Source: Streptantibioticus rubrisoli
GTDB lineage: Bacteria; Actinomycetota; Actinomycetes; Streptomycetales; Streptomycetaceae
Direction: 5' to 3'
Length of the DNA: 64,000 nucleotides
Assembly (NCBI RefSeq): GCF_024436055.1
Contig: NZ_JANFNH010000021.1
Location: forward strand, 35,465-99,464
This document shows positions 1-64,000 of this stretch, piece by piece. Every line of letters begins with the position of its first letter. Position 1 is the first letter of the stretch. The notes under the pieces were generated by a model. The model saw only the letters and a program-made list of their open reading frames with translations, was not told the origin of the DNA and did no database searches. Position numbers and translations under genes: made by a program.

Positions 1-1494
1 GTCGATCACACCGTCGTCGTAGAGCCGTCCGGACAGGAACATCGGCAGCGACTCCGACTCGATCTGCCGCTCCACCGCGTCGCGCAGCGCGGCGTCCGCC
101 TCCTCGTCGTACGGCCTGCCCTGGGCCGCCGCCGACTGGCGGGCGACGATCGACAGCACCCCGGCGAGCTGCGCGGGACCCATCACCGCCGACTTGGCGC
201 TCGGCCAGGCGAACAGGAAGCGCGGCTGGAACGCCCGGCCGCACATGCCGTAGTGCCCGGCGCCGTAACTGGCCCCCATCAGCACGGAGATGTGCGGCAC
301 CCTGGAGTTGGCCACCGCGTTGATCATCATCGCGCCGTGCTTGATGATGCCGCCCTGCTCGTACTCCCTGCCCACCATGTAGCCGGTGGTGTTGTGCAGG
401 AACAGCAGCGGGATGTCGCGCTGGTTGGCCAGTTGGATGAACTGCGCCGCCTTCTGCGACTCGGCGCTGAACAGCACGCCCCGCGCGTTGGCCAGTATGC
501 CCACCGGATAGCCGTGCAGTTCGGCCCAACCGGTGGCCAGGCTCGGCCCGTACAGCGGCTTGAACTCGTCGAACGCCGAACCGTCCACCACCCTCGCGAT
601 CACCTCGCGCGGATCGAAGGGGGTACGCAGGTCGCCGGGCACGATGCCCAGCAGTTCCTCCTCGTCGTGGCGTGGCGGCAGCGGATGCGGACGCGGCGGC
701 GGTCCCTGTTTACGCCAGCGCAGCCGGGCGATGACGCGGCGGGCGGTGCGCAGCGCGTCGGGCTCGCCCGCCGCGAAGTAGTCCGCGAGGCCGGAGGTAC
801 GGGCGTGCATCTCGGCGCCGCCGAGCGACTCGTCGTCGCTCTCCTCACCGGTGGCCATCTTCACCAGCGGCGGTCCGCCGAGGAAGACCTTGGAACGCTC
901 CTTCACCATGATCACGTGGTCGGACATCCCGGGTATGTACGCGCCGCCCGCGGTGGAGTTGCCGAACACCACCGCCACGGTGGGGATTCCGGCGGCGGAC
1001 AGCCGGGTCAGGTCCCGGAAGAGCGCTCCGCCGGGGATGAAGATCTCCTTCTGGCTGGGCAGGTCGGCGCCGCCGGACTCGACCAGGCTGACCACCGGGA
1101 GCCGGTTGGCGAACGCGATCTCGTTGGCCCGCAGTGCCTTCTTCAGGGTCCAGGGGTTGCTCGCGCCGCCGCGCACGGTCGGGTCGTTGGCGGTGATGAC
1201 GCACTCCGTGCCCTCGACCACCCCGATGCCGGTGACGATGGAGGCGCCGACCGGGTAGTCGCTGCCCCAGGCGGCGAGGGGGGAGAGTTCGAGGAACGGT
1301 GTGTCGGGGTCGAGCAGCAGCTCGATCCGCTGGCGGGCGAGCAGCTTGCCGCGCGCCCGGTGCCGGTCCACGTACTTCTGACCGCCTCCGGCGAGGGCTT
1401 TGGCGTGTTCGGCGCCGAGCGCGTCCAGTCGCGCCAGCGCGGCTTCGCGGTTCGCGAGGTAGTCGGGGTTGGCGAGGAGCGAACTGGCCATCAT
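1..1494 (-). CDS. acyl-CoA carboxylase carboxyltransferase (beta) subunit, 3' end cut off
   Basis: Beta subunit of a biotin-dependent acyl-CoA carboxylase (3-methylcrotonyl/geranyl-CoA type), which moves CO2 from carboxybiotin to an acyl-CoA in amino-acid or fatty-acid metabolism. My own translation of the minus strand gives at least 498 codons without a stop. The N-terminus is MMASSLLANPDYLANREAAL. Further on are KYVDRHRARGKLLARQRIEL and, near the cut end, GHYGMCGRAFQPRFLFAWPS followed by a Lys-Ser-Ala-Val-Met-Gly-Pro stretch typical of the C-terminal carboxyltransferase domain. The family is about 530 residues, so roughly 35 are missing beyond the left edge. Two ATGs are adjacent (1494 and 1491), preceded by GAGAGG. 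The biotin carboxylase partner is probably just left of the window. A 12-bp palindrome at 1572-1583 may be its operator. Substrate cannot be fixed from sequence. Confidence 0.9.
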   Translation of the reverse strand, partial: MMASSLLANPDYLANREAALARLDALGAEHAKALAGGGQKYVDRHRARGKLLARQRIELLLDPDTPFLELSPLAAWGSDYPVGASIVTGIGVVEGTECVITANDPTVRGGASNPWTLKKALRANEIAFANRLPVVSLVESGGADLPSQKEIFIPGGALFRDLTRLSAAGIPTVAVVFGNSTAGGAYIPGMSDHVIMVKERSKVFLGGPPLVKMATGEESDDESLGGAEMHARTSGLADYFAAGEPDALRTARRVIARLRWRKQGPPPRPHPLPPRHDEEELLGIVPGDLRTPFDPREVIARVVDGSAFDEFKPLYGPSLATGWAELHGYPVGILANARGVLFSAESQKAAQFIQLANQRDIPLLFLHNTTGYMVGREYEQGGIIKHGAMMINAVANSRVPHISVLMGASYGAGHYGMCGRAFQPRFLFAWPSAKSAVMGPAQLAGVLSIVARQSAAAQGRPYDEEADAALRDAVERQIESESLPMFLSGRLYDDGVID

Positions 1495-1571
1495 CGCCTC
1501 TCAGTTGACGTCACGTCAGTGCGGGTCTGGCTTCGCCAAGGGAGAAGGCTGGCACCGGGGGCCGGAACAAT

Positions 1572-1583
1572 CAAGCGCGCTTG
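1572..1583. promoter_or_regulatory. palindromic operator candidate
   Basis: CAAGCGCGCTTG is a perfect 12-bp palindrome about 80 bp upstream of the carboxylase start, flanked by AT-rich bases in an otherwise GC-rich spacer. Its size and symmetry fit a TetR-family operator, a common type in front of acyl-CoA catabolic operons. The regulator is not in this window. Confidence 0.45.
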
Positions 1584-1668
1584 CATGATTTTCCGCCGCC
1601 CGCTCGGGGGTGCGGCGATTTCGGGTTGCGGTTGGTCCGGCACCGCCGGGCCACGGCGCGGGGGGGTG

Positions 1669-1688
1669 CTCACCGCCGCGGCGGTGAG
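1669..1688 (-). terminator. hairpin downstream of dimethylargininase gene
   Basis: CTCACCGCCGCGGCGGTGAG is a perfect 20-bp inverted repeat 70 bp past the stop of the minus-strand dimethylargininase gene. It can form a nine-pair stem with a two-base loop, as in many Streptomyces terminators that lack a U tract. A second short stem (CCCCAC/GTGGGG) lies next to it. Confidence 0.45.
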
Positions 1689-1733
1689 TAACCCCCACGG
1701 TGGGGACCGGCGGTGCCGGAGCGGGCGCGACCA

Positions 1734-1769
1734 GCGGAGCTACCCGTACAAGCGGAGCTACTCGTACAA
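1734..1769. repeat. 18-bp tandem duplication at a gene end
   Basis: Two copies of an 18-bp unit (GCGGAGCTACCCGTACAA and GCGGAGCTACTCGTACAA) lie head to tail with one mismatch. The second copy contains the stop codon of the dimethylargininase gene and its last codons, so the first copy is a duplication just past the stop. Confidence 0.8.
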
Positions 1770-2534
1770 CTCCCGGACGCGGACTGAGAGGCATGTGACG
1801 CAGCCCTCGCGCTTTTCGAACTCCGTGAGGTCGACCGGGACCGGCGTGTAGCCGAGCGCGGCCAGCAGATCGGCCGTCTTCGGCGCGGAAGCGGACATCA
1901 GCAGCCGGTCCCCGCCCAACAGGACGACGTGCGCGCCAGCCTCCTCCGGCACCGGCAGGAAGTGCGGGAACACCGACGTGTCGTCCACCAGCGGCGGATG
2001 GCCGATCACCGTACCGTCGGGCAGCGCGGTCACCGCCGACTTCAGATGCAGCACTCTGCTCACCGGAACGGCCACCACCCGGGCGCCCAGCGGCGCGAAG
2101 ACGGCACGCAGTTGCCGTACACCGGCCGCGTTGGTACGACCTCCGCGGCCCACGTACAGCGTGTCGCCCACCTTGAGCACATCACCGCCGTCCAGGGTCC
2201 CCGGTTCACGGACGTGGTTGATGGACAGCCCGAGCCCGACCGCGGTCCGCTCGGCCGCCTGCGTCTCCGGTCTACGGGACTGAGCGCCCGGCCGGGAGAT
2301 CAGCGCGACGTTGCGGAAGACGACCATGGTGTCCTCCACGAACACCCCGTCCGGACACTCATCGGCGGGAGCGACCTCCACCGTCTGCCAGCCGTGCGCC
2401 CGCAGCGCCTCGACATAGCCCTCCCACTGGCGCAGCGCCAGCGCGGCATCGATCGGTTCGCGTCCGATATGGCTGACCAACCCCTGGTCGAGACGGGGGC
2501 TGGGACGTCGGACGAGGGCCTTCTTACTGGGCAC
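1758..2534 (-). CDS. ddaH: dimethylargininase (NG,NG-dimethylarginine dimethylaminohydrolase)
   Basis: Hydrolyses methylated arginines to citrulline and dimethylamine in the cytoplasm; member of the arginine-modifying amidinotransferase/deiminase superfamily. The 258-residue protein has the family landmarks: substrate-binding LDGGDVL, the catalytic His in RVLHLKSAVT, and the C-terminal nucleophile Cys in REGCVTCLSVR. The first Cys after Gly is the usual nucleophile. The start is GTG at 2534, giving VPSKKALVRRPSPRL, because GGAGG lies nine bases upstream. An upstream in-frame ATG would run into the divergent ABC-F gene. Only 33 bp separate the two starts. Confidence 0.88.
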   Translation of the reverse strand: MPSKKALVRRPSPRLDQGLVSHIGREPIDAALALRQWEGYVEALRAHGWQTVEVAPADECPDGVFVEDTMVVFRNVALISRPGAQSRRPETQAAERTAVGLGLSINHVREPGTLDGGDVLKVGDTLYVGRGGRTNAAGVRQLRAVFAPLGARVVAVPVSRVLHLKSAVTALPDGTVIGHPPLVDDTSVFPHFLPVPEEAGAHVVLLGGDRLLMSASAPKTADLLAALGYTPVPVDLTEFEKREGCVTCLSVRVRELYE

Positions 2535-2567
2535 GGAACCGCACCTCCAGCTAGCATTTGCTCCCTT

Positions 2568-4205
2568 ATGAGTGCCACTCTCGTCGCCAAGGGCCTCGCC
2601 GCAGGACACGGCGACCGCATCCTGTTCTCCGGTCTGGAACTCGTCGTCGCACCCGGTGATGTCATCGGGCTCGTCGGGGCCAACGGCGCCGGGAAGTCCA
2701 CGCTACTGCGGCTGCTCGCCGGTCTTGACGCACCGGAACAGGGAACGTTGCGGCTCAGCCCGCCCACGGGGGTGGTCGGCCATCTGCCGCAGGAGCCGGA
2801 GCGCAGGCCCGACGAGACGATACGCGCCTTCCTCGCCCGCCGCACCGGTGTGGCCGCCGCCCAGCGCGCACTCGACGCCGCCACCGAGGCGCTGGTCGAG
2901 GGTGCGCCGGGTGCCGACGACGCGTACGCCACCGCACTGGAGCGCTGGCTTTCCCTCGGCGCCGCCGACCTGGAGGACCGCGCGGACACCGTCGCCGCCG
3001 ACCTCGGCCTGACCGTCGACCTCGACCAGCCGATGACCTCGCTGTCCGGCGGCCAGGCCGCCCGCGCCTCACTCGCCTCCCTGCTGCTCAGCCGGTACGA
3101 CGTCTTCCTGCTGGACGAGCCGACCAACGACCTCGACCTGGACGGCCTGGAGCGGCTGGAGGCCTTCGTCACCGGGCTGCGCGCCGGAACCGTCGTGGTC
3201 AGCCACGACCGCGAGTTCCTCACCCGCACCGTGAACCGCGTGGTCGAACTCGACCTCGCCCAGCAGCAGGTGAACGTCTACGGCGGCGGCTACGAGGCCT
3301 ACCTGGAGGAGCGCGAGGTCGCCCGACGGCACGCCCGCGAGGAGTACGAGGAGTACGCGCAGACCCGGTCCGACCTGCTAGCCCGGGCCCGTATGCAGCG
3401 CGCCTGGATGGAGAAGGGCGTGAAGAACGCCCGCCGCAGGTCCACCGACCACGACAAGCTCGGCCGCAGCGCCCGGGTGGAGGCCACTGAGAAGCAGGCA
3501 GCCAAGGCCCGGCAGACCGAGCGCATGATCGAGCGGCTCGACGTGGTCGAAGAACCGCGCAAGGAATGGGAGTTGCGGATGAGCATCGCCGCCGCACCCC
3601 GCGCCGGTGCGGTGGTGGCCACCCTGCGCGGCGCCGAAGTACGCCTCGGCGCCTTCCAGTTGGGGCCGGTGGACCTCCAGGTCGACTGGGCCGACCGGAT
3701 CGCGATCACCGGCGCCAACGGATCCGGCAAGTCCACGCTGCTCGGCGCCGTGCTCGGCCGGATCCCGCTGACCGCGGGCGCGGCCTCGCTGGGGCCCGGA
3801 GTGGTCGTCGGGGAGGTGGACCAGGCGCGGCGGCTTTTCTACGGAGATGAGGCGCTGCTGGACGCGTTCGGCGCCCTCGTGCCGGAGATGGCGGCGGCCG
3901 AAGTCCGTACGCTTCTGGCCAAGTTCGGGCTGAAGTCCGACCATGTGCTCCGCCCGGCCGCCACACTGTCGCCGGGGGAGCGGACCCGGGCGGCGCTGGC
4001 CCTGCTGCAGGGGCGCGGGGTGAACCTGCTGGTGCTCGACGAGCCCACCAACCACCTTGACCTGCCCGCCATCGAGCAGTTGGAGTCCGCGTTGGCCTCC
4101 TACGACGGCACGCTGCTGCTGGTCACCCACGACCGCCGGATGCTTGGCGCGGTGCGCACCAACCGGCGGATCGAAGTGGCGGACGGCAAGGTCGTCGAGG
4201 CCTGA
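2568..4205 (+). CDS. ABC-F family ATP-binding protein
   Basis: Cytoplasmic ABC-F protein (two ATPase domains, no membrane part). The family acts on ribosomes in translation quality control or antibiotic target protection rather than in transport. The 545-residue product has Walker A GANGAGKST near residue 40 with signature LSGGQ near 160, and Walker A GANGSGKST near 383 with signature LSPGE near 467. Both halves have LDEPTN Walker B regions, joined by a charged linker with ARRRS. Start ATG 2568 gives MSATLVAKGL. No clear ribosome site precedes it; TAGCAT at 2552-2557 sits where a -10 would place transcription a few bases before ATG, so the mRNA may be nearly leaderless. Whether it confers resistance cannot be told. 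Confidence 0.88.
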   Translation: MSATLVAKGLAAGHGDRILFSGLELVVAPGDVIGLVGANGAGKSTLLRLLAGLDAPEQGTLRLSPPTGVVGHLPQEPERRPDETIRAFLARRTGVAAAQRALDAATEALVEGAPGADDAYATALERWLSLGAADLEDRADTVAADLGLTVDLDQPMTSLSGGQAARASLASLLLSRYDVFLLDEPTNDLDLDGLERLEAFVTGLRAGTVVVSHDREFLTRTVNRVVELDLAQQQVNVYGGGYEAYLEEREVARRHAREEYEEYAQTRSDLLARARMQRAWMEKGVKNARRRSTDHDKLGRSARVEATEKQAAKARQTERMIERLDVVEEPRKEWELRMSIAAAPRAGAVVATLRGAEVRLGAFQLGPVDLQVDWADRIAITGANGSGKSTLLGAVLGRIPLTAGAASLGPGVVVGEVDQARRLFYGDEALLDAFGALVPEMAAAEVRTLLAKFGLKSDHVLRPAATLSPGERTRAALALLQGRGVNLLVLDEPTNHLDLPAIEQLESALASYDGTLLLVTHDRRMLGAVRTNRRIEVADGKVVEA

Positions 4206-4292
4206 GCCTGACGTGGGGGTGGCCGCGTCGGCCGCCTGCCGCATCCGGCATGATCGGTTACCTGGCCGAAGGAGCCGAAGGGTGGGGGCCGA

Positions 4293-5060
4293 ATGACCGC
4301 GCTGGACGCCTTGCAGCTGATACCCGTCGCCGTCGCCGCCGGTTGGATAGACGCGGTGGTGGGCGGCGGCGGCCTGCTGCAACTCCCGGCGATGCTGGTG
4401 GCGTTCCCCACCCTGCCCACCGCCACCGTGCTCGGTACCAACAAGGCGGTGGCGATAACCGGCACCACGTCGGCGACCATCACCTACCTGCGCAAGACGG
4501 ATGTCAACTGGAGATTCGTGGGGTTAGCGGCGGCGGTCGCCCTGCCCGCGGCGTCCGGTGGCGCGCTGGTGGCCACCGCGCTGCCCAGCAGCGTGTTCCG
4601 GCCGGTGATCATGGCGGCGCTGCTGACCGTCGGCGCGTTCGTCACCCTGCGCCCCGACTTCGGCCGCACCCACGCGCCGGTACGGCTCAGCCGCTCCCGC
4701 GCGGTGACCGCGGCGGCGCTCAGCGGCGCGGGCATCGGCTTCTACGACGGGGTGATCGGCTCGGGCACCGGCACCTTCCTCATCATCACCTTCCTGCTGG
4801 TGCTCGGCGCCGATTTCGTGCACGGCTCGGCGATGGCCAAGGTGGTGAACGTCGGGACCAACCTCGGGGCGCTCATCGTCTTCGTGGTGCAGGGACACGT
4901 GCTGTGGTTGCTCGCCGCCGCCATGGCCGTCGGCAACGTGACCGGCGGCGCGCTGGGTGCCCGGATGGCGCTGAAGCAGGGTGCCTCGTTCGTCCGGTAC
5001 GCGCTGCTCGTGGTCGTCGTGCTGCTCGTGGCGAAGCTCGGCTACGACCAGTGGCACTGA
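4293..5060 (+). CDS. TSUP (TauE/SafE) family membrane transporter
   Basis: Predicted integral membrane permease of the TauE/SafE family, which moves sulfite, sulfoacetate or related organic anions. The 255-residue protein has about eight hydrophobic segments. Each half carries the glycine-rich repeat typical of the family: GWIDAVVGGGGLLQLPAML near the N-terminus and GFYDGVIGSGTGTFLIITFL in the second half. ATG 4293 follows a G-rich Shine-Dalgarno-like stretch. It lies 87 bp after the ABC-F gene and could be cotranscribed with it. Substrate unknown. Confidence 0.85.
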   Translation: MTALDALQLIPVAVAAGWIDAVVGGGGLLQLPAMLVAFPTLPTATVLGTNKAVAITGTTSATITYLRKTDVNWRFVGLAAAVALPAASGGALVATALPSSVFRPVIMAALLTVGAFVTLRPDFGRTHAPVRLSRSRAVTAAALSGAGIGFYDGVIGSGTGTFLIITFLLVLGADFVHGSAMAKVVNVGTNLGALIVFVVQGHVLWLLAAAMAVGNVTGGALGARMALKQGASFVRYALLVVVVLLVAKLGYDQWH

Positions 5061-5240
5061 TGCGGTATGGGCACTGTCGCGCGTAGCGCGTCGGCTGGGG
5101 GCGGTGGTGGATACCGGCGGGAGGTCGCTGACGCCTGCGCCGGACGCTATCGTCGGCACTGCGGAGACCGCACAGCCGTTGTAGAGGCAGGCGCCCACGC
5201 GCGGCGCCCGAGGTCGGTTCGAGCCGGAGAGGGTGACGTC

Positions 5241-6149
5241 GTGGTCGTATTCCTGCTCGGGCTCAGTGCCGCCTGCTGCCTCGGCTTCGGCTTCGTACTC
5301 CAGCAGCGGGCCGCGCAACGCGCGCCGCTGGCGGACTTCCTGTCCTTCCGGTTGCTGCTCGACCTGCTGCGGATGCCGGAGTGGGTGATCGGGATCGCGG
5401 CCATGGTCGCCGGGATGGTGCTGGGCGCGCTCGCACTGGCGCACGGCGAGATCTCCCTGGTGGAGCCGCTCACCGCGACCAACCTGGTGTTCGCCATGGG
5501 CCTGTCGAGATGGCTCTCCGGCCAGCCGCTGGGCTGGAGCGGCTGGGCCGGGGTGGTGGTGCTGGCGCTCGGGGTGACGTCGTTCATCGTGGCGGGCCGT
5601 CCGTCCGGGGACGGCCAGCTCGCCGGGCCGCTGCGGCACTGGGTGCTGTTCGGTACCTTCGTGGGGCTGGCGGTGCTGCTGACCGCGCTCGGCAGACGGC
5701 TGCGGCCCACCCTGGAGGCGACGGTGCTGGCGCTGGCCGCGGGGCTGCTGTACGGGTTGCAGGACGCGCTCACCCGGATCTCGGTGCAGTTCGTTCACAG
5801 CGACGGGGTCGCGGTGCTGTTCGTGCACTGGCAGCCGTATGCGATCGTGGCGCTCGGGCTGACCGGGTTGCTGCTGGTGCAGAGCGCGTTCGAGACGGCG
5901 CCGCTGCGGTCGTCGTTGCCCGCGCTCACCGCGGCGCAGCCGCTGGCCGGTATCGCCTGCGGGGTGGGGTTCCTGGGCGACCGGTTGCGGGTGACGCCGG
6001 GGGCGCTGGCCTGGCAGGCGTCAGGGTTGCTGGCGATCGTGGTCGGGATCGTGCTGCTGGGGAGCCATCCGGCGATGCCGGAGGGGCCCTGCGCGGTGCG
6101 TGATCCGCATCCCGCGGATCACGCCGCCCGCGCCCCGGTCGACGGGTGA
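5241..6149 (+). CDS. DMT/EamA-like membrane transporter
   Basis: About 302 residues and roughly ten hydrophobic helices, organised as two similar halves with LVEPLTATNLVFAMGL in the first and LTAAQPLAGIACGVGFL in the second. This is the pattern of the drug/metabolite transporter superfamily. It begins with a short helix MVVFLLGLSAACCLGFG. GTG 5241 is chosen because GGAGAGGG precedes it by about eight bases and hydrophobic sequence starts immediately; longer in-frame starts add a polar, non-conserved stretch. The C-terminal tail is polar. Substrate not predictable. Confidence 0.75.
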   Translation: MVVFLLGLSAACCLGFGFVLQQRAAQRAPLADFLSFRLLLDLLRMPEWVIGIAAMVAGMVLGALALAHGEISLVEPLTATNLVFAMGLSRWLSGQPLGWSGWAGVVVLALGVTSFIVAGRPSGDGQLAGPLRHWVLFGTFVGLAVLLTALGRRLRPTLEATVLALAAGLLYGLQDALTRISVQFVHSDGVAVLFVHWQPYAIVALGLTGLLLVQSAFETAPLRSSLPALTAAQPLAGIACGVGFLGDRLRVTPGALAWQASGLLAIVVGIVLLGSHPAMPEGPCAVRDPHPADHAARAPVDG

Positions 6150-6257
6150 CCCTCTGGTCGGGGTTCGCCCTGGTTTCGGCCGGTTCGGTGCCGCCGGGCA
6201 GGTAGCTGCGTGGTCGCGCGCCGTCGCGGCGGTAAGGGGCTTGGGCTTTGGGGCCGC

Positions 6258-6272
6258 GGGGGCGAAGCCCCC
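6258..6272. terminator. hairpin between convergent genes
   Basis: GGGGGC-GAA-GCCCCC forms a perfect six-pair stem with a three-base loop between the convergent EamA-like (+) and GT-C (-) genes. It probably terminates transcription from one or both sides. Confidence 0.5.
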
Positions 6273-6341
6273 GAATCTCTGACCGTCGGGACGGCGCGCA
6301 ACCACCCAGCTACCGGACCGGCGGTATGAGCGCAACCCCAC

Positions 6342-7850
6342 TCACCGCACCCCTGCGGGAGGCACATACGCGGACCACCCCGTGACCGCGGCGGAGCCGG
6401 TGAGCGGGCGGCGTTGCCAGCCGGGGGCGTAGGAGGGGGCGGAGCCGCCGGGCGGGACCAGGATCGCCACCGCGCGGTCCCGGGCGGCCCGGACCACCTC
6501 GGGCCCGGACGCCTCCGAAGCGTCGCTGCGCGGGTTGGACCGCAGCGACGACGCGCAGCCCGCGTCGTAGGCGATGGGCTGCGAGTCACCCGCGACGAGG
6601 CACGGCGGCCGGACGCCGATCCGCCGCAACGCGTCGGCGACCGCCCGGTACTCGCCGACGTTCGCCTTGGCGGAACGGATCTGCCGATCCAGGATCTCCC
6701 CCTGCACGTACCAGTGCCCGGCGAGCAGCGCACCGGCCACCACGGCGGCCGCGATCCGCGGCGGCGTCGGCGAGCGGCGTACCCACTGCGCCCCGGCCGC
6801 CAGCGCCCCGGCGACCGGCAGCGCCAGCAGCGCGTAGGCCGGAAGAAGGAACCGCGGCGCCGCGTACGGGATCAGGAACAGGTACGAGGCCGACAGCGAC
6901 AGCGCGCACACCACCGGCAGCAGCGCACCGGCCAGCCGACCGGCCCGGGCCGCCACCGCGACGCCGCCCACCGCGAGCAGCGGCAGCGCGGGCCACCAGG
7001 CGATGTGCGCCACCGGTGGATAGCCGACGTCGCACGGGCGGCACAGCAGCGGCCCGTCCGCGCTGCGCAGCGCGTTGCCCACGTTCCAGGAGAAGCCCAG
7101 GCCGCCTTCTATCGCGTCGGAGTCCGCCAGCCGCTCCAGGACCCCGCCGAACCGTGCGTACGCCTCCGCGATCCACTCGGCGAGCCCGGCCGCCAGCCCC
7201 ACGATGACCGCCGCCGCGACCCGCCAGCGCCGCCAGTCCCTGACCAGCACCACTCCGCCGAGCAGCGGCAGCGCCAGCCAGGCCCCGTCCGGGGCGCGTA
7301 CCAGCGTGACCCAGCCCACCGCCAGCGCGAGCCCGGCCAGGTACCGCCGCCGTGGGCCCTCCCGTACCGCCAGCAGGAAGAACCCGGTGGCGGCCACCGC
7401 GCCGAAGGCCACCCACAGGTTGGGCATCATCTGCGCCCCGTACTCGACGGTGACCCACAGCCCCGCGAACAGCAGTGCCGCCAGCGCCGAGGTGCCGGGG
7501 CCGACGAGCCGCCGCCAGACGGCGAAGGCGCCGAACAGCGCGAGTCCGGAGAGCACCGCGAGGAAGGTGCGCAGCACCAGCGGATCGGAGGTGAACGCCG
7601 CCACCGGCGCGCCCAGCAGGGTCACCCCGCGCGACCGCGGCGCGCTGAAGAAGGCGGCCGGGGAGCGCGGGTCGACCTGTGAGAAGTAGATCGACTCGTC
7701 CCAGGCGAGCGAGCGGCCGGGCGCCGCGAACACCAGTTGCGTGACGGTGTAGAGCGCGGCGACGACCGCCAGACGCGGATCGCGGCGGACCCGGGCGGCC
7801 GTGGAACCGGCCGTCCGACCGCGTATCGCTGCTGTCCCGGCGAGTGTCAT
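6342..7850 (-). CDS. GT-C fold membrane glycosyltransferase (family 39/ArnT-like)
   Basis: Polytopic protein of 502 residues with about eleven hydrophobic segments. The first extracytoplasmic loop carries the acidic pair AWDESIYF (Asp51-Glu52), the hallmark of polyprenyl-phosphate-sugar-dependent GT-C enzymes such as PMT/ArnT. The C-terminus ends in a soluble domain of about 100 residues. Likely role: moving a sugar from a lipid-linked donor to an acceptor on the outer face of the membrane. Start ATG 7850 (MTLAGTAAIRG) is preceded by AGGAG at six bases. Donor and acceptor are unknown. It stands alone, with no glycan cluster beside it. Confidence 0.75.
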   Translation of the reverse strand: MTLAGTAAIRGRTAGSTAARVRRDPRLAVVAALYTVTQLVFAAPGRSLAWDESIYFSQVDPRSPAAFFSAPRSRGVTLLGAPVAAFTSDPLVLRTFLAVLSGLALFGAFAVWRRLVGPGTSALAALLFAGLWVTVEYGAQMMPNLWVAFGAVAATGFFLLAVREGPRRRYLAGLALAVGWVTLVRAPDGAWLALPLLGGVVLVRDWRRWRVAAAVIVGLAAGLAEWIAEAYARFGGVLERLADSDAIEGGLGFSWNVGNALRSADGPLLCRPCDVGYPPVAHIAWWPALPLLAVGGVAVAARAGRLAGALLPVVCALSLSASYLFLIPYAAPRFLLPAYALLALPVAGALAAGAQWVRRSPTPPRIAAAVVAGALLAGHWYVQGEILDRQIRSAKANVGEYRAVADALRRIGVRPPCLVAGDSQPIAYDAGCASSLRSNPRSDASEASGPEVVRAARDRAVAILVPPGGSAPSYAPGWQRRPLTGSAAVTGWSAYVPPAGVR

Positions 7851-7937
7851 CGGCATCTCCTGGTCGGTGCGCTCGCGGTATTGTCGCTGACCCACCCCAT
7901 CACACGAGCGCGGCGCCCGCTGTCGGCAGTGCTGCCG

Positions 7938-8798
7938 TCACTTGCCCATGTGCTTGACCGGAAGCGCGCCCGCCGCCAGGACCGCCTTGGTGAACGGTGC
8001 GACCAGTTCGGTGAGCCGCTCGGCGTACTCCGCGCCCAGGTGCTTGTAGGGGGCGAAGCCCAGCCGGTCGGTGTCGTCCTCGATGGTGCGCCGCAGCTCC
8101 ACACCGGCTTCGGTGAGTTCGCCCGCCGAATCCAGCAGGCCGCGCTCCCGCAACCGGTCCTCGGCCGCCGACCACTCCTGCGCCGACCAGCCGCGGGTGG
8201 CCTGGGAGAAGTAGCGGGTGAAGCCCTTGCCGGTGGCGGTGTGCGTCACCAGGGCCTCCAGTCCGTCGAGGTCGGCCTCGGCGAGCGCGATCAGATGCCC
8301 GTCACCGCGGTGCTCGCGCAGCAGTGTGGCGGCGTGCCACAGCGCCAGGTGTGGGGCGTCGGGCACCGGAAGGTCGGCGTTGGCCGAGTACAGCGGTCGA
8401 CCGGGGCGGCCGCAGGCCTCGGTGGCCCGTAGCGCGAGTTCGGCGGCCTCGGTCAACTGCCGGGAGGCGATGGCCTCCGGGCCCAGCAGCCGCCGCAGGA
8501 AGGCGTCGGTGATGCGCAGCCGGGCCTCCAGTACGACGCGCGGCGACGCGGCGTGCCAGGCGCGCGGGATGTGCCGGGCGACCAGATCGGGGTGGAAGTT
8601 GTAGAACGTCGCGGTGACCGTGCCCGCACCGACGGCGCCCATCGGCGCGGCGCGCCCGGCGAAGTACGCCATCGACCCGCGTTCGAGTCCGAGCGCGGCC
8701 AACTCGTCGTCGTGCTCTGGCGCGAAGTAGAAGGCCGAGTGCAGCGGGTTGAGGGCGTTGTAGCAACGCCGTGACGCGCGCAGGGTGAGAGTCGTCAT
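7938..8798 (-). CDS. SCO6745-family protein (SalK-like, winged-helix-like)
   Basis: A 286-residue soluble protein recognised as the actinobacterial SCO6745/SalK-like family of unknown function. It starts MTTLTLRASRRCYNALNPLH and contains AYFAGRAAPMG, which is typical of the family. The C-terminal half (WSAQEWSAAEDRLRERGLLD, then a tail rich in Glu, Thr and Arg) resembles a winged helix, but no DNA-binding role is proven. It starts nine bases after the stop of the enoyl-CoA hydratase gene and has no strong ribosome site, so translation is probably coupled. Confidence 0.7.
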   Translation of the reverse strand: MTTLTLRASRRCYNALNPLHSAFYFAPEHDDELAALGLERGSMAYFAGRAAPMGAVGAGTVTATFYNFHPDLVARHIPRAWHAASPRVVLEARLRITDAFLRRLLGPEAIASRQLTEAAELALRATEACGRPGRPLYSANADLPVPDAPHLALWHAATLLREHRGDGHLIALAEADLDGLEALVTHTATGKGFTRYFSQATRGWSAQEWSAAEDRLRERGLLDSAGELTEAGVELRRTIEDDTDRLGFAPYKHLGAEYAERLTELVAPFTKAVLAAGALPVKHMGK

Positions 8799-8807
8799 GG
8801 CGTCACG

Positions 8808-9641
8808 TTACCCGCCGGTAGAACCGTTGCCGAGGCGTCCTCGCCGTGCCGGGCGGTCGGTATGGGCCGCCTCGACCGTCCAGGTGAACCTCGGTGCCCG
8901 GCGCTCCAGGAAGGCGGTCACCCCCTCGGCGCGCTCCGCGCCGTCGCGGGCCTGCTCCGCCCAGTGCGCCAGCCGCCCGGGGTCGGCGGGGGCGGTGCCC
9001 AGCGCCATCGCGGTGAACTCCTTGGCCGCGGCCTGGGTCAGCTGGGAGCGGCCGGCGAGGATGCCGGTGAACTCCGCCACCCGCGCGTCCAGTCCGTCCG
9101 CTTCGAGTAGTTCGTCCACCAGTCCGGTGCGCAGCGCCCGCTCGTCGTCGATCAACTCGGCTGAGAACAGCAGGTACTTGGCGGTCGCCGGACCGACCAG
9201 GCCGACCAGCCTGCGGGTGGACGACGCCGGGTAGACGATGCCGAGCTTGGCGGGTGTCACCCCGAACCGGGCGCCCCGCGCCGCGAACCGCAGATCGCAG
9301 GCGGCGGCCAGTTGGCAGCCACCGCCCACGCAGAAGCCGCGGATCGCCGCGATCGTCGGCTTGGGGAACGCCGCCAGCGCCTCCTCCGCGACCACCGCCG
9401 GAGCGCCCGGGTCCGACTGGCCGCGCAGCGTCTCGATGTCGGCGCCCGCGCAGAACGTTGCGCCCGCGCCGGTGAGTACGACCGCCCGTACCGAGGGATC
9501 GGCGGCCAGTTGGTCGAGCAGGGGCGGCAACTGCCGCCACATGTCCGGGGTCATGGCGTTGCGCTTGGCCGGGTTGCTGATGGTGATGGTCGCCGTGGCG
9601 GCGCCGTCGGCGTGGTCGAGCAACAGGCCGGGCTCTGCCAT
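8808..9641 (-). CDS. enoyl-CoA hydratase/isomerase family protein
   Basis: Crotonase-fold enzyme of 277 residues, likely adding water to, or isomerising, an enoyl-CoA in fatty- or amino-acid breakdown. The two oxyanion-hole segments are clear: GATFCAGADIETL and the glycine-rich FCVGGGCQLAAACDLRFA. Start ATG 9641 (MAEPGLLLDHADGAA) has AGGAG eight bases upstream. It is the first gene of a two-gene operon with the SCO6745-like gene. The usual second catalytic Glu position is occupied within KLGIVYPASSTRRL, so hydratase versus other crotonase chemistry is open. Confidence 0.85.
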   Translation of the reverse strand: MAEPGLLLDHADGAATATITISNPAKRNAMTPDMWRQLPPLLDQLAADPSVRAVVLTGAGATFCAGADIETLRGQSDPGAPAVVAEEALAAFPKPTIAAIRGFCVGGGCQLAAACDLRFAARGARFGVTPAKLGIVYPASSTRRLVGLVGPATAKYLLFSAELIDDERALRTGLVDELLEADGLDARVAEFTGILAGRSQLTQAAAKEFTAMALGTAPADPGRLAHWAEQARDGAERAEGVTAFLERRAPRFTWTVEAAHTDRPARRGRLGNGSTGG

Positions 9642-9952
9642 GCGGCTTTCTCCTGTCCGGGGCGGCGGTCCGGTCGGGGTGCCCGGCCGGGGGTCCGATC
9701 CGGCCGATCCTAATGTCAGTCTCTCGGACAACCCCCCGAAATTAGCGAGCAAAAGCCGCAAGACCGCTCTGGTCACTCACTGTAGACGGTCTGAATCGGT
9801 CAAGACCCGTCGAGACACGCTGACTTGTGGTCAGCGCAACGGCGGGGGCCTGATGACCCCAACACTCTTCACATATGAGGCGGTTCCCGTCGCCCCGGCA
9901 AGTGGGGACTTCGGCGGGACTGCGGGGAACGTCAGCGAGGGCTGGTGCTGTC
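9642..9952. other. divergent intergenic region
   Basis: 311 bp between the enoyl-CoA hydratase (-) and an ATPase gene (+). It must hold both promoters. A relatively AT-richer stretch around 9760-9830 is the likely promoter area. No gene, tRNA or clear repeat is seen. Confidence 0.4.
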
Positions 9953-10462
9953 ATGACGGTCTGCGGGAGAACCCCGCCCGAACCCATGTCCCCGGAAGCC
10001 CAGCGGGCGGTTCCGGGCGCGGAACGAGCCGCCCCCTGTCCGTACGCGGGCGCCTGGCGGTTCACCGCCCCGGCCGTGGACTCCTCGGTACCGCAGGTAC
10101 GGCACGCGGTGCGCGATCTGCTCGCCCGGCAGGGCGTCCCGGTCGCCGCCGAGACCGTGGACGGCCTGCTGCTGATCGTCTCCGAACTGGTCACCAACGC
10201 GGTACGGCACGCCGCCGTGCTCTCCCCGCAGATCACCGTGGAGATCACCGTGGGGCCGCAGTGGATCAGGGTCGCAGTCGCCGACGACCACCCCTACCGC
10301 CCCAAGGCGTTGGAGGCGGACTACGCCAAGACCGGCGGCCGGGGTCTGCTGCTGGTGAAGGCGATCACCGCCGAGGCGGGCGGCGCCTGTGACGTCGAAC
10401 ACACCCCGGCGGGCGGCAAGGTGGTCTGGGCGGCCCTTCCGCTGACCGCGCCGCTGCTGTGA
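9953..10462 (+). CDS. anti-sigma-factor-like ATP-binding protein (HATPase_c, RsbW type)
   Basis: Small cytoplasmic protein with a single GHKL ATPase domain of the serine kinase/anti-sigma type, abundant in Streptomyces and used in partner-switching regulation. Visible motifs: N-box ELVTNAVRHA, G1-like VAVADDHPYRP, and GGRGLLLVKAITAEAG with a C-terminal GGKVVWAALPL. I place the start at ATG 9953 (MTVCGRTPPEP), with GAGG about 12 bases upstream. ATG 9875 or ATG 9986 are alternatives. No antagonist or sigma gene is adjacent, so its target is unknown. Confidence 0.75.
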   Translation: MTVCGRTPPEPMSPEAQRAVPGAERAAPCPYAGAWRFTAPAVDSSVPQVRHAVRDLLARQGVPVAAETVDGLLLIVSELVTNAVRHAAVLSPQITVEITVGPQWIRVAVADDHPYRPKALEADYAKTGGRGLLLVKAITAEAGGACDVEHTPAGGKVVWAALPLTAPLL

Positions 10463-10470
10463 CCGAGGCC

Positions 10471-11100
10471 CTACCAGCCCGCTGAGGGGCCGGTCAGCTC
10501 CCGTACCGCGGGCAGCGCGGCGTCCAGCACGGTGCCGAACCACGCGGACAGCGTCGTCCGCTCACGCAGTTCGGCGAGCCCGGCCGGGGTCACGAACGCG
10601 GTGTCGTGGACCTCTTCCGGGTCGGGCCGCGGCTCGGCCCGGACCAGGCCGACGAACAGGTGGTTGAACTCCTGCTCCACCAGGCCCGAGGCCGGATCCG
10701 GGTGGTTGTAGCGCACCGTTCCGGCCTCGCGCAGCAGCGCGGGCGCGACGCCCAGCTCCTCGGCGGTGCGCCGGGCCGCCGCGACGAACGGCTGCTCGCC
10801 CGGGTACGGGTGGCCGCAGCAGGTGTTGGACCACACACCGGGCGAGTGGTACTTGCCGAGCGCGCGCTGCTGCATCAGCAGCCGCCCCTGATCGTCGAAG
10901 AGGAAGACCGAGAACGCCCGGTGCAGTCTGCCCGGCGGTAGGTGCGCGGACAGCTTCTCCGCGGTGCCGATGGTCACACCGTCCTCGTCGACCAGCTCCA
11001 GCTGGATCTGTGCGGAGCTGCCGTTGGACGACGACCCGGTGGACGACGGACCGGTGGTCGCTGGGTCGCCGGGCCGGCCGGTGGCGGGACTGATCGGCAT
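10471..11100 (-). CDS. idi: isopentenyl-diphosphate delta-isomerase, type I
   Basis: Nudix-fold isomerase interconverting isopentenyl and dimethylallyl diphosphate, which balances C5 units for isoprenoids. The 209-residue protein has HRAFSVFLFDDQGRLLMQQR, the active-site Cys in SNTCCGHP, a Nudix-like RRTAEELG and the catalytic Glu in VEQEFNHLFVG. About 30 N-terminal residues are low-complexity Ser/Thr/Gly and not conserved. Start ATG 11100 has AAGGA at five bases; an ATG six bases earlier is too close to the same site. It lies 7.7 kb from the hopanoid operon it probably serves. Confidence 0.92.
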   Translation of the reverse strand: MPISPATGRPGDPATTGPSSTGSSSNGSSAQIQLELVDEDGVTIGTAEKLSAHLPPGRLHRAFSVFLFDDQGRLLMQQRALGKYHSPGVWSNTCCGHPYPGEQPFVAAARRTAEELGVAPALLREAGTVRYNHPDPASGLVEQEFNHLFVGLVRAEPRPDPEEVHDTAFVTPAGLAELRERTTLSAWFGTVLDAALPAVRELTGPSAGW

Positions 11101-11444
11101 GGCCATCCTTCGCTCTTGACGCTCATGACGTACGAGGTCCCTAAGTCTGCCGCACACCGCCGTACCCCCGCCGGTTCAGTACCCGGCGCACCGGCGGTTT
11201 GTCGCCACACCCGCCCCTCGCCCATGCTGGAGTGTCCGCTGTGCCGCCCCTCCGCGTGGGCTGCCGTCGGGCGGCGGTGAACGTGCGGTGAACGGTGCCT
11301 TCCGGGGATCCGATAGCCTCAGCCGTCGAACCCGCCGAGCGACCTGCCGTGGCGGGACGCAGGCGCGTCCGGAATCCGGACGCCGAGGTGCAGCAGCCAC
11401 GCGGGACCTTGCCGTCGCCTTGACCCATCAGGGAGTGAGTTCGT
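11101..11444. other. divergent promoter region idi / phosphopolyol operon
   Basis: 344 bp separating idi (-) from the seven-gene operon (+). GATAGCCT at about 11312 is a plausible -10 for the plus operon, preceded by GGTGAACG repeats (around 11276-11297). No coding signal is convincing. Confidence 0.35.
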
Positions 11445-13226
11445 CTGTCGACCGCCATCCTCACCGGTCCGCCGGTCGCGGACTCGACCGTGGAGGACGA
11501 TCTGCGCCTCCTCGGCTTCGACGTGGTCGCCGCGGACAGCCCGGCCGACCTGGTCGGCCACCTCAAGGCCGCGCCCGCCGGGGCCAGGGTCGCCGTGGTC
11601 GACCGCCGCTTCACCGGGCACCGGCACGCGCTGCGGCTCGCCCTGACCGACCCGCGCTTCCCGGCGGGCGCCGTCCCCGGCGCCCTCGGGGTCACCGCCG
11701 CCGCCCGCGACCAGCTGTGCCTGGCCGCCGACCGCCAGTCCGGCCCCGACGAGCTGGCCGCCGCGCTGGACCGGGCGGGCATCCCGGTACACCGCCCGGA
11801 ACTGGGCGTCCTGACCGCCGCCGTGCCCACCGACGAGGCGGCCCGCGCCCGGGCCCGTAGCGCGGTCGCCGCCGTCGATGACGAGGAGGTGCGGCTGCGC
11901 ACCGCCGTCAAGTCGCGCGACGGCTTTTTCACGACGTTCTTCATCAGCCCGTACTCGCGCTACCTGGCCCGCTGGTGCGCCCGGCGCGGCCTCACCCCGA
12001 ACCAGGTGACCACCGCCTCGCTGCTGGTCGCGCTGATCGCCGCCGGTTGCGCGGCCACCGGAACCCGCGCCGGGTTCGTGGCGGCGGGCGTGCTGCTGCT
12101 GGCCTCGTTCTTCCTGGACTGCACCGACGGCCAGCTGGCCCGGTACTCCCTGCAGTTCTCCACCCTCGGCGCCTGGCTGGACGCCACCTTCGACCGGGCC
12201 AAGGAGTACGCGTACTACGCGGGCCTGGCGATCGGCGCGGCCAGGATGGGCGACGACGTGTGGGCACTGGCGCTCGGCGCGATGGTGCTGCAGACCTGCC
12301 GCCATGTCGTGGACTTCTCCTTCAACGAGGCCGCCCACTTCGAAGACGGGGCGGCCGCCAACACCAGCCCCACCGCGGCGCTCTCCGACCGGCTGGACGG
12401 CGTCGGCTGGACGGTGTGGGTGCGCCGGATGATCGTGCTGCCGATCGGCGAGCGCTGGGCGCTGATCGCCGTGCTGACCGCGGCCACCACCCCGCGCATC
12501 GTCTTCTACGCCCTGCTCGCCGGTTGCTCCTTCGCCGCCTGCTACACCACCGCGGGCCGGGTACTGCGCTCGGTGACCAGGAAGGCGCGGCGCACCGACC
12601 GCGCCGCGCATGCGCTGGCCGACCTGGCCGACTCCGGGCCGCTGGCGGAGCTGGCCTCGCGCGTCCTGCCGTCCGTCGCCGCGCCCGTGACCGCCGCCAC
12701 AGGTGCCGCCGCGGCGCTGGCGACCGCGCTGTTCGCCCCGTACGGCTCCTGGCTGCCGGTGGCCGGCGCGGGGGCGTACTGCCTGACCTCGGCGGTTGCG
12801 GTCGCGGCACCGCTGAAGGGCGCGCTCGACTGGCTCGTCCCGCCGATCCTGCGCGCCGCCGAGTACACCGTGATCCTGGCGCTCGCCGCGCGCTCCGGTG
12901 TGCCCGGCGCGCTTCCGGCGGCGTTCGGGCTGGTGGCGGCCGTCGCCTACCATCACTACGACACGGTGTACCGCATCCGCGGCGGCACCGGTGCGCCTCC
13001 ACGAGCCCTGGTCCGCGCGACCGGCGGCCACGAGGGCAGGCTGCTGGTGGTCACCGCGGCGGCAGCTCTGCTCGCGCACACCACAGCTTTGCCAACGGCA
13101 GCTTTGCCAACGGCGCTGGCGATCCTGGCCGGATACCTGGCGCTGGTGGTGCTCACCGAGTCCATCCGTTTCTGGGGCTCGGCCGGAGCACCCGCGGTAC
13201 ACGACGAAACAGGAGAACCCACATGA
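11445..13226 (+). CDS. DUF5941 / CDP-alcohol phosphatidyltransferase-like membrane protein, CTG start
   Basis: About 593 residues. Residues 1-150 form a soluble domain resembling a degenerate Rossmann or nucleotidyltransferase fold (AILTGPP at the start). Residues 160-400 are a membrane CDP-alcohol phosphatidyltransferase domain with the complete DxxDGxxAR-x8-GxxxDxxxD motif (DCTDGQLAR to LDATFD). The rest is a DUF5941-type hydrophobic region. Such enzymes move a phosphoalcohol from its CDP ester to another alcohol. Homology with the N-terminus points to CTG 11445: AGGGAG lies nine bases upstream, an in-frame TGA sits three codons before it, and the next possible start (GTG 11490) would remove the conserved beginning. 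First gene of the operon; ATGA overlap with the next gene. Confidence 0.75.
   Translation: MSTAILTGPPVADSTVEDDLRLLGFDVVAADSPADLVGHLKAAPAGARVAVVDRRFTGHRHALRLALTDPRFPAGAVPGALGVTAAARDQLCLAADRQSGPDELAAALDRAGIPVHRPELGVLTAAVPTDEAARARARSAVAAVDDEEVRLRTAVKSRDGFFTTFFISPYSRYLARWCARRGLTPNQVTTASLLVALIAAGCAATGTRAGFVAAGVLLLASFFLDCTDGQLARYSLQFSTLGAWLDATFDRAKEYAYYAGLAIGAARMGDDVWALALGAMVLQTCRHVVDFSFNEAAHFEDGAAANTSPTAALSDRLDGVGWTVWVRRMIVLPIGERWALIAVLTAATTPRIVFYALLAGCSFAACYTTAGRVLRSVTRKARRTDRAAHALADLADSGPLAELASRVLPSVAAPVTAATGAAAALATALFAPYGSWLPVAGAGAYCLTSAVAVAAPLKGALDWLVPPILRAAEYTVILALAARSGVPGALPAAFGLVAAVAYHHYDTVYRIRGGTGAPPRALVRATGGHEGRLLVVTAAAALLAHTTALPTAALPTALAILAGYLALVVLTESIRFWGSAGAPAVHDETGEPT
13084..13114. 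repeat. in-frame 15-bp tandem duplication
   Basis: AGCTTTGCCAACGGC occurs twice head to tail (13085-13099 and 13100-13114), adding a repeated Ala-Leu-Pro-Thr-Ala in a membrane segment of the DUF5941 protein without breaking the frame. Confidence 0.85.
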
Positions 13227-13960
13227 TCGGCCTCGTGCTGGCGGCCGGCGCCGGACGGCGTCTTCGCCCCTACACCGACACCCTGCCGAAGGCCCTGGTC
13301 CCCGTCGATGGCGACACCACCGTCCTCGACCTGACCCTGGGCAACTTCGCCGAGGTGGGGCTCACCGACGCGGCCGTCGTCATCGGCTACCGCGGCGAGG
13401 CCGTCGTCGAGCGCCAGGCGGCGCTGGAGAAGAAGTACGGCGTCAAGCTGCACCTGGTGCACAACGACAAGGCCGAGGAGTGGAACAACGCCTACTCCCT
13501 GTGGTGCGCCCGTGACGTGCTCACCGAGGGCGTGATCCTCGCCAACGGCGACACCGTCCACCCCGCCTCCGTGGAGCGCACCCTGCTGGCCGCCCGCGGC
13601 AACGGGCAGCAGATCATCCTGGCCCTCGACACGGTGAAGAAGCTCGCCGACGAGGAGATGAAGGTCGTCACCGCCGACGGCAAGGGTGTGCGGCGGATCA
13701 CCAAGCTGATGGACCCGGCCGAGGCCACCGGTGAGTACATCGGCGTCACCCTCATCGAGTCCCAGGCCGCCGCGGCGCTCGCGGACGCGCTGAAGGCCAC
13801 CTACGAGCGGGACCCGCAGCTGTACTACGAGGACGGCTACCAGGAACTGGTCAACCGCGGCTTCCAGGTCGACACCGCCGCCATCGGCGAGGTCTCCTGG
13901 GTCGAGATCGACAACCACGACGACCTCAAGCGGGCCCGGGAGATCGCGTGCCTGTACTGA
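13223..13960 (+). CDS. sugar-phosphate/polyol-phosphate nucleotidyltransferase
   Basis: A 245-residue nucleotidyltransferase (NTP_transferase fold) that should activate a phosphorylated alcohol with CTP or another NTP. Motifs: LAAGAGRRLRPYT for nucleotide binding, DTLPKALVPVDG, and the metal-binding VILANGDTVHP. It resembles the cytidylyltransferases acting on inositol-1-phosphate or phosphocholine more than the long glucose-1-phosphate enzymes, which is why I favour a CDP product. Start ATG 13223 overlaps the previous stop by four bases, and the end overlaps the next start by 13 bases. Substrate is inferred from neighbours, not shown. Confidence 0.8.
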   Translation: MIGLVLAAGAGRRLRPYTDTLPKALVPVDGDTTVLDLTLGNFAEVGLTDAAVVIGYRGEAVVERQAALEKKYGVKLHLVHNDKAEEWNNAYSLWCARDVLTEGVILANGDTVHPASVERTLLAARGNGQQIILALDTVKKLADEEMKVVTADGKGVRRITKLMDPAEATGEYIGVTLIESQAAAALADALKATYERDPQLYYEDGYQELVNRGFQVDTAAIGEVSWVEIDNHDDLKRAREIACLY

Positions 13961-15009
13961 CCCGGCTGATCCCCTCGCCGGTCGTCGTCGACATCACCGC
14001 CGGAGCGCTGGACGACCTGGCCGGTCTCCTCGCCGACCAGCGCGTCTCCAGCTCGGGCAAGCTCGCGTTCGCCATCAGCGGCGGCTCCGGCCAGAAGCTG
14101 CGCGAGCGGCTCGCCCCCGAACTGCCGGGCGCCGACTGGTACTCGGTGGCGGGCGGCTCGCTGGACTCCGCCGTCGAGCTGGCCGACGCGATGCGCGGCA
14201 AGCGCTACGACGCGGTGGTCGGGCTCGGCGGCGGCAAGGTGATCGACGTGGCCAAGTACGCGGCCGCGCGGGTCGGGCTGCCCATGGTGGCGGTGGCGAC
14301 CAACTTGTCGCACGACGGCATCTGCTCGCCGGTGTCCACGCTGGACAACGACAACGGCCGCGGCTCCTACGGCGTCCCGCAGCCGATCGCGCTCGTCATC
14401 GACCTGGACGTGATCCGGCAGACCCCGGCCCGCTTCGTGCGCTCCGGCATCGGCGACGCGGTCTCCAACCTGTCCGCCATCGCGGACTGGGAGCTGTCGC
14501 ACCGCGAGACCGGTGAGCCCATCGACGGTCTGGCCGCCGCGATGGCCCGCAGCGCGGGTGAGTCGGTGCTGCGGCACCCGGGCACCATCCGCGACGACGA
14601 CTTCCTGACCACGCTCGCCGAGGGCCTGGTGCTCTCCGGCATCGCCATGGCGATCAGCGGTGACACCCGCCCGTCGTCCGGCGCCTGCCACGAGATCAGC
14701 CACGCCTTCGACCTGCTGTATCCGCAGCGGGCCGCCTCGCACGGTGAACAGGTGGGCATGGGCGCGGCGTTCGCGATGTACCTGCGCGGTGCCGCCGATG
14801 AGGCCCGCAACATCGCCGACGTGCTGCGGCGGCACAGCCTGCCGGTGCTTCCCGGCGAAATCGGCTTCTCCGACGCCGAGTTCGTGACCGCGGTGGAGTA
14901 CGCGCCGCAGACCCGCCCCGGGCGGTACACGATCCTGGAACACCTGGACCTCGACACCGACGCGATCAGGGATGCGTACGCGGACTATGTCAAAGCCATC
15001 GGTAGCTGA
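13948..15009 (+). CDS. iron-containing alcohol dehydrogenase, sn-glycerol-1-phosphate dehydrogenase-like
   Basis: A 353-residue NAD(P)-dependent, metal-containing dehydrogenase of the family that includes archaeal and AraM-type glycerol-1-phosphate dehydrogenases. GLGGGKVIDVAKY binds the cofactor. Metal ligands are likely the Asp of NLSHDGICSP and the His residues of SGACHEISHAFD and SHGEQVGMG. Reduction of dihydroxyacetone phosphate to sn-glycerol-1-phosphate would feed the neighbouring nucleotidyltransferase. GTG 13948 lies inside the preceding gene. A related polyol-phosphate substrate is possible. Confidence 0.78.
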   Translation: MPVLTRLIPSPVVVDITAGALDDLAGLLADQRVSSSGKLAFAISGGSGQKLRERLAPELPGADWYSVAGGSLDSAVELADAMRGKRYDAVVGLGGGKVIDVAKYAAARVGLPMVAVATNLSHDGICSPVSTLDNDNGRGSYGVPQPIALVIDLDVIRQTPARFVRSGIGDAVSNLSAIADWELSHRETGEPIDGLAAAMARSAGESVLRHPGTIRDDDFLTTLAEGLVLSGIAMAISGDTRPSSGACHEISHAFDLLYPQRAASHGEQVGMGAAFAMYLRGAADEARNIADVLRRHSLPVLPGEIGFSDAEFVTAVEYAPQTRPGRYTILEHLDLDTDAIRDAYADYVKAIGS

Positions 15010-15766
15010 ATTGCGGCCGGTCGTCCACCCCGCCGGGGTGAAGGACCGGCGCAGCGGTGAGCACTGGGCCGGGCGCGTCTACATGCGGGAGATCTCGCTG
15101 CGGGTGGACCGGCACCTGGTGAACACCCGGGTCACGCCCAACCAGCTGACCTACCTGATGACCGTCTTCGGCGTCCTGGCCTGCCCGGCCCTGCTGGTGC
15201 CGGGCATCGCGGGCGCCGTGCTCGGCGTGCTGATGGTCCAGCTGTACCTGCTGCTGGACTGCGTCGACGGTGAAGTCGCCCGCTGGAAGCAGCAGTTCTC
15301 GCTCGGCGGTGTGTACCTGGACCGGGTCGGCGCCTATCTGACCGACGCCGCGGTCCTGGTCGGCTTCGGCCTGCGCGCCGCCGACCTGTGGGGGCCCGGG
15401 CGGATCGACTGGCTGTGGGCCTTCCTCGGCACCCTCGCCGCACTGGGCGCGATCCTGATCAAGGCCGAGACCGACCTCGTCGGCGTCGCCCGGCACCAAG
15501 GCGGGCTGCCACCGGTCAAGGAGGCGGCGTCCGAGCCGCGTTCGTCCGGTCTGGCGCTGGCCCGCAGGGCCGCCGCCGCCTTGAAGTTCCACCGGCTGGT
15601 GCTGGGGATCGAGGCGTCGTTGCTGATCCTGGTGCTGGCGGTCGCGGACACGGTCAGGGGTGACCTGTTCTTCTCGCGGCTGGGCGTCGCCGTGCTCGCC
15701 GCCATCGCGGTGCTGCAGACCGTGCTGCACCTGGTGTCCATCCTGGCCTCTAGCAGGTTGCGATGA
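14987..15766 (+). CDS. CDP-alcohol phosphatidyltransferase-like membrane protein lacking the last Asp
   Basis: A 259-residue membrane protein with about six hydrophobic segments. The CDP-alcohol transferase motif begins normally (DCVDGEVAR, eight residues, then GVYLD), but the fourth position, normally the catalytic-base Asp, is Ala (DRVGA). The N-terminus has VKDRRSGEHWAGRVYMREIS, and RVTPNQLTYL is shared with the first gene's transferase domain. Start ATG 14987 (MSKPSVAELRPVVHP) overlaps the dehydrogenase gene by 23 bases; an ATG at 14972 is less likely. It may be an altered-mechanism transferase or a partner of the complete enzyme encoded at 11445-13226. Confidence 0.75.
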   Translation: MSKPSVAELRPVVHPAGVKDRRSGEHWAGRVYMREISLRVDRHLVNTRVTPNQLTYLMTVFGVLACPALLVPGIAGAVLGVLMVQLYLLLDCVDGEVARWKQQFSLGGVYLDRVGAYLTDAAVLVGFGLRAADLWGPGRIDWLWAFLGTLAALGAILIKAETDLVGVARHQGGLPPVKEAASEPRSSGLALARRAAAALKFHRLVLGIEASLLILVLAVADTVRGDLFFSRLGVAVLAAIAVLQTVLHLVSILASSRLR

Positions 15767-16653
15767 CGGCCCGCCGGGTGAGGAAGCTCGGCGCGGTGGT
15801 GCTCACCATGGGCAACCGCCCCGCGGAGCTGCGCGCTCTGCTGGACTCCGTCGCCAAGCAGCGCGGCGAGCCGGTAGAGGTGGTCGTGGTCGGCAACGGA
15901 TCACCGCTGCCCGAACTCCCCGACGGCGTAAGGACCGTTGAGCTGCCGGAGAACCTGGGCATCCCGGCCGGACGCAACGTGGGCATCGAGGCGTTCGGTC
16001 CCGGCGGGTGCGAGGTAGACGCGATCCTGTTCCTGGACGACGACGGCTTCCTGCCCAACGACGACACCGCGGAACTGGTCCGGGAGGCGTTCAACGCCGA
16101 CCCGCGGCTGGGCATCATCAGCTTCCGCATCACCGACCCGGCCACCGGCACCACGCAGCGCCGCCACGTACCCCGGTTGCGCGCCTCGGACCCGATGCGC
16201 TCCTCCCGGGTCACCACCTTCCTGGGTGGCGCCAGCGCGGCGCGCACCGAGGTGTTCCAGCAGGTCGGCGGGCTGCCCGACGAGTTCTTCTACGCGCACG
16301 AGGAGACCGACCTGGCCTGGCGTGCGCTGGACGCGGGCTGGATGGTCGACTACCGGTCGGACATGGTGCTGGAGCATCCGGCGACCGCGCCGAGCCGCCA
16401 TGCCGTCTACCACCGGATGGTGGCCCGCAACCGGGTCTGGCTGGCCCGGCGGAACCTTCCGGCTCCCCTGGTGCCGCTCTATCTGGGAACCTGGATCCTG
16501 CTCACCATCGCCCGGCGCCCGTCCCGGCAGGCGCTACGGGCCTGGGTGGGCGGCTTCAAGGAGGGGTGGACCACTCCCTGTGGCCCGCGTCACACAATGA
16601 AGTGGCGTACGGTTTGGCGGCTGACCCGACTGGGACGACCACCCGTCATCTGA
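15763..16653 (+). CDS. family 2 glycosyltransferase
   Basis: GT-A fold glycosyltransferase of 296 residues using a nucleotide sugar, probably at the cytoplasmic membrane face. KLGAVVLTMGNRPAELRALL opens the fold, ILFLDDDGFLPND contains the metal-binding acidic motif, and FFYAHEETDLAWRALDAGW contains the ED-like catalytic region. The C-terminal 80 residues include a short hydrophobic segment (LYLGTWILLTI). It overlaps the previous gene by ATGA, so it belongs to the same operon and probably decorates its product before export. Confidence 0.85.
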   Translation: MTARRVRKLGAVVLTMGNRPAELRALLDSVAKQRGEPVEVVVVGNGSPLPELPDGVRTVELPENLGIPAGRNVGIEAFGPGGCEVDAILFLDDDGFLPNDDTAELVREAFNADPRLGIISFRITDPATGTTQRRHVPRLRASDPMRSSRVTTFLGGASAARTEVFQQVGGLPDEFFYAHEETDLAWRALDAGWMVDYRSDMVLEHPATAPSRHAVYHRMVARNRVWLARRNLPAPLVPLYLGTWILLTIARRPSRQALRAWVGGFKEGWTTPCGPRHTMKWRTVWRLTRLGRPPVI

Positions 16654-16723
16654 CAAGCTCGGATGGAAACGCATCGGGCACGGACCGGGATCCCGCCCCG
16701 GCCCGTGCACCATGAGGACGAAA

Positions 16724-17662
16724 GTGTCAACTGTGAGCGATACCACGCATGAGGGCGCGGTCGCCGTGAGCACCCCGCCGGTGACGGCCGCTGACGGCGG
16801 ACTGTCACCGGCCGAGCTGGCGGCCAAGTACGGGCTGTCGGTGAGCGGCGCCCGGCCGAGCCTGCCGGAGTACGTACGCCAGTTGTGGGGACGTCGGCAC
16901 TTCATCGTGGCGTACTCCATCGCCCGGCTGAGCGCCCAGTACACCAAGGCGCGGCTCGGCCAGATCTGGAACGTGATGACGCCGCTGCTCAACGCGGCCG
17001 TCTACTACCTGATCTTCGGCGTGCTGCTGCAGACCGACCATGGCATCGACAACTTCATCGCCTATCTGGTCACCGGCGTCTTCGTCTTCAACTTCACCCA
17101 GTCCACGGTGCTCGCCGGCACCCGGGCGATCTCCGACAACCTCGGGCTGATCCGCGCGCTGCACTTCCCGCGGGCCGCGCTGCCGATCTCGGTCACCCTC
17201 ATCCAGCTCCAGCAACTGCTGTACTCGATGATCGTGCTGGTCTCCATCGTGCTGATGACCGGTGAGGTCCCGCAGTTCTCCTGGTTCCTGCTGGTACCCG
17301 CGCTGGTGCTGCAGTCCGTCTTCAACATCGGTGTCGCGCTGTACGTGGCCCGGCTGGGCAGCAAGGTCACCGACCTCGCCCAGCTGATGCCGTTCCTGCT
17401 GCGCACCTGGATGTACGTCTCCGGCGTGTTCTACGCGATCGACAAGGTCGTCAAGCATCTGCCGACCGCGGCCGGCGTGTTGCTCGACCTGAACCCGGCC
17501 GCCGTGTACATCGACCTGATCCGCTTCGCGCTGATCGACAGCTTCACCTCCGCGCAACTGCCGCACCACGTGTGGATCACCGCCGTGGCATGGGCGGTTG
17601 TCGCCGGTATCGGGGGCTTCGTGTTCTTCTGGAAGGCTGAGGAGCAGTACGGTCGTGGCTGA
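16724..17662 (+). CDS. ABC-2 type polysaccharide export permease (Wzm/TagG-like)
   Basis: About 312 residues with a cytoplasmic N-terminal tail and six membrane helices. The helix pattern and the segment RLGQIWNVMTPLLNAAVYYL are typical of the ABC2 exporters for O-antigen and wall teichoic acid. It pairs with the next gene's ATPase to move a lipid-linked glycan or phosphopolymer across the membrane. I prefer GTG 16724 (VSTVSDTTHEG) with GAGGA five bases upstream; ATG 16712 is possible. It follows the glycosyltransferase by 70 bp. Confidence 0.85.
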   Translation: MSTVSDTTHEGAVAVSTPPVTAADGGLSPAELAAKYGLSVSGARPSLPEYVRQLWGRRHFIVAYSIARLSAQYTKARLGQIWNVMTPLLNAAVYYLIFGVLLQTDHGIDNFIAYLVTGVFVFNFTQSTVLAGTRAISDNLGLIRALHFPRAALPISVTLIQLQQLLYSMIVLVSIVLMTGEVPQFSWFLLVPALVLQSVFNIGVALYVARLGSKVTDLAQLMPFLLRTWMYVSGVFYAIDKVVKHLPTAAGVLLDLNPAAVYIDLIRFALIDSFTSAQLPHHVWITAVAWAVVAGIGGFVFFWKAEEQYGRG

Positions 17663-18440
17663 GCAGCAGCAGGGGACCGAGCGGGTTCCCACGGTGATCG
17701 TGGACGATCTGCACATCGTCTACCGGGTGCATGGCGCGGGTAGTGGCAAGGGCAGTGCCACGGCGGCGTTGAGCCGGATCGTACAGCGGAAGACCTCGCC
17801 GAACGTGCGTGAGGTGCACGCGGTGCGCGGGGTGAGTTTCGTGGCGTACCGGGGTGAGGCGGTCGGGCTGATCGGTTCGAACGGTTCGGGTAAGTCGACG
17901 ATGCTGCGGGCGATCGCGGGGTTGCTGCCGCCGGAGCGGGGTCGGGTCTATACCGATGGGCAGCCGTCGCTGCTGGGTGTTAACGCGGCGTTGATGAATG
18001 ACCTGACGGGGGAGCGGAACGTCATCCTGGGCGGCTTGGCCATGGGGATGAGTAATTCCGAGATTCGTGAGAAGTATCAGGACATTGTGGACTTCTCGGG
18101 GATCAATGAGAAGGGTGATTTCATTTCGCTGCCGATGCGGACGTATTCGTCGGGGATGGCGGCGCGGTTGCGGTTTTCGATCGCGGCGGCCAAGCAGCAC
18201 GATGTGTTGATGATCGATGAGGCGCTGGCGACGGGGGACCGGGCGTTTCAGAGGCGGTCGGAGGAGCGGATCCGGGAGTTGCGGGCGGAGGCCGGGACGG
18301 TGTTCCTGGTGAGTCACAACAACAAGTCGATCCGGGACACCTGTGATCGGGTGTTGTGGCTGGAGAAGGGCGAGCTGTGGATGGACGGCCCGACCGAAGA
18401 GGTGCTTGAGGCGTACGAGGAGCACACCGGCGGCAAATAG
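17655..18440 (+). CDS. ABC transporter ATPase, polysaccharide export type (Wzt/TagH-like)
   Basis: ATPase partner of the preceding permease, 261 residues. It has Walker A GSNGSGKST near residue 78, signature YSSGMAARLRFS, Walker B DVLMIDEALATGD and the switch His in FLVSHNN, an arrangement characteristic of teichoic-acid and O-antigen exporters. GTG 17655 overlaps the permease stop by eight bases. After about 17740 codon use departs from its neighbours: third positions favour G (and T) over C, as in TCG, GTG, GCG and TTG. The same pattern is seen in ispG at 27174, so it need not mean recent transfer. Confidence 0.88.
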   Translation: MAEQQQGTERVPTVIVDDLHIVYRVHGAGSGKGSATAALSRIVQRKTSPNVREVHAVRGVSFVAYRGEAVGLIGSNGSGKSTMLRAIAGLLPPERGRVYTDGQPSLLGVNAALMNDLTGERNVILGGLAMGMSNSEIREKYQDIVDFSGINEKGDFISLPMRTYSSGMAARLRFSIAAAKQHDVLMIDEALATGDRAFQRRSEERIRELRAEAGTVFLVSHNNKSIRDTCDRVLWLEKGELWMDGPTEEVLEAYEEHTGGK

Positions 18441-18471
18441 CCGTCCCGGCATACCGCGTGGACTTTTCCCC

Positions 18472-18500
18472 GGCCTCCGCCGACAGCGTCGGCGGAGGCC
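18472..18500 (+). terminator. strong stem-loop terminator
   Basis: A perfect 13-bp inverted repeat (GGCCTCCGCCGAC / GTCGGCGGAGGCC) with a three-base loop lies 31 bp past the ABC ATPase stop. It separates this operon from the hopanoid operon. Confidence 0.85.
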
Positions 18501-18784
18501 GATAGCGTGCTGCGCGGCAACTCATGGGGTGCAAGGGAAGATTCGCAACCCCCGGCTTGTTCTTCGTCCCGGTGGTTCTCGCGTACCACCCCCGCGTACG
18601 GCGGATCACTGTACGGCGTACGCTGGGGCGGTGCTCGGCGCCGGAATACCGATGGTCTGTCCCCCCGGTGGGGAGGGTAGGCGCGAAGGACGGTGTGAGC
18701 CGGAATGGAGGGGCGGTATTGGGAGCGGCGTGTCCGAAATGGGAAGATCCTAGGGATCGGTGTAGAACGGGGGATGTGGCGGCC
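18501..18784 (+). promoter_or_regulatory. hopanoid operon promoter region
   Basis: Non-coding stretch between the terminator and the first short ORF. The hexamer GCGTAC occurs at 18581, 18594 and 18616, and GTACGC completes an inverted pair around 18594-18622. These could be operator half-sites. A TAGAAC hexamer at about 18763 is a candidate -10. The promoter itself is not certain. Confidence 0.4.
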
Positions 18785-18850
18785 ATGACGACGCAGAACA
18801 TCCAGCTCCGAGGCGCGTCCGCCGCTCGCACCCGGGGCGTCCAGTGGTGA
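18785..18850 (+). CDS. 21-residue ORF coupled to hpnC
   Basis: ATG 18785 opens a 21-codon ORF (MTTQNIQLRGASAARTRGVQ plus Trp) whose TGA overlaps the GTG start of hpnC. GGGGGA lies ten bases upstream. It looks like a leader peptide or tiny protein that couples translation into hpnC. Function unknown, and without comparative data it could be chance. Confidence 0.4.
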   Translation: MTTQNIQLRGASAARTRGVQW

Positions 18851-19773
18851 CCGCGCGGGTGGGCGCCGGACCGGCCGACGAGGCCGCCCGGTCGCGGGCC
18901 GCGCAGTCCCGAGCCGTGCTGGACAAGGCCGCCCGTGAGAACTTCCCGGTAGCGCCGTTCTTCCTGCCGCGCGCCTGGCGCGACGACCTGATGGCCGTCT
19001 ACGGCTACGCCCGGCTGGTCGACGACATCGGCGACGGCGACCTGCCGCCCGGCCGGGACGACGCGGTGTGGCTCGGCCTGCCGCGCGAGGCGGCCGCCGA
19101 CCGGCTCGCCATGCTCGACGCCTTCGAGGCCGACCTGCGCCGGGTCTTCGACGCCACCCCCGGCCACCCCCTGCTGCGCGCACTGCAACCCACCGTCCGC
19201 CGCCACGGGCTCACCCCCGAGCCGTTCCTCGGCCTGATCGAGGCCAACCGCCAGGACCAGCGGGTCAGCCGCTACCCCGGCTACGCGGACCTGCTGGCCT
19301 ACTGTGAGCTGTCCGCCAACCCGGTGGGCCGACTGGTCCTCGCCATCACCGGCACCGCCACCCCCGAGCGGATCCGCCGCTCCGACGCCGTGTGCACCGC
19401 CCTGCAGATCGTCGAGCACCTCCAGGACGTAGCCGAGGACCTGCGCCGGGACCGCGTCTACCTGCCCGCTGAGGACATGGCGCGGTTCGGCGTCACCGAG
19501 GCCGACCTGGCCGCCCCCACCGGCGGCGCGAAGGTGCGTGCCCTGGTGAAATTCGAAGCGGAACGCGCCGGGGATCTGTTGAATGAAGGCACCCCGCTGG
19601 TGGGTAGCGTCCACGGCAGGCTGAAGCTGCTGCTCGCCGGGTTTGTCGCCGGAGGCCGGGCCGCGCTCGCGGCGGTCGCGGCCGCCAGGTACGACGTGCT
19701 GCCCGGGCCGCCGAAGGCCACCAAGCTCGGACTGCTGCGTGAGGTGGGCTCCACATTGCGACGAGAGGGGTGA
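18847..19773 (+). CDS. hpnC: squalene synthase-like protein HpnC (hydroxysqualene synthase)
   Basis: Trans-isoprenyl diphosphate synthase-fold enzyme, 308 residues. In bacteria HpnC, HpnD and HpnE together convert farnesyl diphosphate to squalene: HpnD makes presqualene diphosphate and HpnC turns it into hydroxysqualene. The two acidic motifs are LVDDIGDGD near residue 55 and LQDVAEDLRRDRVYLP near 195. GTG 18847 (or GTG 18844) overlaps the small ORF stop, and the 3' end overlaps hpnD by GTGA. First enzyme gene of the operon. Confidence 0.9.
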   Translation: MTARVGAGPADEAARSRAAQSRAVLDKAARENFPVAPFFLPRAWRDDLMAVYGYARLVDDIGDGDLPPGRDDAVWLGLPREAAADRLAMLDAFEADLRRVFDATPGHPLLRALQPTVRRHGLTPEPFLGLIEANRQDQRVSRYPGYADLLAYCELSANPVGRLVLAITGTATPERIRRSDAVCTALQIVEHLQDVAEDLRRDRVYLPAEDMARFGVTEADLAAPTGGAKVRALVKFEAERAGDLLNEGTPLVGSVHGRLKLLLAGFVAGGRAALAAVAAARYDVLPGPPKATKLGLLREVGSTLRREG

Positions 19774-20708
19774 GCCGGACCGTGGACGGTACCGCGCACA
19801 CGTCCGCGCCGGTGCTCGCTGCGTACCGGTACTGCGAGACCGTGACGGGGCAGCAGGCCCGTAACTTCGCGTACGGCATCAGGCTCCTGCCCGGCGAGAA
19901 GCGCCAGGCCATGTCGGCGCTGTACGCGTTCTCCCGCCGGGTGGACGACATCGGTGACGGCGACCTCGACCCGGCCGTCAAGCAGGTCCGGCTGGAGGAG
20001 ACCAGAGCGCTGCTCGGCCGGATCCGGGACGGCGAGATCGCCGAGGACGACACCGACCCGGTGGCGGTCGCGCTCGCCGACGCCGCGCGCCGCTTCCCGC
20101 TGCCGCTCGGCGGCCTGGACGAACTCATCGACGGCGTGCTGATGGACGTACGCGGTGAGTCCTACGAGACCTGGGACGACCTGAAGGACTACTGCCGCTG
20201 CGTCGCCGGGGCCATCGGACGGCTCTCGCTCGGCGTGTTCGGCACCGTGCCCGGCGCACCCGAGGCCGAACGGGCCGCCGAGTACGCCAACACGCTCGGC
20301 CTCGCCCTCCAACTCACCAACGTCCTACGGGACGTACGGGAGGACGCGGCCAACGGACGCAGCTATCTGCCCGCCGAGGACCTCGCCAAGTTCGGTTGCT
20401 CCGCCGGGTTCCACAGTTCGCGGCCGCCGGAAGGCTCCGACTTCACCGGACTCATGCACTTCGAGGTCCGCCGCGCCCGGGCGCTGTTCGACGAGGGCTT
20501 CCGGCTGCTGCCCATGCTCGACCGGCGCAGCGGCGCCTGCGTCGCCGCCATGGCCGGGATCTACCGCCGACTGCTGGAGCGGATCGCCGCCGACCCCGAG
20601 GCCGTGCTGCGCGGCCGGGTCTCCCTGCCCGGCCGCGAGAAGGCGTACGTCGCGCTGCGCGGCCTCGCGGGGCTCGACGCCAGGCAGATCGCCAGGGGGC
20701 GCGCCTGA
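19770..20708 (+). CDS. hpnD: presqualene diphosphate synthase HpnD
   Basis: Condenses two farnesyl diphosphates into presqualene diphosphate. The 312-residue product has the first Asp-rich motif RRVDDIGDGD and the second LTNVLRDVREDAANGRSYLP, with Tyr-rich GESYETWDDLKDYC between, all as in HpnD. GTG 19770 lies in the overlap with the hpnC stop; the TGA shares one base with the next short ORF's ATG. Confidence 0.92.
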   Translation: MSRTVDGTAHTSAPVLAAYRYCETVTGQQARNFAYGIRLLPGEKRQAMSALYAFSRRVDDIGDGDLDPAVKQVRLEETRALLGRIRDGEIAEDDTDPVAVALADAARRFPLPLGGLDELIDGVLMDVRGESYETWDDLKDYCRCVAGAIGRLSLGVFGTVPGAPEAERAAEYANTLGLALQLTNVLRDVREDAANGRSYLPAEDLAKFGCSAGFHSSRPPEGSDFTGLMHFEVRRARALFDEGFRLLPMLDRRSGACVAAMAGIYRRLLERIAADPEAVLRGRVSLPGREKAYVALRGLAGLDARQIARGRA

Positions 20709-20815
20709 TGCACCACGTACCACCGAACGCCACGCACGGTCACTCAACCCTGCCGAGCCGCCGCGCGTCCCTCACTGCGCCGCCACACGGCGGCGGTGAA
20801 CGGGGGCGGGCATGA
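20708..20815 (+). CDS. 35-residue basic small protein coupled to hpnE
   Basis: ORF of 35 codons starting MHHVPPNATHGHSTLPSRRA, followed by SLTAPPHGGGERGRA. It begins on the hpnD stop (one-base overlap) and its TGA overlaps the hpnE ATG (ATGA). RRASLTA followed by a Gly/Arg-rich tail recalls the short Streptomyces DUF6380-type peptides, but I recognise it only by pattern. The two overlaps argue it is translated and may serve as a coupling ORF. Confidence 0.5.
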   Translation: MHHVPPNATHGHSTLPSRRASLTAPPHGGGERGRA

Positions 20816-22245
20816 GCGAGCACGCGGCACCCCAGGCCGCGCGGCCACCGGAGGCGGTGGTGGTCGGCGGCGGGCTGGCCGGCACCACGGCCGCGCTCAC
20901 CCTCGCCGACGCCGGGCTGCGGGTCACCCTGGTGGAGGGCCGACCGAGGCTCGGCGGGCTCGCCTTCTCGTTCCAACGCGCCACGCCCATCGGCGAGTTG
21001 ACGGTCGACAACGGCCAGCACGTGTTCCTGCGGTGCTGCACCGCCTACCAGTGGTTCCTGGACCGGATCGCCGCCCAGGACCTGGTCACCCTCCAGGACC
21101 GGCTCGACGTACCGGTGCTGGACGCGCGCCGCGCCCGGCTCGGACGGCTGCGCCGCGCCGCGCTGCCGGTACCGCTGCACCTGGCCGCGTCGCTCGCCAC
21201 GTACCCGCACCTGTCGCTCGCCGAGCGAGCCAAGGTCGGGCGGGCCGCGCTGGCGCTGCGCGGTCTCGACCTGGACGACCCGGCGCTGGACGAGACCGAC
21301 TTCGCCAGCTGGCTGCGGGACCGCGGCCAGTCACCGCGCACCGTCGCCGCGCTGTGGGACCTGGTCGGCATCGCCACCCTCAACGCCACCGCCGAGCAGT
21401 CCTCGCTGGCGCTGGCCGCCATGGTGTTCAAGACCGGGCTGCTGTCCCATCCCGGCGCCGCCGACATCGGCTGGGCTACCGCGCCGCTGGGCGACCTGCA
21501 CCACGGCCGCGCCCAGGCCGCCTTGGACAAGGCGGGCGTGCGCACCGTACTGCGCGGCCGGGCGACCGCGCTGCGGCCCGCGGCGGACGGCGGCTGGCAG
21601 GTCGAGCTGGCCACCGGCCCCGGCCGCGCCGAGCGGCTGACCGCCGCGACCGTGGTGCTGGCGGTACCGCAGCGCGAGGCGCACGGTCTGCTGCCGGACG
21701 GCGCGCTGGCGGACCCCGGCGCGCTGCTGAGCATCGGCACCGCACCGATCCTCAACATCCATGTCGTCTACGACCGCACGGTCACCCAGCGGCCCTTCTT
21801 CGCCGCCCTGGACAGCCCGGTGCAGTGGGTCTTCGACCGCACCCACACCTCCGGGATGACGGGCTCCCCGGGAGCACAGCACTGCCAGTACCTGGCGCTG
21901 TCCCAGTCGGCCGCGCACGACGACATCGACCGTCCCGTCAGCGAGCTGCGGGAGAAGTACCTGCCCGCGCTGGAGCGGCTGCTGCCCGCCGCGCGCGGCG
22001 CCACGGTACGGGACTTCTTCGTGACCCGGGAACGCACCGCCACCTTCGCCCCCACCCCCGGCGTCGGCAGACTGCGCCCCCAGGCCCGCACCCAGGCGCC
22101 CGGCCTGTACCTGGCCGGCGCGTGGACCGCCACCGGCTGGCCCGCGACCATGGAGGGCGCCGTGCGCAGCGGCCTGCGGGCCGCCAGGGAAGCGCTCACG
22201 GAACTCGGCAGGCCCGCTCCGGACGGGGAGTTGACGGCCGCATGA
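20812..22245 (+). CDS. hpnE: hydroxysqualene dehydroxylase HpnE (FAD-dependent)
   Basis: Flavin amine oxidase/phytoene-desaturase-fold enzyme of 477 residues that reduces hydroxysqualene to squalene. The FAD-binding VVVGGGLAGTTAALTLADAG is at residues 14-33 and the second dinucleotide segment RLGGLAFSF follows. Near the C-terminus GLYLAGAWTATGWPATMEGA is the typical FAD-closing motif. ATG 20812 overlaps the short ORF stop. The 3' end overlaps an alternative start of the next gene. Confidence 0.92.
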   Translation: MSEHAAPQAARPPEAVVVGGGLAGTTAALTLADAGLRVTLVEGRPRLGGLAFSFQRATPIGELTVDNGQHVFLRCCTAYQWFLDRIAAQDLVTLQDRLDVPVLDARRARLGRLRRAALPVPLHLAASLATYPHLSLAERAKVGRAALALRGLDLDDPALDETDFASWLRDRGQSPRTVAALWDLVGIATLNATAEQSSLALAAMVFKTGLLSHPGAADIGWATAPLGDLHHGRAQAALDKAGVRTVLRGRATALRPAADGGWQVELATGPGRAERLTAATVVLAVPQREAHGLLPDGALADPGALLSIGTAPILNIHVVYDRTVTQRPFFAALDSPVQWVFDRTHTSGMTGSPGAQHCQYLALSQSAAHDDIDRPVSELREKYLPALERLLPAARGATVRDFFVTRERTATFAPTPGVGRLRPQARTQAPGLYLAGAWTATGWPATMEGAVRSGLRAAREALTELGRPAPDGELTAA

Positions 22246-22280
22246 GCCACCAGGACATCCATAAGACCCAAGGAGAACAC

Positions 22281-23351
22281 GTGACCCCGGCCCACGAGCA
22301 GGTCGCAGCGCCCGAGGCGCACGACGGCGTCACCGCGCTGCTGGAGCGCGGGCGGACGATGTCCACCCCGGTGCTCCGCGCGGCGGTGGACCGGCTCGCG
22401 CCTCCGATGAACACCGTCGCCGCCTACCACTTCGGCTGGATCGACGCCACCGGACGCCCCACCGACGGCGACAGCGGCAAGGCGGTACGCCCCGCCCTCG
22501 CCCTGATGTCCGCTCAGGCCGCGGGCGCCGCGCCCGAGACCGGCATCCCGGGAGCGGTCGCCGTCGAGCTGGTGCACAACTTCTCGCTGCTGCACGACGA
22601 CCTGATGGACGGCGACGAGCAACGCCGTCACCGCGACACCGTGTGGAAGGTGCACGGCCCGGCGCAGGCGATCCTGGTCGGCGACGCGCTGTTCGCGCTG
22701 GCCAACGAGATCCTGCTGGAGGTCGGCACCAACGACGCCTTGCGCGCCACCAAGCGGCTCACCACCGCCACCCGCAAGCTGATCGACGGTCAGGCCCAGG
22801 ACATCTCCTTCGAGCACCGCGAGCGGGTCACCGTCGAGGAGTGCCTGGAGATGGAGGGCAACAAGACCGGCGCCCTGCTGGCCTGTGCCTCCTCCATCGG
22901 CGCGGTGCTCGGCGGCGCCGACGAGGCCACCGCCGACGCCCTGGAGGCGTACGGCTACCACCTGGGCCTGGCGTTCCAGGCGGTGGACGACCTGCTGGGC
23001 ATCTGGGGCGAGCCCGCCGTCACCGGCAAGCAGACCTGGAGCGACCTGCGGCAGCGCAAGAAGTCGCTGCCGGTCGTCGCCGCGCTGGCCGCCGAGGGCG
23101 CCGCCGCCGAGCGGCTCGCCGAACTGCTGGCCGCCGACGCCAAGAACCCGGAAATCGGCGACTTCAGCGAGGAAGAATTCGCCGACCGCGCCGCGTTGAT
23201 CGAAGAGGCGGGCGGACGCGAGTGGACCGCGCGGGAAGCCCGCCGCCAGCACGCGACGGCGCTGGACGCATTGCGGGGGGTCGCCATGCCCGAAGAAACC
23301 CGGCAAAACCTCTTCGCTCTCGCCGACTTCGTTGTGGTACGAGAAAGATGA
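22281..23351 (+). CDS. polyprenyl (farnesyl-type) diphosphate synthase
   Basis: Makes the allylic diphosphate, probably farnesyl diphosphate, used by HpnD. The 356-residue protein has the first aspartate-rich region LLHDDLMDGDEQRRHRDTVW and the second FQAVDDLLGIWGEPAVTGK, both intact. GTG 22281 is chosen because AAGGAG stands five bases before it. An in-frame ATG at 22242 overlapping the hpnE stop would add 13 residues (MSHQDIHKTQGEH). Chain length cannot be set safely from sequence alone. Confidence 0.9.
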   Translation: MTPAHEQVAAPEAHDGVTALLERGRTMSTPVLRAAVDRLAPPMNTVAAYHFGWIDATGRPTDGDSGKAVRPALALMSAQAAGAAPETGIPGAVAVELVHNFSLLHDDLMDGDEQRRHRDTVWKVHGPAQAILVGDALFALANEILLEVGTNDALRATKRLTTATRKLIDGQAQDISFEHRERVTVEECLEMEGNKTGALLACASSIGAVLGGADEATADALEAYGYHLGLAFQAVDDLLGIWGEPAVTGKQTWSDLRQRKKSLPVVAALAAEGAAAERLAELLAADAKNPEIGDFSEEEFADRAALIEEAGGREWTAREARRQHATALDALRGVAMPEETRQNLFALADFVVVRER

Positions 23352-23464
23352 CCAAGGCAACCGACGACTTATCACAGTCCGACGACTTAACCCAGTCGCC
23401 GACCGCACGTCCGCAGCGACGTGCGGTGGAAGCCCCACCAGCGCATTGTGCAGAAGGGGAAGCC

Positions 23465-25477
23465 ATGACAGCGACGACCGACGGCAGCGCGGGATCATCG
23501 TCACCCCGTGTCACCTCGGCCAACAAAACATCGACCCCGGCCTCCGCGGCCGACTCCGTACCGGAGTTGGACGAGATGGCGGCCCGCACCGCGGAGCGGG
23601 CCACCTCCTATCTGCTCGCCGCCCAGCACGAGGACGGATGGTGGAAGGGTGCCCTGGAGACCAACGTCACCATGGACGCCGAGGATCTGATGCTCCGTCA
23701 GTTCCTGGGTATCCAGGACGACAGGACCCTTGAGGCGGGCGCCCGCTGGATCCGCTCCCAGCAGCGGGAGGACGGAACCTGGGCCACGTTCTACGGCGGC
23801 CCGGGCGAACTGTCCACCACCGTCGAGGCCTACACCGCACTGCGGCTCGCCGGTGACCAACCCGACGCGCCGCACATGGCGAAGGCCTCGGCCTGGGTGC
23901 GCGAACAGGGCGGCATCGCCGCCACCCGGGTCTTCACCCGCATCTGGCTGGCCCTGTTCGGCTGGTGGCGGTGGGAGGACCTGCCCGAACTGCCGCCGGA
24001 ACTGATCTACCTGCCCAAGTGGTTCCCGCTCAACATCTACTCCTTCGGCCAGTGGGCCCGGCAGACCATCGTGCCGCTGACCGTGGTCGGCGCCCACCGC
24101 CCGGTGCGCCCCGCGCCGTTCTCGCTGGACGAGCTGCACACCGATCCCGCCCGGCCCAACCCGCCCCGCCCGACCGCCCCGCTGACCAGCTGGGAGGGCG
24201 TCTTCCAGCGCTTGGACAAGGCGCTGCACGCCTACCGCAGGGTCAACCTCAAGCCGCTGCGCCGTACCGCGTTGAACGTGTGCGCCCGCTGGATCATCGA
24301 GCGGCAGGAGAACGACGGCTGCTGGGGCGGCATCCAACCGCCCGCCGTCTACTCGCTGATCGCCCTGCACCTGCTCGGCTACGACATGCAACACCCCGTG
24401 ATGCGCGCCGGGCTTGAGTCGCTGGACCGCTTCGCGGTGTGGCACGAGGACGGCAGCCGGATGATCGAGGCCTGCCAGTCCCCGGTGTGGGACACCTGTC
24501 TGGCCGCCATCGCCCTGGCCGACGCCGGGCTGCCCGCCGACCACCCGGCGCTGGTGAAGGCGGCAGGCTGGATGCTGGACGAGCAGATCATCCGCAGCGG
24601 TGACTGGGCGGTGCGCCGTCCCCAACTGCCGCCGGGCGGCTGGGCGTTCGAGTTCCACAACGACAACTACCCGGACATCGACGACAGCGCGGAGGTGGTG
24701 CTGGCGCTCAGGCGCATCGCCCACCCCGATCGGGCCAGGCTTCGAACCGCCATCGAGCGCGGCACGCGCTGGGTGCTGGGCATGCAGTCCAAGAACGGCG
24801 CCTGGGGCGCGTTCGACGTGGACAACACCAGCCGACTGCCCAACCTGCTGCCGTTCTGCGACTTCGGCGAGGTCATCGATCCGCCGTCGGCCGACGTCAC
24901 CGCGCACGTCGTGGAGATGCTGGCCGCCGTCGGCCTGGCCGACGACCCGCGCACCCGACGCGGCGTGGAGTGGCTGCTGTCCGAACAGGAGGCCAACGGC
25001 TCCTGGTTCGGCCGCTGGGGCGTCAACTACGTCTATGGCACGGGCTCGGTGGTGCCCGCGCTGGTCGCCGCCGGGATTCCGGCGTCGCATCCGGCGATCC
25101 GCCAAGCGGTCAGCTGGCTGGAGAGCGTGCAGAACGCCGACGGCGGTTGGGGCGAGGACCTGCGCTCCTACGCCGACACCGGCTGGATCGCCCGCGGCAC
25201 CTCCACCGCCTCGCAGACCGCCTGGGCGCTGCTGGCCCTGCTGGCCGCGGGCGAGCGGGACGGCAAGGCGGTCGAGCGCGGCATCCGCTGGCTCGCCCAG
25301 ACCCAGGCCCCCGACGGTTCCTGGGACGAGCCGTACTTCACCGGCACCGGCTTCCCCTGGGACTTCTCCATCAACTACCACCTGTACCGGATGGTCTTCC
25401 CGGTCACAGCGCTCGGTCGCTACCTGCACGGTGAACCCTCCCTGCAGGCCGCCGCCCCGCTGGGGAAGGCCGCTTGA
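23465..25477 (+). CDS. shc: squalene-hopene cyclase
   Basis: Membrane-associated class II triterpene cyclase turning squalene into hopene/hopanol, 670 residues. The protonating motif PDIDD lies at about 403-407. QW repeats are plain: QREDGTWATFYGG, QSKNGAWGAFD, QNADGGWGEDL and QAPDGSWDEPYF. Start MTATTDGSAGSSSP is conserved in the S. coelicolor enzyme as I remember it, and AAGGGGA precedes it; an earlier ATG at 23348 overlapping the previous gene is less likely. It is the central enzyme of the hopanoid pathway. Confidence 0.95.
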   Translation: MTATTDGSAGSSSPRVTSANKTSTPASAADSVPELDEMAARTAERATSYLLAAQHEDGWWKGALETNVTMDAEDLMLRQFLGIQDDRTLEAGARWIRSQQREDGTWATFYGGPGELSTTVEAYTALRLAGDQPDAPHMAKASAWVREQGGIAATRVFTRIWLALFGWWRWEDLPELPPELIYLPKWFPLNIYSFGQWARQTIVPLTVVGAHRPVRPAPFSLDELHTDPARPNPPRPTAPLTSWEGVFQRLDKALHAYRRVNLKPLRRTALNVCARWIIERQENDGCWGGIQPPAVYSLIALHLLGYDMQHPVMRAGLESLDRFAVWHEDGSRMIEACQSPVWDTCLAAIALADAGLPADHPALVKAAGWMLDEQIIRSGDWAVRRPQLPPGGWAFEFHNDNYPDIDDSAEVVLALRRIAHPDRARLRTAIERGTRWVLGMQSKNGAWGAFDVDNTSRLPNLLPFCDFGEVIDPPSADVTAHVVEMLAAVGLADDPRTRRGVEWLLSEQEANGSWFGRWGVNYVYGTGSVVPALVAAGIPASHPAIRQAVSWLESVQNADGGWGEDLRSYADTGWIARGTSTASQTAWALLALLAAGERDGKAVERGIRWLAQTQAPDGSWDEPYFTGTGFPWDFSINYHLYRMVFPVTALGRYLHGEPSLQAAAPLGKAA

Positions 25478-26139
25478 TGTACCGGTCCGAAACCGAGCCG
25501 ATACCACCCGACGTGGAGAAACGGCCGGACGGTGCGGACCTCGGTCGCGGGCCGCTGCTGATCGTCTGTGCGCTGGGCATCGAGGCCGCCGCGCTGCGCC
25601 GGGGAAGCCGCTCCGGCGCGGCCGCTCCGGTCGCGCTGCTGCGCACCGGCATGGGGCCGCGGGCCGCGCGGCGCGCGGTGACCCGGGCGCTGCGCGATAA
25701 CCCCGCGCTGCACCGCGCGGCGGTGCTCGCCACCGGGTTCTGCGCCGGGCTGGCCCCCGGTGTCGCCCCCGGCGACGTGGTCGTCGACGACCGCACGGCC
25801 GACGGCGCGCCGCTGGCCGCCGCCCTGACCCGGCTGGGGGTCACCGTCCACACCGGGCGGATCGCCGGGTCCGACCATGTGGTCCGGGGCGCGGAGCGAT
25901 CCGCGCTGCGCGCGGCCGGGGCGACGGCGGTCGACATGGAGTCGGCCGCCGTGCAGCACGCGGCCCTCGCCGCGGGGCCGCGTCCGGTGACCGCCGTCCG
26001 TGTCGTTGTGGACACCCCTGAGTACGAACTCCTGCGTGTCGCGACGCTGCGCACAGGAATCAACGCGTTCCGCGTGTTGAGGTCTATTCTTCCCGCCTTT
26101 CTTGATTGGCACCGCTCTACCGAGCTCCCTTGGAGGTGA
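25477..26139 (+). CDS. hpnG: adenosylhopane nucleosidase/phosphorylase HpnG
   Basis: Phosphorylase-superfamily protein of 220 residues. In hopanoid tail synthesis it removes adenine from adenosylhopane to give ribosylhopane or its phosphate. It has IVCALGIEAAALRRG at the N-terminus, LLRTGMGPRAARRAV and the substrate-binding AVDMESAAVQHAA. The ATG shares one base with the shc stop (TGATG). The last codons contain the strong ribosome site of hpnH. Confidence 0.85.
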   Translation: MYRSETEPIPPDVEKRPDGADLGRGPLLIVCALGIEAAALRRGSRSGAAAPVALLRTGMGPRAARRAVTRALRDNPALHRAAVLATGFCAGLAPGVAPGDVVVDDRTADGAPLAAALTRLGVTVHTGRIAGSDHVVRGAERSALRAAGATAVDMESAAVQHAALAAGPRPVTAVRVVVDTPEYELLRVATLRTGINAFRVLRSILPAFLDWHRSTELPWR

Positions 26140-26144
26140 GCCAG

Positions 26145-27170
26145 ATGGCCATGCCGCTCCGTCAGACCGTCCGGGTCGGGACCTACCTCTTTGAACAGAA
26201 AATGCTTCGTCGGCGCGAGAAGTTCCCCTTGATCGTGGAACTTGAACCGCTCTTTGCGTGCAACCTCAAATGCGAGGGCTGCGGCAAGATCCAGCACCCG
26301 GCGGGCGTGCTCAAGCAGCGCATGCCGGTCGCCCAGGCGGTGGGCGCCGTCCTTGAGTCCGGTGCGCCGATGGTGTCGATCGCCGGTGGCGAGCCGCTGA
26401 TGCACCCACAGATTGACGAGATCGTACGGCAGTTGGTGGACAGAAGGAAATACGTCTTCTTGTGCACCAATGCGATGTTGCTCCGTAAGAACTTGGACAA
26501 GTTCACTCCCTCCCGGTACTTCGCCTTCGCGGTACACATCGACGGACTGCGCGAGCGCCATGATGAGTCCGTGGCCAAGGAGGGCGTGTTCGACGAGGCC
26601 GTGGCCGCGATCAAGGAGGCCAAGCGGCGCGGCTTCCGAGTGACCACCAACTCGACCTTCTTCAACACCGACACCCCGCAGACCGTCATCGAGGTACTCA
26701 ACTACCTCAACGACGAGCTGAAGGTGGACGAGATGATGATCTCGCCCGCCTACGCCTACGAGAAGGCGCCCGACCAGGACCACTTCCTCGGTGTCGAGCA
26801 GACCCGCGAGCTGTTCAAGAAGGCCTTCGCGGGCGGCAACCGGAAACGCTGGCGGCTGAACCACAGCCCGCTGTTCCTGGACTTCCTGGAGGGCAAGGCG
26901 GACTTCCCCTGCACCGCCTGGGCGATCCCCAACTACTCGCTGTTCGGCTGGCAACGCCCCTGCTACCTGATGAGCGACGGATACGTCCCCACCTACAAGG
27001 AGTTGATCGAGAAGACCGACTGGGACAAGTACGGCCGTGGAAAGGACGCGCGCTGCGACAACTGCATGGCGCACTGCGGCTACGAGCCCACCGCCGTCTT
27101 CGCCACCATGGGTTCGCTCAAGGAGTCGCTGCGCGCCGCACGCGACACCGTTGCCGGAAACCGGGGTTGA
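26145..27170 (+). CDS. hpnH: radical SAM adenosyl-hopene transferase HpnH
   Basis: Radical S-adenosylmethionine enzyme that attaches the 5'-deoxyadenosyl group to hopene, the first step of extended hopanoids. The 341-residue protein has the cluster motif CNLKCEGC (Cys39, Cys43, Cys46) and a C-terminal Cys-rich RCDNCMAHCGYEPTA. GGAGGTGA, inside the end of hpnG, sits a few bases before ATG 26145. It is three bases upstream of ispG. Confidence 0.94.
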   Translation: MAMPLRQTVRVGTYLFEQKMLRRREKFPLIVELEPLFACNLKCEGCGKIQHPAGVLKQRMPVAQAVGAVLESGAPMVSIAGGEPLMHPQIDEIVRQLVDRRKYVFLCTNAMLLRKNLDKFTPSRYFAFAVHIDGLRERHDESVAKEGVFDEAVAAIKEAKRRGFRVTTNSTFFNTDTPQTVIEVLNYLNDELKVDEMMISPAYAYEKAPDQDHFLGVEQTRELFKKAFAGGNRKRWRLNHSPLFLDFLEGKADFPCTAWAIPNYSLFGWQRPCYLMSDGYVPTYKELIEKTDWDKYGRGKDARCDNCMAHCGYEPTAVFATMGSLKESLRAARDTVAGNRG

Positions 27171-27173
27171 GCC

Positions 27174-28328
27174 ATGGCCGCGGTTTCGCTTGGTATGCCA
27201 TCGGTTCCGTCCACGCTCGCGCAGCGGCGCAAGAGCCGTCAGATCCAGGTGGGGTCGGTGGCGGTGGGTGGGGATGCGCCGGTGTCGGTGCAGTCGATGA
27301 CGACCACGGTGACCGCGGACATCGGTGCCACGTTGCAGCAGATCGCGGAGTTGACGGCGGCTGGTTGTCAGATCGTGCGGGTGGCGTGTCCGTCGCAGGA
27401 TGACGCGGACGCGTTGCCGGTGATCGCGAAGAAGTCGCAGATTCCGGTGATCGCGGACATCCATTTCCAGCCGAAGTATGTGTTCGCGGCGATTGATGCC
27501 GGGTGTGCGGCGGTGCGGGTGAATCCGGGGAACATCCGGCAGTTCGATGACAAGGTCAAGGAGATCGCGAAGGCGGCGTCGGAGGCGGGTGTGCCGATCC
27601 GGATCGGGGTGAACGCCGGGTCGTTGGACAAGCGGTTGCTGGAGCGGTACGGCAGGGCGACGCCGGAGGCGTTGGTGGAGTCGGCGTTGTGGGAGTGCTC
27701 GTTGTTCGAGGAGCACGGTTTCCGGGATATCAAGATCTCGGTGAAGCACAACGATCCGGTGGTGATGGTCAATGCCTATCGGTTGCTGGCGGCCAGGTGT
27801 GACTATCCGCTGCATCTGGGGGTGACGGAGGCGGGTCCGGCGTTCCAGGGGACGATCAAGTCGGCGGTGGCGTTTGGTGCGCTGTTGTCGGAGGGGATCG
27901 GGGACACGATCCGGGTGTCGCTGTCGGCGCCTCCTGCGGAGGAGGTCAAGGTCGGTATCCAGATTCTGGAGTCGTTGGGGCTTCGGCAGCGGCGGTTGGA
28001 GATTGTGTCGTGTCCGTCGTGTGGTCGGGCGCAGGTGGATGTGTACAAGTTGGCGGATGAGGTGACCGCGGGTCTGGAGGGCATGGAGGTGCCGTTGCGG
28101 GTCGCGGTGATGGGGTGTGTGGTCAACGGTCCCGGTGAGGCGCGTGAGGCGGATCTGGGTGTGGCCTCGGGCAATGGCAAGGGGCAGATCTTTGTGAAGG
28201 GTGAGGTGATCAAGACGGTTCCGGAGTCGAAGATCGTCGAGACCCTGATCGAGGAGGCGATGAAGCTCGCCGCGCGGATGGAGGCCGACGGCGTACCGTC
28301 CGGGGAACCAGCCGTCACCGTCGCGTGA
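27174..28328 (+). CDS. ispG: 4-hydroxy-3-methylbut-2-enyl diphosphate synthase (flavodoxin)
   Basis: Iron-sulfur enzyme of the methylerythritol phosphate pathway, converting MEcPP to HMBPP; 384 residues. [18 protein letters not shown] opens the TIM barrel; the 4Fe-4S ligands are in SCPSCGR and [10 protein letters not shown]. From about 27240 to 28250 codon use is strikingly different from neighbours: G or T at third positions (GTG, TTG, TCG, GAT) replaces C, as in the ABC ATPase at 17655. It is probably a hopanoid-dedicated paralogue, since a housekeeping ispG is usually elsewhere in Streptomyces. Confidence 0.94.
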
Positions 28329-28389
28329 CCCCGTTACGTCCGCACGACCCAGCCCGGTCAGGGGAGAACCAGGGAAGGAGGCCCCCGTC

Positions 28390-30315
28390 GTGACGCTGTT
28401 GGAGAGCATCCGAGGGCCACGTGACCTCAAGGCCCTTGCGGCCGACCAGTTGGACGAACTCGCCCGTGAGATCCGGCAGTTCCTGGTACAGGCGGTGGCC
28501 AGGACCGGGGGCCACCTCGGGCCGAACCTCGGCGTGGTCGAACTGACCATCGCGCTGCACCGGGTCTTCAACTCACCCGCCGACCGCATACTGTGGGACA
28601 CCGGTCACCAGTCCTACGTCCACAAGATCCTGACAGGCCGTCAGGACTTCTCCAAGCTGCGCGGCAAGGGCGGCTTGTCCGGCTACCCGTCGCGCGCCGA
28701 GTCCGAGCACGACGTCATCGAGAACTCGCACGCCTCCACGGTGCTCGGCTGGGCCGACGGCCTGGCCAAGGCCAACGAGGTACGGCACTGCAGCGACCAC
28801 GTGGTGGCCGTGATCGGCGACGGCGCGCTGACCGGCGGCATGGCCTGGGAGGCGCTCAACAACATCGCCGCCGCCAAGGACCGCCCGCTGATCATCGTCG
28901 TCAACGACAACGAGCGCTCCTACGCGCCCACCATCGGCGGCCTCGCCGACCACCTCGCCGCCCTGCGCACCACCAACGAGTACGAGTGGGCGCTGGACCT
29001 GGGCAAACAACTCCTCCAGGCCATCCCGGTGATCGGCCGACCGCTGTACGAGTCGCTGCACGGCGCGAAGAAGGGCTTCAAGGACGCCGTCGCCCCGCAG
29101 GGGATGTTCGAGGATCTCGGGCTGAAGTACGTCGGCCCGATCGACGGCCACGACATCGCGGCCGTGGAGGCCGCGCTGCGCCGGGCCAAGCGCTTCCGCG
29201 GACCGGTGCTCATCCACTGCCTGACACAGAAGGGCCGCGGTTACGCCGCCGCCGAGCAGGACGAGGCGGACCGCTTCCACTCCGTGGCCGCCATGGATCC
29301 GCTCACCTGCGCACCACTGGCCCCGTCCGCCGGGAGATCGTGGACCTCGGTGTTCGGCGAGGCGATGGTCGAACTCGGCCGGGAGCGGCAGGACGTGGTC
29401 GCCGTCACCGCCGCCATGCTCCAGCCGGTCGGGCTGGCGAAGTTCGCCGAGCGGTTCCCTGACCGGGTCTACGACGTGGGCATCGCCGAGCAGCACGCGG
29501 CGACCTCGGCGGCGGGCCTGGCCACCGGCGGCCTGCACCCGGTCGTCGCCGTCTACGCCACCTTCCTCAACCGCGCCTTCGACCAGGTGCTGATGGACGT
29601 CGCCCTGCACCACTGCGGGGTCACCTTCGTACTGGACCGGGCCGGAGTGACCGGGCCGGACGGCGCCTCGCACAACGGGGTGTGGGACATGTCGGTCCTC
29701 CAGGTGGTACCGGGCCTGCGGATCGCCGCACCCCGCGACGCCGACCAACTGCGCGCCCAGTTGTGGGAGGCGGTGGACGTCGACGACGCGCCCACCGTCA
29801 TCCGCTTCCCCAAGGCGTCGGTCGGCGAGCCGATGCCCGCCATCGACCGGATCGGCGGCATGGACGTCCTCCACCGCGGCGAGCGCCGCGATGTGCTGCT
29901 GGTCTCGGTCGGCGCGCTGGCCGACACCTGCCTGTCCGCCGCGGCGCTGCTACGGGACCGGGGCATCGGCGTCACCGTGGTCGACCCGCGCTGGGTCAAG
30001 CCCGTGGACCCCGCGCTGCCACCGCTGGCCGCCGAGCACCGACTGCTCGCCGTGGTGGAGGACAACTCACGCGCCTCAGGCGTCGGCTCGGCGGTCGCCC
30101 AGGCCCTTCGCGACGCCGAAGTGAACGTGCCGGTACGGGACTTCGGGGTTCCGGCGCAGTTCCTGGCGCACGCCAAACGCAATGAGGTACTGGCCGACCT
30201 CGGCCTCACCCCCGCCGAGCTCGCGGGGCGCATAGGCACGGCCCTGGCCCGGATCGACGCACGGGCCGCCGGACAAGGTGCGACCGAGAAGGAGGAAGCC
30301 GATGGCCGAGCCTGA
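28390..30315 (+). CDS. dxs: 1-deoxy-D-xylulose-5-phosphate synthase
   Basis: Thiamine-diphosphate enzyme making DXP from pyruvate and glyceraldehyde-3-phosphate, the entry step of the MEP pathway; 641 residues. Motifs: [13 protein letters not shown], the cofactor motif [16 protein letters not shown], and [13 protein letters not shown] in the second domain. GTG 28390 follows AAGGAGG. The 3' end overlaps the aminotransferase gene by 14 bases. Placement within the hopanoid operon suggests it raises C5 supply when hopanoids are made. Confidence 0.95.
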
Positions 30316-31705
30316 CGCCGCCGAACACAAGGGCTTTGACCTGGGCAGGCTGTTGGCCGAGCGGGGCGCGGAACGCTACGAGCTGCACGCCAGGCACCTC
30401 AACCACCAACTGCCCCGCATGCTGCACACCATCGGCTTCGACAAGGTGTACGAGCGGGCCGAGGGCGCGTACTTCTGGGACGCCGACGGCCAGGACTACC
30501 TCGACATGCTCGCCGGATTCGGGGTGATGGGCCTGGGTCGGCACCACCCCGTGATCCGCAAGGCGCTGCACGACGTGCTGGACGCCGGGCTCGCCGACCT
30601 CACCCGGTTCGACTGCCCGCCGCTGCCCGGCCTGCTCGCCGAGAAGCTGCTGTCCTACGCACCCCACCTGGACCGGGTCTTCTTCGGCAACAGCGGCACC
30701 GAAGCGGTGGAGACGGCGCTGAAGTTCGCCCGTTGCGCCACCGGCCGACCGCGCGTGCTGTACTGCACGCACGCCTTCCACGGCCTGACCGCCGGATCCC
30801 TGTCGGTCAACGGAGAAACCGGGTTCCGGGACGGCTTCGCGCCGCTGCTGCCCGACACCGCGATCGCGATGGGCGATCTGGCCGCGCTGGAGCGGGAGTT
30901 GCGGCGCGGCGATGTCGCGGCGTTCGTGGTGGAGCCGATCCAGGGCAAGGGCGTCCATGAGACACCGCCCGGATTCCTGCGCGCCGCGCAGGAGCTGCTG
31001 CACCGGCACAAGGCCCTGCTGATCGCCGACGAGGTGCAGACCGGCGTCGGCCGCACCGGTGACTTCTTCGCGTACCAGCACGAGGAGGGCGTCGAGCCGG
31101 ACCTGGTGTGCGTGGCGAAGGCGCTGTCCGGCGGCTATGTGCCGGTCGGCGCCACCCTCGGCAAGGAGTGGATCTTCAAGAAGGTCTACTCGTCCATGGA
31201 CCGGGTGCTGGTGCACTCCGCCAGCTTCGGCTCCAACGCCCAGGCGATGGCGGCGGGGCTCGCCACGCTGGCGGTGATGGACGACGAGAAGGTGGTGGAG
31301 AACGCCCGGACCACCGGCGAGTTGCTGCGTTCCCGGCTGGCCGCCCTGGTCGACCGCTATGAGCTGCTGCACGAGGTACGCGGCCGGGGCCTGATGATCG
31401 GCATCGAGTTCGGCCGCCCCAAGTCTCTGAAGCTGCGCGGTGGTTGGGCGATGCTGCAGGCCGCCCGCAAGGGACTGTTCGCCCAGATGGTCGTCGTCCC
31501 CCTGCTGCAGCGCCACCGGATCCTCACCCAGGTCTCCGGCGACCACCTTGAGGTGATCAAGCTGATCCCGCCGTTGACCATCGGCGAGAAGGAGGTCGAC
31601 CGGTTCGTCGCCGCGTTCACCGATGTCATGGACGACGCCCACAAGGGCAGCGGTCTGATGTGGGACTTCGGCCGCACCCTCGTCAAACAGGCGCTGGCGG
31701 GCTGA
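30302..31705 (+). CDS. class III aminotransferase, probable hopanoid HpnO
   Basis: PLP-dependent class III (ornithine/acetylornithine type) aminotransferase of 467 residues. [18 protein letters not shown], the Asp-containing [20 protein letters not shown] and the PLP-lysine region [17 protein letters not shown] are intact. In hopanoid clusters this enzyme (HpnO) aminates formylhopane/ribosylhopane to aminobacteriohopanetriol; that assignment rests on its place as the last gene of this operon. ATG 30302 has AAGGAGG upstream and overlaps dxs. Only three bases separate its stop from the convergent M3 peptidase stop, so no terminator fits between them. Confidence 0.85.
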
Positions 31706-31708
31706 GGC

Positions 31709-33748
31709 TCAACCGCGGCCGGTGAGTCCACGGCGGGCCAAAAGCGGCTCGATCCGCGGCTCCCGGCCGCACACCGCGCGGAACGACTCCATCATGTCGG
31801 CGGAGCCGCCCTTCGCCAGCAGCCCGTGCCGGAACAACTCACCGCTCTCCCGCACCGTCCTGCCGTTCTCCCGGAACCACTCGACCGTGTCGGCGTCCAG
31901 CACCTCGCTCCAGATGTACGAGTAGTACCCGGCGCTGTAGCTCTGCCTGTCGTCGTGGGCGAAGACGTGCGCGAAGTACGTACTGCGGTAGCGCGGCGGA
32001 ATTCCCGGTACCGCGAGCCCGGCGCCCTTGAGCGCCGCGGTCTCGAACTCCTCGGTGTCTCCCGGGTCGTCGTCGGCACCCAGAGTGTGCCACTTCCAGT
32101 CGAGCACCGCGGCGGCCAGGTACTCCACCGTACGGAAGCCCTCGCCGAACCGTTCCGCCGCGGCCAACCGGTCCACCCACTCCACCGGCAGCGGCTCGCC
32201 GGTCTCGTGGTGGCGGGCGTAGTTGGCCAGCACCTGAGGCCAGACCATCCACATTTCGTTGACCTGCGAGGGGTACTCGACCACGTCGTGCGGTACCTTG
32301 GGGCCGGAGAACATCGGATAGCGCACATCGGACAGCAGGCCGTGCAGAGCGTGCCCGAACTCATGGAACAGCGTGCGCACTTCATCGAAGGTGAGCAGCG
32401 TCGGCTCGCCCGTCGGCGGCTTGGCCACGTTGTGGTTGTTCACCACCACCGGCCGCTGTCCCAACAGCTCGCACTGGTCGACCAGTGAGTCCATCCAGGC
32501 GCCGCCGCGCTTGCCGGGCCGGGCGTAGGCGTCCAGCAGGTACAGGCCCAGTGGACGGTCGTCGTCGAACACCTCGAAGACCCGGACGTCCGGGTGGTAC
32601 CCCACTAGATCGGTCCGCTCGGTGAGGCGCAGCCCGTACACCAGCCCCGCCGCGAAGAACACCCCGTCGGTGAGCACCCGCTCCAACTCGAAGTACGGGC
32701 GCAGCGCGGCGGCGTCGATGTCGTACCGGTCCTTGCGGACCCGCTCGGCGTAGTACGCCCAGTCCCACGGCTCCAGTTGGTGGGCCTCGTCGCCCATCCG
32801 CGCGCGCAGTGCCTCGGCCTCCGCGTGCGCGTTGGCGACGGCGGGCGGGACCAGCCGGGCCAGCAGCTCCTCCACCGCCTCGGTGCTGCCCGCCGTCATC
32901 TCGCTGCCCACATGGGCGGCGTGGCTGGGGTGCCCGAGCAGCGCGGCGCGCTCGGCGCGCAACCTGGCGATACGGGCGACGAGTTGCCGGTTGGATTCCA
33001 GGCCGCGGCCGAGCGAGGCGGTCAACAGCCGCTCGCGCACCGCGCGGTCGTGCAGTACGGCCAGCTCGCTCTGGTTCGAGAACAGCTTGAGGCTGAGCAC
33101 ATAGCGGCCGTCGTGGCCGCGCGCCGTGCCGTTCGCCGCCGCCGCGGCGATGGCGTCGGGGGAGAGCCCGGCGAGCTGCTCCGCGGTGTCCAGCACCACG
33201 GCGGCGGCCTCGGTGTCCGCCGCCAGGTTCTGCTGGAAGACGGCGCACAGCCGGGCCAACTCGGCGTTGATCGCGCGGAGTCGGTCCTGCTCGGCGGGGC
33301 CGAGCAGGGCTCCGGCGTGGACGAAATCGGCGTGGTAGCGCTCCAGCAGCCGCAGCGACTCCGGGTCGAGACCGAGCTGGTCGCGCTTGCCGTACAGCGC
33401 GTCGATCCGGGCGAACAGCGCGGCGTCCAGATGGATCGCATCGCGGTGCGCGGCGAGCCTGGGGCTGTACTCGGCGTTGAGGGCGTCGAGTTCGGGGGAG
33501 GTGTCGGCGTCCACCTGGTTGCGGAACACGCTCTCCACCCGGTGCAGCGCAGCGCCGCTGCGCTCCAGCGCGACGACCGTGTTGTCGAAGTCGGGCGGCT
33601 GGTCGTCGCCGGTGATCGCGGCGATCTCGGCGAGCTGCTCGGCCATGCCCCGGTCCAGCGCCGGGGCATAGTGCGCCACCCGCACCTCGTCGAACGGCGG
33701 CAGCTCGTACGGGAGGGTGCTCCGGGAGAAGAACGGGTTCTCGCTCAC
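31709..33748 (-). CDS. M3 family metallopeptidase (peptidyl-dipeptidase Dcp-like)
   Basis: Zinc oligopeptidase of 679 residues, cytoplasmic, trimming short peptides. The active-site motif LFHEFGHALHGL is at about residue 460, with the third ligand region downstream around YPSQVNEMW. Length and the C-terminal DIMESFR-like helix are as in Dcp/oligopeptidase A. GTG 33748 lies ten bases after the Tyr-phosphatase stop, so the two genes form an operon. Confidence 0.92.
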   Translation of the reverse strand: MSENPFFSRSTLPYELPPFDEVRVAHYAPALDRGMAEQLAEIAAITGDDQPPDFDNTVVALERSGAALHRVESVFRNQVDADTSPELDALNAEYSPRLAAHRDAIHLDAALFARIDALYGKRDQLGLDPESLRLLERYHADFVHAGALLGPAEQDRLRAINAELARLCAVFQQNLAADTEAAAVVLDTAEQLAGLSPDAIAAAAANGTARGHDGRYVLSLKLFSNQSELAVLHDRAVRERLLTASLGRGLESNRQLVARIARLRAERAALLGHPSHAAHVGSEMTAGSTEAVEELLARLVPPAVANAHAEAEALRARMGDEAHQLEPWDWAYYAERVRKDRYDIDAAALRPYFELERVLTDGVFFAAGLVYGLRLTERTDLVGYHPDVRVFEVFDDDRPLGLYLLDAYARPGKRGGAWMDSLVDQCELLGQRPVVVNNHNVAKPPTGEPTLLTFDEVRTLFHEFGHALHGLLSDVRYPMFSGPKVPHDVVEYPSQVNEMWMVWPQVLANYARHHETGEPLPVEWVDRLAAAERFGEGFRTVEYLAAAVLDWKWHTLGADDDPGDTEEFETAALKGAGLAVPGIPPRYRSTYFAHVFAHDDRQSYSAGYYSYIWSEVLDADTVEWFRENGRTVRESGELFRHGLLAKGGSADMMESFRAVCGREPRIEPLLARRGLTGRG

Positions 33749-33758
33749 CCCGCCGACC

Positions 33759-34589
33759 CTAGCGGCTGTCGTCCTCCAGCAGCAGGGCGCACAGCAACTC
33801 CCTGCGCTCGTCGGTCAGTCCGAGGCCCTCGGCCAGATAGCGGTCGGTCGACCCCCAGCCCTCCTCCATGGCGTCGAACGCCGTCGCCAGGTACTCGGGG
33901 CGCGCCTCGAACAGGGGGTTGAGCAGTTCCACCACCTCCGGCGTGGCCAGGCCCGCGGCGTTGCGGCCGCGGTGGATCCGGTACCGGCGGTGTGCTTCGT
34001 TGCTGAGCATGTAGTCCGCCTCGATCTCGGAGCGCTTGACGCCAAGAGCCAGCAGCACCACCGCTATCGAGGTGCCCGCCCGGTCCTTGCCCGCCGCGCA
34101 GTGCAGCAGCGCCGGTACCGAACGTTCCTCGATCAGGAAGTCCAGCAGCCGGGCGTGGTCCCGGGTGCGCTCCAGGATCAGCGAACGGTAGGCCCGCTTC
34201 ATCCGCCACGCGGCCTTGCCGCCGCCCAGCGCGGCGCGCAGCGCGTCGAGGTCGCCGTCCCGTACGGTGCCCCAGAACTCGGCGCCCTCGGCCGGATCGC
34301 TCAGGGGCATGTTCACGTTCCGCACGCCGGGCAGGGTGACGTCCGGGCCCTCCAGTTTGATGTCGGAGGCGTTGCGGAAGTCGAAGATCGTGTGCAGGCC
34401 GAGGGAGGCGAGATGGGCGGCGTCCTCCTCGGTGGCGTGGGCGAGGTGACCGCTGCGGTAGAGCCGCCCGTACCGGACCCGGCGGCCGTCGCCGGTGACC
34501 ACACCACCGACGTCCCGAAAGTTGCGCACTCCGGTCAGCTCTGGCTGGGCTTGCGTCTGTGTTGGGGCCTGCGGCGTCTGCTGGGTCAC
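33759..34589 (-). CDS. tyrosine-protein phosphatase (PtpB/LipA family)
   Basis: A 276-residue phosphatase with N-terminal GVRNFRDVGG and the catalytic P-loop LLHCAAGKDRAGTS near residue 165. The GKDR version is the signature of the bacterial PtpB-type tyrosine/serine/lipid phosphatases. The first 15 residues are Gln/Thr-rich and probably disordered. GTG 34589 follows AAGGAGG. No secretion signal. Substrate unknown. Confidence 0.9.
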   Translation of the reverse strand: MTQQTPQAPTQTQAQPELTGVRNFRDVGGVVTGDGRRVRYGRLYRSGHLAHATEEDAAHLASLGLHTIFDFRNASDIKLEGPDVTLPGVRNVNMPLSDPAEGAEFWGTVRDGDLDALRAALGGGKAAWRMKRAYRSLILERTRDHARLLDFLIEERSVPALLHCAAGKDRAGTSIAVVLLALGVKRSEIEADYMLSNEAHRRYRIHRGRNAAGLATPEVVELLNPLFEARPEYLATAFDAMEEGWGSTDRYLAEGLGLTDERRELLCALLLEDDSR

Positions 34590-34838
34590 CGTGCCTCCTT
34601 CGGAACGGGCCGGCGGTGCGGATCACCGCCGTGACTGCCTCAGCTGACCATACGACAGTCTGACCCAGGGCGTACCAGGTGGTATGTGGGAGCTCAACGA
34701 CTCTTCTCGCGCCCGCGGCTCACCACGCACCCCGTGGCACGCGGCCCTATTCCGCACCGAGCCGGAAATCCGAGTGGGATGAATCACCCCTCGTCAACCC
34801 CTGGTTACGGTGGCGTAGGTCACGTGTCCGGGTGGAAG

Positions 34839-35654
34839 ATGTCGCGAGTGGCTGAAGTGAAGAAACCTGACACCTTGTCCACGCCGGGGGCTGCCATCGC
34901 GTCATACACGGCGATCGGCGACAGTTTCACCGAGGGCGTCGGCGACCCGGGCCCGGACGGTACGTATGTCGGCTGGGCGGACCGGCTCGCGGTCATGCTC
35001 GCCGAGCAGCACCCGCGGCACGAACTGCGGTACGCCAACCTCGCGGTGCGGGGGCGGCTGCTCGACCAGATCGTCGCCGAGCAGGTGCCCCGGGCGGTGG
35101 AACTCGCTGCCGACCTCGTCACGTTCTGCGGCGGCGGCAACGACATCCTGCGGCCGGGGACCGATCCCGACGCGGTCGCCGAGCGCTTCGAGGAGGCCGT
35201 CGCGGCGCTGGCGCGCAGCAGCGGGACGGTACTGATCGCCACGGGTTTCGACACCCGCGGCGTGCCGGTGCTGCGGCATCTGCGGGGGAAGATCGCCACC
35301 TACAACGCGCATCTACGGGCCATCGCTGATCGGCACGGGTGCCTTGTGCTCGACCTGTGGTCGCTGCGGTCGGTGCAGGACCGGAGGGCGTGGAGCGAGG
35401 ACCGGCTGCACCTTTCGCCCGAAGGGCACCGGCGGGTTGCCCTGCGGGCGGCCGAGGTGCTCGGGGTCGCGGCGTCCGGTCGCGCCGAGGAGCCGTGGCC
35501 GCCGGAGGCGGTCCGTACCCCCGCGGATGCCCGGCGGGAGAACATCCAGTGGGCGCGCGAGCATCTCGTGCCGTGGATCGGGCGACGGCTCCGGGGGGAG
35601 TCCAGCGGGGATCGCGTCTCCGCGAAGCGGCCGGATCTGCTGCCGCTTCCCTAA
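34839..35654 (+). CDS. SGNH/GDSL hydrolase
   Basis: Esterase-type SGNH hydrolase of about 271 residues. Block I is YTAIGDSFTEGVGDPGPDG (Ser nucleophile), block III VTFCGGGNDILRPG, and the Asp/His pair lies in WSEDRLHLSPEGHRRVA. No signal peptide is evident, so it is probably cytoplasmic. Start ATG 34839 (MSRVAEVKKPDTLS) is preceded by GTGGAAG; GTG 34847 is out of frame, and longer upstream starts add unconserved sequence. Confidence 0.88.
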   Translation: MSRVAEVKKPDTLSTPGAAIASYTAIGDSFTEGVGDPGPDGTYVGWADRLAVMLAEQHPRHELRYANLAVRGRLLDQIVAEQVPRAVELAADLVTFCGGGNDILRPGTDPDAVAERFEEAVAALARSSGTVLIATGFDTRGVPVLRHLRGKIATYNAHLRAIADRHGCLVLDLWSLRSVQDRRAWSEDRLHLSPEGHRRVALRAAEVLGVAASGRAEEPWPPEAVRTPADARRENIQWAREHLVPWIGRRLRGESSGDRVSAKRPDLLPLP

Positions 35655-35677
35655 CCGCTCCCGCTGGCGTTGGGGGC

Positions 35678-35747
35678 TCGCCCGCCCGTTTGCCTTGGAC
35701 CTTGCGGTGCCGTCGCGCGCGGTGCGGGTTTGTGGGTGGGCGGGCGA
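35678..35747. terminator. long-loop inverted repeat between convergent genes
   Basis: TCGCCCGCCC at 35678-35687 is matched by GGGCGGGCGA at 35738-35747 (perfect 10 bp, 50-base loop) between the convergent SGNH hydrolase and ATPase genes; it may act as a bidirectional terminator. Confidence 0.4.
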
Positions 35748-35775
35748 ACCCCGAACCCCCGGACCCCGGCGGGAG

Positions 35776-36237
35776 CTACCCGCGGCGGAGGACCGCCCAG
35801 ACGACGCGCCCGTGCCCGTCCCCACACGGATGCACGCCCCACGCCGCCGCGAGTGCGTTGACCAGCAGCAGGCCGCGCCCACTCTCCTCGTCCACTCCGG
35901 CCTCGCGGGGTTGAGGCTGTGTCAACCCCCGCCCCTGGTCCGCGACTTCGAGCCGCAACAGGGTCGAGGTGACCCGCAGTGCGCACGCTATCCGATCACT
36001 GTCGCTGTACCGAATGGCGTTGGTGAACAACTCGGACAGCACCAGCCCGGCATCGTCCCGAACGGCCTCGTCGACACCGCGCTCGGCGAGCAGCTCTCGA
36101 AGCCGCCTCCTCGCCTCGGCGACACAGGCGCCGAGCGCCGGCAGATGGAACACGTCCGTGCGGGACGCGCTCAGGTGCCGCGGGACGTCGAAGCCCGCCG
36201 GGCGCTCCAGTCCAAGAGCGTCATGGGAGGAAGCCAC
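35776..36237 (-). CDS. anti-sigma-type ATP-binding protein of a WhiJ-like locus
   Basis: Single-domain GHKL ATPase of about 153 residues. The N-box is VLSELFTNAIRYSDSDRIA, followed by LEVADQGRGL and ESGRGLLLVNALAAAWGV. GTG 36237 is the likely start (VASSHDALGL); a longer TTG start would cross the palindrome at 36281-36295. It is divergent from a WhiJ-like regulator and DUF397 gene, a trio repeated many times in Streptomyces genomes and linked to development (abaA/whiJ type). Confidence 0.78.
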   Translation of the reverse strand: MASSHDALGLERPAGFDVPRHLSASRTDVFHLPALGACVAEARRRLRELLAERGVDEAVRDDAGLVLSELFTNAIRYSDSDRIACALRVTSTLLRLEVADQGRGLTQPQPREAGVDEESGRGLLLVNALAAAWGVHPCGDGHGRVVWAVLRRG

Positions 36238-36280
36238 CAGGCCACTATGCGCGTAGCGTGCAACAGATGGCAAGATGCGA

Positions 36281-36295
36281 TCTGCAATTTGCAGA
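36281..36295. promoter_or_regulatory. palindromic operator candidate for the WhiJ-like regulator
   Basis: TCTGCAA-T-TTGCAGA is a perfect 15-bp palindrome in the 138-bp space between divergent genes, in an AT-rich patch. It is well placed for autoregulation by the adjacent XRE-type regulator and for control of the ATPase gene. Confidence 0.6.
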
Positions 36296-36375
36296 ATCAA
36301 TCACGACAGTCTGTTCCACGTCTCTGACGGCATGACACACTGCTTGTCCGGTTGGGTAGTTGGAAGGGGTGGGCG

Positions 36376-37242
36376 GTGACGGATGCTCGCGCCTCGGGCG
36401 CGCCGACGGTCCTTCGCGTGGTCCTCGGCAAGCGGCTCGCGGTCCTTCGGGAAAAGGCCGCGCTCAGCTATGAGCAGGCCGCCGCGGCGCTCGACGTCAC
36501 ACACGCCACCGTCCGCAGGATGGAGAAGGCCGAGGTCGGCCTGAAGATCCCGTACGTCGAGAAGCTGCTGCACACCTACGGGGTGACCGACCCGGAGGAT
36601 GTCGAGGGCTTCCTGGCGCTGGCTCGGGAGGCCAACCGCCCCGGCTGGTGGCACCGTTACCGCGACGTGCTGCCAGAGTGGTTCAGCGCCTTCGTCAGCC
36701 TGGAGGGCGAGGCGGGCCTGATCCGGGCGTACGAACCGCACTACGCTCCCGGACTGCTGCAGACCGAGGAGTACGCACGCGCGGTGTTCCGGTCCGGAAT
36801 GCCGCAGGCCGCGGACGAGGAGATCGACCGCCTGCTCGCGCTGCGGCTGGAGCGCCAGTCCGTGCTCACCCGGGATGACCCGCCGCTGCTGTGGGTCGTG
36901 CTTGATGAAACGGTTCTGCGCCGCCCGATCGGCGGCCGGAGCGTCATGCGCGGTCAGCTTGACCGACTGCTCGAGGCATGCGCGCTGCCGCAGGTCCGGC
37001 TCCAGGTCATACCGTTCGCCGCGGGCCCGCATCCCGCGATGTACGGGCCGTTCCACATCTTCCGGTTCCAGGTCGCCGAACTCCCCGACATCGTCTGCGC
37101 GGAGAGCCTGATTGGGGCTGTCTACTTCGACCAGCGCGATGACGTGTCGGGCTTCCAGGAGGCGCTGGACCGGTTGTGCGCGCAAGCCGCGCCAGCACAG
37201 CGCACCGAGGCCTTCCTCGATGCCATTCGCAAGGAGATCTGA
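36376..37242 (+). CDS. XRE helix-turn-helix regulator with DUF5753 (WhiJ-like)
   Basis: A 288-residue DNA-binding protein. The N-terminal HTH is LGKRLAVLREKAALSYEQAA followed by a recognition helix AT-VRRMEKAEVG. The DUF5753 domain starts at WWHRYRDVLPEWFSAFVSLE and contains YEPHYAPGLLQTEEYARAVF. This is the WhiJ-like regulator of Streptomyces WhiJ/DUF397/AbaA loci. GTG 36376 follows GGAAGG at eight bases. The stop is four bases before the DUF397 ATG, so both are cotranscribed. Confidence 0.9.
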   Translation: MTDARASGAPTVLRVVLGKRLAVLREKAALSYEQAAAALDVTHATVRRMEKAEVGLKIPYVEKLLHTYGVTDPEDVEGFLALAREANRPGWWHRYRDVLPEWFSAFVSLEGEAGLIRAYEPHYAPGLLQTEEYARAVFRSGMPQAADEEIDRLLALRLERQSVLTRDDPPLLWVVLDETVLRRPIGGRSVMRGQLDRLLEACALPQVRLQVIPFAAGPHPAMYGPFHIFRFQVAELPDIVCAESLIGAVYFDQRDDVSGFQEALDRLCAQAAPAQRTEAFLDAIRKEI

Positions 37243-37246
37243 CCAC

Positions 37247-37516
37247 ATGCATCGCACGCATTACGGGGACCGTGCAAGCGGGGAACGCATATACAACGGC
37301 ATGCCGGCGAAGGACCTGGGCACCGACGGCTGGCGCAAGCCGTGGAGCGGGGGCAACGGCGGCAGTTGTGTGGAGGCGATGAAGCTGCGCGACGGAAGGG
37401 TCGCGCTGCGCCAGTCCACCGATCCGGACGGACCGGCGCTGATCTACACGCTCCATGAGATCGAGACCTTCATCAAGGGTGCGAAGTCCGGTGAAGCCGA
37501 CTTCCTCCTCGCCTGA
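37247..37516 (+). CDS. DUF397 small protein
   Basis: An 89-residue protein with the DUF397 core: WRKPWSGGNGGSCVEAMKL and a C-terminal helix ETFIKGAKSGEADFLL. Such proteins are nearly always encoded after a WhiJ-like regulator and are thought to modulate it. ATG 37247 has AAGGAG in the end of the regulator gene. Confidence 0.9.
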   Translation: MHRTHYGDRASGERIYNGMPAKDLGTDGWRKPWSGGNGGSCVEAMKLRDGRVALRQSTDPDGPALIYTLHEIETFIKGAKSGEADFLLA

Positions 37517-37549
37517 CCCGACCCAGCCAGCCCACACCAGGAGGACGGC

Positions 37550-38356
37550 GTGATCGAGCCAGGCTTCTCCGCCGAACAGATAGACACCAGCAAGCCCCAT
37601 CCGGCCCGGATGTACGACTACTACCTGGGCGGCCGGGACAACTACGAGGTGGACCGCGAGGCCGCGGAGCGCGTCATCGCCATGGCCCCGGAGGCGCCCG
37701 CGAGCGCCCGCGCCAACCGGGCGTTCATGCGCCGGGCGGTACGCACCGTGGTGCGCCGCGGCATCCGCCAGATCATCGACATCGGCACCGGCATCCCCAC
37801 CTCGCCCAACCCCCATGAGGTGGCCCGCGAGGTCGCGCCGGACGTGCGCGTCGCCTACGTCGACAACGACCCCATCGTCGCCGCACACGCCGACGCGCGG
37901 CTGACCAACGCCGACGGCACCGGGTTCGCGCTCGCCGATGTGCGAGACCCCAAGGCGATCCTCGGGCATCCGGTGATCCAGGAGCTGATCGACTTCGACC
38001 AGCCGGTCGCCGTACTGCTCGTCGCCGTACTGCACTTCGTCAAGGACGAGGAGGACCCGGCCGGAATCCTCGCCACGTTGACCGGTGCGCTGCCGCGCGG
38101 CAGCCACCTGGTGCTCACCCATGGCACCACCGACTTCCACCAGGATGCGGAGGGCGACGCCAGGGAGGTCTACAAGAAGGCGGCCGCGCAGCTGACCCTG
38201 CGCGGCTACGACGAGTTCCTGCCGTTCTTCGACGGGTTCGAACTGCTCGACCCCGGCGTCGTCCAGGTGCCGCTGTGGCGTCCGGAGGGCTCCCCGCCGA
38301 ACGCCGAGGACCTGCGCCGGATCGCCTTCTACGGCGGTGTCGGCGTCAGGGAGTGA
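37550..38356 (+). CDS. SAM-dependent methyltransferase, DUF574 type
   Basis: A 268-residue protein of the actinobacterial DUF574/Methyltransf_19 family. The N-terminal KPHPARMYDYYLGGRDNYEV is the family hallmark; the cofactor motif is IIDIGTGIPTSPN and the acidic loop is AYVDNDPIVAAH. GTG 37550 follows AGGAGG. Acceptor unknown. It lies 33 bp after the DUF397 gene and may be in the same transcript. Its stop overlaps the convergent acetyltransferase by 11 bases. Confidence 0.88.
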   Translation: MIEPGFSAEQIDTSKPHPARMYDYYLGGRDNYEVDREAAERVIAMAPEAPASARANRAFMRRAVRTVVRRGIRQIIDIGTGIPTSPNPHEVAREVAPDVRVAYVDNDPIVAAHADARLTNADGTGFALADVRDPKAILGHPVIQELIDFDQPVAVLLVAVLHFVKDEEDPAGILATLTGALPRGSHLVLTHGTTDFHQDAEGDAREVYKKAAAQLTLRGYDEFLPFFDGFELLDPGVVQVPLWRPEGSPPNAEDLRRIAFYGGVGVRE

Positions 38357-38858
38357 GCGGCTTTTCGAACCAGTGCCCGGCGTAAGGGGAGTTGTTGTAC
38401 GCGGGGATCTCGGCGTAGCCCATCCCCGCGTACAGCGCTCGGGCCTCGACCAGGTCGTGCCGGGTGTCCAGCCGTAGCAGCGAGGCGCCCAGGGACTGCC
38501 TGGCGGTTCGCTCGGCGGCGTGGATCAGCCGTCTCGCGCCGCCGCGGCGGCGGGCCGCCGGGCGTATGAACACCCGGGCCAACTCCGCGGTGCCGGGCGC
38601 CAGTAGGTGTACTCCGGCGCATCCGGCCACCACCCCGTCGCGCCGGGCGACCAGGAACTCGCCCTTGGGCGGGGCGAGATGACCGCTGGGCTCGTCAGCG
38701 AGCGTCTCGTCTATCTCGGCCTGCGAGGCCTCGCGCCCGTAGCGCACCTGGCAGTAGCGGTGCACGATCTCCGTGTAGTACTCCCGTAGCAACGCGGTGC
38801 CGACCGGTCCGTCAACCGGCTCCGGCGTGATCGTCCATGGCTCCATGCCGTTGATCAT
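38346..38858 (-). CDS. GNAT family N-acetyltransferase
   Basis: A 170-residue acetyltransferase. Acetyl-CoA binding motif A is ARVFIRPAARRRGGARRLIH (R-x-x-G/A loop) and the C-terminal ALYAGMGYAEIPAYNNSPYA completes the fold. ATG 38846 is an alternative start to 38858. Substrate unknown. Convergent, overlapping 3' end with the methyltransferase gene. Confidence 0.85.
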   Translation of the reverse strand: MINGMEPWTITPEPVDGPVGTALLREYYTEIVHRYCQVRYGREASQAEIDETLADEPSGHLAPPKGEFLVARRDGVVAGCAGVHLLAPGTAELARVFIRPAARRRGGARRLIHAAERTARQSLGASLLRLDTRHDLVEARALYAGMGYAEIPAYNNSPYAGHWFEKPLTP

Positions 38859-38865
38859 GCCGCAC

Positions 38866-39039
38866 TCAGTGGGACGCGCGGGTGCCGAGCCAGAACAGCA
38901 GGTAGAGGAAGGCCGCGAACAGGTGGGCGCCGACCAGGTAGATGAAGACCCGGATGGTCAGGCCGCGGCTGAGCCACTTCGGGGTGAGCGACTTGATCCT
39001 GTTGTCCGAGGAGGCGGGGGCGGGGGCGGTTTCGGGCAT
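38866..39039 (-). CDS. DUF6126 small membrane protein
   Basis: A 57-residue protein with one membrane helix near the C-terminus (VFIYLVGAHLFAAFLYLLFW) and a polar N-terminus. It matches the DUF6126 family, which in Streptomyces is found next to XRE-cupin regulators as here. ATG 39039 follows AAGGAAGG. Function unknown. Confidence 0.8.
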   Translation of the reverse strand: MPETAPAPASSDNRIKSLTPKWLSRGLTIRVFIYLVGAHLFAAFLYLLFWLGTRASH

Positions 39040-39098
39040 GGCGAGGACACCTTCCTTTTCCTTGGATTCCGTGAAAGGGCGGCCGGTTCGCGGATGGT

Positions 39099-39725
39099 TC
39101 AGTGGGCGCGGTTGGCGGGGTCGACGCACAGCCCGCCCGCCGGGCTCTGCAACAGCGTGTGGACGAAGAGCAGATCGACGCCCTCGGCGGACCCGGCGGC
39201 CAGCCGGTGCGGGGTGAGCGAGTCGAAGTGTGCCGAGTCGCCGGGTTCGAGGACGTGGACGGCCTCGCCGAGCGTCAGCCGTAGCCGCCCGGAGGTGACG
39301 TACAGCCACTCCTCGCCGGGGTGCACCCGGACCACGGCGTCCTGCACCGCGGGCGGGATGTGCACCTTCAGCGCCTGCATGGCCCGGTCGGGTACACCGG
39401 CGCGCCGGTAGCTCCATCCCCCGGCACGGCCGGAATCTAGCCGTCCGGCGCGGATGACCGGATCGTGGGCCACCGCCTCCTCGCCCAGCAGCTCGGCCAC
39501 CGTCGTCCCGTAAGCTCGCGACAGGCCCAGCAGCACGGGGAGCGAGGGCTGACGGCGTTCGGTCTCCAATCGGGACAGGTAGGCGGGCGACAGCCCGACC
39601 CGGGCGGCCGCCGCTTCCAACGTCAGCCCGCTGCGCCGCCGCCGCTCGCGCAGCCGCACGCCCAGGCCGCTGATCTCGGGCGGGGGCACAAGTCCGGGTT
39701 CGGCCTCGGGCGCGCTGTCGGTCAT
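39099..39725 (-). CDS. XRE-cupin transcriptional regulator
   Basis: A 208-residue regulator. The XRE-type HTH (LEAAAARVGLSPAYLSRLET) is at about residues 35-55 and a C-terminal cupin domain has VRVHPGEEWLYVTSGRLRL and LEPGDSAHFDSLTPHRL. Cupins in this family sense small molecules. I take ATG 39725 (MTDSAPEAEPG); GTG 39740 would add five residues. Two copies of TTGTGCC-N5-GGCAA just upstream are likely its own operators. It is probably cotranscribed with the DUF6126 gene, 59 bp downstream. Confidence 0.88.
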   Translation of the reverse strand: MTDSAPEAEPGLVPPPEISGLGVRLRERRRRSGLTLEAAAARVGLSPAYLSRLETERRQPSLPVLLGLSRAYGTTVAELLGEEAVAHDPVIRAGRLDSGRAGGWSYRRAGVPDRAMQALKVHIPPAVQDAVVRVHPGEEWLYVTSGRLRLTLGEAVHVLEPGDSAHFDSLTPHRLAAGSAEGVDLLFVHTLLQSPAGGLCVDPANRAH

Positions 39726-39743
39726 GCGTTCAGTGCACACCGG

Positions 39744-39780
39744 TTGTGCCAGCTCGGCAAGTTTTGTGCCTGTTAGGCAA
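39744..39780. promoter_or_regulatory. two operator-like sites in 20-bp phase
   Basis: TTGTGCC-N5-GGCAA occurs at 39744-39760 and again at 39764-39780. The copies are exactly 20 bp apart, two turns of the helix, so two regulator dimers would sit on one face. They lie 19 bp from the XRE-cupin start and 3' of the protease gene stop, so they most likely serve the regulator. Confidence 0.6.
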
Positions 39781-39785
39781 AATCC

Positions 39786-40589
39786 TCAGGTCTGGGTGGC
39801 GTTGGCCTGCCGGTAGAGGGTGGCGATGTCGTTGTCGAAGTAGGCGCTGTAGGAGACGTCGTCGGTGTTGCCGCCCTGCTGGAAGCCGCCGATGACGCCC
39901 ATCACCGTGTGGCCGTCGATGATCCAGGGGCTGCCGCTGGTGCCGCCGCTGTAGGCGGTGCAGGCGATGCGCAACTGGGTGGCGCTATAGGCGGAAACGC
40001 GGTTCACGCAGGTGATCGGGGCGTCCTCGTCGGAGGGGTAGCCGGTGAGCCGGACCGTGCCGGTGTGGTTCTTGTTGACGCCCAGGGTGTAGCTGCCGAC
40101 CACGTCCTGGACGTGTCGGCCGCCGAGTGGCTGGATGCTGACGAAGGCCACGTCCAGGTCCTCGTCCTGGTTGTCGGTCCAGCGCGGGTCCAGTGTGGCC
40201 TTGCCGAGCTTCCAGATGCCGTAGGGGGCCTTGCCGTCGTGGTAGCCGGGCACGAAGTACAGGTCGTCGGTGCCGTTGCTGACGCAGTGCGCGGCAGTGA
40301 TGATCAGATCCTTGCTGGCGCTGTTGACGACGCTCGCCGAGCAGAAGTGGTCACCGTCGGACGAGACGGTGCCGTGGAAGATGGCGCCGACCGTGGCGAT
40401 CGCCTTGGTGTCGTGCACGGAGTGCGAGGTGCCCAGGGCCGTGTTCGAGGCGGACAGCGCCGCCGCGCTGGCGGTGCTTCCGATCGAGACCACGACCAGC
40501 CAGCCCAGGACCAGTGCCACATCGCGGCACACGCGGCGGGAGAGGGCGCGGCCTGACCCGCCGCGCCGGAACCGCTGCTGCCCGAACAT
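39786..40589 (-). CDS. secreted trypsin-like serine protease
   Basis: A 267-residue S1-family protease with an export signal: basic N-terminus (MFGQQRFRRGG), hydrophobic VALVLGWLVVVSIGSTASAA and an Ala-rich cleavage site near residue 45. The triad is His in IITAAHCV, Asp in DEDLDVAFVS and Ser in YSGGTSGSPW. ATG 40589 has AAGGG seven bases upstream; an earlier start would hide the signal. Target unknown. Likely single gene transcribed from the upstream region at 40590-40958. Confidence 0.88.
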   Translation of the reverse strand: MFGQQRFRRGGSGRALSRRVCRDVALVLGWLVVVSIGSTASAAALSASNTALGTSHSVHDTKAIATVGAIFHGTVSSDGDHFCSASVVNSASKDLIITAAHCVSNGTDDLYFVPGYHDGKAPYGIWKLGKATLDPRWTDNQDEDLDVAFVSIQPLGGRHVQDVVGSYTLGVNKNHTGTVRLTGYPSDEDAPITCVNRVSAYSATQLRIACTAYSGGTSGSPWIIDGHTVMGVIGGFQQGGNTDDVSYSAYFDNDIATLYRQANATQT

Positions 40590-40958
40590 GCGGTGACCCT
40601 TCTGCCAAGGTCCAAGAGGGCGTTGCTGCCCCCGCGGGAAGATCATCGACGACGACTATGAGAATCGGATGTGAAGGTTCTCAGAGACGGGTGATTCCCG
40701 TGAAGCCCCTGGTCGGCAGGTGAACCTCCCGGGGAGACCGACCGGTGCCCGAAATGAGGCCGGAAGAGGGGAGCCGCCCCGGTTCCGCGAGGTGCGCCGC
40801 GGCGCGGAGACCACGGTGGCGGATGATCGGGAGGACCCGTTCCGCGCCGCGTACCGCTCGCCCGTAGTACCCGCACGAGTTCCATAACACCCGCATCGTG
40901 CACCACTCGCATCCCGTAAGTAGCCAGCACTCCCATTAACCCACAGGAGGTATCCGCC
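40590..40958. promoter_or_regulatory. divergent intergenic region with TGAGAA/TTCTCA inverted repeat
   Basis: 369 bp between the protease (-) and OsmC (+) genes, no gene seen. TGAGAA at 40659-40664 and TTCTCA at 40678-40683 form an inverted repeat with a 13-bp spacer about 70 bp from the protease start, a possible operator. The remainder is high-GC without clear signals. Confidence 0.35.
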
Positions 40959-41384
40959 GTGGTCACCAAGCGCATCGCGCACACCGTCTGGGAAGGCAAG
41001 CTGCTCGACGGCGGGGGCACCGTCACCTTCGACTCCTCCGGCATCGGGGAGGCCGAGGTCACCTGGGCGTCCCGCGCGCAGGAGCCGGATGGAAAGACCA
41101 GTCCGGAGGAGCTGATCGCGGCGGCCCACTCCAGCTGTTACTCCATGGCGCTGTCGAACATCCTGACCAAGGCCGGTACGCCGCCCACCACGCTGCACAC
41201 CCAGGCCGAGGTGGGCTTCCAGCCGGGCGAGGGCATCACCGGGATCCACCTGAGCGTGCGCGGCGAGGTGCCGGGGGTGGACGCGACGGCCTTCACCACG
41301 GCGGCCGAGGACGCCAAGAAGAACTGCCCGGTCAGCCAGGCGCTCACCGGTACCACCATCACCCTCACCGCGACCCTCGACTGA
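40959..41384 (+). CDS. OsmC/Ohr-family peroxiredoxin
   Basis: A 141-residue thiol peroxidase of the OsmC type, reducing organic hydroperoxides in the cytoplasm. It has the two reactive cysteines: HSSCYSMALSNIL and KKNCPVSQAL. GTG 40959 (MVTKRIAHTVWEG) has a perfect AGGAGG eight bases upstream, so expression is probably strong. No OhrR-type regulator is adjacent. Confidence 0.92.
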   Translation: MVTKRIAHTVWEGKLLDGGGTVTFDSSGIGEAEVTWASRAQEPDGKTSPEELIAAAHSSCYSMALSNILTKAGTPPTTLHTQAEVGFQPGEGITGIHLSVRGEVPGVDATAFTTAAEDAKKNCPVSQALTGTTITLTATLD

Positions 41385-41517
41385 CCCCGCCCTACACCCG
41401 AACGGGTGTATGAAGCAGGCGCGGGAACCGCACCCTGACGGGCGGCGTTGTCCATGTGGGGCGGAGAACGGAGCCGTGCTGGCGCGGCCCGTACCGCGGA
41501 CGGAAGGCGAGGAAGCG

Positions 41518-41700
41518 ATGTCAAAGCGCGCTACATACGCCGTCGGGGGCGTGGCGGTCGGACTTGTGCTGCTGTACGTGCTGCCGCTGTGGGCGGCGCT
41601 GCTGGTCATCATCGGCGTGCCGGTGGGCGGATATCTGCTGCTCGATCCGTCGCAGCGGGCCAGGTTGAAGCGGATCACCCGCAAGGAGATAGGCCGCTGA
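41518..41700 (+). CDS. 60-residue membrane protein
   Basis: Short protein with two hydrophobic stretches (YAVGGVAVGLVLLYVLPLW and ALLVIIGVPVGGYLLL) and a basic C-terminal tail ending KRITRKEIGR. ATG 41518 has GAGGA upstream. Family not recognised; similar tiny two-helix proteins are common in actinobacteria. Confidence 0.6.
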   Translation: MSKRATYAVGGVAVGLVLLYVLPLWAALLVIIGVPVGGYLLLDPSQRARLKRITRKEIGR

Positions 41701-41734
41701 CCCGGCGGCCCGGCGCTCTGGTCAGCGTGAAGGC

Positions 41735-42658
41735 TCAGGTCAGCGTGAAGTAGGCAAGGCTGCCGAGCCCCGCCAGCGTGCAGTAGACGGCGAACGGGGT
41801 GAGCGTGCGCGTCTCGAAGTACTTGGTGAGGAAGCGCACCGCCACATACCCCGCGGCGAAGGCCGCCACGCTGCCCGCCAGCAACTGACCGCGGATGCCG
41901 TCACCGGCCGGGCCGAGCAGCGAGGGCACCTTCAGCAGCGCCGCCGCGCCGATCACCGGTGTGGCCAGCAGGAAGGCGAACCGGGCCGAGTCCTCATGGC
42001 TCATGCCCCGGAAGATCCCGGCGCTGATGGTGGAACCGGAGCGGCTGATCCCCGGGCACAGGGCGAGGATCTGCGCGGCGCCGACCCAGGCCGCCTGGCC
42101 GAAGGTCAGCTTGGTGATCCGCCGGTCGGACAGGTCGTCGGGGTGCAGATGCTCCTCGCCCGGCGCCACCGACGCGCCCGCCCGGCGGCGCCCGGTGCCG
42201 CCGCGCCGCAACCGCTCGGTGACGTACAGCACGATGCCGTTGAGCGCCAGGAAGGCCGCGGTGGGCACGGGCTTGCCGAGGGTGCTGCGGAAGACCTTGT
42301 CCAGGGCGAGCCCGGCGACGCCCACCGGGATCGTGCCCATGATCAGCAGCCAGGCGAGCCGCTGCTCAACGGTCTGGATCCGCCGCTGGCGAATCGAACT
42401 GAACAGTCCGCGCACCACCTTGGCCCAGTCCCGCCGGAAGTAGACGACGAGCGCCAACGCGGTGGCCAGGTGCAGCCCGATCAGTACGTTCAGGTACGGC
42501 GAGCCTTCGGCGGACACATTGAGGTCACGCTTCCACTGGCCGCCGAGCAGCGCGGGCAGCAGGATGCTGTGGCCGAGGCTGGAGACCGGGAACAGCTCGG
42601 TGACGCCTTGCAGCAGGCCGACGCCTATCGCTTCGGGGTAGGTCAGGACGGAGAACAT
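41735..42658 (-). CDS. uppP: undecaprenyl-diphosphate phosphatase
   Basis: Membrane enzyme (BacA type) recycling undecaprenyl diphosphate to the monophosphate carrier for wall synthesis; it also gives bacitracin tolerance. The 307-residue protein has the two signature regions: QGVTELFPVSSLGHSILLP (catalytic Glu) and CPGISRSGSTISAG (catalytic Arg/Ser loop), with about eight helices. ATG 42658 follows GAAGG at six bases. It lies downstream of the BlaI regulator in the same orientation, but a hairpin stands between. Confidence 0.93.
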   Translation of the reverse strand: MFSVLTYPEAIGVGLLQGVTELFPVSSLGHSILLPALLGGQWKRDLNVSAEGSPYLNVLIGLHLATALALVVYFRRDWAKVVRGLFSSIRQRRIQTVEQRLAWLLIMGTIPVGVAGLALDKVFRSTLGKPVPTAAFLALNGIVLYVTERLRRGGTGRRRAGASVAPGEEHLHPDDLSDRRITKLTFGQAAWVGAAQILALCPGISRSGSTISAGIFRGMSHEDSARFAFLLATPVIGAAALLKVPSLLGPAGDGIRGQLLAGSVAAFAAGYVAVRFLTKYFETRTLTPFAVYCTLAGLGSLAYFTLT

Positions 42659-42783
42659 CGACGACCTTCGGTCGAGGGAGCAGAACCCGGACAGGCCCCG
42701 GGCAGGGGAGAACGTACTACAGTCCGTAAAAGCACCGTGGATCAGCGACAGTTGTTCATTCGCCGCTGGTCTGGTGTTCACCT

Positions 42784-42813
42784 GGGCGGGCCGCGTCCTG
42801 GGACGGCCCGCCC
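42784..42813 (-). terminator. hairpin after blaI-type gene
   Basis: GGGCGGGCC at 42784-42792 pairs perfectly with GGCCCGCCC at 42805-42813, with extra pairing inside the loop (GTCC/GGAC). It is 11 bp past the BlaI-type stop on the minus strand. Confidence 0.65.
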
Positions 42814-42823
42814 AACCGCGTTG

Positions 42824-43228
42824 CTACGTCCGGAGGTTCGGGTGGCCCTGCTCGGCAAGGAGGCGGTGCAGTAGCAACTCGTCCTGGGCGGACAGCTCGG
42901 AGACGAACCGGGAGAGCACCGCGGCCCGGTCGGGGCCGCGGTCGAGCAGCGAACGCATCCGCTCCGCGGTGTGTGTGGCCTGGTCCTCGACGGGCGCGTA
43001 GGCGTAGCCGCGCCCCTCACGGCGCCGGGTGAGCATCCCCTTGTCGTACAGCCGGGACAGGATTGTCAGCACGGTGGTGTACGCGAGGTCGCCGGGCAGC
43101 TGTTCGTTGACCTGCGCGGCGGTCAGTGGTTCGGCGGCGGCCCACAGCGCGGCCAGCACATCGGCTTCCAACTCCCCGGCGGCTCTGCGACCGTTGCCGC
43201 TCGCCGAGCGCGCCCTGCCCCCTGCCAT
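42824..43228 (-). CDS. BlaI/MecI/CopY-family repressor
   Basis: A 134-residue winged-helix repressor. The N-terminal helix GELEADVLAALWAAAEPLTA, the recognition region YTTVLTILSRLYDKGMLTRR and a C-terminal dimerisation tail match the BlaI family. ATG 43228 (MAGGRARSASG) follows GGAGG at eight bases. A BlaI-type operator (CTACA-N3-TGTAG, 43381-43393) lies in the divergent promoter region. No BlaR-type sensor protease is encoded next to it. Confidence 0.88.
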   Translation of the reverse strand: MAGGRARSASGNGRRAAGELEADVLAALWAAAEPLTAAQVNEQLPGDLAYTTVLTILSRLYDKGMLTRRREGRGYAYAPVEDQATHTAERMRSLLDRGPDRAAVLSRFVSELSAQDELLLHRLLAEQGHPNLRT

Positions 43229-43380
43229 GTGACCGGCCTCCTCGCATATGGCATCCACTCCCGCGATACAACCCCGCAATCTACTACTTCGCGTAAAAGC
43301 TCGGTGACGTGCGGGCGGCCGCTCGTGACCAGCTCGCGAATGCGGGGTTTTTCCGGGGCGCGTGGGTCGGAAGCCAACTA

Positions 43381-43393
43381 CTACACGTTGTAG
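43381..43393. promoter_or_regulatory. BlaI-type operator
   Basis: CTACA-CGT-TGTAG, extended upstream by ACTA, matches the known BlaI/MecI dyad (TACA/TGTA half-sites). It lies 111 bp before the glycosyltransferase start and 153 bp before the BlaI start, fitting control of both directions. Confidence 0.65.
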
Positions 43394-43503
43394 AGTTCCG
43401 CTTGCCCGCACCCCATCGCGCCGCGCCGCACCGGCTTTCGGCGACGGGGCGCCCCAGGTCGCCCGCGCGGAGCGCTCCCCGACGTACGGAGGCAAGGTCG
43501 GTC

Positions 43504-44784
43504 GTGTCGTACCCCACCACAGCGGTCCCGGGCCGGATCGTGGTCATCTCCGCGAGCGTCGGTGCGGGACACGACGGCGCCGCCGCCGAACTCGCCCGAC
43601 GGCTCACCGCCGCCGGTGCCACCGTCGACCGCCATGACTTCCTCGACCTGCTGCCCGCCCGACTGGGCTCGCTGATCTGCGGCGGCTACCACCAGTTGCT
43701 GACCTATGCCCCCTGGGCCTACCAGCGCATCTACGCGGCCACCGAGCACGACGGTGACACCGGACGGCTCACCCGCGCGATACTGCGCCACGCCGAGTCC
43801 CGCACGCTTCGGGTGCTGCCGCCGGACACCCGTGCCGTGGTCTCCACCTATCCGCTGGCCAGCCAGGTGCTGGGCGCGCTGCGCCGGTCCGGTCGGCTGC
43901 CGGTGCCGGTGCTGACGTACCTCACCGACTTCTCCGTCCACCCCATGTGGGTGGCCGACGGGGTGGACACCCATCTCGCCGCCCATTCGGTACCGGCCGC
44001 GCAGGCCAGGGCGGCGGGCGCGGAACGGGTCACCGCCACCGGTCCGGTGGTCAATCCGCGCTTCGGTCCCGCCACGGCGGCCGAACGGGACGCCGCCCGG
44101 GCCCGCTTCGGACTCCCGCAACGCGCGCCGCTGGCACTGCTGGTGGCCGGATCCTGGGGCGTCGGCCCGGTCGAGCAGGTGGCCACCGAGATCCGCGACA
44201 GCGGCGCGGCGGTGCCCGTCGTGGTCTGCGGCCGCAACCAGGCGCTCGCCGACCGGCTGCGCGCCCTGGGCATCGAGCACGCCTTCGGCTGGGTCGAGGA
44301 CATGCCGGGACTGATGCACGCCTCCGACGTGCTGGTGCAGAACGCCGGCGGGCTGACCTCGCTCGAGGCGTTCGCCAGCGGACTGCCGGTCGCCTCCTAC
44401 GGCTGCATACCCGGCCACGGCCGCACCAACGCCGCAGCCTTGGACGAGGCGGGCCTCGCCGTGTGGATCCACTCCCGCGACGACCTCAAGCCGGTGCTCG
44501 GCGAACTGCTCGAAGGCCGACTGGGCAAGGCCCAACGCGCCGCCGCCCTCGCGCTGTTCCACGCCGACCCGGTGGCCGGACCGGTCGCCGAGATCCTCGG
44601 CGCCGCCGCCACCACGGCACCCGAGGCGGGCAACGCCCCGCCGCCGCTGCGCCGCCCCGCGGTCCGCAGAACCGCCATCGTGCTGGCCGCCGCCCTGGCC
44701 ACCACGATGCTCGCCGGTCCGGAGACCACCGAGGCGGCGGTCGCACGCGGCGGCTTCCACCTGCTGCACGACCTCGGCCGCTGA
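43504..44784 (+). CDS. MGDG synthase-type glycosyltransferase
   Basis: GT-B fold glycosyltransferase of 426 residues related to diacylglycerol glucosyl/galactosyltransferases (MGDG synthase domain). IVVISASVGAGHDGAAAELA at the N-terminus contains the typical GAGH motif; the donor-binding C-terminal half has DVLVQNAGGLTSLEAFASGL. A hydrophobic segment near the end (TAIVLAAALATTMLAGP) may touch the membrane. GTG 43504 is preceded by GGAGG and AAGG. It is followed by a polysaccharide deacetylase in the same direction. Confidence 0.82.
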   Translation: MSYPTTAVPGRIVVISASVGAGHDGAAAELARRLTAAGATVDRHDFLDLLPARLGSLICGGYHQLLTYAPWAYQRIYAATEHDGDTGRLTRAILRHAESRTLRVLPPDTRAVVSTYPLASQVLGALRRSGRLPVPVLTYLTDFSVHPMWVADGVDTHLAAHSVPAAQARAAGAERVTATGPVVNPRFGPATAAERDAARARFGLPQRAPLALLVAGSWGVGPVEQVATEIRDSGAAVPVVVCGRNQALADRLRALGIEHAFGWVEDMPGLMHASDVLVQNAGGLTSLEAFASGLPVASYGCIPGHGRTNAAALDEAGLAVWIHSRDDLKPVLGELLEGRLGKAQRAAALALFHADPVAGPVAEILGAAATTAPEAGNAPPPLRRPAVRRTAIVLAAALATTMLAGPETTEAAVARGGFHLLHDLGR

Positions 44785-44834
44785 CCCAACCCGCAACCAC
44801 CGCAAGCCCGCCCAGCCCGTAAGAAGGAGCGCCG

Positions 44835-45632
44835 ATGCCCGCCACCCGGAAGCCCGGTCTGGCCCGTACGGTCCTCAAGTCCGGATGCCTGGCGCTGCCC
44901 GCGCTCGCCGCCGTCCACGCCGCTCCCGTCATCTCCACCTTCGGGCCGCTGCGCAACCGGCTGATGCCGGCGCTGTCCGGACAGGGCCGGGCCGACCATG
45001 TGGCGCTCACCTTCGACGACGGCCCCGATCCGCTGTCCACCCCGTTCTTCCTGCGGGTGCTGGACGAGTACCGGATCCGCGCCACCTTCTTCGTGCTGGG
45101 TTCGATGGCCAACCGCTCGCCCGAACTGCTCAAGGAAATGGCCGCCGCCGGGCACGAGATCGGCATCCACGGCTGGCAGCACCGCCCGCTGCTGCTGCGC
45201 GGCCCGCGCGCGACGTACCAGGACTTCGCGCGCGCCCGGGACCGGGTGGCCGAGATCACCGGCCAGATGCCCCGGCTGTTCCGGCCGCCGTACGGTGTGA
45301 TGTCCACCTCCGCGCACCTGGCGGTACGGCGGCTCGGCCTGACCCCCGTGCTGTGGACCTGCTGGGGCGAGGACTGGACCCGGCGGGCCACCCCGCGCTC
45401 GGTGTACCGCACGGTCACCGCCGATCTGCGCGGCGGCGGCACGATCCTGCTGCACGACTCCGACTGCACCTCGGCCCCCGGCGCCTGGCGCTCTGCGCTC
45501 GGCGCGCTGCCGATGCTGCTGGACACCTGCGACCGCCGCGGCCTGCGGGTCGGCCCGCTGCGCGACCACGCCCCGGTCACCGGCCCCCATGTGTGCGCCG
45601 CCCGCCGCCCGGTCCGCGCGGTACGGGCGTGA
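44835..45632 (+). CDS. polysaccharide deacetylase (NodB family)
   Basis: A 265-residue carbohydrate esterase 4 enzyme, removing acetyl groups from a glycan. Motif 1 is LTFDDGPDP, motif 2 HEIGIHGWQHRP, motif 3 RLFRPPYGV, and later LLHDSDCTS. The N-terminus has a hydrophobic stretch (LKSGCLALPALAAVHAAPV) that could be a signal or anchor. It lies 50 bp after the glycosyltransferase. The pair under BlaI control suggests modification of a lipid-linked or wall sugar. Confidence 0.88.
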   Translation: MPATRKPGLARTVLKSGCLALPALAAVHAAPVISTFGPLRNRLMPALSGQGRADHVALTFDDGPDPLSTPFFLRVLDEYRIRATFFVLGSMANRSPELLKEMAAAGHEIGIHGWQHRPLLLRGPRATYQDFARARDRVAEITGQMPRLFRPPYGVMSTSAHLAVRRLGLTPVLWTCWGEDWTRRATPRSVYRTVTADLRGGGTILLHDSDCTSAPGAWRSALGALPMLLDTCDRRGLRVGPLRDHAPVTGPHVCAARRPVRAVRA

Positions 45633-45741
45633 CCCCGGCAGACCTCCCGCCGCGGTGCCGACCGGCCGCGCCCGCGAGGGGATCCACCGGACAGGAGCAG
45701 CGCACCGGAACACCGTGCGGCGGCCGCGCGTTGAGGTCGTC

Positions 45742-46200
45742 ATGACGGCAACAGATTCGGACGCCCAAGAGCGCGAAGCGCAGCTGCTGCGGCTGCTGAC
45801 GGAGGTGGACGGTGGCGTCCTCGTCACCCTCAAGCGTGATGGACGGCCGCAGCTGTCCAACGTTAACCACCACTACGATCCGCAGAACCGGATCATCCGG
45901 GTCTCCATCACCGACGACCGCGCCAAGACCCGCAACCTGCGCCGCGATCCGCGCGCCAGCTACCACGTGACCAGCCCCGACCGCTGGAGCTGGACGGTGG
46001 CGGAAGGCACCGCCGAACTGTCCGAGGTCGCCACCGACCCGCACGACGCGGCGGTCGAGGAACTCATCGACCTCTACCGCGCGGTGCGCGGCGAGCACCC
46101 CGACTGGGACGAGTACCGCGCGGCGATGGTCGCCGATCGGCGGCTGGTCATGCGGTTGCGGGTGGAGCGCGCCTACGGGCAGCCGGGGCGGCGCGCATGA
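45742..46200 (+). CDS. PPOX-class F420-dependent oxidoreductase
   Basis: Split-barrel flavin/F420 reductase family protein of 152 residues. GGVLVTLKRDGRPQLSNVNH and RRDPRASYHVTSPDRWSW are typical. ATG 45742 (MTATDSDAQER) has GAGG five bases upstream. Its TGA overlaps the next gene's ATG. Substrate unknown. Confidence 0.82.
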   Translation: MTATDSDAQEREAQLLRLLTEVDGGVLVTLKRDGRPQLSNVNHHYDPQNRIIRVSITDDRAKTRNLRRDPRASYHVTSPDRWSWTVAEGTAELSEVATDPHDAAVEELIDLYRAVRGEHPDWDEYRAAMVADRRLVMRLRVERAYGQPGRRA

Positions 46201-47330
46201 CCGGCTGGCGTCCGCTGTCCTTCGGCGCGGATCCGACGGGGGAGCGGATGGCGCGCATCCGCCGCTCTCCGAACTTCAGGGACGGTGTGTTCGTCAACCC
46301 GACCGGTCCGTCCCATCCGCCGCGCGGCCCGGGCTGGGGCATGCTCACCTCCCAGCTGCGCAAGGCGGACCGGATCCGCAGACATCCAGCGGCCCCGGTC
46401 CCTGTGTATCCGTACACCGTCGCCGAGTTGGCCACCCCGCCCGCGTCGGGACTGCGACTGACCTGGATGGGGCACTCCAGCGTCCTCGCCGAGATCGACG
46501 GGCGGCGAGTGCTGTTCGACCCGGTGTGGGGCGAGCGCTGTTCCCCGTTCGGCTTCATCGGCCCGCGTCGGGTGCACCCGGTCCCGGTACCGCTCGCCGA
46601 ACTGGGGCCGCTGGACGCCGTGGTCATCTCGCACGACCACTACGACCACCTCGACCTTCCCACCACCCGCCAACTCGTGCGAACCGGAACGACGTTCGCG
46701 GTCCCGCTGGGCGTCGGCGCGCACCTGGAGCGGTGGGGCGTGCCCGCCCGGCAGATGGTGGAGCTGGACTGGCGGGAGTCCGCGGTCGTCGCCGGGCTCA
46801 CCTTCACCGCCACCCCCGCCCGGCACTTCTGCGGACGCGCCATACGCAACACGCAGCACACGCTGTGGGCCTCCTGGGTGGTACGCGGACCCGAGCACCG
46901 GATCTACCACAGCGGTGACACCGGATACTTCCCCGGCTTCGCCGACATAGGCGCCGAACACGGCCCGTTCGATGCGGCGATGATCCAGATCGGCGCGTAC
47001 AGCGACTTCTGGCCGGACATCCATATGACCCCGGAGGAGGGCCTACAGGCACACGCCGACCTGTCCGCCGGGACGTTGCGCGGCGCGCTGCTGCCCATCC
47101 ACTGGGGCACGTTCAACCTCGCCCCGCACCCCTGGGAGGAGCCCGCGGAGCGCACCCTCGCCGCCGCCCTCGCGGTGGGTGCCTCGGTGGCCCTGCCGCC
47201 GCCGGGCAGGCCCTTCGAGCCGAGCGGCGAGCTGCCGCTGGAGCCCTGGTGGCGTCCGGTCGCGGTGCCCTCGCCGGACAGCCGACCCACCCCGGTGCCC
47301 GCCAAACTGGCCGCCGACGAGGTCAGTTGA
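46197..47330 (+). CDS. metallo-beta-lactamase fold hydrolase (NAPE-PLD/UlaG-like)
   Basis: A 377-residue zinc hydrolase. HDHYDHLD is the metal-binding HxHxDH motif; TATPARHFCGR, HSGDTGYFPGF and LLPIHWGTFN provide the other ligands. The closest general type is the N-acyl phosphatidylethanolamine phospholipase D family, but substrate is open. ATGA overlap with the oxidoreductase gene marks a two-gene operon. It is convergent with the DUF2264 gene, 8 bp away. Confidence 0.88.
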   Translation: MTGWRPLSFGADPTGERMARIRRSPNFRDGVFVNPTGPSHPPRGPGWGMLTSQLRKADRIRRHPAAPVPVYPYTVAELATPPASGLRLTWMGHSSVLAEIDGRRVLFDPVWGERCSPFGFIGPRRVHPVPVPLAELGPLDAVVISHDHYDHLDLPTTRQLVRTGTTFAVPLGVGAHLERWGVPARQMVELDWRESAVVAGLTFTATPARHFCGRAIRNTQHTLWASWVVRGPEHRIYHSGDTGYFPGFADIGAEHGPFDAAMIQIGAYSDFWPDIHMTPEEGLQAHADLSAGTLRGALLPIHWGTFNLAPHPWEEPAERTLAAALAVGASVALPPPGRPFEPSGELPLEPWWRPVAVPSPDSRPTPVPAKLAADEVS

Positions 47331-47338
47331 CGGTCACG

Positions 47339-49204
47339 TCATGCACGCAGCTCGGTGCCGTCGGCGAATCGGATGACGACCGTGCCGTCCACCACCTCGG
47401 CGGTGGCGACCTGACGCAGCACGGCCGCGGCCACCGCGCTGCCGGACAGCGCGACCAGCGTGACGTGGACGCTGTGACCGCCGGGGTGCGGCGCCGAGGT
47501 GAGGTACGGGACGGCCGAACAGGGGCCGAACGCGTTGGCGTTGGTGTGACGGGCGACATGACCGCCGCACCAGCCGTACAGCCCGGCGACGGCGCTGGTC
47601 AGACCGTCGTCGCGGCGGACCAGCGCCCACCCGTCACCCGCCTCGGCCACCGGCGGCCGGGCTCCGGCGACGGCGTGGCCGCCCTCGCGGACCGTGACCC
47701 CGGCGGGCGCCTCGACCCGGTGCACGCGCACCTCCCAGCCGCCGTACGGCAGGGCGGTGGTCTCGATGCGGTACCCGGTCCCGTCGCCCGGCAGCCGCGC
47801 CGCGTGCCAGGAGGCGGCGCGGGAGCGCGTGACGCCCAGTGGATGGATGACGGTGCGGCGGGACGCGGTCCCGTCGGCGGCCACCAGCGCCAGATGGCCG
47901 TCAAGCAGCGCGGCCCGGGCGTGCGGGGCGGTCTGCGGCGCGGTGCGCGAGGAGTAGCCGAACTTCACGTAGTGCGGATCGTCGGCGAGGTCTGGCGTCG
48001 CGTGGTCGCTGCCGTGGTTGAGCAGCCGCACGATGCCGTCGGCGCGAGTGCCGTGCAGCAGCCAGCCGGGTGCGGGCAGCGCCACGTACTGGTCCGACTC
48101 CTCGACGGGCAACGGGAGTTCGCGGGCGGTCCACACCGGGTGGTCCGCGGGCAGCAGCAGTCCGAGGAAGCCCTTGGCCGCCCAGTACGGTGACGCCGGG
48201 CCGGAGTAGCGCTGAGCGACCGGAAGGAACGGTCCGTACCAGCCGAGGGTCAACAACCCGCGCCCGTCAGGCACTTCGTGCTCGGTGAAGTGCCGCAGCA
48301 CACCGGAGGCGAGGCGGCGGGTGCGGCCCGGCGGCAGCGGTGTGGAGTCGGTGAGCGCGCCCAGCCACACCGGCGCCACGGCCGCGAAGCGGTAGGTAAG
48401 CGACCGGCCCTGGTGCACCGGCGCGCCGTCGGCGCCGAAGAAGTGCTGGTAGCCCGCCAGGAAGCGGCGCAGCCGGTCACGGTAGCGGGCCACCCGCGCG
48501 GGGTCGGCGCGGTCCCCGGCGATCCGCGCCCACAGCAGCGGATACAGGTGCAGCGCCCAGCCGTTGTAGTGGTCGAAGTTGCGGCCGGTGCCATCGGTGT
48601 ACCAGCCGTCGCCGACGTACCAGTCCTCGATCCGGTCCAGGCCGCCGTCGATGTCCGACTGGCGGTATGCGGCGCCCACCGAGGCAAGGAACTGTTCGCA
48701 AACCACCTGGAACAGCCGCCAGTTGTTGTCGTGCGTCCGTTTTCCGATGGTGCCGGAGAGCCAGTCGACCACCCGCTGCTGGACGGCCTGCTCCAGCCCG
48801 TCCCAGATCCAACGGCGGGTCTCGTGCAGCCCGATGACGATCGAGGCCGCCTCCACCATGGGCTGCGACCGCTCGCTGATCAGCGGCCACGCCTCGTCGC
48901 TGCGGCGGTCGGTGCCCGTTGTCAGACCCCGCGCGTAGCGTTCTGTCAGGCGTCGGTCCACGTGGCCGCCGGCGCCCGCGATACGGAAGGAGGCCAGCAG
49001 AAATGACCGTGCGTACCCTTCGAGACCGTCCGAGGCGCCCCCCGAGCAGCTCGCCCGCCCCGGCAGGCAGTACCGCGCCCAGCCGGGCGTCGCATACGGA
49101 ACGAGCGCGTCCAGCAGCCGGTCGGCCACCGCCTCCCAGTGCGCCCGCGTCCATCCGGTCAGCGGCGAGCGGGACGGGTCGGGAGGTGGGAGCTTCGGTG
49201 TCAC
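47339..49204 (-). CDS. DUF2264 domain protein
   Basis: A 621-residue cytoplasmic protein of the DUF2264 family, a helical barrel plus beta region that resembles glycoside hydrolases acting on uronic-acid or rhamnogalacturonan fragments. Conserved segments visible: DNNWRLFQVVCEQFLASVG, DWYVGDGWYTDGTGRNFDHY and SPYWAAKGFLGLLLPADHPV. GTG 49204 (VTPKLPPPDPSRS) has GAGG nine bases upstream; the longer start adds unconserved residues. No transporter is adjacent, so the substrate is unclear. Confidence 0.85.
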   Translation of the reverse strand: MTPKLPPPDPSRSPLTGWTRAHWEAVADRLLDALVPYATPGWARYCLPGRASCSGGASDGLEGYARSFLLASFRIAGAGGHVDRRLTERYARGLTTGTDRRSDEAWPLISERSQPMVEAASIVIGLHETRRWIWDGLEQAVQQRVVDWLSGTIGKRTHDNNWRLFQVVCEQFLASVGAAYRQSDIDGGLDRIEDWYVGDGWYTDGTGRNFDHYNGWALHLYPLLWARIAGDRADPARVARYRDRLRRFLAGYQHFFGADGAPVHQGRSLTYRFAAVAPVWLGALTDSTPLPPGRTRRLASGVLRHFTEHEVPDGRGLLTLGWYGPFLPVAQRYSGPASPYWAAKGFLGLLLPADHPVWTARELPLPVEESDQYVALPAPGWLLHGTRADGIVRLLNHGSDHATPDLADDPHYVKFGYSSRTAPQTAPHARAALLDGHLALVAADGTASRRTVIHPLGVTRSRAASWHAARLPGDGTGYRIETTALPYGGWEVRVHRVEAPAGVTVREGGHAVAGARPPVAEAGDGWALVRRDDGLTSAVAGLYGWCGGHVARHTNANAFGPCSAVPYLTSAPHPGGHSVHVTLVALSGSAVAAAVLRQVATAEVVDGTVVIRFADGTELRA

Positions 49205-49426
49205 GGCGGCCGACCTCGGAAGTGCGAAGAACGATGCGGCCCAGTGTGCCCGCTTCCAGGTGCCGGGCACGTCAACTCACCGCGCGCGCCGGGGTGGCGC
49301 GGTACCGCGCCGGGAGCGCGGGGAGCGGCCGTGGGCGCCTGGGCGGCGCATGGAAGCGCTGTCGACGGCCATGGCCGGTGCTGGGCACTACCGTCTGTAG
49401 TGAACGGTGGGAACGAAAGGACCGAG

Positions 49427-49771
49427 ATGGCCGACGCCGAGGATGTCCGCAGAATCGCGCTCTCCCTGCCCGAGGCCGTGGAGAAGCTGGCCTGGGGCAT
49501 GCCGTCCTTCCGGGTGCACGGGAAGTCCTTCGCGTGGCTGGCCGAGGACGCCGCCTCCATCAGCGTCAAGTGCCCGATGCTGGACCGGGACGAGTTGATC
49601 GCCGCGGAGCCGGAGAAGTTCTTCATACGCCGCGGCCATGACGACAACTTCGCCTGGGTACGGGTCCGGCTCGCCGCCGTGGAGGATGTCGGGGAACTGC
49701 GCGCCATCCTGCTGGACTCCTGGCGGCAGGCGGCGCCGCGGCAACTGGCCGCCTCATACGAGGACGGGTAA
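49427..49771 (+). CDS. MmcQ/YjbR family protein
   Basis: A 114-residue CyaY-like fold protein. KLAWGMPSFRVHGKSFAWL and the C-terminal VGELRAILLDSWRQAAPRQL match the family, which is often called DNA-binding without firm proof. ATG 49427 follows AAAGGA at five bases. Stands alone. Confidence 0.85.
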   Translation: MADAEDVRRIALSLPEAVEKLAWGMPSFRVHGKSFAWLAEDAASISVKCPMLDRDELIAAEPEKFFIRRGHDDNFAWVRVRLAAVEDVGELRAILLDSWRQAAPRQLAASYEDG

Positions 49772-49830
49772 CTCGCATGAGGCGGAAGACCAGTTGACCG
49801 CCGGTGTCCGGTGCTCGCGGCTGTCGGGCG

Positions 49831-50880
49831 TCAGCCCAGCTGGAACGTGGCCTGCACGGGGTAGTGGTCGCTGGGCGCGTTGGTGTCGAGTTGTCCCGGC
49901 GCCCAGCCGCTCTGCGGGTCGAAGTCAATAACGACGTTCGGCAGCGCGGTCGGGGTCGGCCGTCCCGGTGCGTTGAGGTAGCCGAGGTAGTCCACGTCGT
50001 CGGTGTAGTCGGTGGGGAAGCTCTCAACGCCCGCCATGTACTGGCACCAGGCCGACACCTTGCAGTCGATGGTGGTGAGCGTCTGCGACGGATCGCTCGC
50101 CGGGGTACCGAGCACACCGCCCACCGCGGTCTGGGCGTTGGCGTAGTCGCCGCGCGACTGGCCGTTGTGGTACTCGACGTTCAGGTCGCCGCCGATCAGC
50201 ACCGGCCCGTCCGAGCCCACGATGCCGTTGACCCAGTCGCGGATCTCACCGAGCTGGGCGAGCCGGGTGGCCTGCGTGGTGTCGGTCGAGGTGTTCGACT
50301 GGTCCGCCTGCAGATGCGTGCCCACGACCCAGGTCCTGCTGCCGTTCTTGTCGACCTGGACCAGCGCCGCGCCCTTGTTGGCGTTGTAGTCCCAGGTCCC
50401 GGAGGTGGAGTTGGCGAACACATGGGCGTACTGGGCGGTGATCGGGTACTTGGACAGGATCACCGTCCCGCCGTTGATGACGAAGGGGGAGTTGGAGCAG
50501 TCCCCGCTGATGCCGTTCCACCCACCGCCGGAACACACCTGGCCGACCACGGGCGTCCGGTACGGGTAGATGTCGGCGAGCTTGGCGGTGATGTCGTCGG
50601 TCGAGGCATGGTTGAACAGCTCGTCCAGCACCACGACATCGGCGTCGTGCTGGCGGATCACCGACTCGACCACCGGGGTGCGCTCGGCGGCCTTCTCGTT
50701 CTCCACCGAGTCGACCATGGCGGTGCCGAGGTCGACGTTCCACGCGAAGACGGAGAGCGAACCGCCGGTCGTGCTGGCCGCGCCCGATACCGGCTGTGCC
50801 ACCGCGGGCTGTGCCAAGCCGCCGAGGACCAGGGCGGTTGCCGCGACCATGGCCGCGGCGGTCGATCGACGAGCGATCAC
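49831..50880 (-). CDS. secreted endonuclease/exonuclease/phosphatase (sphingomyelinase-like) protein
   Basis: A 349-residue EEP-fold phosphodiesterase with an export signal (MIARRSTAAAMVAATALVLG, cleavage near AQPAVAQP). Fold motifs: FAWNVDLGTA, the Glu of VVLDELFNHAS, HLQADQSNTS, IGGDLNVEYHN and the terminal APSDHYPV. The layout resembles bacterial neutral sphingomyelinase C more than nucleases. GTG 50880. Secreted phospholipase-like role is an inference. Confidence 0.82.
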   Translation of the reverse strand: MIARRSTAAAMVAATALVLGGLAQPAVAQPVSGAASTTGGSLSVFAWNVDLGTAMVDSVENEKAAERTPVVESVIRQHDADVVVLDELFNHASTDDITAKLADIYPYRTPVVGQVCSGGGWNGISGDCSNSPFVINGGTVILSKYPITAQYAHVFANSTSGTWDYNANKGAALVQVDKNGSRTWVVGTHLQADQSNTSTDTTQATRLAQLGEIRDWVNGIVGSDGPVLIGGDLNVEYHNGQSRGDYANAQTAVGGVLGTPASDPSQTLTTIDCKVSAWCQYMAGVESFPTDYTDDVDYLGYLNAPGRPTPTALPNVVIDFDPQSGWAPGQLDTNAPSDHYPVQATFQLG

Positions 50881-51143
50881 AGGTGCCTCCTGCTAGATGG
50901 TGTGGTTGGCCAACCGGTGGCGCGGACCCGGAGGCGGTCGTGTACCCCGCCAGATCCGCGGTGCCGCGGAAAGGCAGGCGAACGGTAGCGACTGGTGAGT
51001 ACGGTGAGGCGAACGGCAACGGTTCGGCAAGCAGCATGTTGGCCAAGGGTTCACAAAGTGGTGGGAGTGTGGGGACCGCGCCGTTGCCGTGGCGGTGCCC
51101 CAGCCCCGCGGAACGTTCGCGCACGACTTACGCTCAAGGCGTG

Positions 51144-51608
51144 ATGGAGAACGACGCGGGGTCAGCGTTCGAGCTCGGTACGGACGGCCCGAAGGTGATA
51201 GTGGTCGGAGTGGACGGCTCCGAGTCCTCATGGCGCGCGGCCGCCTACGCCGCGGGCCTCGCCAGACGGCAGCGGTCCCTGCTCGCCATGGTGTACGTAC
51301 AGCCGATGGTCATGGCCAGCTCGGCCGGTCTCGGCGTGCCGATGGCCGAGGCGACCTCAAAGGTCGCGGAGGAGATCGTCGCGCAGGTGCGGGAGGCGGT
51401 CGAGCGGATGGGCGAGGCGGCCTCGCTGCGCTGGGAGTTCCACACCTTCGCCGGGGACCCGTTCACCGGGCTGGCCAAGGCCGCCGACGATCTGCGTGCC
51501 GACGCCGTGGTCGTCGGAGCCTCGGAACAGGCGGGGCACCGCATCATCGGCTCGCTGGCGGTCCGGCTGGTCAAGGCCGCCCGCTGGCCGGTCACCGTCG
51601 TCCCGTAG
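51144..51608 (+). CDS. universal stress protein
   Basis: A 154-residue UspA-fold protein. VIVVGVDGSESSWRAAAYAA opens it and the ATP-binding VVGASEQAGHRIIGSLAVRL is intact, ending WPVTVVP. ATG 51144 (a GTG immediately before is also possible). TTACGCT a few bases upstream resembles a -10, so the message may be leaderless. Followed by a decayed pirin gene. Confidence 0.88.
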   Translation: MENDAGSAFELGTDGPKVIVVGVDGSESSWRAAAYAAGLARRQRSLLAMVYVQPMVMASSAGLGVPMAEATSKVAEEIVAQVREAVERMGEAASLRWEFHTFAGDPFTGLAKAADDLRADAVVVGASEQAGHRIIGSLAVRLVKAARWPVTVVP

Positions 51609-51612
51609 ACCG

Positions 51613-52506
51613 GCCGTGAGCCACGCCGCGGAGGCGGGTACCAACTGGCCCTCAAGCGGCGGTCGCACCGCCGTCACGGCCGAGCCGGTGCGCGAACTGC
51701 ACACCAGGGGCCGGGCGTTGCTGGCGGAGAGCACCGAAGTCCGGCCTCCGCTATCCGACTTGGGCAGGCGCATGCTCGGCACACGGTGCTTCGCCGACCA
51801 CTACGGCCCCGATGACATCGCCAAGGACCCGGTATGCGGGCTCCGCCGCATCCGCACATCGCGGCCTCCAGACGGTCCGTCGGCTGCGCGCGGGCGAGGT
51901 GCCGCACCGCGGCAACCTCGGGAGCCTGCGCACCCTACGCCCCGGTGAGCTGGGCCTGATGACCACCGGACCGGGGCATCGCGCACTTCGAGGATTCCCG
52001 GGCCAGCACGCCCGCTTCCTGCACGGCGCCCAACCGCGGGTGGCGCTCGCCGTCGGGGCGGGCGCACGGCCGCCCGCCGACGCCCACCGCGCCACCGAAC
52101 ACCACACCGCCCTGCCCGTGCTCACCGCCCCGGGCCTGCGCCACCGTCATCCCGGGCGAACTGGACGGGCGCCGTCTGACCCGGCCGGATGTTCCCCCCC
52201 GCTGGCCGATGCGGACCTGCTGCTGGAGGCCGGTGCCGATGTGACGTTGCCGCTCGATCTGTCCTTCGAGATCCGTCCTTCGAGTACCCGGTGCTCACCA
52301 TGTCGGACGGCGCGATCGTGGACGACGTACCGCTCGTCCCCGGCTCGCTGCTCCACCTCGGCTGCGGCCGAACCGGACTGCCACTGCGCGCCGACACCGC
52401 GACCGACCTCGTACCGCTCGGCGGCGATCCGTTCGAGGGCCTGCCCGCTCTGGGACCATCCGCCCGGGCCGCTGAAGCCGCGTGGACGGGTGCGCTGAGC
52501 CGCTAA
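51613..52506 (+). pseudogene. decayed pirin family gene
   Basis: Pirin-like sequence is spread over all three frames. RCFADHYGPDDIAKDP is in frame one (from GTG 51613), PPHPHI in another (about 51840), then GLQTVRRLRAGEVPHRGN and RTLRPGELGLMTTG in a third. ATVIPGELDGRRLTRPDVP follows in yet another shift, then LADADLLLEAGADVTLPLD, and finally FEYPVLTMSDGAIVDDVPLV with LGCGRTGLPLRADTA. At least five frame changes, one at an eight-C run near 52193, rule out a functional product. The order matches a full pirin (about 290 residues). The end overlaps the response-regulator stop. Confidence 0.8.
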
Positions 52507-53222
52507 CCGGAACGGTCGCTCGGTCGCGTCGGCCATGGGTCGTTCGGCGGTGCCGCCCCGCGCTGACGGGGTACGACGAGCCCGGTCTCGTAGGCGGCCA
52601 CGACGGCCTGGGCCCGGCTGCGCAGGCCGAGCTTGGTCATCAGACGGTTGACATGGGTCTTGACCGTGCCTTCGCTGACCACGAGTTGGTCGGCGATCTC
52701 CTGGTTGGACAGTCCTTTCGCGACGAGGCGAAGGACTTCGAGCTCGCGGCCGGTGAGCGTGGAAAGGTCGTCCGGAACCGGTACCGGGGCGCTGCGCCGC
52801 GGCGCGTAGGCCTCGATGAGGCGGCGGGTGACGCTCGGTGCGAAGAGCATGTCACCGCCCGCCACCGTCGACACGGCGGCTAACAGGCGCTCCGGGCCGG
52901 CGTCTTTGAGGAGGAAACCGCACGTCCCCGCCCGCAGCGCGGCGTAGACGTACTCGTCGAGGTCGAACGTGGTCAACACCAGGACGCGCGGCGGTGGTTC
53001 GGGCGCCTCGGCCAGGATCCGCTCGGTGGCGGTGATCCCGTCGACCCCCGGCATGCGGATGTCCATGAGGATCACATCCGGTCGGTGCGCGGCGGCGAGT
53101 TCGACGGCCTCCTCGCCGCCCTTGGCTTCGTACGCCGCCTCGATGCCCGGTGCCGCGCGCAGCAGTGCCGCGATACCGGCTCTGATGAGGTCCTGGTCGT
53201 CGACCACCAGTACCTTCGTCAT
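52503..53222 (-). CDS. NarL/LuxR-family response regulator
   Basis: A 239-residue two-component regulator. The receiver has VLVVDDQDLIRAGI and phosphoacceptor Asp in VILMDIRMPGVDG, with the conserved Lys in FLLKDAGPE. The C-terminal LuxR HTH is LTGRELEVLRLVAKGLSNQE then VSEGTVKTHVNRLMTKLGLR. ATG 53222 (MTKVLVVDD) follows a G-rich site. Partner is the histidine kinase just upstream. Confidence 0.93.
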   Translation of the reverse strand: MTKVLVVDDQDLIRAGIAALLRAAPGIEAAYEAKGGEEAVELAAAHRPDVILMDIRMPGVDGITATERILAEAPEPPPRVLVLTTFDLDEYVYAALRAGTCGFLLKDAGPERLLAAVSTVAGGDMLFAPSVTRRLIEAYAPRRSAPVPVPDDLSTLTGRELEVLRLVAKGLSNQEIADQLVVSEGTVKTHVNRLMTKLGLRSRAQAVVAAYETGLVVPRQRGAAPPNDPWPTRPSDRSG

Positions 53223-53234
53223 CCCCGCCCCCTT

Positions 53235-53276
53235 GATCCGCACCGCTCAGACCTCGATCCGCACCGCTCAGACCTC
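53235..53276. repeat. perfect 21-bp tandem duplication at a gene end
   Basis: Two identical 21-bp units (each beginning GATCCGCACCGCTC) lie at 53235-53255 and 53256-53276. The second contains the histidine-kinase stop codon, so a second in-frame TGA lies 21 bp further on. Confidence 0.9.
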
Positions 53277-54515
53277 GGCCGACGGCGGCGCCGCCGCGGT
53301 CGGCAGTGTGAGCGTGACCTGGAACCCCCCGGTGGGCCGCGGACCGGCGGTCAGCGTGCCCCCGTAGATCCTGGCCCGTTCACGCATGCCTATCAACCCG
53401 TGTCCGGGCGCCGCGTCGGGGTGGCCGGGCCGGGGGCGGCCGTCGTCCGTGACGGTGACCTTCAGCAGGTGCGGCTCAAACTCCATGGTGACGCTCGCCC
53501 GGGCTGGCTGCGCGTGCTTGATGACGTTGGTGAGCGCCTCCTGGACGATCCGGAAGACGCACAACTCCTCGGCCGGGGTGAGGGTGCGGGGCGTGCCCGT
53601 CGTGCGGCACTCCACCGGTACGCCCGCCGTGCGCACGCGGTCGAGCAGTTCGTCGAGCCGGTCGAGGCCCGGGGCCGGAGCGAAGGCCGTCTCCGGCTGC
53701 CGCTCGTCGGCGTCCTCGGGCCCGAGACGCAGCACCGCCAGCAGCCGACGCATCTCCTGGAGCGCCTCATGGCTGGTGGCGGCGATGGTGTCGAGCGCGC
53801 CGCGCGCGGTGTCCGGCTCGGAACCGAAGACGTAGCGGGCCAACCCCGACTGGACGGAGATCACCGACATGTGGTGGGCCACCACGTCATGGAGTTCGCG
53901 GGCGATCCTGACCCGCTCCTCCGCCACGGCGCGGCGGGCGCGTTCTTGTTGCTCCTCCCGCAACCGCTCGGTGAGACGGGAGAGTTGGACGTTGCGCTGC
54001 GCGGAGAGCCGGGTGACGCGGCCGAAGTAGCAGATCACCGCGGGCCACAGCACAGCCTGCGCGATCACCGTGGACACCGAGTCCTGCCTGCCCGCCCGCC
54101 CCGCGTAGATCCACACCGCCCCGGCCAGCGCCGCGCAGGAGACCGTCGCCCGGGCGGAACGGTTCGTCGCCACGGAGTAGATCGCCACCAGGGCGCCGAC
54201 GCTGTTGACGACCGGCCAGTATCCCGCCGCGATGTAGCACACCCAACCGCAGCAGACAGCCACACACGTCAGCACCGGAGCCCGCCGCCGCATGGTGACC
54301 AGCAGATTGACCAGGCCGGTCAGCAGATAGCCTGTGCAGTCCATCGGACGCCAGCCGACTGGCGGCCGTTCATGGCCCAGCAGCAGGCTGACCAGTGCGC
54401 AGGACAGCGCCAACAGCACGTCGAACAGCGGCGAGTTGCCTTCGTTCAGGCGTCGGACCAGCGCTTTGCCGAGGTGCATCGGCGCAGCGTAGATGTGCTC
54501 GGCGTGCCTCGTCAT
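53268..54515 (-). CDS. NarL-type sensor histidine kinase
   Basis: About 415 residues. The N-terminal half has four to five membrane helices (LFDVLLALSCALVSLLLG, WVCYIAAGYWPVVNSVGALV) with little outside the membrane. The dimerisation helix carries the phosphoacceptor His in RIARELHDVVAHHMSVIS, and the ATPase domain has VQEALTNVIKHA and HGLIGMRERA. I take ATG 54515 (MTRHAEHIY); ATG 54479 is an alternative. It controls the response regulator 45 bp downstream. Signal unknown; no transporter partner adjacent. Confidence 0.9.
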   Translation of the reverse strand: MTRHAEHIYAAPMHLGKALVRRLNEGNSPLFDVLLALSCALVSLLLGHERPPVGWRPMDCTGYLLTGLVNLLVTMRRRAPVLTCVAVCCGWVCYIAAGYWPVVNSVGALVAIYSVATNRSARATVSCAALAGAVWIYAGRAGRQDSVSTVIAQAVLWPAVICYFGRVTRLSAQRNVQLSRLTERLREEQQERARRAVAEERVRIARELHDVVAHHMSVISVQSGLARYVFGSEPDTARGALDTIAATSHEALQEMRRLLAVLRLGPEDADERQPETAFAPAPGLDRLDELLDRVRTAGVPVECRTTGTPRTLTPAEELCVFRIVQEALTNVIKHAQPARASVTMEFEPHLLKVTVTDDGRPRPGHPDAAPGHGLIGMRERARIYGGTLTAGPRPTGGFQVTLTLPTAAAPPSAEV

Positions 54516-54632
54516 CGTTCCCGCGGTGTAGTGGGGGATGCCACACGGCTGTCCCGTGACCGCCAACCTCGGTCACGGGACAGCCTGCTGTGTGCGTGGG
54601 CTACTGCGGTGTCGGCTACTGCGTGCCGCTCC

Positions 54633-54998
54633 TTACCAGGTGGTCGGCAGATAGCCGTAGCAGTAGTTGTCGTAGTAGTCGTGGAACTTGGTGAGCAGGG
54701 CGTCTCCCGTCTGCGGGCCGACGATGCCGTCCCGACGGATGTGCGCCCACACTTGGAAGGACTCGATGGCGTTCTCGGTGTCGGGGCCGAACACACCGTC
54801 GGTCGGGGTCGTGTAGGGCGCGGGGGAGTCGTCGATGAGCTTCTGCACACACCACACCGCGTGGCTGTTGTTGGTCTGCCCCGAGCCGACGTAGCCCGCC
54901 ACGGTGGTGGCGTTGGCCGTGCCCGCGAACGCGCCCACCGCGAGTCCGATGGCCGCGCCGACCAGCCCGATCCGGGTGGCGAGTGTCTTTCCGTTCAC
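54633..54998 (-). CDS. secreted peptidoglycan-binding-domain protein
   Basis: A 121-residue exported protein. Signal: VNGKTLATRIGLVGAAIGLA followed by an Ala-rich cleavage site near residue 31 (ANA-TT). The rest is one PG_binding_1-type domain (WCVQKLIDDSPAPYTTPTDG, then a Gly-Pro-rich turn) with a Tyr-rich C-terminus. GTG 54998 follows AAGGGA. No catalytic domain. Lies upstream of the kinase in the same direction but probably a separate transcript. Confidence 0.78.
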   Translation of the reverse strand: MNGKTLATRIGLVGAAIGLAVGAFAGTANATTVAGYVGSGQTNNSHAVWCVQKLIDDSPAPYTTPTDGVFGPDTENAIESFQVWAHIRRDGIVGPQTGDALLTKFHDYYDNYCYGYLPTTW

Positions 54999-55323
54999 CG
55001 TGGTTGTCCCTTTCCGTGGCTCCAGTGGGATTCGGGGGCGGACGATCGGACGCGGAGCCTGGTCGGCGGTCCGCGGATCCCCCGCGCCCGTGGACCGCCG
55101 CTCTGCTTCCTGCGAAAGGGAACGTACGGGGTCAGGGCGGTGCGGGGCGTCTGCCTGTGGTGGGAAGAACGGGGTCAACCAAGGTGGTACGCGGGGTACT
55201 CCCCGGTGGTAGGGGGCGCGCCGCCACGCTGACGCACCCCAGGAATGCGGCGGCCGGTACTCCCCGGTGGTGGGGGGCGCGCCTCGTGCGTTGGCGTGCC
55301 GTCGGGCGGCGCCCCGCCTGCCC
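54999..55323. other. intergenic region with a 27-bp direct repeat
   Basis: No gene is seen. Copies of a 27-bp sequence (GTACTCCCCGGTGGT then a G run) lie at 55196-55222 and 55257-55283 with one mismatch, 61 bp apart. Function unknown. Confidence 0.6.
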
Positions 55324-56223
55324 TCACCTCAGGAAGCCGCTGATCCGCTCGCGCAACCCCGCCGCGTCCAGCCCGTGCGCTGCGACATGCTCCTGCCACG
55401 TCCCGTACCGCCGCAGTTCCTCGCGGGCGGTGCCCAGGCCCAGGACGCGGTGCGGCACATCGGCCAGCGCCTCGGCGGCGTACGACACGGAGGTACCGGC
55501 CAGATACGGCTCGACCAGCACCACGTCCGCCGCCTCGGCGCGCCGCACCTCCGCGCGGAGCGTGTGCGCGTCGAGCGGCCGCACCGTGGAGGCGTAGAGC
55601 ACGGTCACGTCCAGCCCCTCGACCGCCTCCAGCACCGCGTCCAGCATGGGGCCGACCGCCAGCACCACGCCGGACCGTCCGGCGCGCAGCAACTGGAAGC
55701 GTCCGGGGGAGACCGGCAGCGGCTCACGGTTGGACTGTTCGGTGAGCCGCAGGTAGACGCGGTTGTCACCGTCCGCTGCGGCATGCCGCAGCAGCGCCTC
55801 CGCCTCGTCTGGATGGCCGGGTACGTGGACCGTCCACCCATCCAGGGTGTCGAGCAGCGCCACATCCCCGGGCGCCTGATGGGTACGTCCCCCGGACGCG
55901 ATGTCGTACGAGCCGCCCGAGCTGACCAGCACCGCCCCGACGCCCTGGTGCCCGAGGTCGAGCTTGACCTGCTCGAAGGGCCGCTCGACCAGGAAACTGG
56001 CGAAGGTGTGCGCGATGGGCCGCATCCCGGCCAGCGCCAGCCCACCGGCCACGCCCACCAGCAACTGCTCGCGGATGCCGACGTCGATCACCCGGTCGGG
56101 GTGGGCGCGGGCCGCGTCCTTGAACCGGTCACCGGAGATCACCGCGAGGGCGAGGGCCAGCCGGGGATCCTCGTCGAGAAGGCGGGTGGTGACGGCGGCG
56201 AATCGTTCACGCATGGTGTCCAT
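55324..56223 (-). CDS. transketolase C-terminal subunit
   Basis: A 299-residue protein equal to the pyrimidine-binding and C-terminal domains of transketolase. RVIDVGIREQLLVGVAGGLA and HTFASFLVERPFEQVKLDLG, then GGSYDIASGGRTHQAPGD, are typical of the split (archaeal-type) enzyme. ATG 56223 (MDTMRERFAAVT). It lies 59 bp after the N-terminal-subunit gene and should be cotranscribed. Transfers two-carbon ketol units between sugars. A different TPP-dependent substrate is possible. Confidence 0.85.
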   Translation of the reverse strand: MDTMRERFAAVTTRLLDEDPRLALALAVISGDRFKDAARAHPDRVIDVGIREQLLVGVAGGLALAGMRPIAHTFASFLVERPFEQVKLDLGHQGVGAVLVSSGGSYDIASGGRTHQAPGDVALLDTLDGWTVHVPGHPDEAEALLRHAAADGDNRVYLRLTEQSNREPLPVSPGRFQLLRAGRSGVVLAVGPMLDAVLEAVEGLDVTVLYASTVRPLDAHTLRAEVRRAEAADVVLVEPYLAGTSVSYAAEALADVPHRVLGLGTAREELRRYGTWQEHVAAHGLDAAGLRERISGFLR

Positions 56224-56282
56224 GGCTGATGTCCCATCAACTAACGGTTGTGCGGGCAAAATTGAGGTGGGGGCTGTTGTGG

Positions 56283-56981
56283 TCAGGCGTCCTTGGGCTC
56301 GACGCGGGCGACGACGGCGTGCGGTCGGCCCGGGTGCGCGGTGGTGAACGCCTCGTACAGCGCCTCATGGTCACGCCCGTCGACGGTGAGCGCCGACCAG
56401 CCCTCCGCCTCGAAGCGCGAGGCGAGCCCGCCGCGCCAGCCGTAGGTGGCCGACGAGTTGTCGACGGCCACCACGTGCAGCCCCTCCAGGCCGACCGCGC
56501 CCGCGAAGGCGACCGCTTCGTGGTTGCTGCCCTCGTCCATCTCGGCGTCGCCGACCAGCACCCAGGTACGGGTGCCGTGCAGTCCCTGCGCCTTCAGCCC
56601 CAGCGCGGTGCCCACGGCGAGCGGCAGCCCGTGTCCGAGCGACCCGGAGCCGATCTCGGCGCCGGGGACGAGCGTCCGGTCCGGGTGGTACCCGAGCGGC
56701 GACTCGTACGCCCCGAACCCCGCCAGCCATTCCTCCGGGATGAACCCCTTGGCGGCGAGCACGGCGTAGTACGCCATCGGGCCGTGCCCCTTGGAGAGCA
56801 GGAACCGGTCCCGGCCGGGGGCGTCGGCGGTCTGCGGAGAGACCCGCAGCACCCGGTCGTAGAGCACCCACAGCACATCGAGCGTGGAGGTGGCGGCCGG
56901 TCCGTGCTTCTCGTCGCCGGTCATCAGCGACATCAGCCGCGGAAGGTCGGTGAAGTCATGAACACTGCTGGTGGAAGTCAT
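56283..56981 (-). CDS. transketolase N-terminal subunit
   Basis: A 232-residue TPP-binding half-enzyme. FLLSKGHGPMAYYAVLAAKG, GSGSLGHGLPLAVGTALGLK and the cofactor motif VGDAEMDEGSNHEA are intact. ATG 56981 (MTSTSSVHDFTD) is preferred because a GTG at 57008 lies within the SoxR-like palindrome at 56996-57015, which ends 15 bp before this ATG. Forms the functional transketolase with the next gene. Confidence 0.85.
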   Translation of the reverse strand: MTSTSSVHDFTDLPRLMSLMTGDEKHGPAATSTLDVLWVLYDRVLRVSPQTADAPGRDRFLLSKGHGPMAYYAVLAAKGFIPEEWLAGFGAYESPLGYHPDRTLVPGAEIGSGSLGHGLPLAVGTALGLKAQGLHGTRTWVLVGDAEMDEGSNHEAVAFAGAVGLEGLHVVAVDNSSATYGWRGGLASRFEAEGWSALTVDGRDHEALYEAFTTAHPGRPHAVVARVEPKDA

Positions 56982-56995
56982 GCGAAGATCGTGCA

Positions 56996-57015
56996 ACTTC
57001 AAGTTCACTTGAAGT
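56996..57015. promoter_or_regulatory. SoxR/MerR-type operator
   Basis: ACTTCAAGTTCACTTGAAGT is a perfect 20-bp palindrome (9-2-9) close in form to the SoxR box CCTCAAGTTN-type dyad. It lies between the transketolase genes (-) and soxR (+), 31 bp from soxR ATG. On the minus strand it overlaps TTGACT, a candidate -35. Confidence 0.75.
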
Positions 57016-57046
57016 CAAGCGGCGCTGACCGGCTATTGTCGGGCTC

Positions 57047-57517
57047 ATGTCGCTCACCGCGCACGATCGCCTGACCATCGGCGAACTCGCCGCCCGCAGC
57101 GGCCTGGCCACCTCGGCGCTGCGCTACTACGAGGAACTGGGCCTGATCCACTCCGAACGCACCGCGGGCGGCCAGCGCCGCTACAAGCGGGCCGTGCTGC
57201 GTCGCATCGCCTTCATCCGAGCCGCCCAGCAGGTCGGCCTCACCCTGGACGAGGCCCGCGCGGCCCTGGCGGATCTCCCCGCCGACCGCACGCCCAACGC
57301 CACCGAGTGGGCCCAGGTCGCCCGCGCCTGGCAACGCCGCATCGACGCCCAGATCGCCGACCTGGAACGCCTGCGCACCCGCCTCACCGGCTGCATCGGC
57401 TGCGGCTGCCTGTCACTGACCAGGTGCCGCCTGTACAACCCCGCCGACACGGCCGCCCAGACCGGCCCCGGCGCCCGCTACCTCCTGGGCGAAGACCCGG
57501 CACCCGAGCAACGGTGA
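57047..57517 (+). CDS. soxR: redox-sensing regulator SoxR
   Basis: A 156-residue MerR-family activator. The HTH is TIGELAARSGLATSALRYYE followed by ELGLIHSERT; a coiled linker follows; the [2Fe-2S] ligands are CIGCGCLSLTRC (CxxCxC-x5-C), the SoxR signature. In Streptomyces SoxR responds to redox-active pigments and activates a few genes for export and detoxification. TATTGT at about 57032 is a likely -10. Its palindrome at 56996-57015 puts the transketolase pair under its likely control. Confidence 0.93.
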   Translation: MSLTAHDRLTIGELAARSGLATSALRYYEELGLIHSERTAGGQRRYKRAVLRRIAFIRAAQQVGLTLDEARAALADLPADRTPNATEWAQVARAWQRRIDAQIADLERLRTRLTGCIGCGCLSLTRCRLYNPADTAAQTGPGARYLLGEDPAPEQR

Positions 57518-57637
57518 CTCTGTGTGTCTGCATGGCCACGGTAGATGTCGGGCCCCCGGGGTGCGAGCGGCCACCACCCGAAGTGCGGTATTGTTCTCGT
57601 GCGCGGTCAGCCGGGGAAACCCCAGCCGATCAAGCAC

Positions 57638-57711
<74 letters not shown>

Positions 57712-57730
57712 CTTGCGAAACCGCAGGTCG

Positions 57731-57764
57731 AAGGCCGTTTCCGTGAGTAACGGAAGCGGCCTTT
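57731..57764 (+). terminator. terminator of tRNA-Pro
   Basis: AAGGCCGTTTCCGT pairs with ACGGAAGCGGCCTT around a five-base loop (one G-U pair), followed by T residues: a classic intrinsic terminator 20 bp past the tRNA. Confidence 0.85.
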
Positions 57765-58927
57765 GTCGTGTTTGCGGTGGGAGCGAACGGGGAGCCCTCT
57801 GGGAGCGCTCTTGCTCCCAGCCTCAAGTGGTGTCAATCGGGGGCGATTTGTCCGTCGCCCGGTCGGGTGGATGTGGGGCGCGGTACGGGGGCGTTGCGCG
57901 CCGTCGTCAACCGGTGGGCGGCGAGGTCACCCGGGATGATGTTGATGTAGCGGCCATCGAGAGGCCTAAAGGCCCCTTGGTGGCTTCTGGCCGACCTTTG
58001 GCCAAGGGAGCGGGGTGGGGTGCTCCCCATGGGGCGGGGGCTGCGGGGCGGCTCCAGTGGTCACGACTCCCTGATTCCGCAGGTCAGCCCTCCTTGCCTG
58101 CCATCGCTAGGGCGCTCGCTATCCCGTAAGGTCGGTGCAATGCCCCTTGGCGCCGCCCCGCAGACGGGGCACTCCCACAATGGGAGCGCTGTGGGACGCC
58201 GCTTCGCGCGGTATCGGGCCCTTCGGTTGGCCACCGGCCGCCCAATTGGATGCGTCTTCGGGAACGGGCATCAGTGGACCTGTCCATCGCGCGAGAGTAC
58301 TGGTTGCCGTACTCGCCTGCGAGGAGTCCGTCGTCGTCGATCACGCACGTTGGGCGTGCCGCCGGTGCCCTGGTCGTCCAAGGGGTGAGGAGTAGTCGCT
58401 AGACTTCACGCCTGTCCTGCCGATGATGTGAACGTCGCCTCTGTGGAGCGAAGTGGTGGCCCATCAGAGCTGCTGATGGCGAGCCTCATTCGTCATTGGC
58501 CGCAGGTTCGAGCCCTGAGCAGGGCACCAGGCAGATGGGAATGGGCGTGAGCTGCGGTTTTGCGAGGGGGTGGTCACGATCGAAGCGACGTACGGTCTGG
58601 TATAAGGCTTGGCCGAAGGTGCGAGTCTCGGCAGGAGCAGCAGAACATGAGAAGCAGGGTCCTCGCCGGTCAACGCTGGGTCTCTGGTCGTCACAGCGAC
58701 GGTGTCGTTTGAATGTGGGGTCCGTGGGCTGGTCGGGCTGTGTGCGGTTCATGGTTCGGCTGTCTCTCGGTGCAAACGTGTGCGCGATCGACGGCTCCGG
58801 CGATGTGTAGAGGGAACGGTCATCGGCGGTCATACAGGTTGCCGCTCGGCCGGTGACAACTGCGTTGGGTCGCTGCGGTCGGGGAGGTTGCTGTATTTCG
58901 CTGCTGTATCGGGGACCAGCAAGTGGT
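57765..58927. other. gene-poor region at island edge
   Basis: About 1.16 kb without a convincing gene. ORFs in it are short, lack ribosome sites and look random. On the minus strand 57833-58030 would encode RPLDGRYINIIPGDLAAHRL and a basic tail, perhaps a gene fragment. Direct and inverted short repeats (GGGAGCG, TGGCCAAGG-like) occur at 57780-58030. Most likely decayed mobile-element sequence. Confidence 0.5.
58501..58529 (+). other. tRNA 3'-end-like fragment
   Basis: GCAGGTTCGAGCCCTG looks like a T-arm, followed by a run ending GGGCACCA that resembles a 3' acceptor strand plus CCA. No matching D-arm and anticodon arm of normal length are found upstream, so it may be a remnant of an integration site (att-like), a degenerate tRNA, or chance. 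The 9-mer CGCAGGTTC is shared with the tRNA-Pro T-arm. Confidence 0.35.
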
Positions 58928-59490
58928 CTACCGCGGCAGGTACACCGTGCTGACCGAGATCCCTCCCAGCAACTGGTATCCGCAAGTCTTCGCCCCCATC
59001 CAGAGGTTGTTGTCGTAGGGCCCAGGCGTCGCACCGGCGGGATAGTCGACGGTCATCTCCAACGTGCGGGTGGTGAAGCCGGGCAGGTTTCCGAGGACAG
59101 CGTCGCCGCCGATCCAATGGGCGTTGGACGACTTGGTCGCCGGGTACCAGGTCGTGATCAAGTGATGCCACGACCCGCCGTTGAACTTCCACCACACAGT
59201 CGGTGCCGCGCCCTTCTGGTTGCTCGGCGGCTCCATCTGGTAGTCGAAGAACACCCCGACAGCGGTGCCGACTTGGCGTTGCGCACGGTGGTGTACGTGA
59301 CCAGGTTCTGCCCCGCCTTCGTGGAGGTCGGCATCTTGTACAAGTTGCCGGAACCGGTGATCTCGCCATATGTGCAGGTCGGCTTGGAACGGACGAAAGC
59401 CGCCGGTGCCGCCTGAACTGTGCCGGGAATCATGGCCAGCACGCTCGCCCCTGCGGCCGCAGCTGCGAGTCCCCACCTGAAAAGCCTCAT
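58928..59490 (-). pseudogene. frameshifted small secreted protein
   Basis: The N-terminal part starts at ATG 59490 (MRLFRWGLAAAAAGASVLAM, a signal peptide with cleavage near VQAAPAA) after GGGAGGGG. It continues with KPTCTYGEITGSGNLYKMPT and NLVTYTTVRNAKS. Near 59270 the coherent sequence changes frame to AVGVFFDYQMEPPSNQKG and then WWKFNGGSWHHLITTWYPAT and ends GYQLLGGISVSTVYLPR. Joined, it is a secreted protein of about 187 residues with no known domain. One base change would restore it, so a sequencing error is possible. Confidence 0.7.
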
Positions 59491-59832
59491 GAACCCCTCC
59501 CGCTTCACGCCGTGCCATCACGAGCGTGAGCAGATCGTACGACCATCAACGACGGGTGCTAGCAAGTACCCTGCGCCGATCCGACAGCTCATGGCACACG
59601 GCTCCGGAGGGCGTCTGCTTCAGCGGCGTCTTGGCTGGTCAGGGGGATGGGTAGGTCTTGATAGCCACTGCTCGTCTACCAGCTGTCCGCTGGGTGCGGG
59701 GCCAAATGCCTTGATCCCACCGTGGGTTGTCAGACCTCAGTGCCATGCTTGCTCCTGACACTTGCCTCTACTTCATGTGCCGGCCGCACCGACAACACGC
59801 GCCCAACCTGACAGAAGGTACGCAAACCTCCG

Positions 59833-61101
59833 ATGGACTCCGCCTTCACAGTTCTCGCCACTCCTGGACAGCTCACCGCTCACAAGGTCTACGAAGTCCT
59901 CCGTGACCACAGTGGGGGTCCTCTGGAGTTTGACCGGATTCTCACGGAATTGGGCGACGAACAGATTGCCAGCAGCACCCTCGCGCAAGAGCAGTTGCTT
60001 GAAGCGTTGTTGAGAGATGACAGATTGCGTTCGGCGCGGGGTTATCGACAGCGCTTTTCAATGTCCGGGAGGTCCATTCGCCTCCGCCCTCCCGGCAACC
60101 GAGCGGAGCTGGCCATTGAACAAGAAAATGAGCAAGTCAAAGAGCAGCTGCTGAAGCAATTGCGAGAAGTTCCTCCGGAAGTATTCGAGCACATCGTGGC
60201 TGATTTGTTCACTGCGATGAGATACGAAGATGTAAAGGTCACTAGAAGATCTAAGGATGGTGGCGTTGACGTCCGAGCCACTCTCGTTGCAGGCGCCGTT
60301 ATGACAGTACCTACCGCGATTCAGGTGAAGCGCTGGTCGAAACCGGTAACAGTCAAGGAGGTTAGAGAACTCAGGGGCACGCTGAGGGCCGGCACGCAAG
60401 GGATTATCGTGACCACTGGAAAGTACACTAAGGATGCTCCCAAGGAGGCCTTGGATGATGCTCTCACTCCAATTCACCTGATCGATGGCCGGTTGTTGAC
60501 TGATTTGCTAACTGAGCACGGCATTGGCGTCCAGGCGTCGCGTCTTTCCCTCCTTTCCCTCGATTTGGAGGCATTGGCAACTATTACAGGCAAGGCTGGT
60601 AGCCCCATTCAAGGAAGCTCCTCCCGGCCGCCTCAAAATGCTCAGCCGCGCTACTACATCGAGAAGATGCCATCGGATCGAGGCAAGGATCTTTTGGACT
60701 GCATCGTTTCTATGACGGACCTTGCCGACGGTCAGCCGAGCTGGGACGACTACGTCGCAAAATTCCAGGAGCGGTTTCCTGCTATTACGCGCCCCGATGA
60801 GGCCCGTCGACGGTCGCGTGTCCTGGTTTCCCTGGGTCTAGTGGATGTTGAGAATGACCACATGAACTTGACCCTGGCTGGTCGAAAATTGCTGGAATAC
60901 CCAGATTCAAGCTTCCTCCTCGAGCTATTTCTAAGCCGTATCGTGGGTGCCCGGGAAATCGAGGAACTATCCAGGTCCCTCACAAGGACGGATCTGCGCA
61001 AAAAACTCCAGGATGGTTCCCTGGCGGGGCTTACCCCTACTCAAGCGACACTGGTCGAGAAGTGGCTCAGTCACATAAAGAGGCCTGCCGCATCCCGATA
61101 G
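59833..61101 (+). CDS. Mrr-like type IV restriction endonuclease
   Basis: A 422-residue nuclease with a PD-(D/E)xK core: EVFEHIVADLFTAMRYEDVK, Asp in KDGGVDVRATL and IQVKRWSKP provide the D-x-QxK active site of Mrr_cat, with GIIVTTGKYTKDA after it. The N-terminal 100 residues are a winged-helix-like recognition domain, and a C-terminal region of about 150 residues has no clear match. Mrr enzymes cut modified DNA. GC content is visibly lower than in the core genome. It lies next to DNA-phosphorothioation genes. ATG 59833 has no good ribosome site; the start may lie elsewhere. Confidence 0.82.
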   Translation: MDSAFTVLATPGQLTAHKVYEVLRDHSGGPLEFDRILTELGDEQIASSTLAQEQLLEALLRDDRLRSARGYRQRFSMSGRSIRLRPPGNRAELAIEQENEQVKEQLLKQLREVPPEVFEHIVADLFTAMRYEDVKVTRRSKDGGVDVRATLVAGAVMTVPTAIQVKRWSKPVTVKEVRELRGTLRAGTQGIIVTTGKYTKDAPKEALDDALTPIHLIDGRLLTDLLTEHGIGVQASRLSLLSLDLEALATITGKAGSPIQGSSSRPPQNAQPRYYIEKMPSDRGKDLLDCIVSMTDLADGQPSWDDYVAKFQERFPAITRPDEARRRSRVLVSLGLVDVENDHMNLTLAGRKLLEYPDSSFLLELFLSRIVGAREIEELSRSLTRTDLRKKLQDGSLAGLTPTQATLVEKWLSHIKRPAASR

Positions 61102-61332
61102 CTCCCGCGGTGGCAGACGCGGCGGCGAGCGTCAAGTGCTACACCCCTCGCGTGCGCTCATAGCCAGGCTACGTTTACCGTCGCAAGGACCGGCCAGCGT
61201 GCGTAACAACCGTCCAACTGCCAGACAGCCGCCTATTGGCACTTTGGGAGCATCTTTGTCGTTGCGTGGGTGGGCCGGTCCAACGTCTTCTACCCTGTTC
61301 ATGGTGTCGTTACCTGGACGCAGGTGTCTGTT

Positions 61333-62769
61333 ATGCAGCAAATCTGGGGTAGTGAGCGTCGGCGGACGGCGATTGGGCGGATGACGCTGTCGGTGCCCGC
61401 GCGTCAGGCGCTGGCGGACGGCCAGTTGGTACCTGAGCGGACGATCCTCGACTACGGCTGTGGCCGTGGTGACGATGTCAGAGCTTTGCAGCAACTGGAC
61501 TGCCAGGTGACGGGGTGGGATCCGTATTACCGCTCTGACACACAACTGGGCGCCAACGACGTGGTGTTGCTGACGTATGTGTTGAACGTGATCGAGGATC
61601 CGGTAGAGCGTCGGCAGACCTTGGAGCAGGCGTGGGAGCTGGCCTCGACGCTTTTGGTGGTCTCAGCCCGCCTGACATGGGAGAAGTCAAAGGTCCACGG
61701 TCAGGAGTTCGGTGACGGCCTGCTGACGAGCCTGCAGACGTTTCAGCATCTATATGCCGCGAGTGAGCTGCGGGAGTACGTGGAGCAGGTGACCGGCGCG
61801 CGGGTGGTGGCGGCTGCGCCAGGGGTCGTCTACGCGTTCCGGGACGAGGGCGCCCGGCTGAGCTATCTGGCGCAGCGTGTGATCCCAGATGCCGAGTGGC
61901 TTGCTTCCGAGGACACTGCCTCGGCGGTGAGTGCGGTGGCGGACTTCTTCGAGCGTAGGGGACGTCCGCCGCGGATTGAGGAGATGCCGCGGACCGTTGC
62001 GCAGCTGTTGGCTCATCTGCGCCCCGGTGAGGTCAAGCGTCTGGTGCGGGATGGTGCTGATCCTGAGCGGGCCGCTGCGGGGGCTAAGCGATCGACGCTG
62101 AACACGTTGCTCTACCTGGCGGTGGAGCTCTTCAACGGCCGTGGACCGTTTGGCAGTCTGCCAGTGGGGCTACAGCAGGACGTACGTACGTTCTTCAGCT
62201 CCTACAAGGAGGCGTGCCAGCGGGCTGACCGGCTGTTGTTCAAGCTCCGCGACGACGGATATGTGCGCAATGCCATGAACGCCTCCGTTGCAGGCAAGGT
62301 GACACCGACGGCGCTGTATGTGCATCGACGTACGCTGGAGCGGATCCCGACGGTTTTGCGCTTGTACGAGCACTGCGCTTCGATTGCTGCCGGTCGCCCG
62401 GAGCAGTGGACAGTGGCAAAGCTCAAGCACCAAGGGCGAGCGGTGTCGTGGCTGGACTACCCGGACTTTGACAAAGACCCGCATCCGCGGATTCGATCTT
62501 CCTACATGGTGGACCTGCAGACGTTTCAGGCATCCCATCTCTCCTATGAGAGTTCGGCGAACCGGCCGTTGCTGCACCGCAAGCACGAGTTTCTGGCACC
62601 GGATGATCCGGATGTGCCGCGATATCGCCGGTTGACCGAATCTGAGACGCGGGCGGGATTGTATGAACGGCCGCACCTGATCGGGACCGAGAACGGCTGG
62701 GAGGCCGAGCTCGTCAGGTGCGGCCGGGAGCTGCGCGGGCACCGCCTGGTGCGTCGCACCGAGGCGTAG
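61333..62769 (+). CDS. DNA phosphorothioation-associated putative methyltransferase
   Basis: A 478-residue protein matching the uncharacterised methyltransferase that accompanies dnd (phosphorothioate) operons. N-terminal ERRRTAIGRMTLSVPARQAL is typical, the SAM motif is ILDYGCGRGDDVRALQQL, and the long C-terminal part has GRAVSWLDYPDFDKDPHPRI and HLSYESSANRPLLHRKHEFL. ATG 61333 (MQQIWGSERRR) is taken as start; an ATG at 61381 falls inside the conserved N-terminus. It is convergent with dndA, 5 bp apart. Its role in phosphorothioation is unproven. Confidence 0.85.
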   Translation: MQQIWGSERRRTAIGRMTLSVPARQALADGQLVPERTILDYGCGRGDDVRALQQLDCQVTGWDPYYRSDTQLGANDVVLLTYVLNVIEDPVERRQTLEQAWELASTLLVVSARLTWEKSKVHGQEFGDGLLTSLQTFQHLYAASELREYVEQVTGARVVAAAPGVVYAFRDEGARLSYLAQRVIPDAEWLASEDTASAVSAVADFFERRGRPPRIEEMPRTVAQLLAHLRPGEVKRLVRDGADPERAAAGAKRSTLNTLLYLAVELFNGRGPFGSLPVGLQQDVRTFFSSYKEACQRADRLLFKLRDDGYVRNAMNASVAGKVTPTALYVHRRTLERIPTVLRLYEHCASIAAGRPEQWTVAKLKHQGRAVSWLDYPDFDKDPHPRIRSSYMVDLQTFQASHLSYESSANRPLLHRKHEFLAPDDPDVPRYRRLTESETRAGLYERPHLIGTENGWEAELVRCGRELRGHRLVRRTEA

Positions 62770-62774
62770 GCTGG

Positions 62775-63929
62775 TCAGCCTTCCTGAGGTTGCATGCGGG
62801 CGATGGTCTCGGCAATGGGCAGCGGGTCGAAGTCCCTTGCCTGCGGAGGGAACCAGGAAAACCGCAGCCCATTTGCGGCTACGTCGTCGGGAAGGCCCAT
62901 CGCCTGGAGCACGTGGCTAGGGGTGTAGGAGGCGCTGGTGCACGCAGACCCTGTTGCAATGGCAACCTGGTCCTTGAGCCGGACGATCAGTGCTTCAGCG
63001 TTGAGCTGGTCGAAGGAGACGTTGAGGATGTGCGGCACGGTGTGTGCCTGATCTCCGTTGAGGCGGAAGCGTGTCTTGCCGAGTGCTTCCAAGATCTGCT
63101 CGCGCATCGCTCGCGCGTCGCGTTCCCAGTTGTCCCGGCTCTCGTGGAAGATCTTCGCGGCCTCATAAAGGCCCATGATCAGAGGGACGGGGAGGGTGCC
63201 GGGGCGCAGCTTCCTCTCCTGGCCGCCGCCGAACATGATCGGTTCCAGCGGCACCTTCTCCCAGCCGCGACGTCGTGTAATGAGCGCTCCGACCCCCTTC
63301 GGCGCGCCGATCTTGTGACCGCTGATGCTGATCAGGTCGATTGGCGCGGACAGGTCATCGGCGATCTTGCCGTATCCCTGAGCGGCGTCCACGTGCAGGT
63401 AAGTAGGCGTGGCCCGCAGACGTTCGGCCAACTCGGCGACCGGTTGGATGACGCCGGTCTCGTTGTTGACGTGCATCAGAGACACCGCGAGCGTGTCGGG
63501 GCGCAGGCGCTCTATCACCTGCTCGACGGTGATACGGCCGGACGGGCCCGGCTCAAGAAAGTCCACGGCGAAGCCGCGGTTCTCCGCGAGGTGCAACAGG
63601 GGCTCCAGGACGGCCTTGTGCTCGATCGCCGACGTGATGATGTGCTTCCGGCCGGTGCGCTCACCGAACGGGGCGAGGCCAAGCAGGGCGATGTTGTTGG
63701 ACTCCGTGGCCCCGCTGGTGAAGATCACTTCCTCGGTCTTGGCGCCCACGGTGCTCGCGAGGAAGGAACGGGCTTGCTGGACCGCCTTCTTGGCACGGGC
63801 ACCGTACTCGTGAGTGCGGCTGCCGGCGTTGCCGAAGTCTTCGGTCATCCAGTGCAGGACGACATCAGCGACCCTGTCGGGTTCCAGAACTCGGCTTGGC
63901 CCGGTGACCAGCAGCGATGGATAGAGCAA
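62775..63929 (-). CDS. dndA: DndA-like cysteine desulfurase, abnormal N-terminus
   Basis: PLP-dependent cysteine desulfurase (384 residues from TTG 63929) supplying sulfur for DNA phosphorothioate modification. FTSGATESNNIALLGLAPF, the His of TSAIEHKAVLEPL, the PLP lysine in ISISGHKIGAPKG and the active Cys loop GSACTSASYTP are intact. The first 15 residues (LYPSLLVTGPSRV) do not match the conserved beginning (YLD-x-NATT-like) of this family. No ATG or GTG start exists before an in-frame TGA, and no ribosome site is seen. The 5' end may have been lost when a mobile element inserted at about 63890-63955. DndBCDE would be expected to the right. Confidence 0.8.
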   Translation of the reverse strand: MLYPSLLVTGPSRVLEPDRVADVVLHWMTEDFGNAGSRTHEYGARAKKAVQQARSFLASTVGAKTEEVIFTSGATESNNIALLGLAPFGERTGRKHIITSAIEHKAVLEPLLHLAENRGFAVDFLEPGPSGRITVEQVIERLRPDTLAVSLMHVNNETGVIQPVAELAERLRATPTYLHVDAAQGYGKIADDLSAPIDLISISGHKIGAPKGVGALITRRRGWEKVPLEPIMFGGGQERKLRPGTLPVPLIMGLYEAAKIFHESRDNWERDARAMREQILEALGKTRFRLNGDQAHTVPHILNVSFDQLNAEALIVRLKDQVAIATGSACTSASYTPSHVLQAMGLPDDVAANGLRFSWFPPQARDFDPLPIAETIARMQPQEG

Positions 63930-63954
63930 CGCGCGCCGGGAAGGATCTCATGCT

Positions 63955-64000
63955 GTGTGGCTACGTCTGCTCTACCTGGTCTTCACCCGGCTGCTGAGCT
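63955..64000 (+). mobile_element. start of a transposase/integrase-like ORF, cut by the right edge
   Basis: GTG 63955, nine bases after AAGGA, opens a frame translating VWLRLLYLVFTRLLS to the edge. This closely resembles the beginning of the actinobacterial integrase-core (IS3/IS481-like) transposases, which typically start with WLRLLYL followed by a Val-Arg-Leu stretch. Only 15 residues are visible, so the assignment is tentative. Its position directly against the truncated dndA end supports an insertion. Confidence 0.4.

Follow-up and report, generated by a model that had tools for sequence, protein, structure and literature searches.

In the window, the 64,000-nucleotide stretch of DNA that we analysed, ORF calling and a Pfam search identified seven tightly coupled open reading frames, all on the + strand, between positions 11445 and 18440. 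Each of the seven proteins carries Pfam domains above their own cut-offs, and the seven overlapping genes, exporter included, that the original prediction placed here were recovered with all their families. The genes and their parts are:

11445 to 13226, + strand: CDPOH1, a CDP-OH transferase with DUF5941 (Pfam PF01066 and PF19365, AF2 model, fold matches)
about 11448 to 11873, + strand: N-terminal nucleotidyltransferase-like fold of CDPOH1 (fold matches)
about 11910 to 12590, + strand: CDP-alcohol phosphotransferase unit of CDPOH1 (Pfam PF01066)
12117 to 12194, + strand: complete motif DxxDGxxAR...GxxxDxxxD in CDPOH1 (sequence and homologues)
12591 to 13217, + strand: DUF5941 within CDPOH1 (Pfam PF19365), a predicted degenerate second transferase unit
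13223 to 13960, + strand: NT, a predicted CTP-dependent cytidylyltransferase related to LicC, PntC and IPCT (PF00483, match to LicC, 1jyk)
13948 to 15009, + strand: FeADH, a homologue of glycerol-1-phosphate dehydrogenase, EgsA/AraM (PF13685, NF002022 score)
14987 to 15766, + strand: CDPOH2, of the CDP-alcohol transferase family, with the fourth motif Asp replaced (PF01066, 28.7 bits)
15763 to 16653, + strand: GT2 glycosyltransferase (PF00535)
16712 to 17662, + strand: Wzm/TagG-like ABC-2 permease (PF01061)
17655 to 18440, + strand: Wzt/TagH-like ATPase (PF00005)

The CDPOH1 frame runs from 11490 to 13226 if begun at GTG 11490, the first standard start. Since three homologues reach 15 residues farther upstream, we extended the frame to CTG 11445, which lies 9 bases after AGGGAG and would be the start codon; the same start had been given in the original prediction.

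The complete gene set was present in 70 of the 76 named Streptomycetaceae operon loci (named loci being the best 80 of 572 confirmed), indicating that the arrangement is more than chance, and the other six each had one gene missing. With gene starts projected by alignment from those of the window, the 13-base overlap of NT and FeADH was conserved in 88/88 loci and the 23-base overlap of FeADH and CDPOH2 in 84/84. CDPOH2 matches at two loci (L023 and L027) are cross-matches to CDPOH1. The operon also occurs in distant actinobacteria, there without hopanoid genes nearby, and in one genome (G183) two LCP genes lie upstream of it. FeADH itself was found in 99 of 101 Streptomycetaceae genomes, so 'rare in bacteria', as the original prediction put it, is not borne out for this family; both genomes without FeADH also lacked TagF and DUF5941.

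The AF2 model of CDPOH1 had a pLDDT of 86.9. Its motif D1xxD2GxxAR...GxxxD3xxxD4, whose second half reads GAWLDATFD, was complete in 26/26 rows of alignment A1 and intact in 83 of 85 homologous ORFs, the two exceptions being 180-residue pieces at contig ends. Fold comparison of the predicted structure revealed a CDP-alcohol phosphotransferase fold in DUF5941, and the catalytic motif was seen in 0 of 22 alignment rows of this domain. We predict it to be a degenerate second unit of the CDP-alcohol-transferase type, devoid of that motif. DUF5941 thereby gains a predicted fold; a search of open-licence PMC articles returned no paper mentioning it. The same order of a catalytic and then a degenerate unit is found in eukaryotic CHPT1 and CEPT1, and the whole CDPOH1 model matches over both units. 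In CDPOH2, the fourth motif Asp (D4) is replaced by Ala or His in 84/84 homologues, with Ala in the window, so this protein may be a partner without catalytic activity, or it may be a transferase that relies on another base.

FeADH scored 244.4 bits with the glycerol-1-phosphate dehydrogenase model NF002022, below its curated cut-off of 413, but only 85 bits with the glycerol dehydrogenase model. Its structure-database matches included 4rgq (E 1.8e-40) and 3ce9 (E 1.8e-41), and in an alignment with 4rgq, 5fb3 and 3ce9 it lines up with archaeal glycerol-1-phosphate dehydrogenase over the RPxSGxxH region and the Asp/His/His metal-ligand regions. The motif RPxSGxxHxxxHxxD was present in 88/88 homologues and GxG[DE]xxSN in 86/88; besides FeADH, PF13685 matched only AroB in this genome. 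Homology thus supports FeADH as a relative of the glycerol-1-phosphate dehydrogenases EgsA and AraM.

Among solved structures, NT matched LicC first (1jyk, E 2.2e-13), followed by 7whr, another nucleotidyltransferase (E 4.1e-8), 4jd0 (E 1.7e-7) and PntC (6pd1, E 3.3e-6). The solved relatives include cytidylyltransferases for small phosphate or phosphonate alcohols, and NT is predicted to be a CTP-dependent activating enzyme of the LicC/PntC kind. Its top NCBIfam model is AglF, a sugar-1-phosphate uridylyltransferase (73 bits, cut-off 400), so homology does not settle the substrate. According to excerpts of one study, CpgD, a relative in COG1213, formed no product from glycerol-1-phosphate (PMC12275187). 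At three distant loci, NT and a CDP-OH transferase are accompanied, as in phosphonate tailoring, by a PhnW-like aminotransferase in the place of FeADH (239-312 bits, cut-off 361), which suggests that the pairing of NT with a head enzyme is modular. Distant NT relatives do sit in phosphonate-type clusters.

The ATPase scored 171.6 bits with the TagH model NF010066 (cut-off 320) and 156.7 bits with a galactan exporter ATPase model (cut-off 400), and the permease 61.5 bits with a galactan export permease model (cut-off 380). Like FeADH, both exporter proteins thus score below the curated threshold of the closest NCBIfam model, and homology supports an exporter of the teichoic-acid/galactan (TagGH/Wzm-Wzt) type. 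Homology likewise backs the enzyme families of the original prediction, namely a glycerol-1-phosphate dehydrogenase relative, a nucleotidyltransferase, CDP-alcohol transferases and an exporter.

Detached from the rest of the operon, the NT-FeADH pair reappears between rne and obg, where TagF-type teichoic acid genes are usually close by. It precedes rplU and obg in four of the 80 named loci, a count that gives no frequency as these are the best 80 of 572. In three of the four, rne lies upstream, and the stretch of the fourth (L098) begins after rne. All four have a TagF match within the stretch, with PF04464 scores of 372-434 bits in L093, L098 and L110. G334 carries FeADH alone at the rne-obg site, where TagF is matched twice and a TarS-linker glycosyltransferase is also encoded, and no TagF was found within the 20 kb fetched around the rne-obg pair of G455. 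TagF also lies within the operon region in G386 (408 bits) and, divergently oriented, adjoins the operon in G396 and G422 (333 and 331 bits). The window's own genome (G000) encodes two TagF-type PF04464 proteins (431 and 425 bits) on other contigs. We considered a local CDP-glycerol source at these two TagF loci and rejected it: the called genes gave a single match to the operon NT, a sugar-nucleotidyltransferase-like gene at 27% in L152.

Across 396 actinobacterial genomes, TagF at 100 bits or more was found in 15/19 genomes with NT versus 15/377 without (p 1e-15), an association inflated by shared ancestry; with Streptomycetaceae removed, the figures were 3/7 versus 15/377 (p 0.003). The thresholds of 100 bits for TagF and 97 bits for TagD were picked after the tables had been seen; at curated cut-offs, TagD was present in 8/396 genomes and PF04464 in 48/396. 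Four of the 19 NT genomes had no TagF of at least 100 bits (G338, G086, G317 and G108, the last reaching 96.8 bits). TagF was likewise unmatched in G045, which carries most of the operon, and missing from G406, a genome with FeADH. Genomes with the operon and without TagF indicate that the operon does not need TagF. TagD (TIGR01518) was above cut-off in 0/101 Streptomycetaceae genomes (best 67 bits of 165); in the window's genome its best match reached 32 bits, on a contig other than the two bearing TagF. Among the 30 TagF genomes, none combined NT with TagD (p 0.008, to which shared ancestry applies), and nine had neither an operon-type NT nor TagD at the thresholds used, so other routes exist. 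Over all 396 genomes the exclusivity of NT and TagD is uninformative, as only about 0.8 joint genomes are expected from 19 and 16.

On a narrow balance of probability, we propose that the operon makes CDP-glycerol from sn-glycerol-1-phosphate for a teichoic-acid-type, likely exported product. The genes, their conserved overlaps and families, the proximity of NT-FeADH to TagF and the lack of TagD above cut-off in 101 genomes are observed, and from these we infer every substrate of the pathway and its stereochemistry. FeADH would reduce dihydroxyacetone phosphate to sn-glycerol-1-phosphate, which NT would convert with CTP to CDP-sn-1-glycerol. CDPOH1 would then move glycerol phosphate from CDP-glycerol to a lipid or lipid-linked acceptor, with DUF5941 replacing the partner protomer of the usual CDP-alcohol transferase dimer. 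GT2 may glycosylate the product and Wzm/Wzt flip or export it, and TagF polymerases, where encoded (here on other contigs), may share the same CDP-glycerol pool. Since GpsA could supply ordinary glycerol-3-phosphate, a dedicated dehydrogenase makes most sense for a different product, which argues for the sn-1 configuration. The molecule that the original prediction called unknown can thus be narrowed, by inference, to a teichoic-acid-type glycerol phosphate product.

The proposed pathway resembles Bacillus wall teichoic acid synthesis (TagD-TagB/F-TagGH) in its expected CDP-glycerol-type donor, its TagGH-like exporter and, in several lineages, a nearby TagF. Unlike Bacillus, the Streptomycetaceae examined have no TagD above cut-off, and the dehydrogenase and LicC-like NT would stand in for it; the operon also adds CDP-alcohol transferases, and the glycerol is predicted to have the opposite configuration. 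The LicC and PntC pathways, for phosphocholine and 2-aminoethylphosphonate, similarly activate a locally made small phosphate with a COG1213-type cytidylyltransferase and transfer it to an envelope molecule, but here the head enzyme is a glycerol-1-phosphate dehydrogenase homologue, and kinase, PEP mutase and aminotransferase are absent among the seven proteins.

We consider it rather unlikely that the product is instead a short phosphodiester-linked glycolipid, for which CDP-glycerol would be joined to a lipid alcohol before GT2 adds sugar and Wzm/Wzt flips the product, with TagF an optional consumer elsewhere. TagF inside or adjoining three operons and the NT-FeADH pairs near TagF at rne-obg speak against this, and the Glu/His pair that the available portion of one source proposes as catalytic in CHPT1 (PMC10182977) is missing from CDPOH1. 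Quite improbable, in our view, is that FeADH reduces another ketose phosphate, such as a pentulose phosphate, to give a different CDP-polyol. Actinobacterial teichoic acids with polyols other than glycerol exist, FeADH lies under its equivalog cut-off, and a C5 polyol phosphate is a possible substrate in place of glycerol-1-phosphate; however, FeADH scores far higher with the glycerol-1-phosphate dehydrogenase model than with other family models, its active-site regions match, and the polymer described from Streptomyces hygroscopicus, in the excerpts available, is polyglycerolphosphate (PMC3196553).

A solute like di-inositol phosphate or diglycerol phosphate is very improbable. NT and CDPOH1 resemble IPCT-DIPPS, and CDPOH1 shares its fold, motif and N-terminal nucleotidyltransferase-like domain with IPCT-DIPPS and PIP synthase, but in CDPOH1 that domain has diverged and is short, and the protein continues into the degenerate DUF5941 unit; moreover, IPCT-DIPPS model scores stay at 45-52 bits, below the cut-off of 580, and the operon contains GT2 and a dedicated exporter. 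The isoprenoid-linked product of the original prediction, and with it a role of the operon in hopanoid or isoprenoid metabolism that would join glycerol-1-phosphate to an isoprenoid, was rejected as very unlikely: hpnC and hpnD lie in the stretch in 69/76 and idi in 71/76 named loci (from the best 80 of 572), and at distant locus L021 a gene about 5 kb from the operon matches the window's idi at 40%, but the stretches fetched for five distant operon-bearing genomes, G396 and G422 contained no match to hpnC or hpnD, and the glycerol-1-phosphate prenyltransferase PcrB (PF01884) was found in 0/41 Streptomycetaceae, the window's genome included. The operon shares a dehydrogenase homologue with the Bacillus AraM-PcrB heptaprenylglyceryl phosphate pathway, but its glycerol-1-phosphate is expected to go to CTP. 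Phosphonate tailoring (Pnt) was rejected, as PEP mutase and AEP aminotransferase are absent among the seven operon proteins.

Presumably, SCO6752 onward is the operon described here; a literature search on SCO6751-6756 returned no title concerning it, and SCO6751 is described, in the part of the source available, as a neighbouring zinc exporter. A 2026 Streptomyces synteny paper groups the same genes (araM, tagG, tagH, CDP-OH transferase, GT2, NT and crtB) under teichoic acid and reports NT duplication in 76 genomes; the excerpts available give no mechanism, glycerol-1-phosphate/CDP-glycerol proposal or TagD comparison (PMC13118837). In searches of open-licence PMC, narrow-phrase ones included, CDP-sn-1-glycerol for wall polymers was not proposed in the titles and abstract beginnings found. 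New here are the distant operons, the rne-obg pair, TagF inside or adjoining three operons, the lack of TagD above cut-off in Streptomycetaceae that nearly all have FeADH, the predicted nature of DUF5941 and the missing fourth Asp of CDPOH2.

FeADH and NT offer a two-enzyme candidate for the CDP-glycerol source. A product built from CDP-sn-1-glycerol would have the reverse handedness of Bacillus wall teichoic acid, and its synthesis would need no TagD and perhaps no LtaS. According to excerpts of earlier work, clear LtaS orthologues are missing from actinobacteria, yet Streptomyces makes polyglycerolphosphate lipoteichoic acid, whose structure in S. hygroscopicus closely matches the wall teichoic acid (PMC3196553); the TagF-like polymerase Cps7D takes both CDP-glycerol enantiomers in vitro, in the part of the report available (PMC5974469). 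As a tentative extension, held with somewhat less than even confidence, we suggest that streptomycetes and some other actinobacteria build teichoic acids from CDP-sn-1-glycerol, supplied by a glycerol-1-phosphate dehydrogenase and a LicC-like cytidylyltransferase, so that their wall polymer would be the mirror image of the Bacillus one, with lipoteichoic acid handedness, and a single cytoplasmic pathway would supply both the wall-linked and the lipid-linked polymer, with neither TagD nor LtaS required. If true, this would extend bacterial use of sn-glycerol-1-phosphate beyond ether lipids, and a wall polymer of reversed handedness would matter for immune recognition, for phage receptors and for hydrolases of the GlpQ type. 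It would also explain the near-universal glycerol-1-phosphate dehydrogenase homologue of Streptomycetaceae, and how Streptomyces and its relatives manage without the usual TagD.

The seven-gene operon of the original prediction (11445..18440, plus strand) was confirmed: its ORFs are real, run in a single direction and mostly overlap, and the proposed start at 11445 is an in-frame CTG to which three homologues extend. Its products are a CDP-alcohol (CDP-OH) transferase with a DUF5941 domain (PF01066 and PF19365), a nucleotidyltransferase (NT; PF00483), a homologue of sn-glycerol-1-phosphate (G1P) dehydrogenase (FeADH; PF13685), a second CDP-OH transferase (CDPOH2; PF01066), a GT2 (PF00535), a Wzm/TagG-like permease (PF01061) and a Wzt/TagH-like ATPase (PF00005). 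The ATPase gene (17655-18440) has a third-position GC of 0.84, compared to 0.89-0.96 in its operon neighbours. Elsewhere in the window, which belongs to a 7.26-Mb genome, the stretch at 59833-63929 is low in GC (59-64% versus about 71%), encodes proteins read from sequence as methyltransferase-like and cysteine-desulfurase-like, and may be a genomic island.

An NT scan of named genomes was used to retain the best 80 of 572 confirmed loci, these 80 being from Streptomycetaceae, and the operon was present in 76 of them, with all seven genes in 70/76, a single gene missing from each of the other six, hpnC and hpnD within the stretch in 69/76 and idi in 71/76. The 13-base NT/FeADH overlap was kept in 88/88 loci and the 23-base FeADH/CDPOH2 overlap in 84/84. 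Near named FeADH relatives include those of Streptomyces silvisoli (98% identity) and Streptantibioticus ferralitis (96%). In a 396-genome sample spanning the phylum, DUF5941 was found in 19 genomes. Five compared genomes (G317, G086, G386, G338 and G183) carried five to seven operon genes in stretches without an hpnC/hpnD match, and these hopanoid genes were likewise unmatched within the stretches fetched from two operon-bearing Streptomycetaceae, G396 and G422. We also observed sulfotransferase genes within or adjoining the operon in two distant actinobacteria (L024:7622-8653 and 11449-12573; L025:12719-13627), a hint that these bacteria may sulfate the product they export.

Against the NCBI model for G1P dehydrogenase (cut-off 413), FeADH reached 244 bits, compared with 85 bits for glycerol dehydrogenase; it matched the solved G1P dehydrogenase 4rgq (E 1.8e-40) and also 3ce9 (E 1.8e-41), and has conserved stretches [SAT][HN]DGxxSP, GDxxSN, RPxSGxxHxxxHxxD and HG[EA]. 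The sole further PF13685 match in the genome is AroB. The bacterial G1P dehydrogenases described by Yokobori et al. already comprise a group from Actinobacteria as well as a sequence from Streptomyces (PMC5059525). The best solved relative of NT is LicC (2.2e-13), followed by 7whr, 4jd0 (an inositol-1-phosphate cytidylyltransferase according to an excerpt of PMC12275187) and PntC; its top NCBIfam model, sugar-1-phosphate uridylyltransferase (AglF), gave 73 bits of 400. In three loci from other actinobacteria (L147, L149 and L150), a PntC-like NT relative and a CDP-OH transferase lie beside a PhnW-like aminotransferase scoring below the PhnW cut-off; these are probably phosphonate-tailoring clusters, in agreement with the logic outlined in part of PMC6697681, and the module therefore seems to make a small phosphate, activate it with CTP and transfer it. 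Genome G204 carries a three-gene unit (L144:9378-11855) of NT (71%), FeADH (52%) and a CDP-OH transferase retaining the fourth Asp of its motif, with no other operon gene adjoining.

Teichoic acid genes usually accompany the NT-FeADH pair where it recurs at rne-obg. At four of the best 80 of 572 named loci, the pair stood before rplU and obg without other operon genes, was 74-80% identical to that of the window, and had rne upstream in 3/4 and a match to the teichoic acid polymerase TagF within the stretch in 4/4 (PF04464 confirmed in L093, L098 and L110). Some Streptomyces have a second pair near rne, rplU and obg (L093, L094, L098, L110 and L156). In G334 (L155), this site holds FeADH by itself, accompanied by two TagF matches and by a glycosyltransferase bearing a TarS linker. 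G386 has TagF within its operon region, G396 and G422 have it oriented divergently to the operon, and G183 carries two LCP genes upstream. DUF5941 also occurs in loci L027 and L028, together with PF04464 genes scoring 25 and 384 bits and with TagGH-like genes; no FeADH match lies within their stretches. Counting against the link, no TagF was found within the 20 kb fetched around the rne-obg pair of G455, whose TagF genes are located on other contigs.

Among the 396 genomes, TagF at a threshold of at least 100 bits occurred in 15/19 with NT versus 15/377 without (p 1e-15), and in 3/7 versus 15/377 when Streptomycetaceae were removed (p 0.003). The usual CDP-glycerol-making enzyme, TagD, exceeded its cut-off in 8/396 genomes and in 0/101 Streptomycetaceae, 99 of which have FeADH; the two lacking it also lack TagF and DUF5941. 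TagF was present in 16 of 17 FeADH-bearing Streptomycetaceae examined, five of them hand-picked, the exception being G406.

As described in parts of the sources cited, Bacillus wall teichoic acid uses TagD-made CDP-glycerol of sn-3 configuration and lipoteichoic acid is sn-1, derived from phosphatidylglycerol (PMC7086022); Cps7D, a polymerase resembling TagF, can use either enantiomer of CDP-glycerol in vitro (PMC5974469); and the polyglycerolphosphates of wall and lipid polymers closely match in Streptomyces hygroscopicus, clear LtaS orthologues being absent from actinobacteria (PMC3196553). From these we infer that FeADH and NT would supply CDP-sn-1-glycerol. Against this reading stand the sub-cut-off family scores, the absence of TagF from G338, G086, G317, G045 and G406 despite the operon or FeADH, and the failure of the COG1213 relative CpgD to yield a product from G1P (PMC12275187). 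Since PlsY/PlsC are reported, in a section of PMC13400652, to take G1P too, G1P from FeADH could putatively enter lipids as well.

The same synteny region has already been reported among Streptomyces and classed under teichoic acid, as part of PMC13118837 (2026) records. New here are the absence of TagD above cut-off from the 101 Streptomycetaceae, the occurrence of the operon outside hopanoid loci, a CDPOH2 without the fourth Asp, a predicted DUF5941 fold, and the recurrent NT-FeADH pair as a candidate source of CDP-glycerol.
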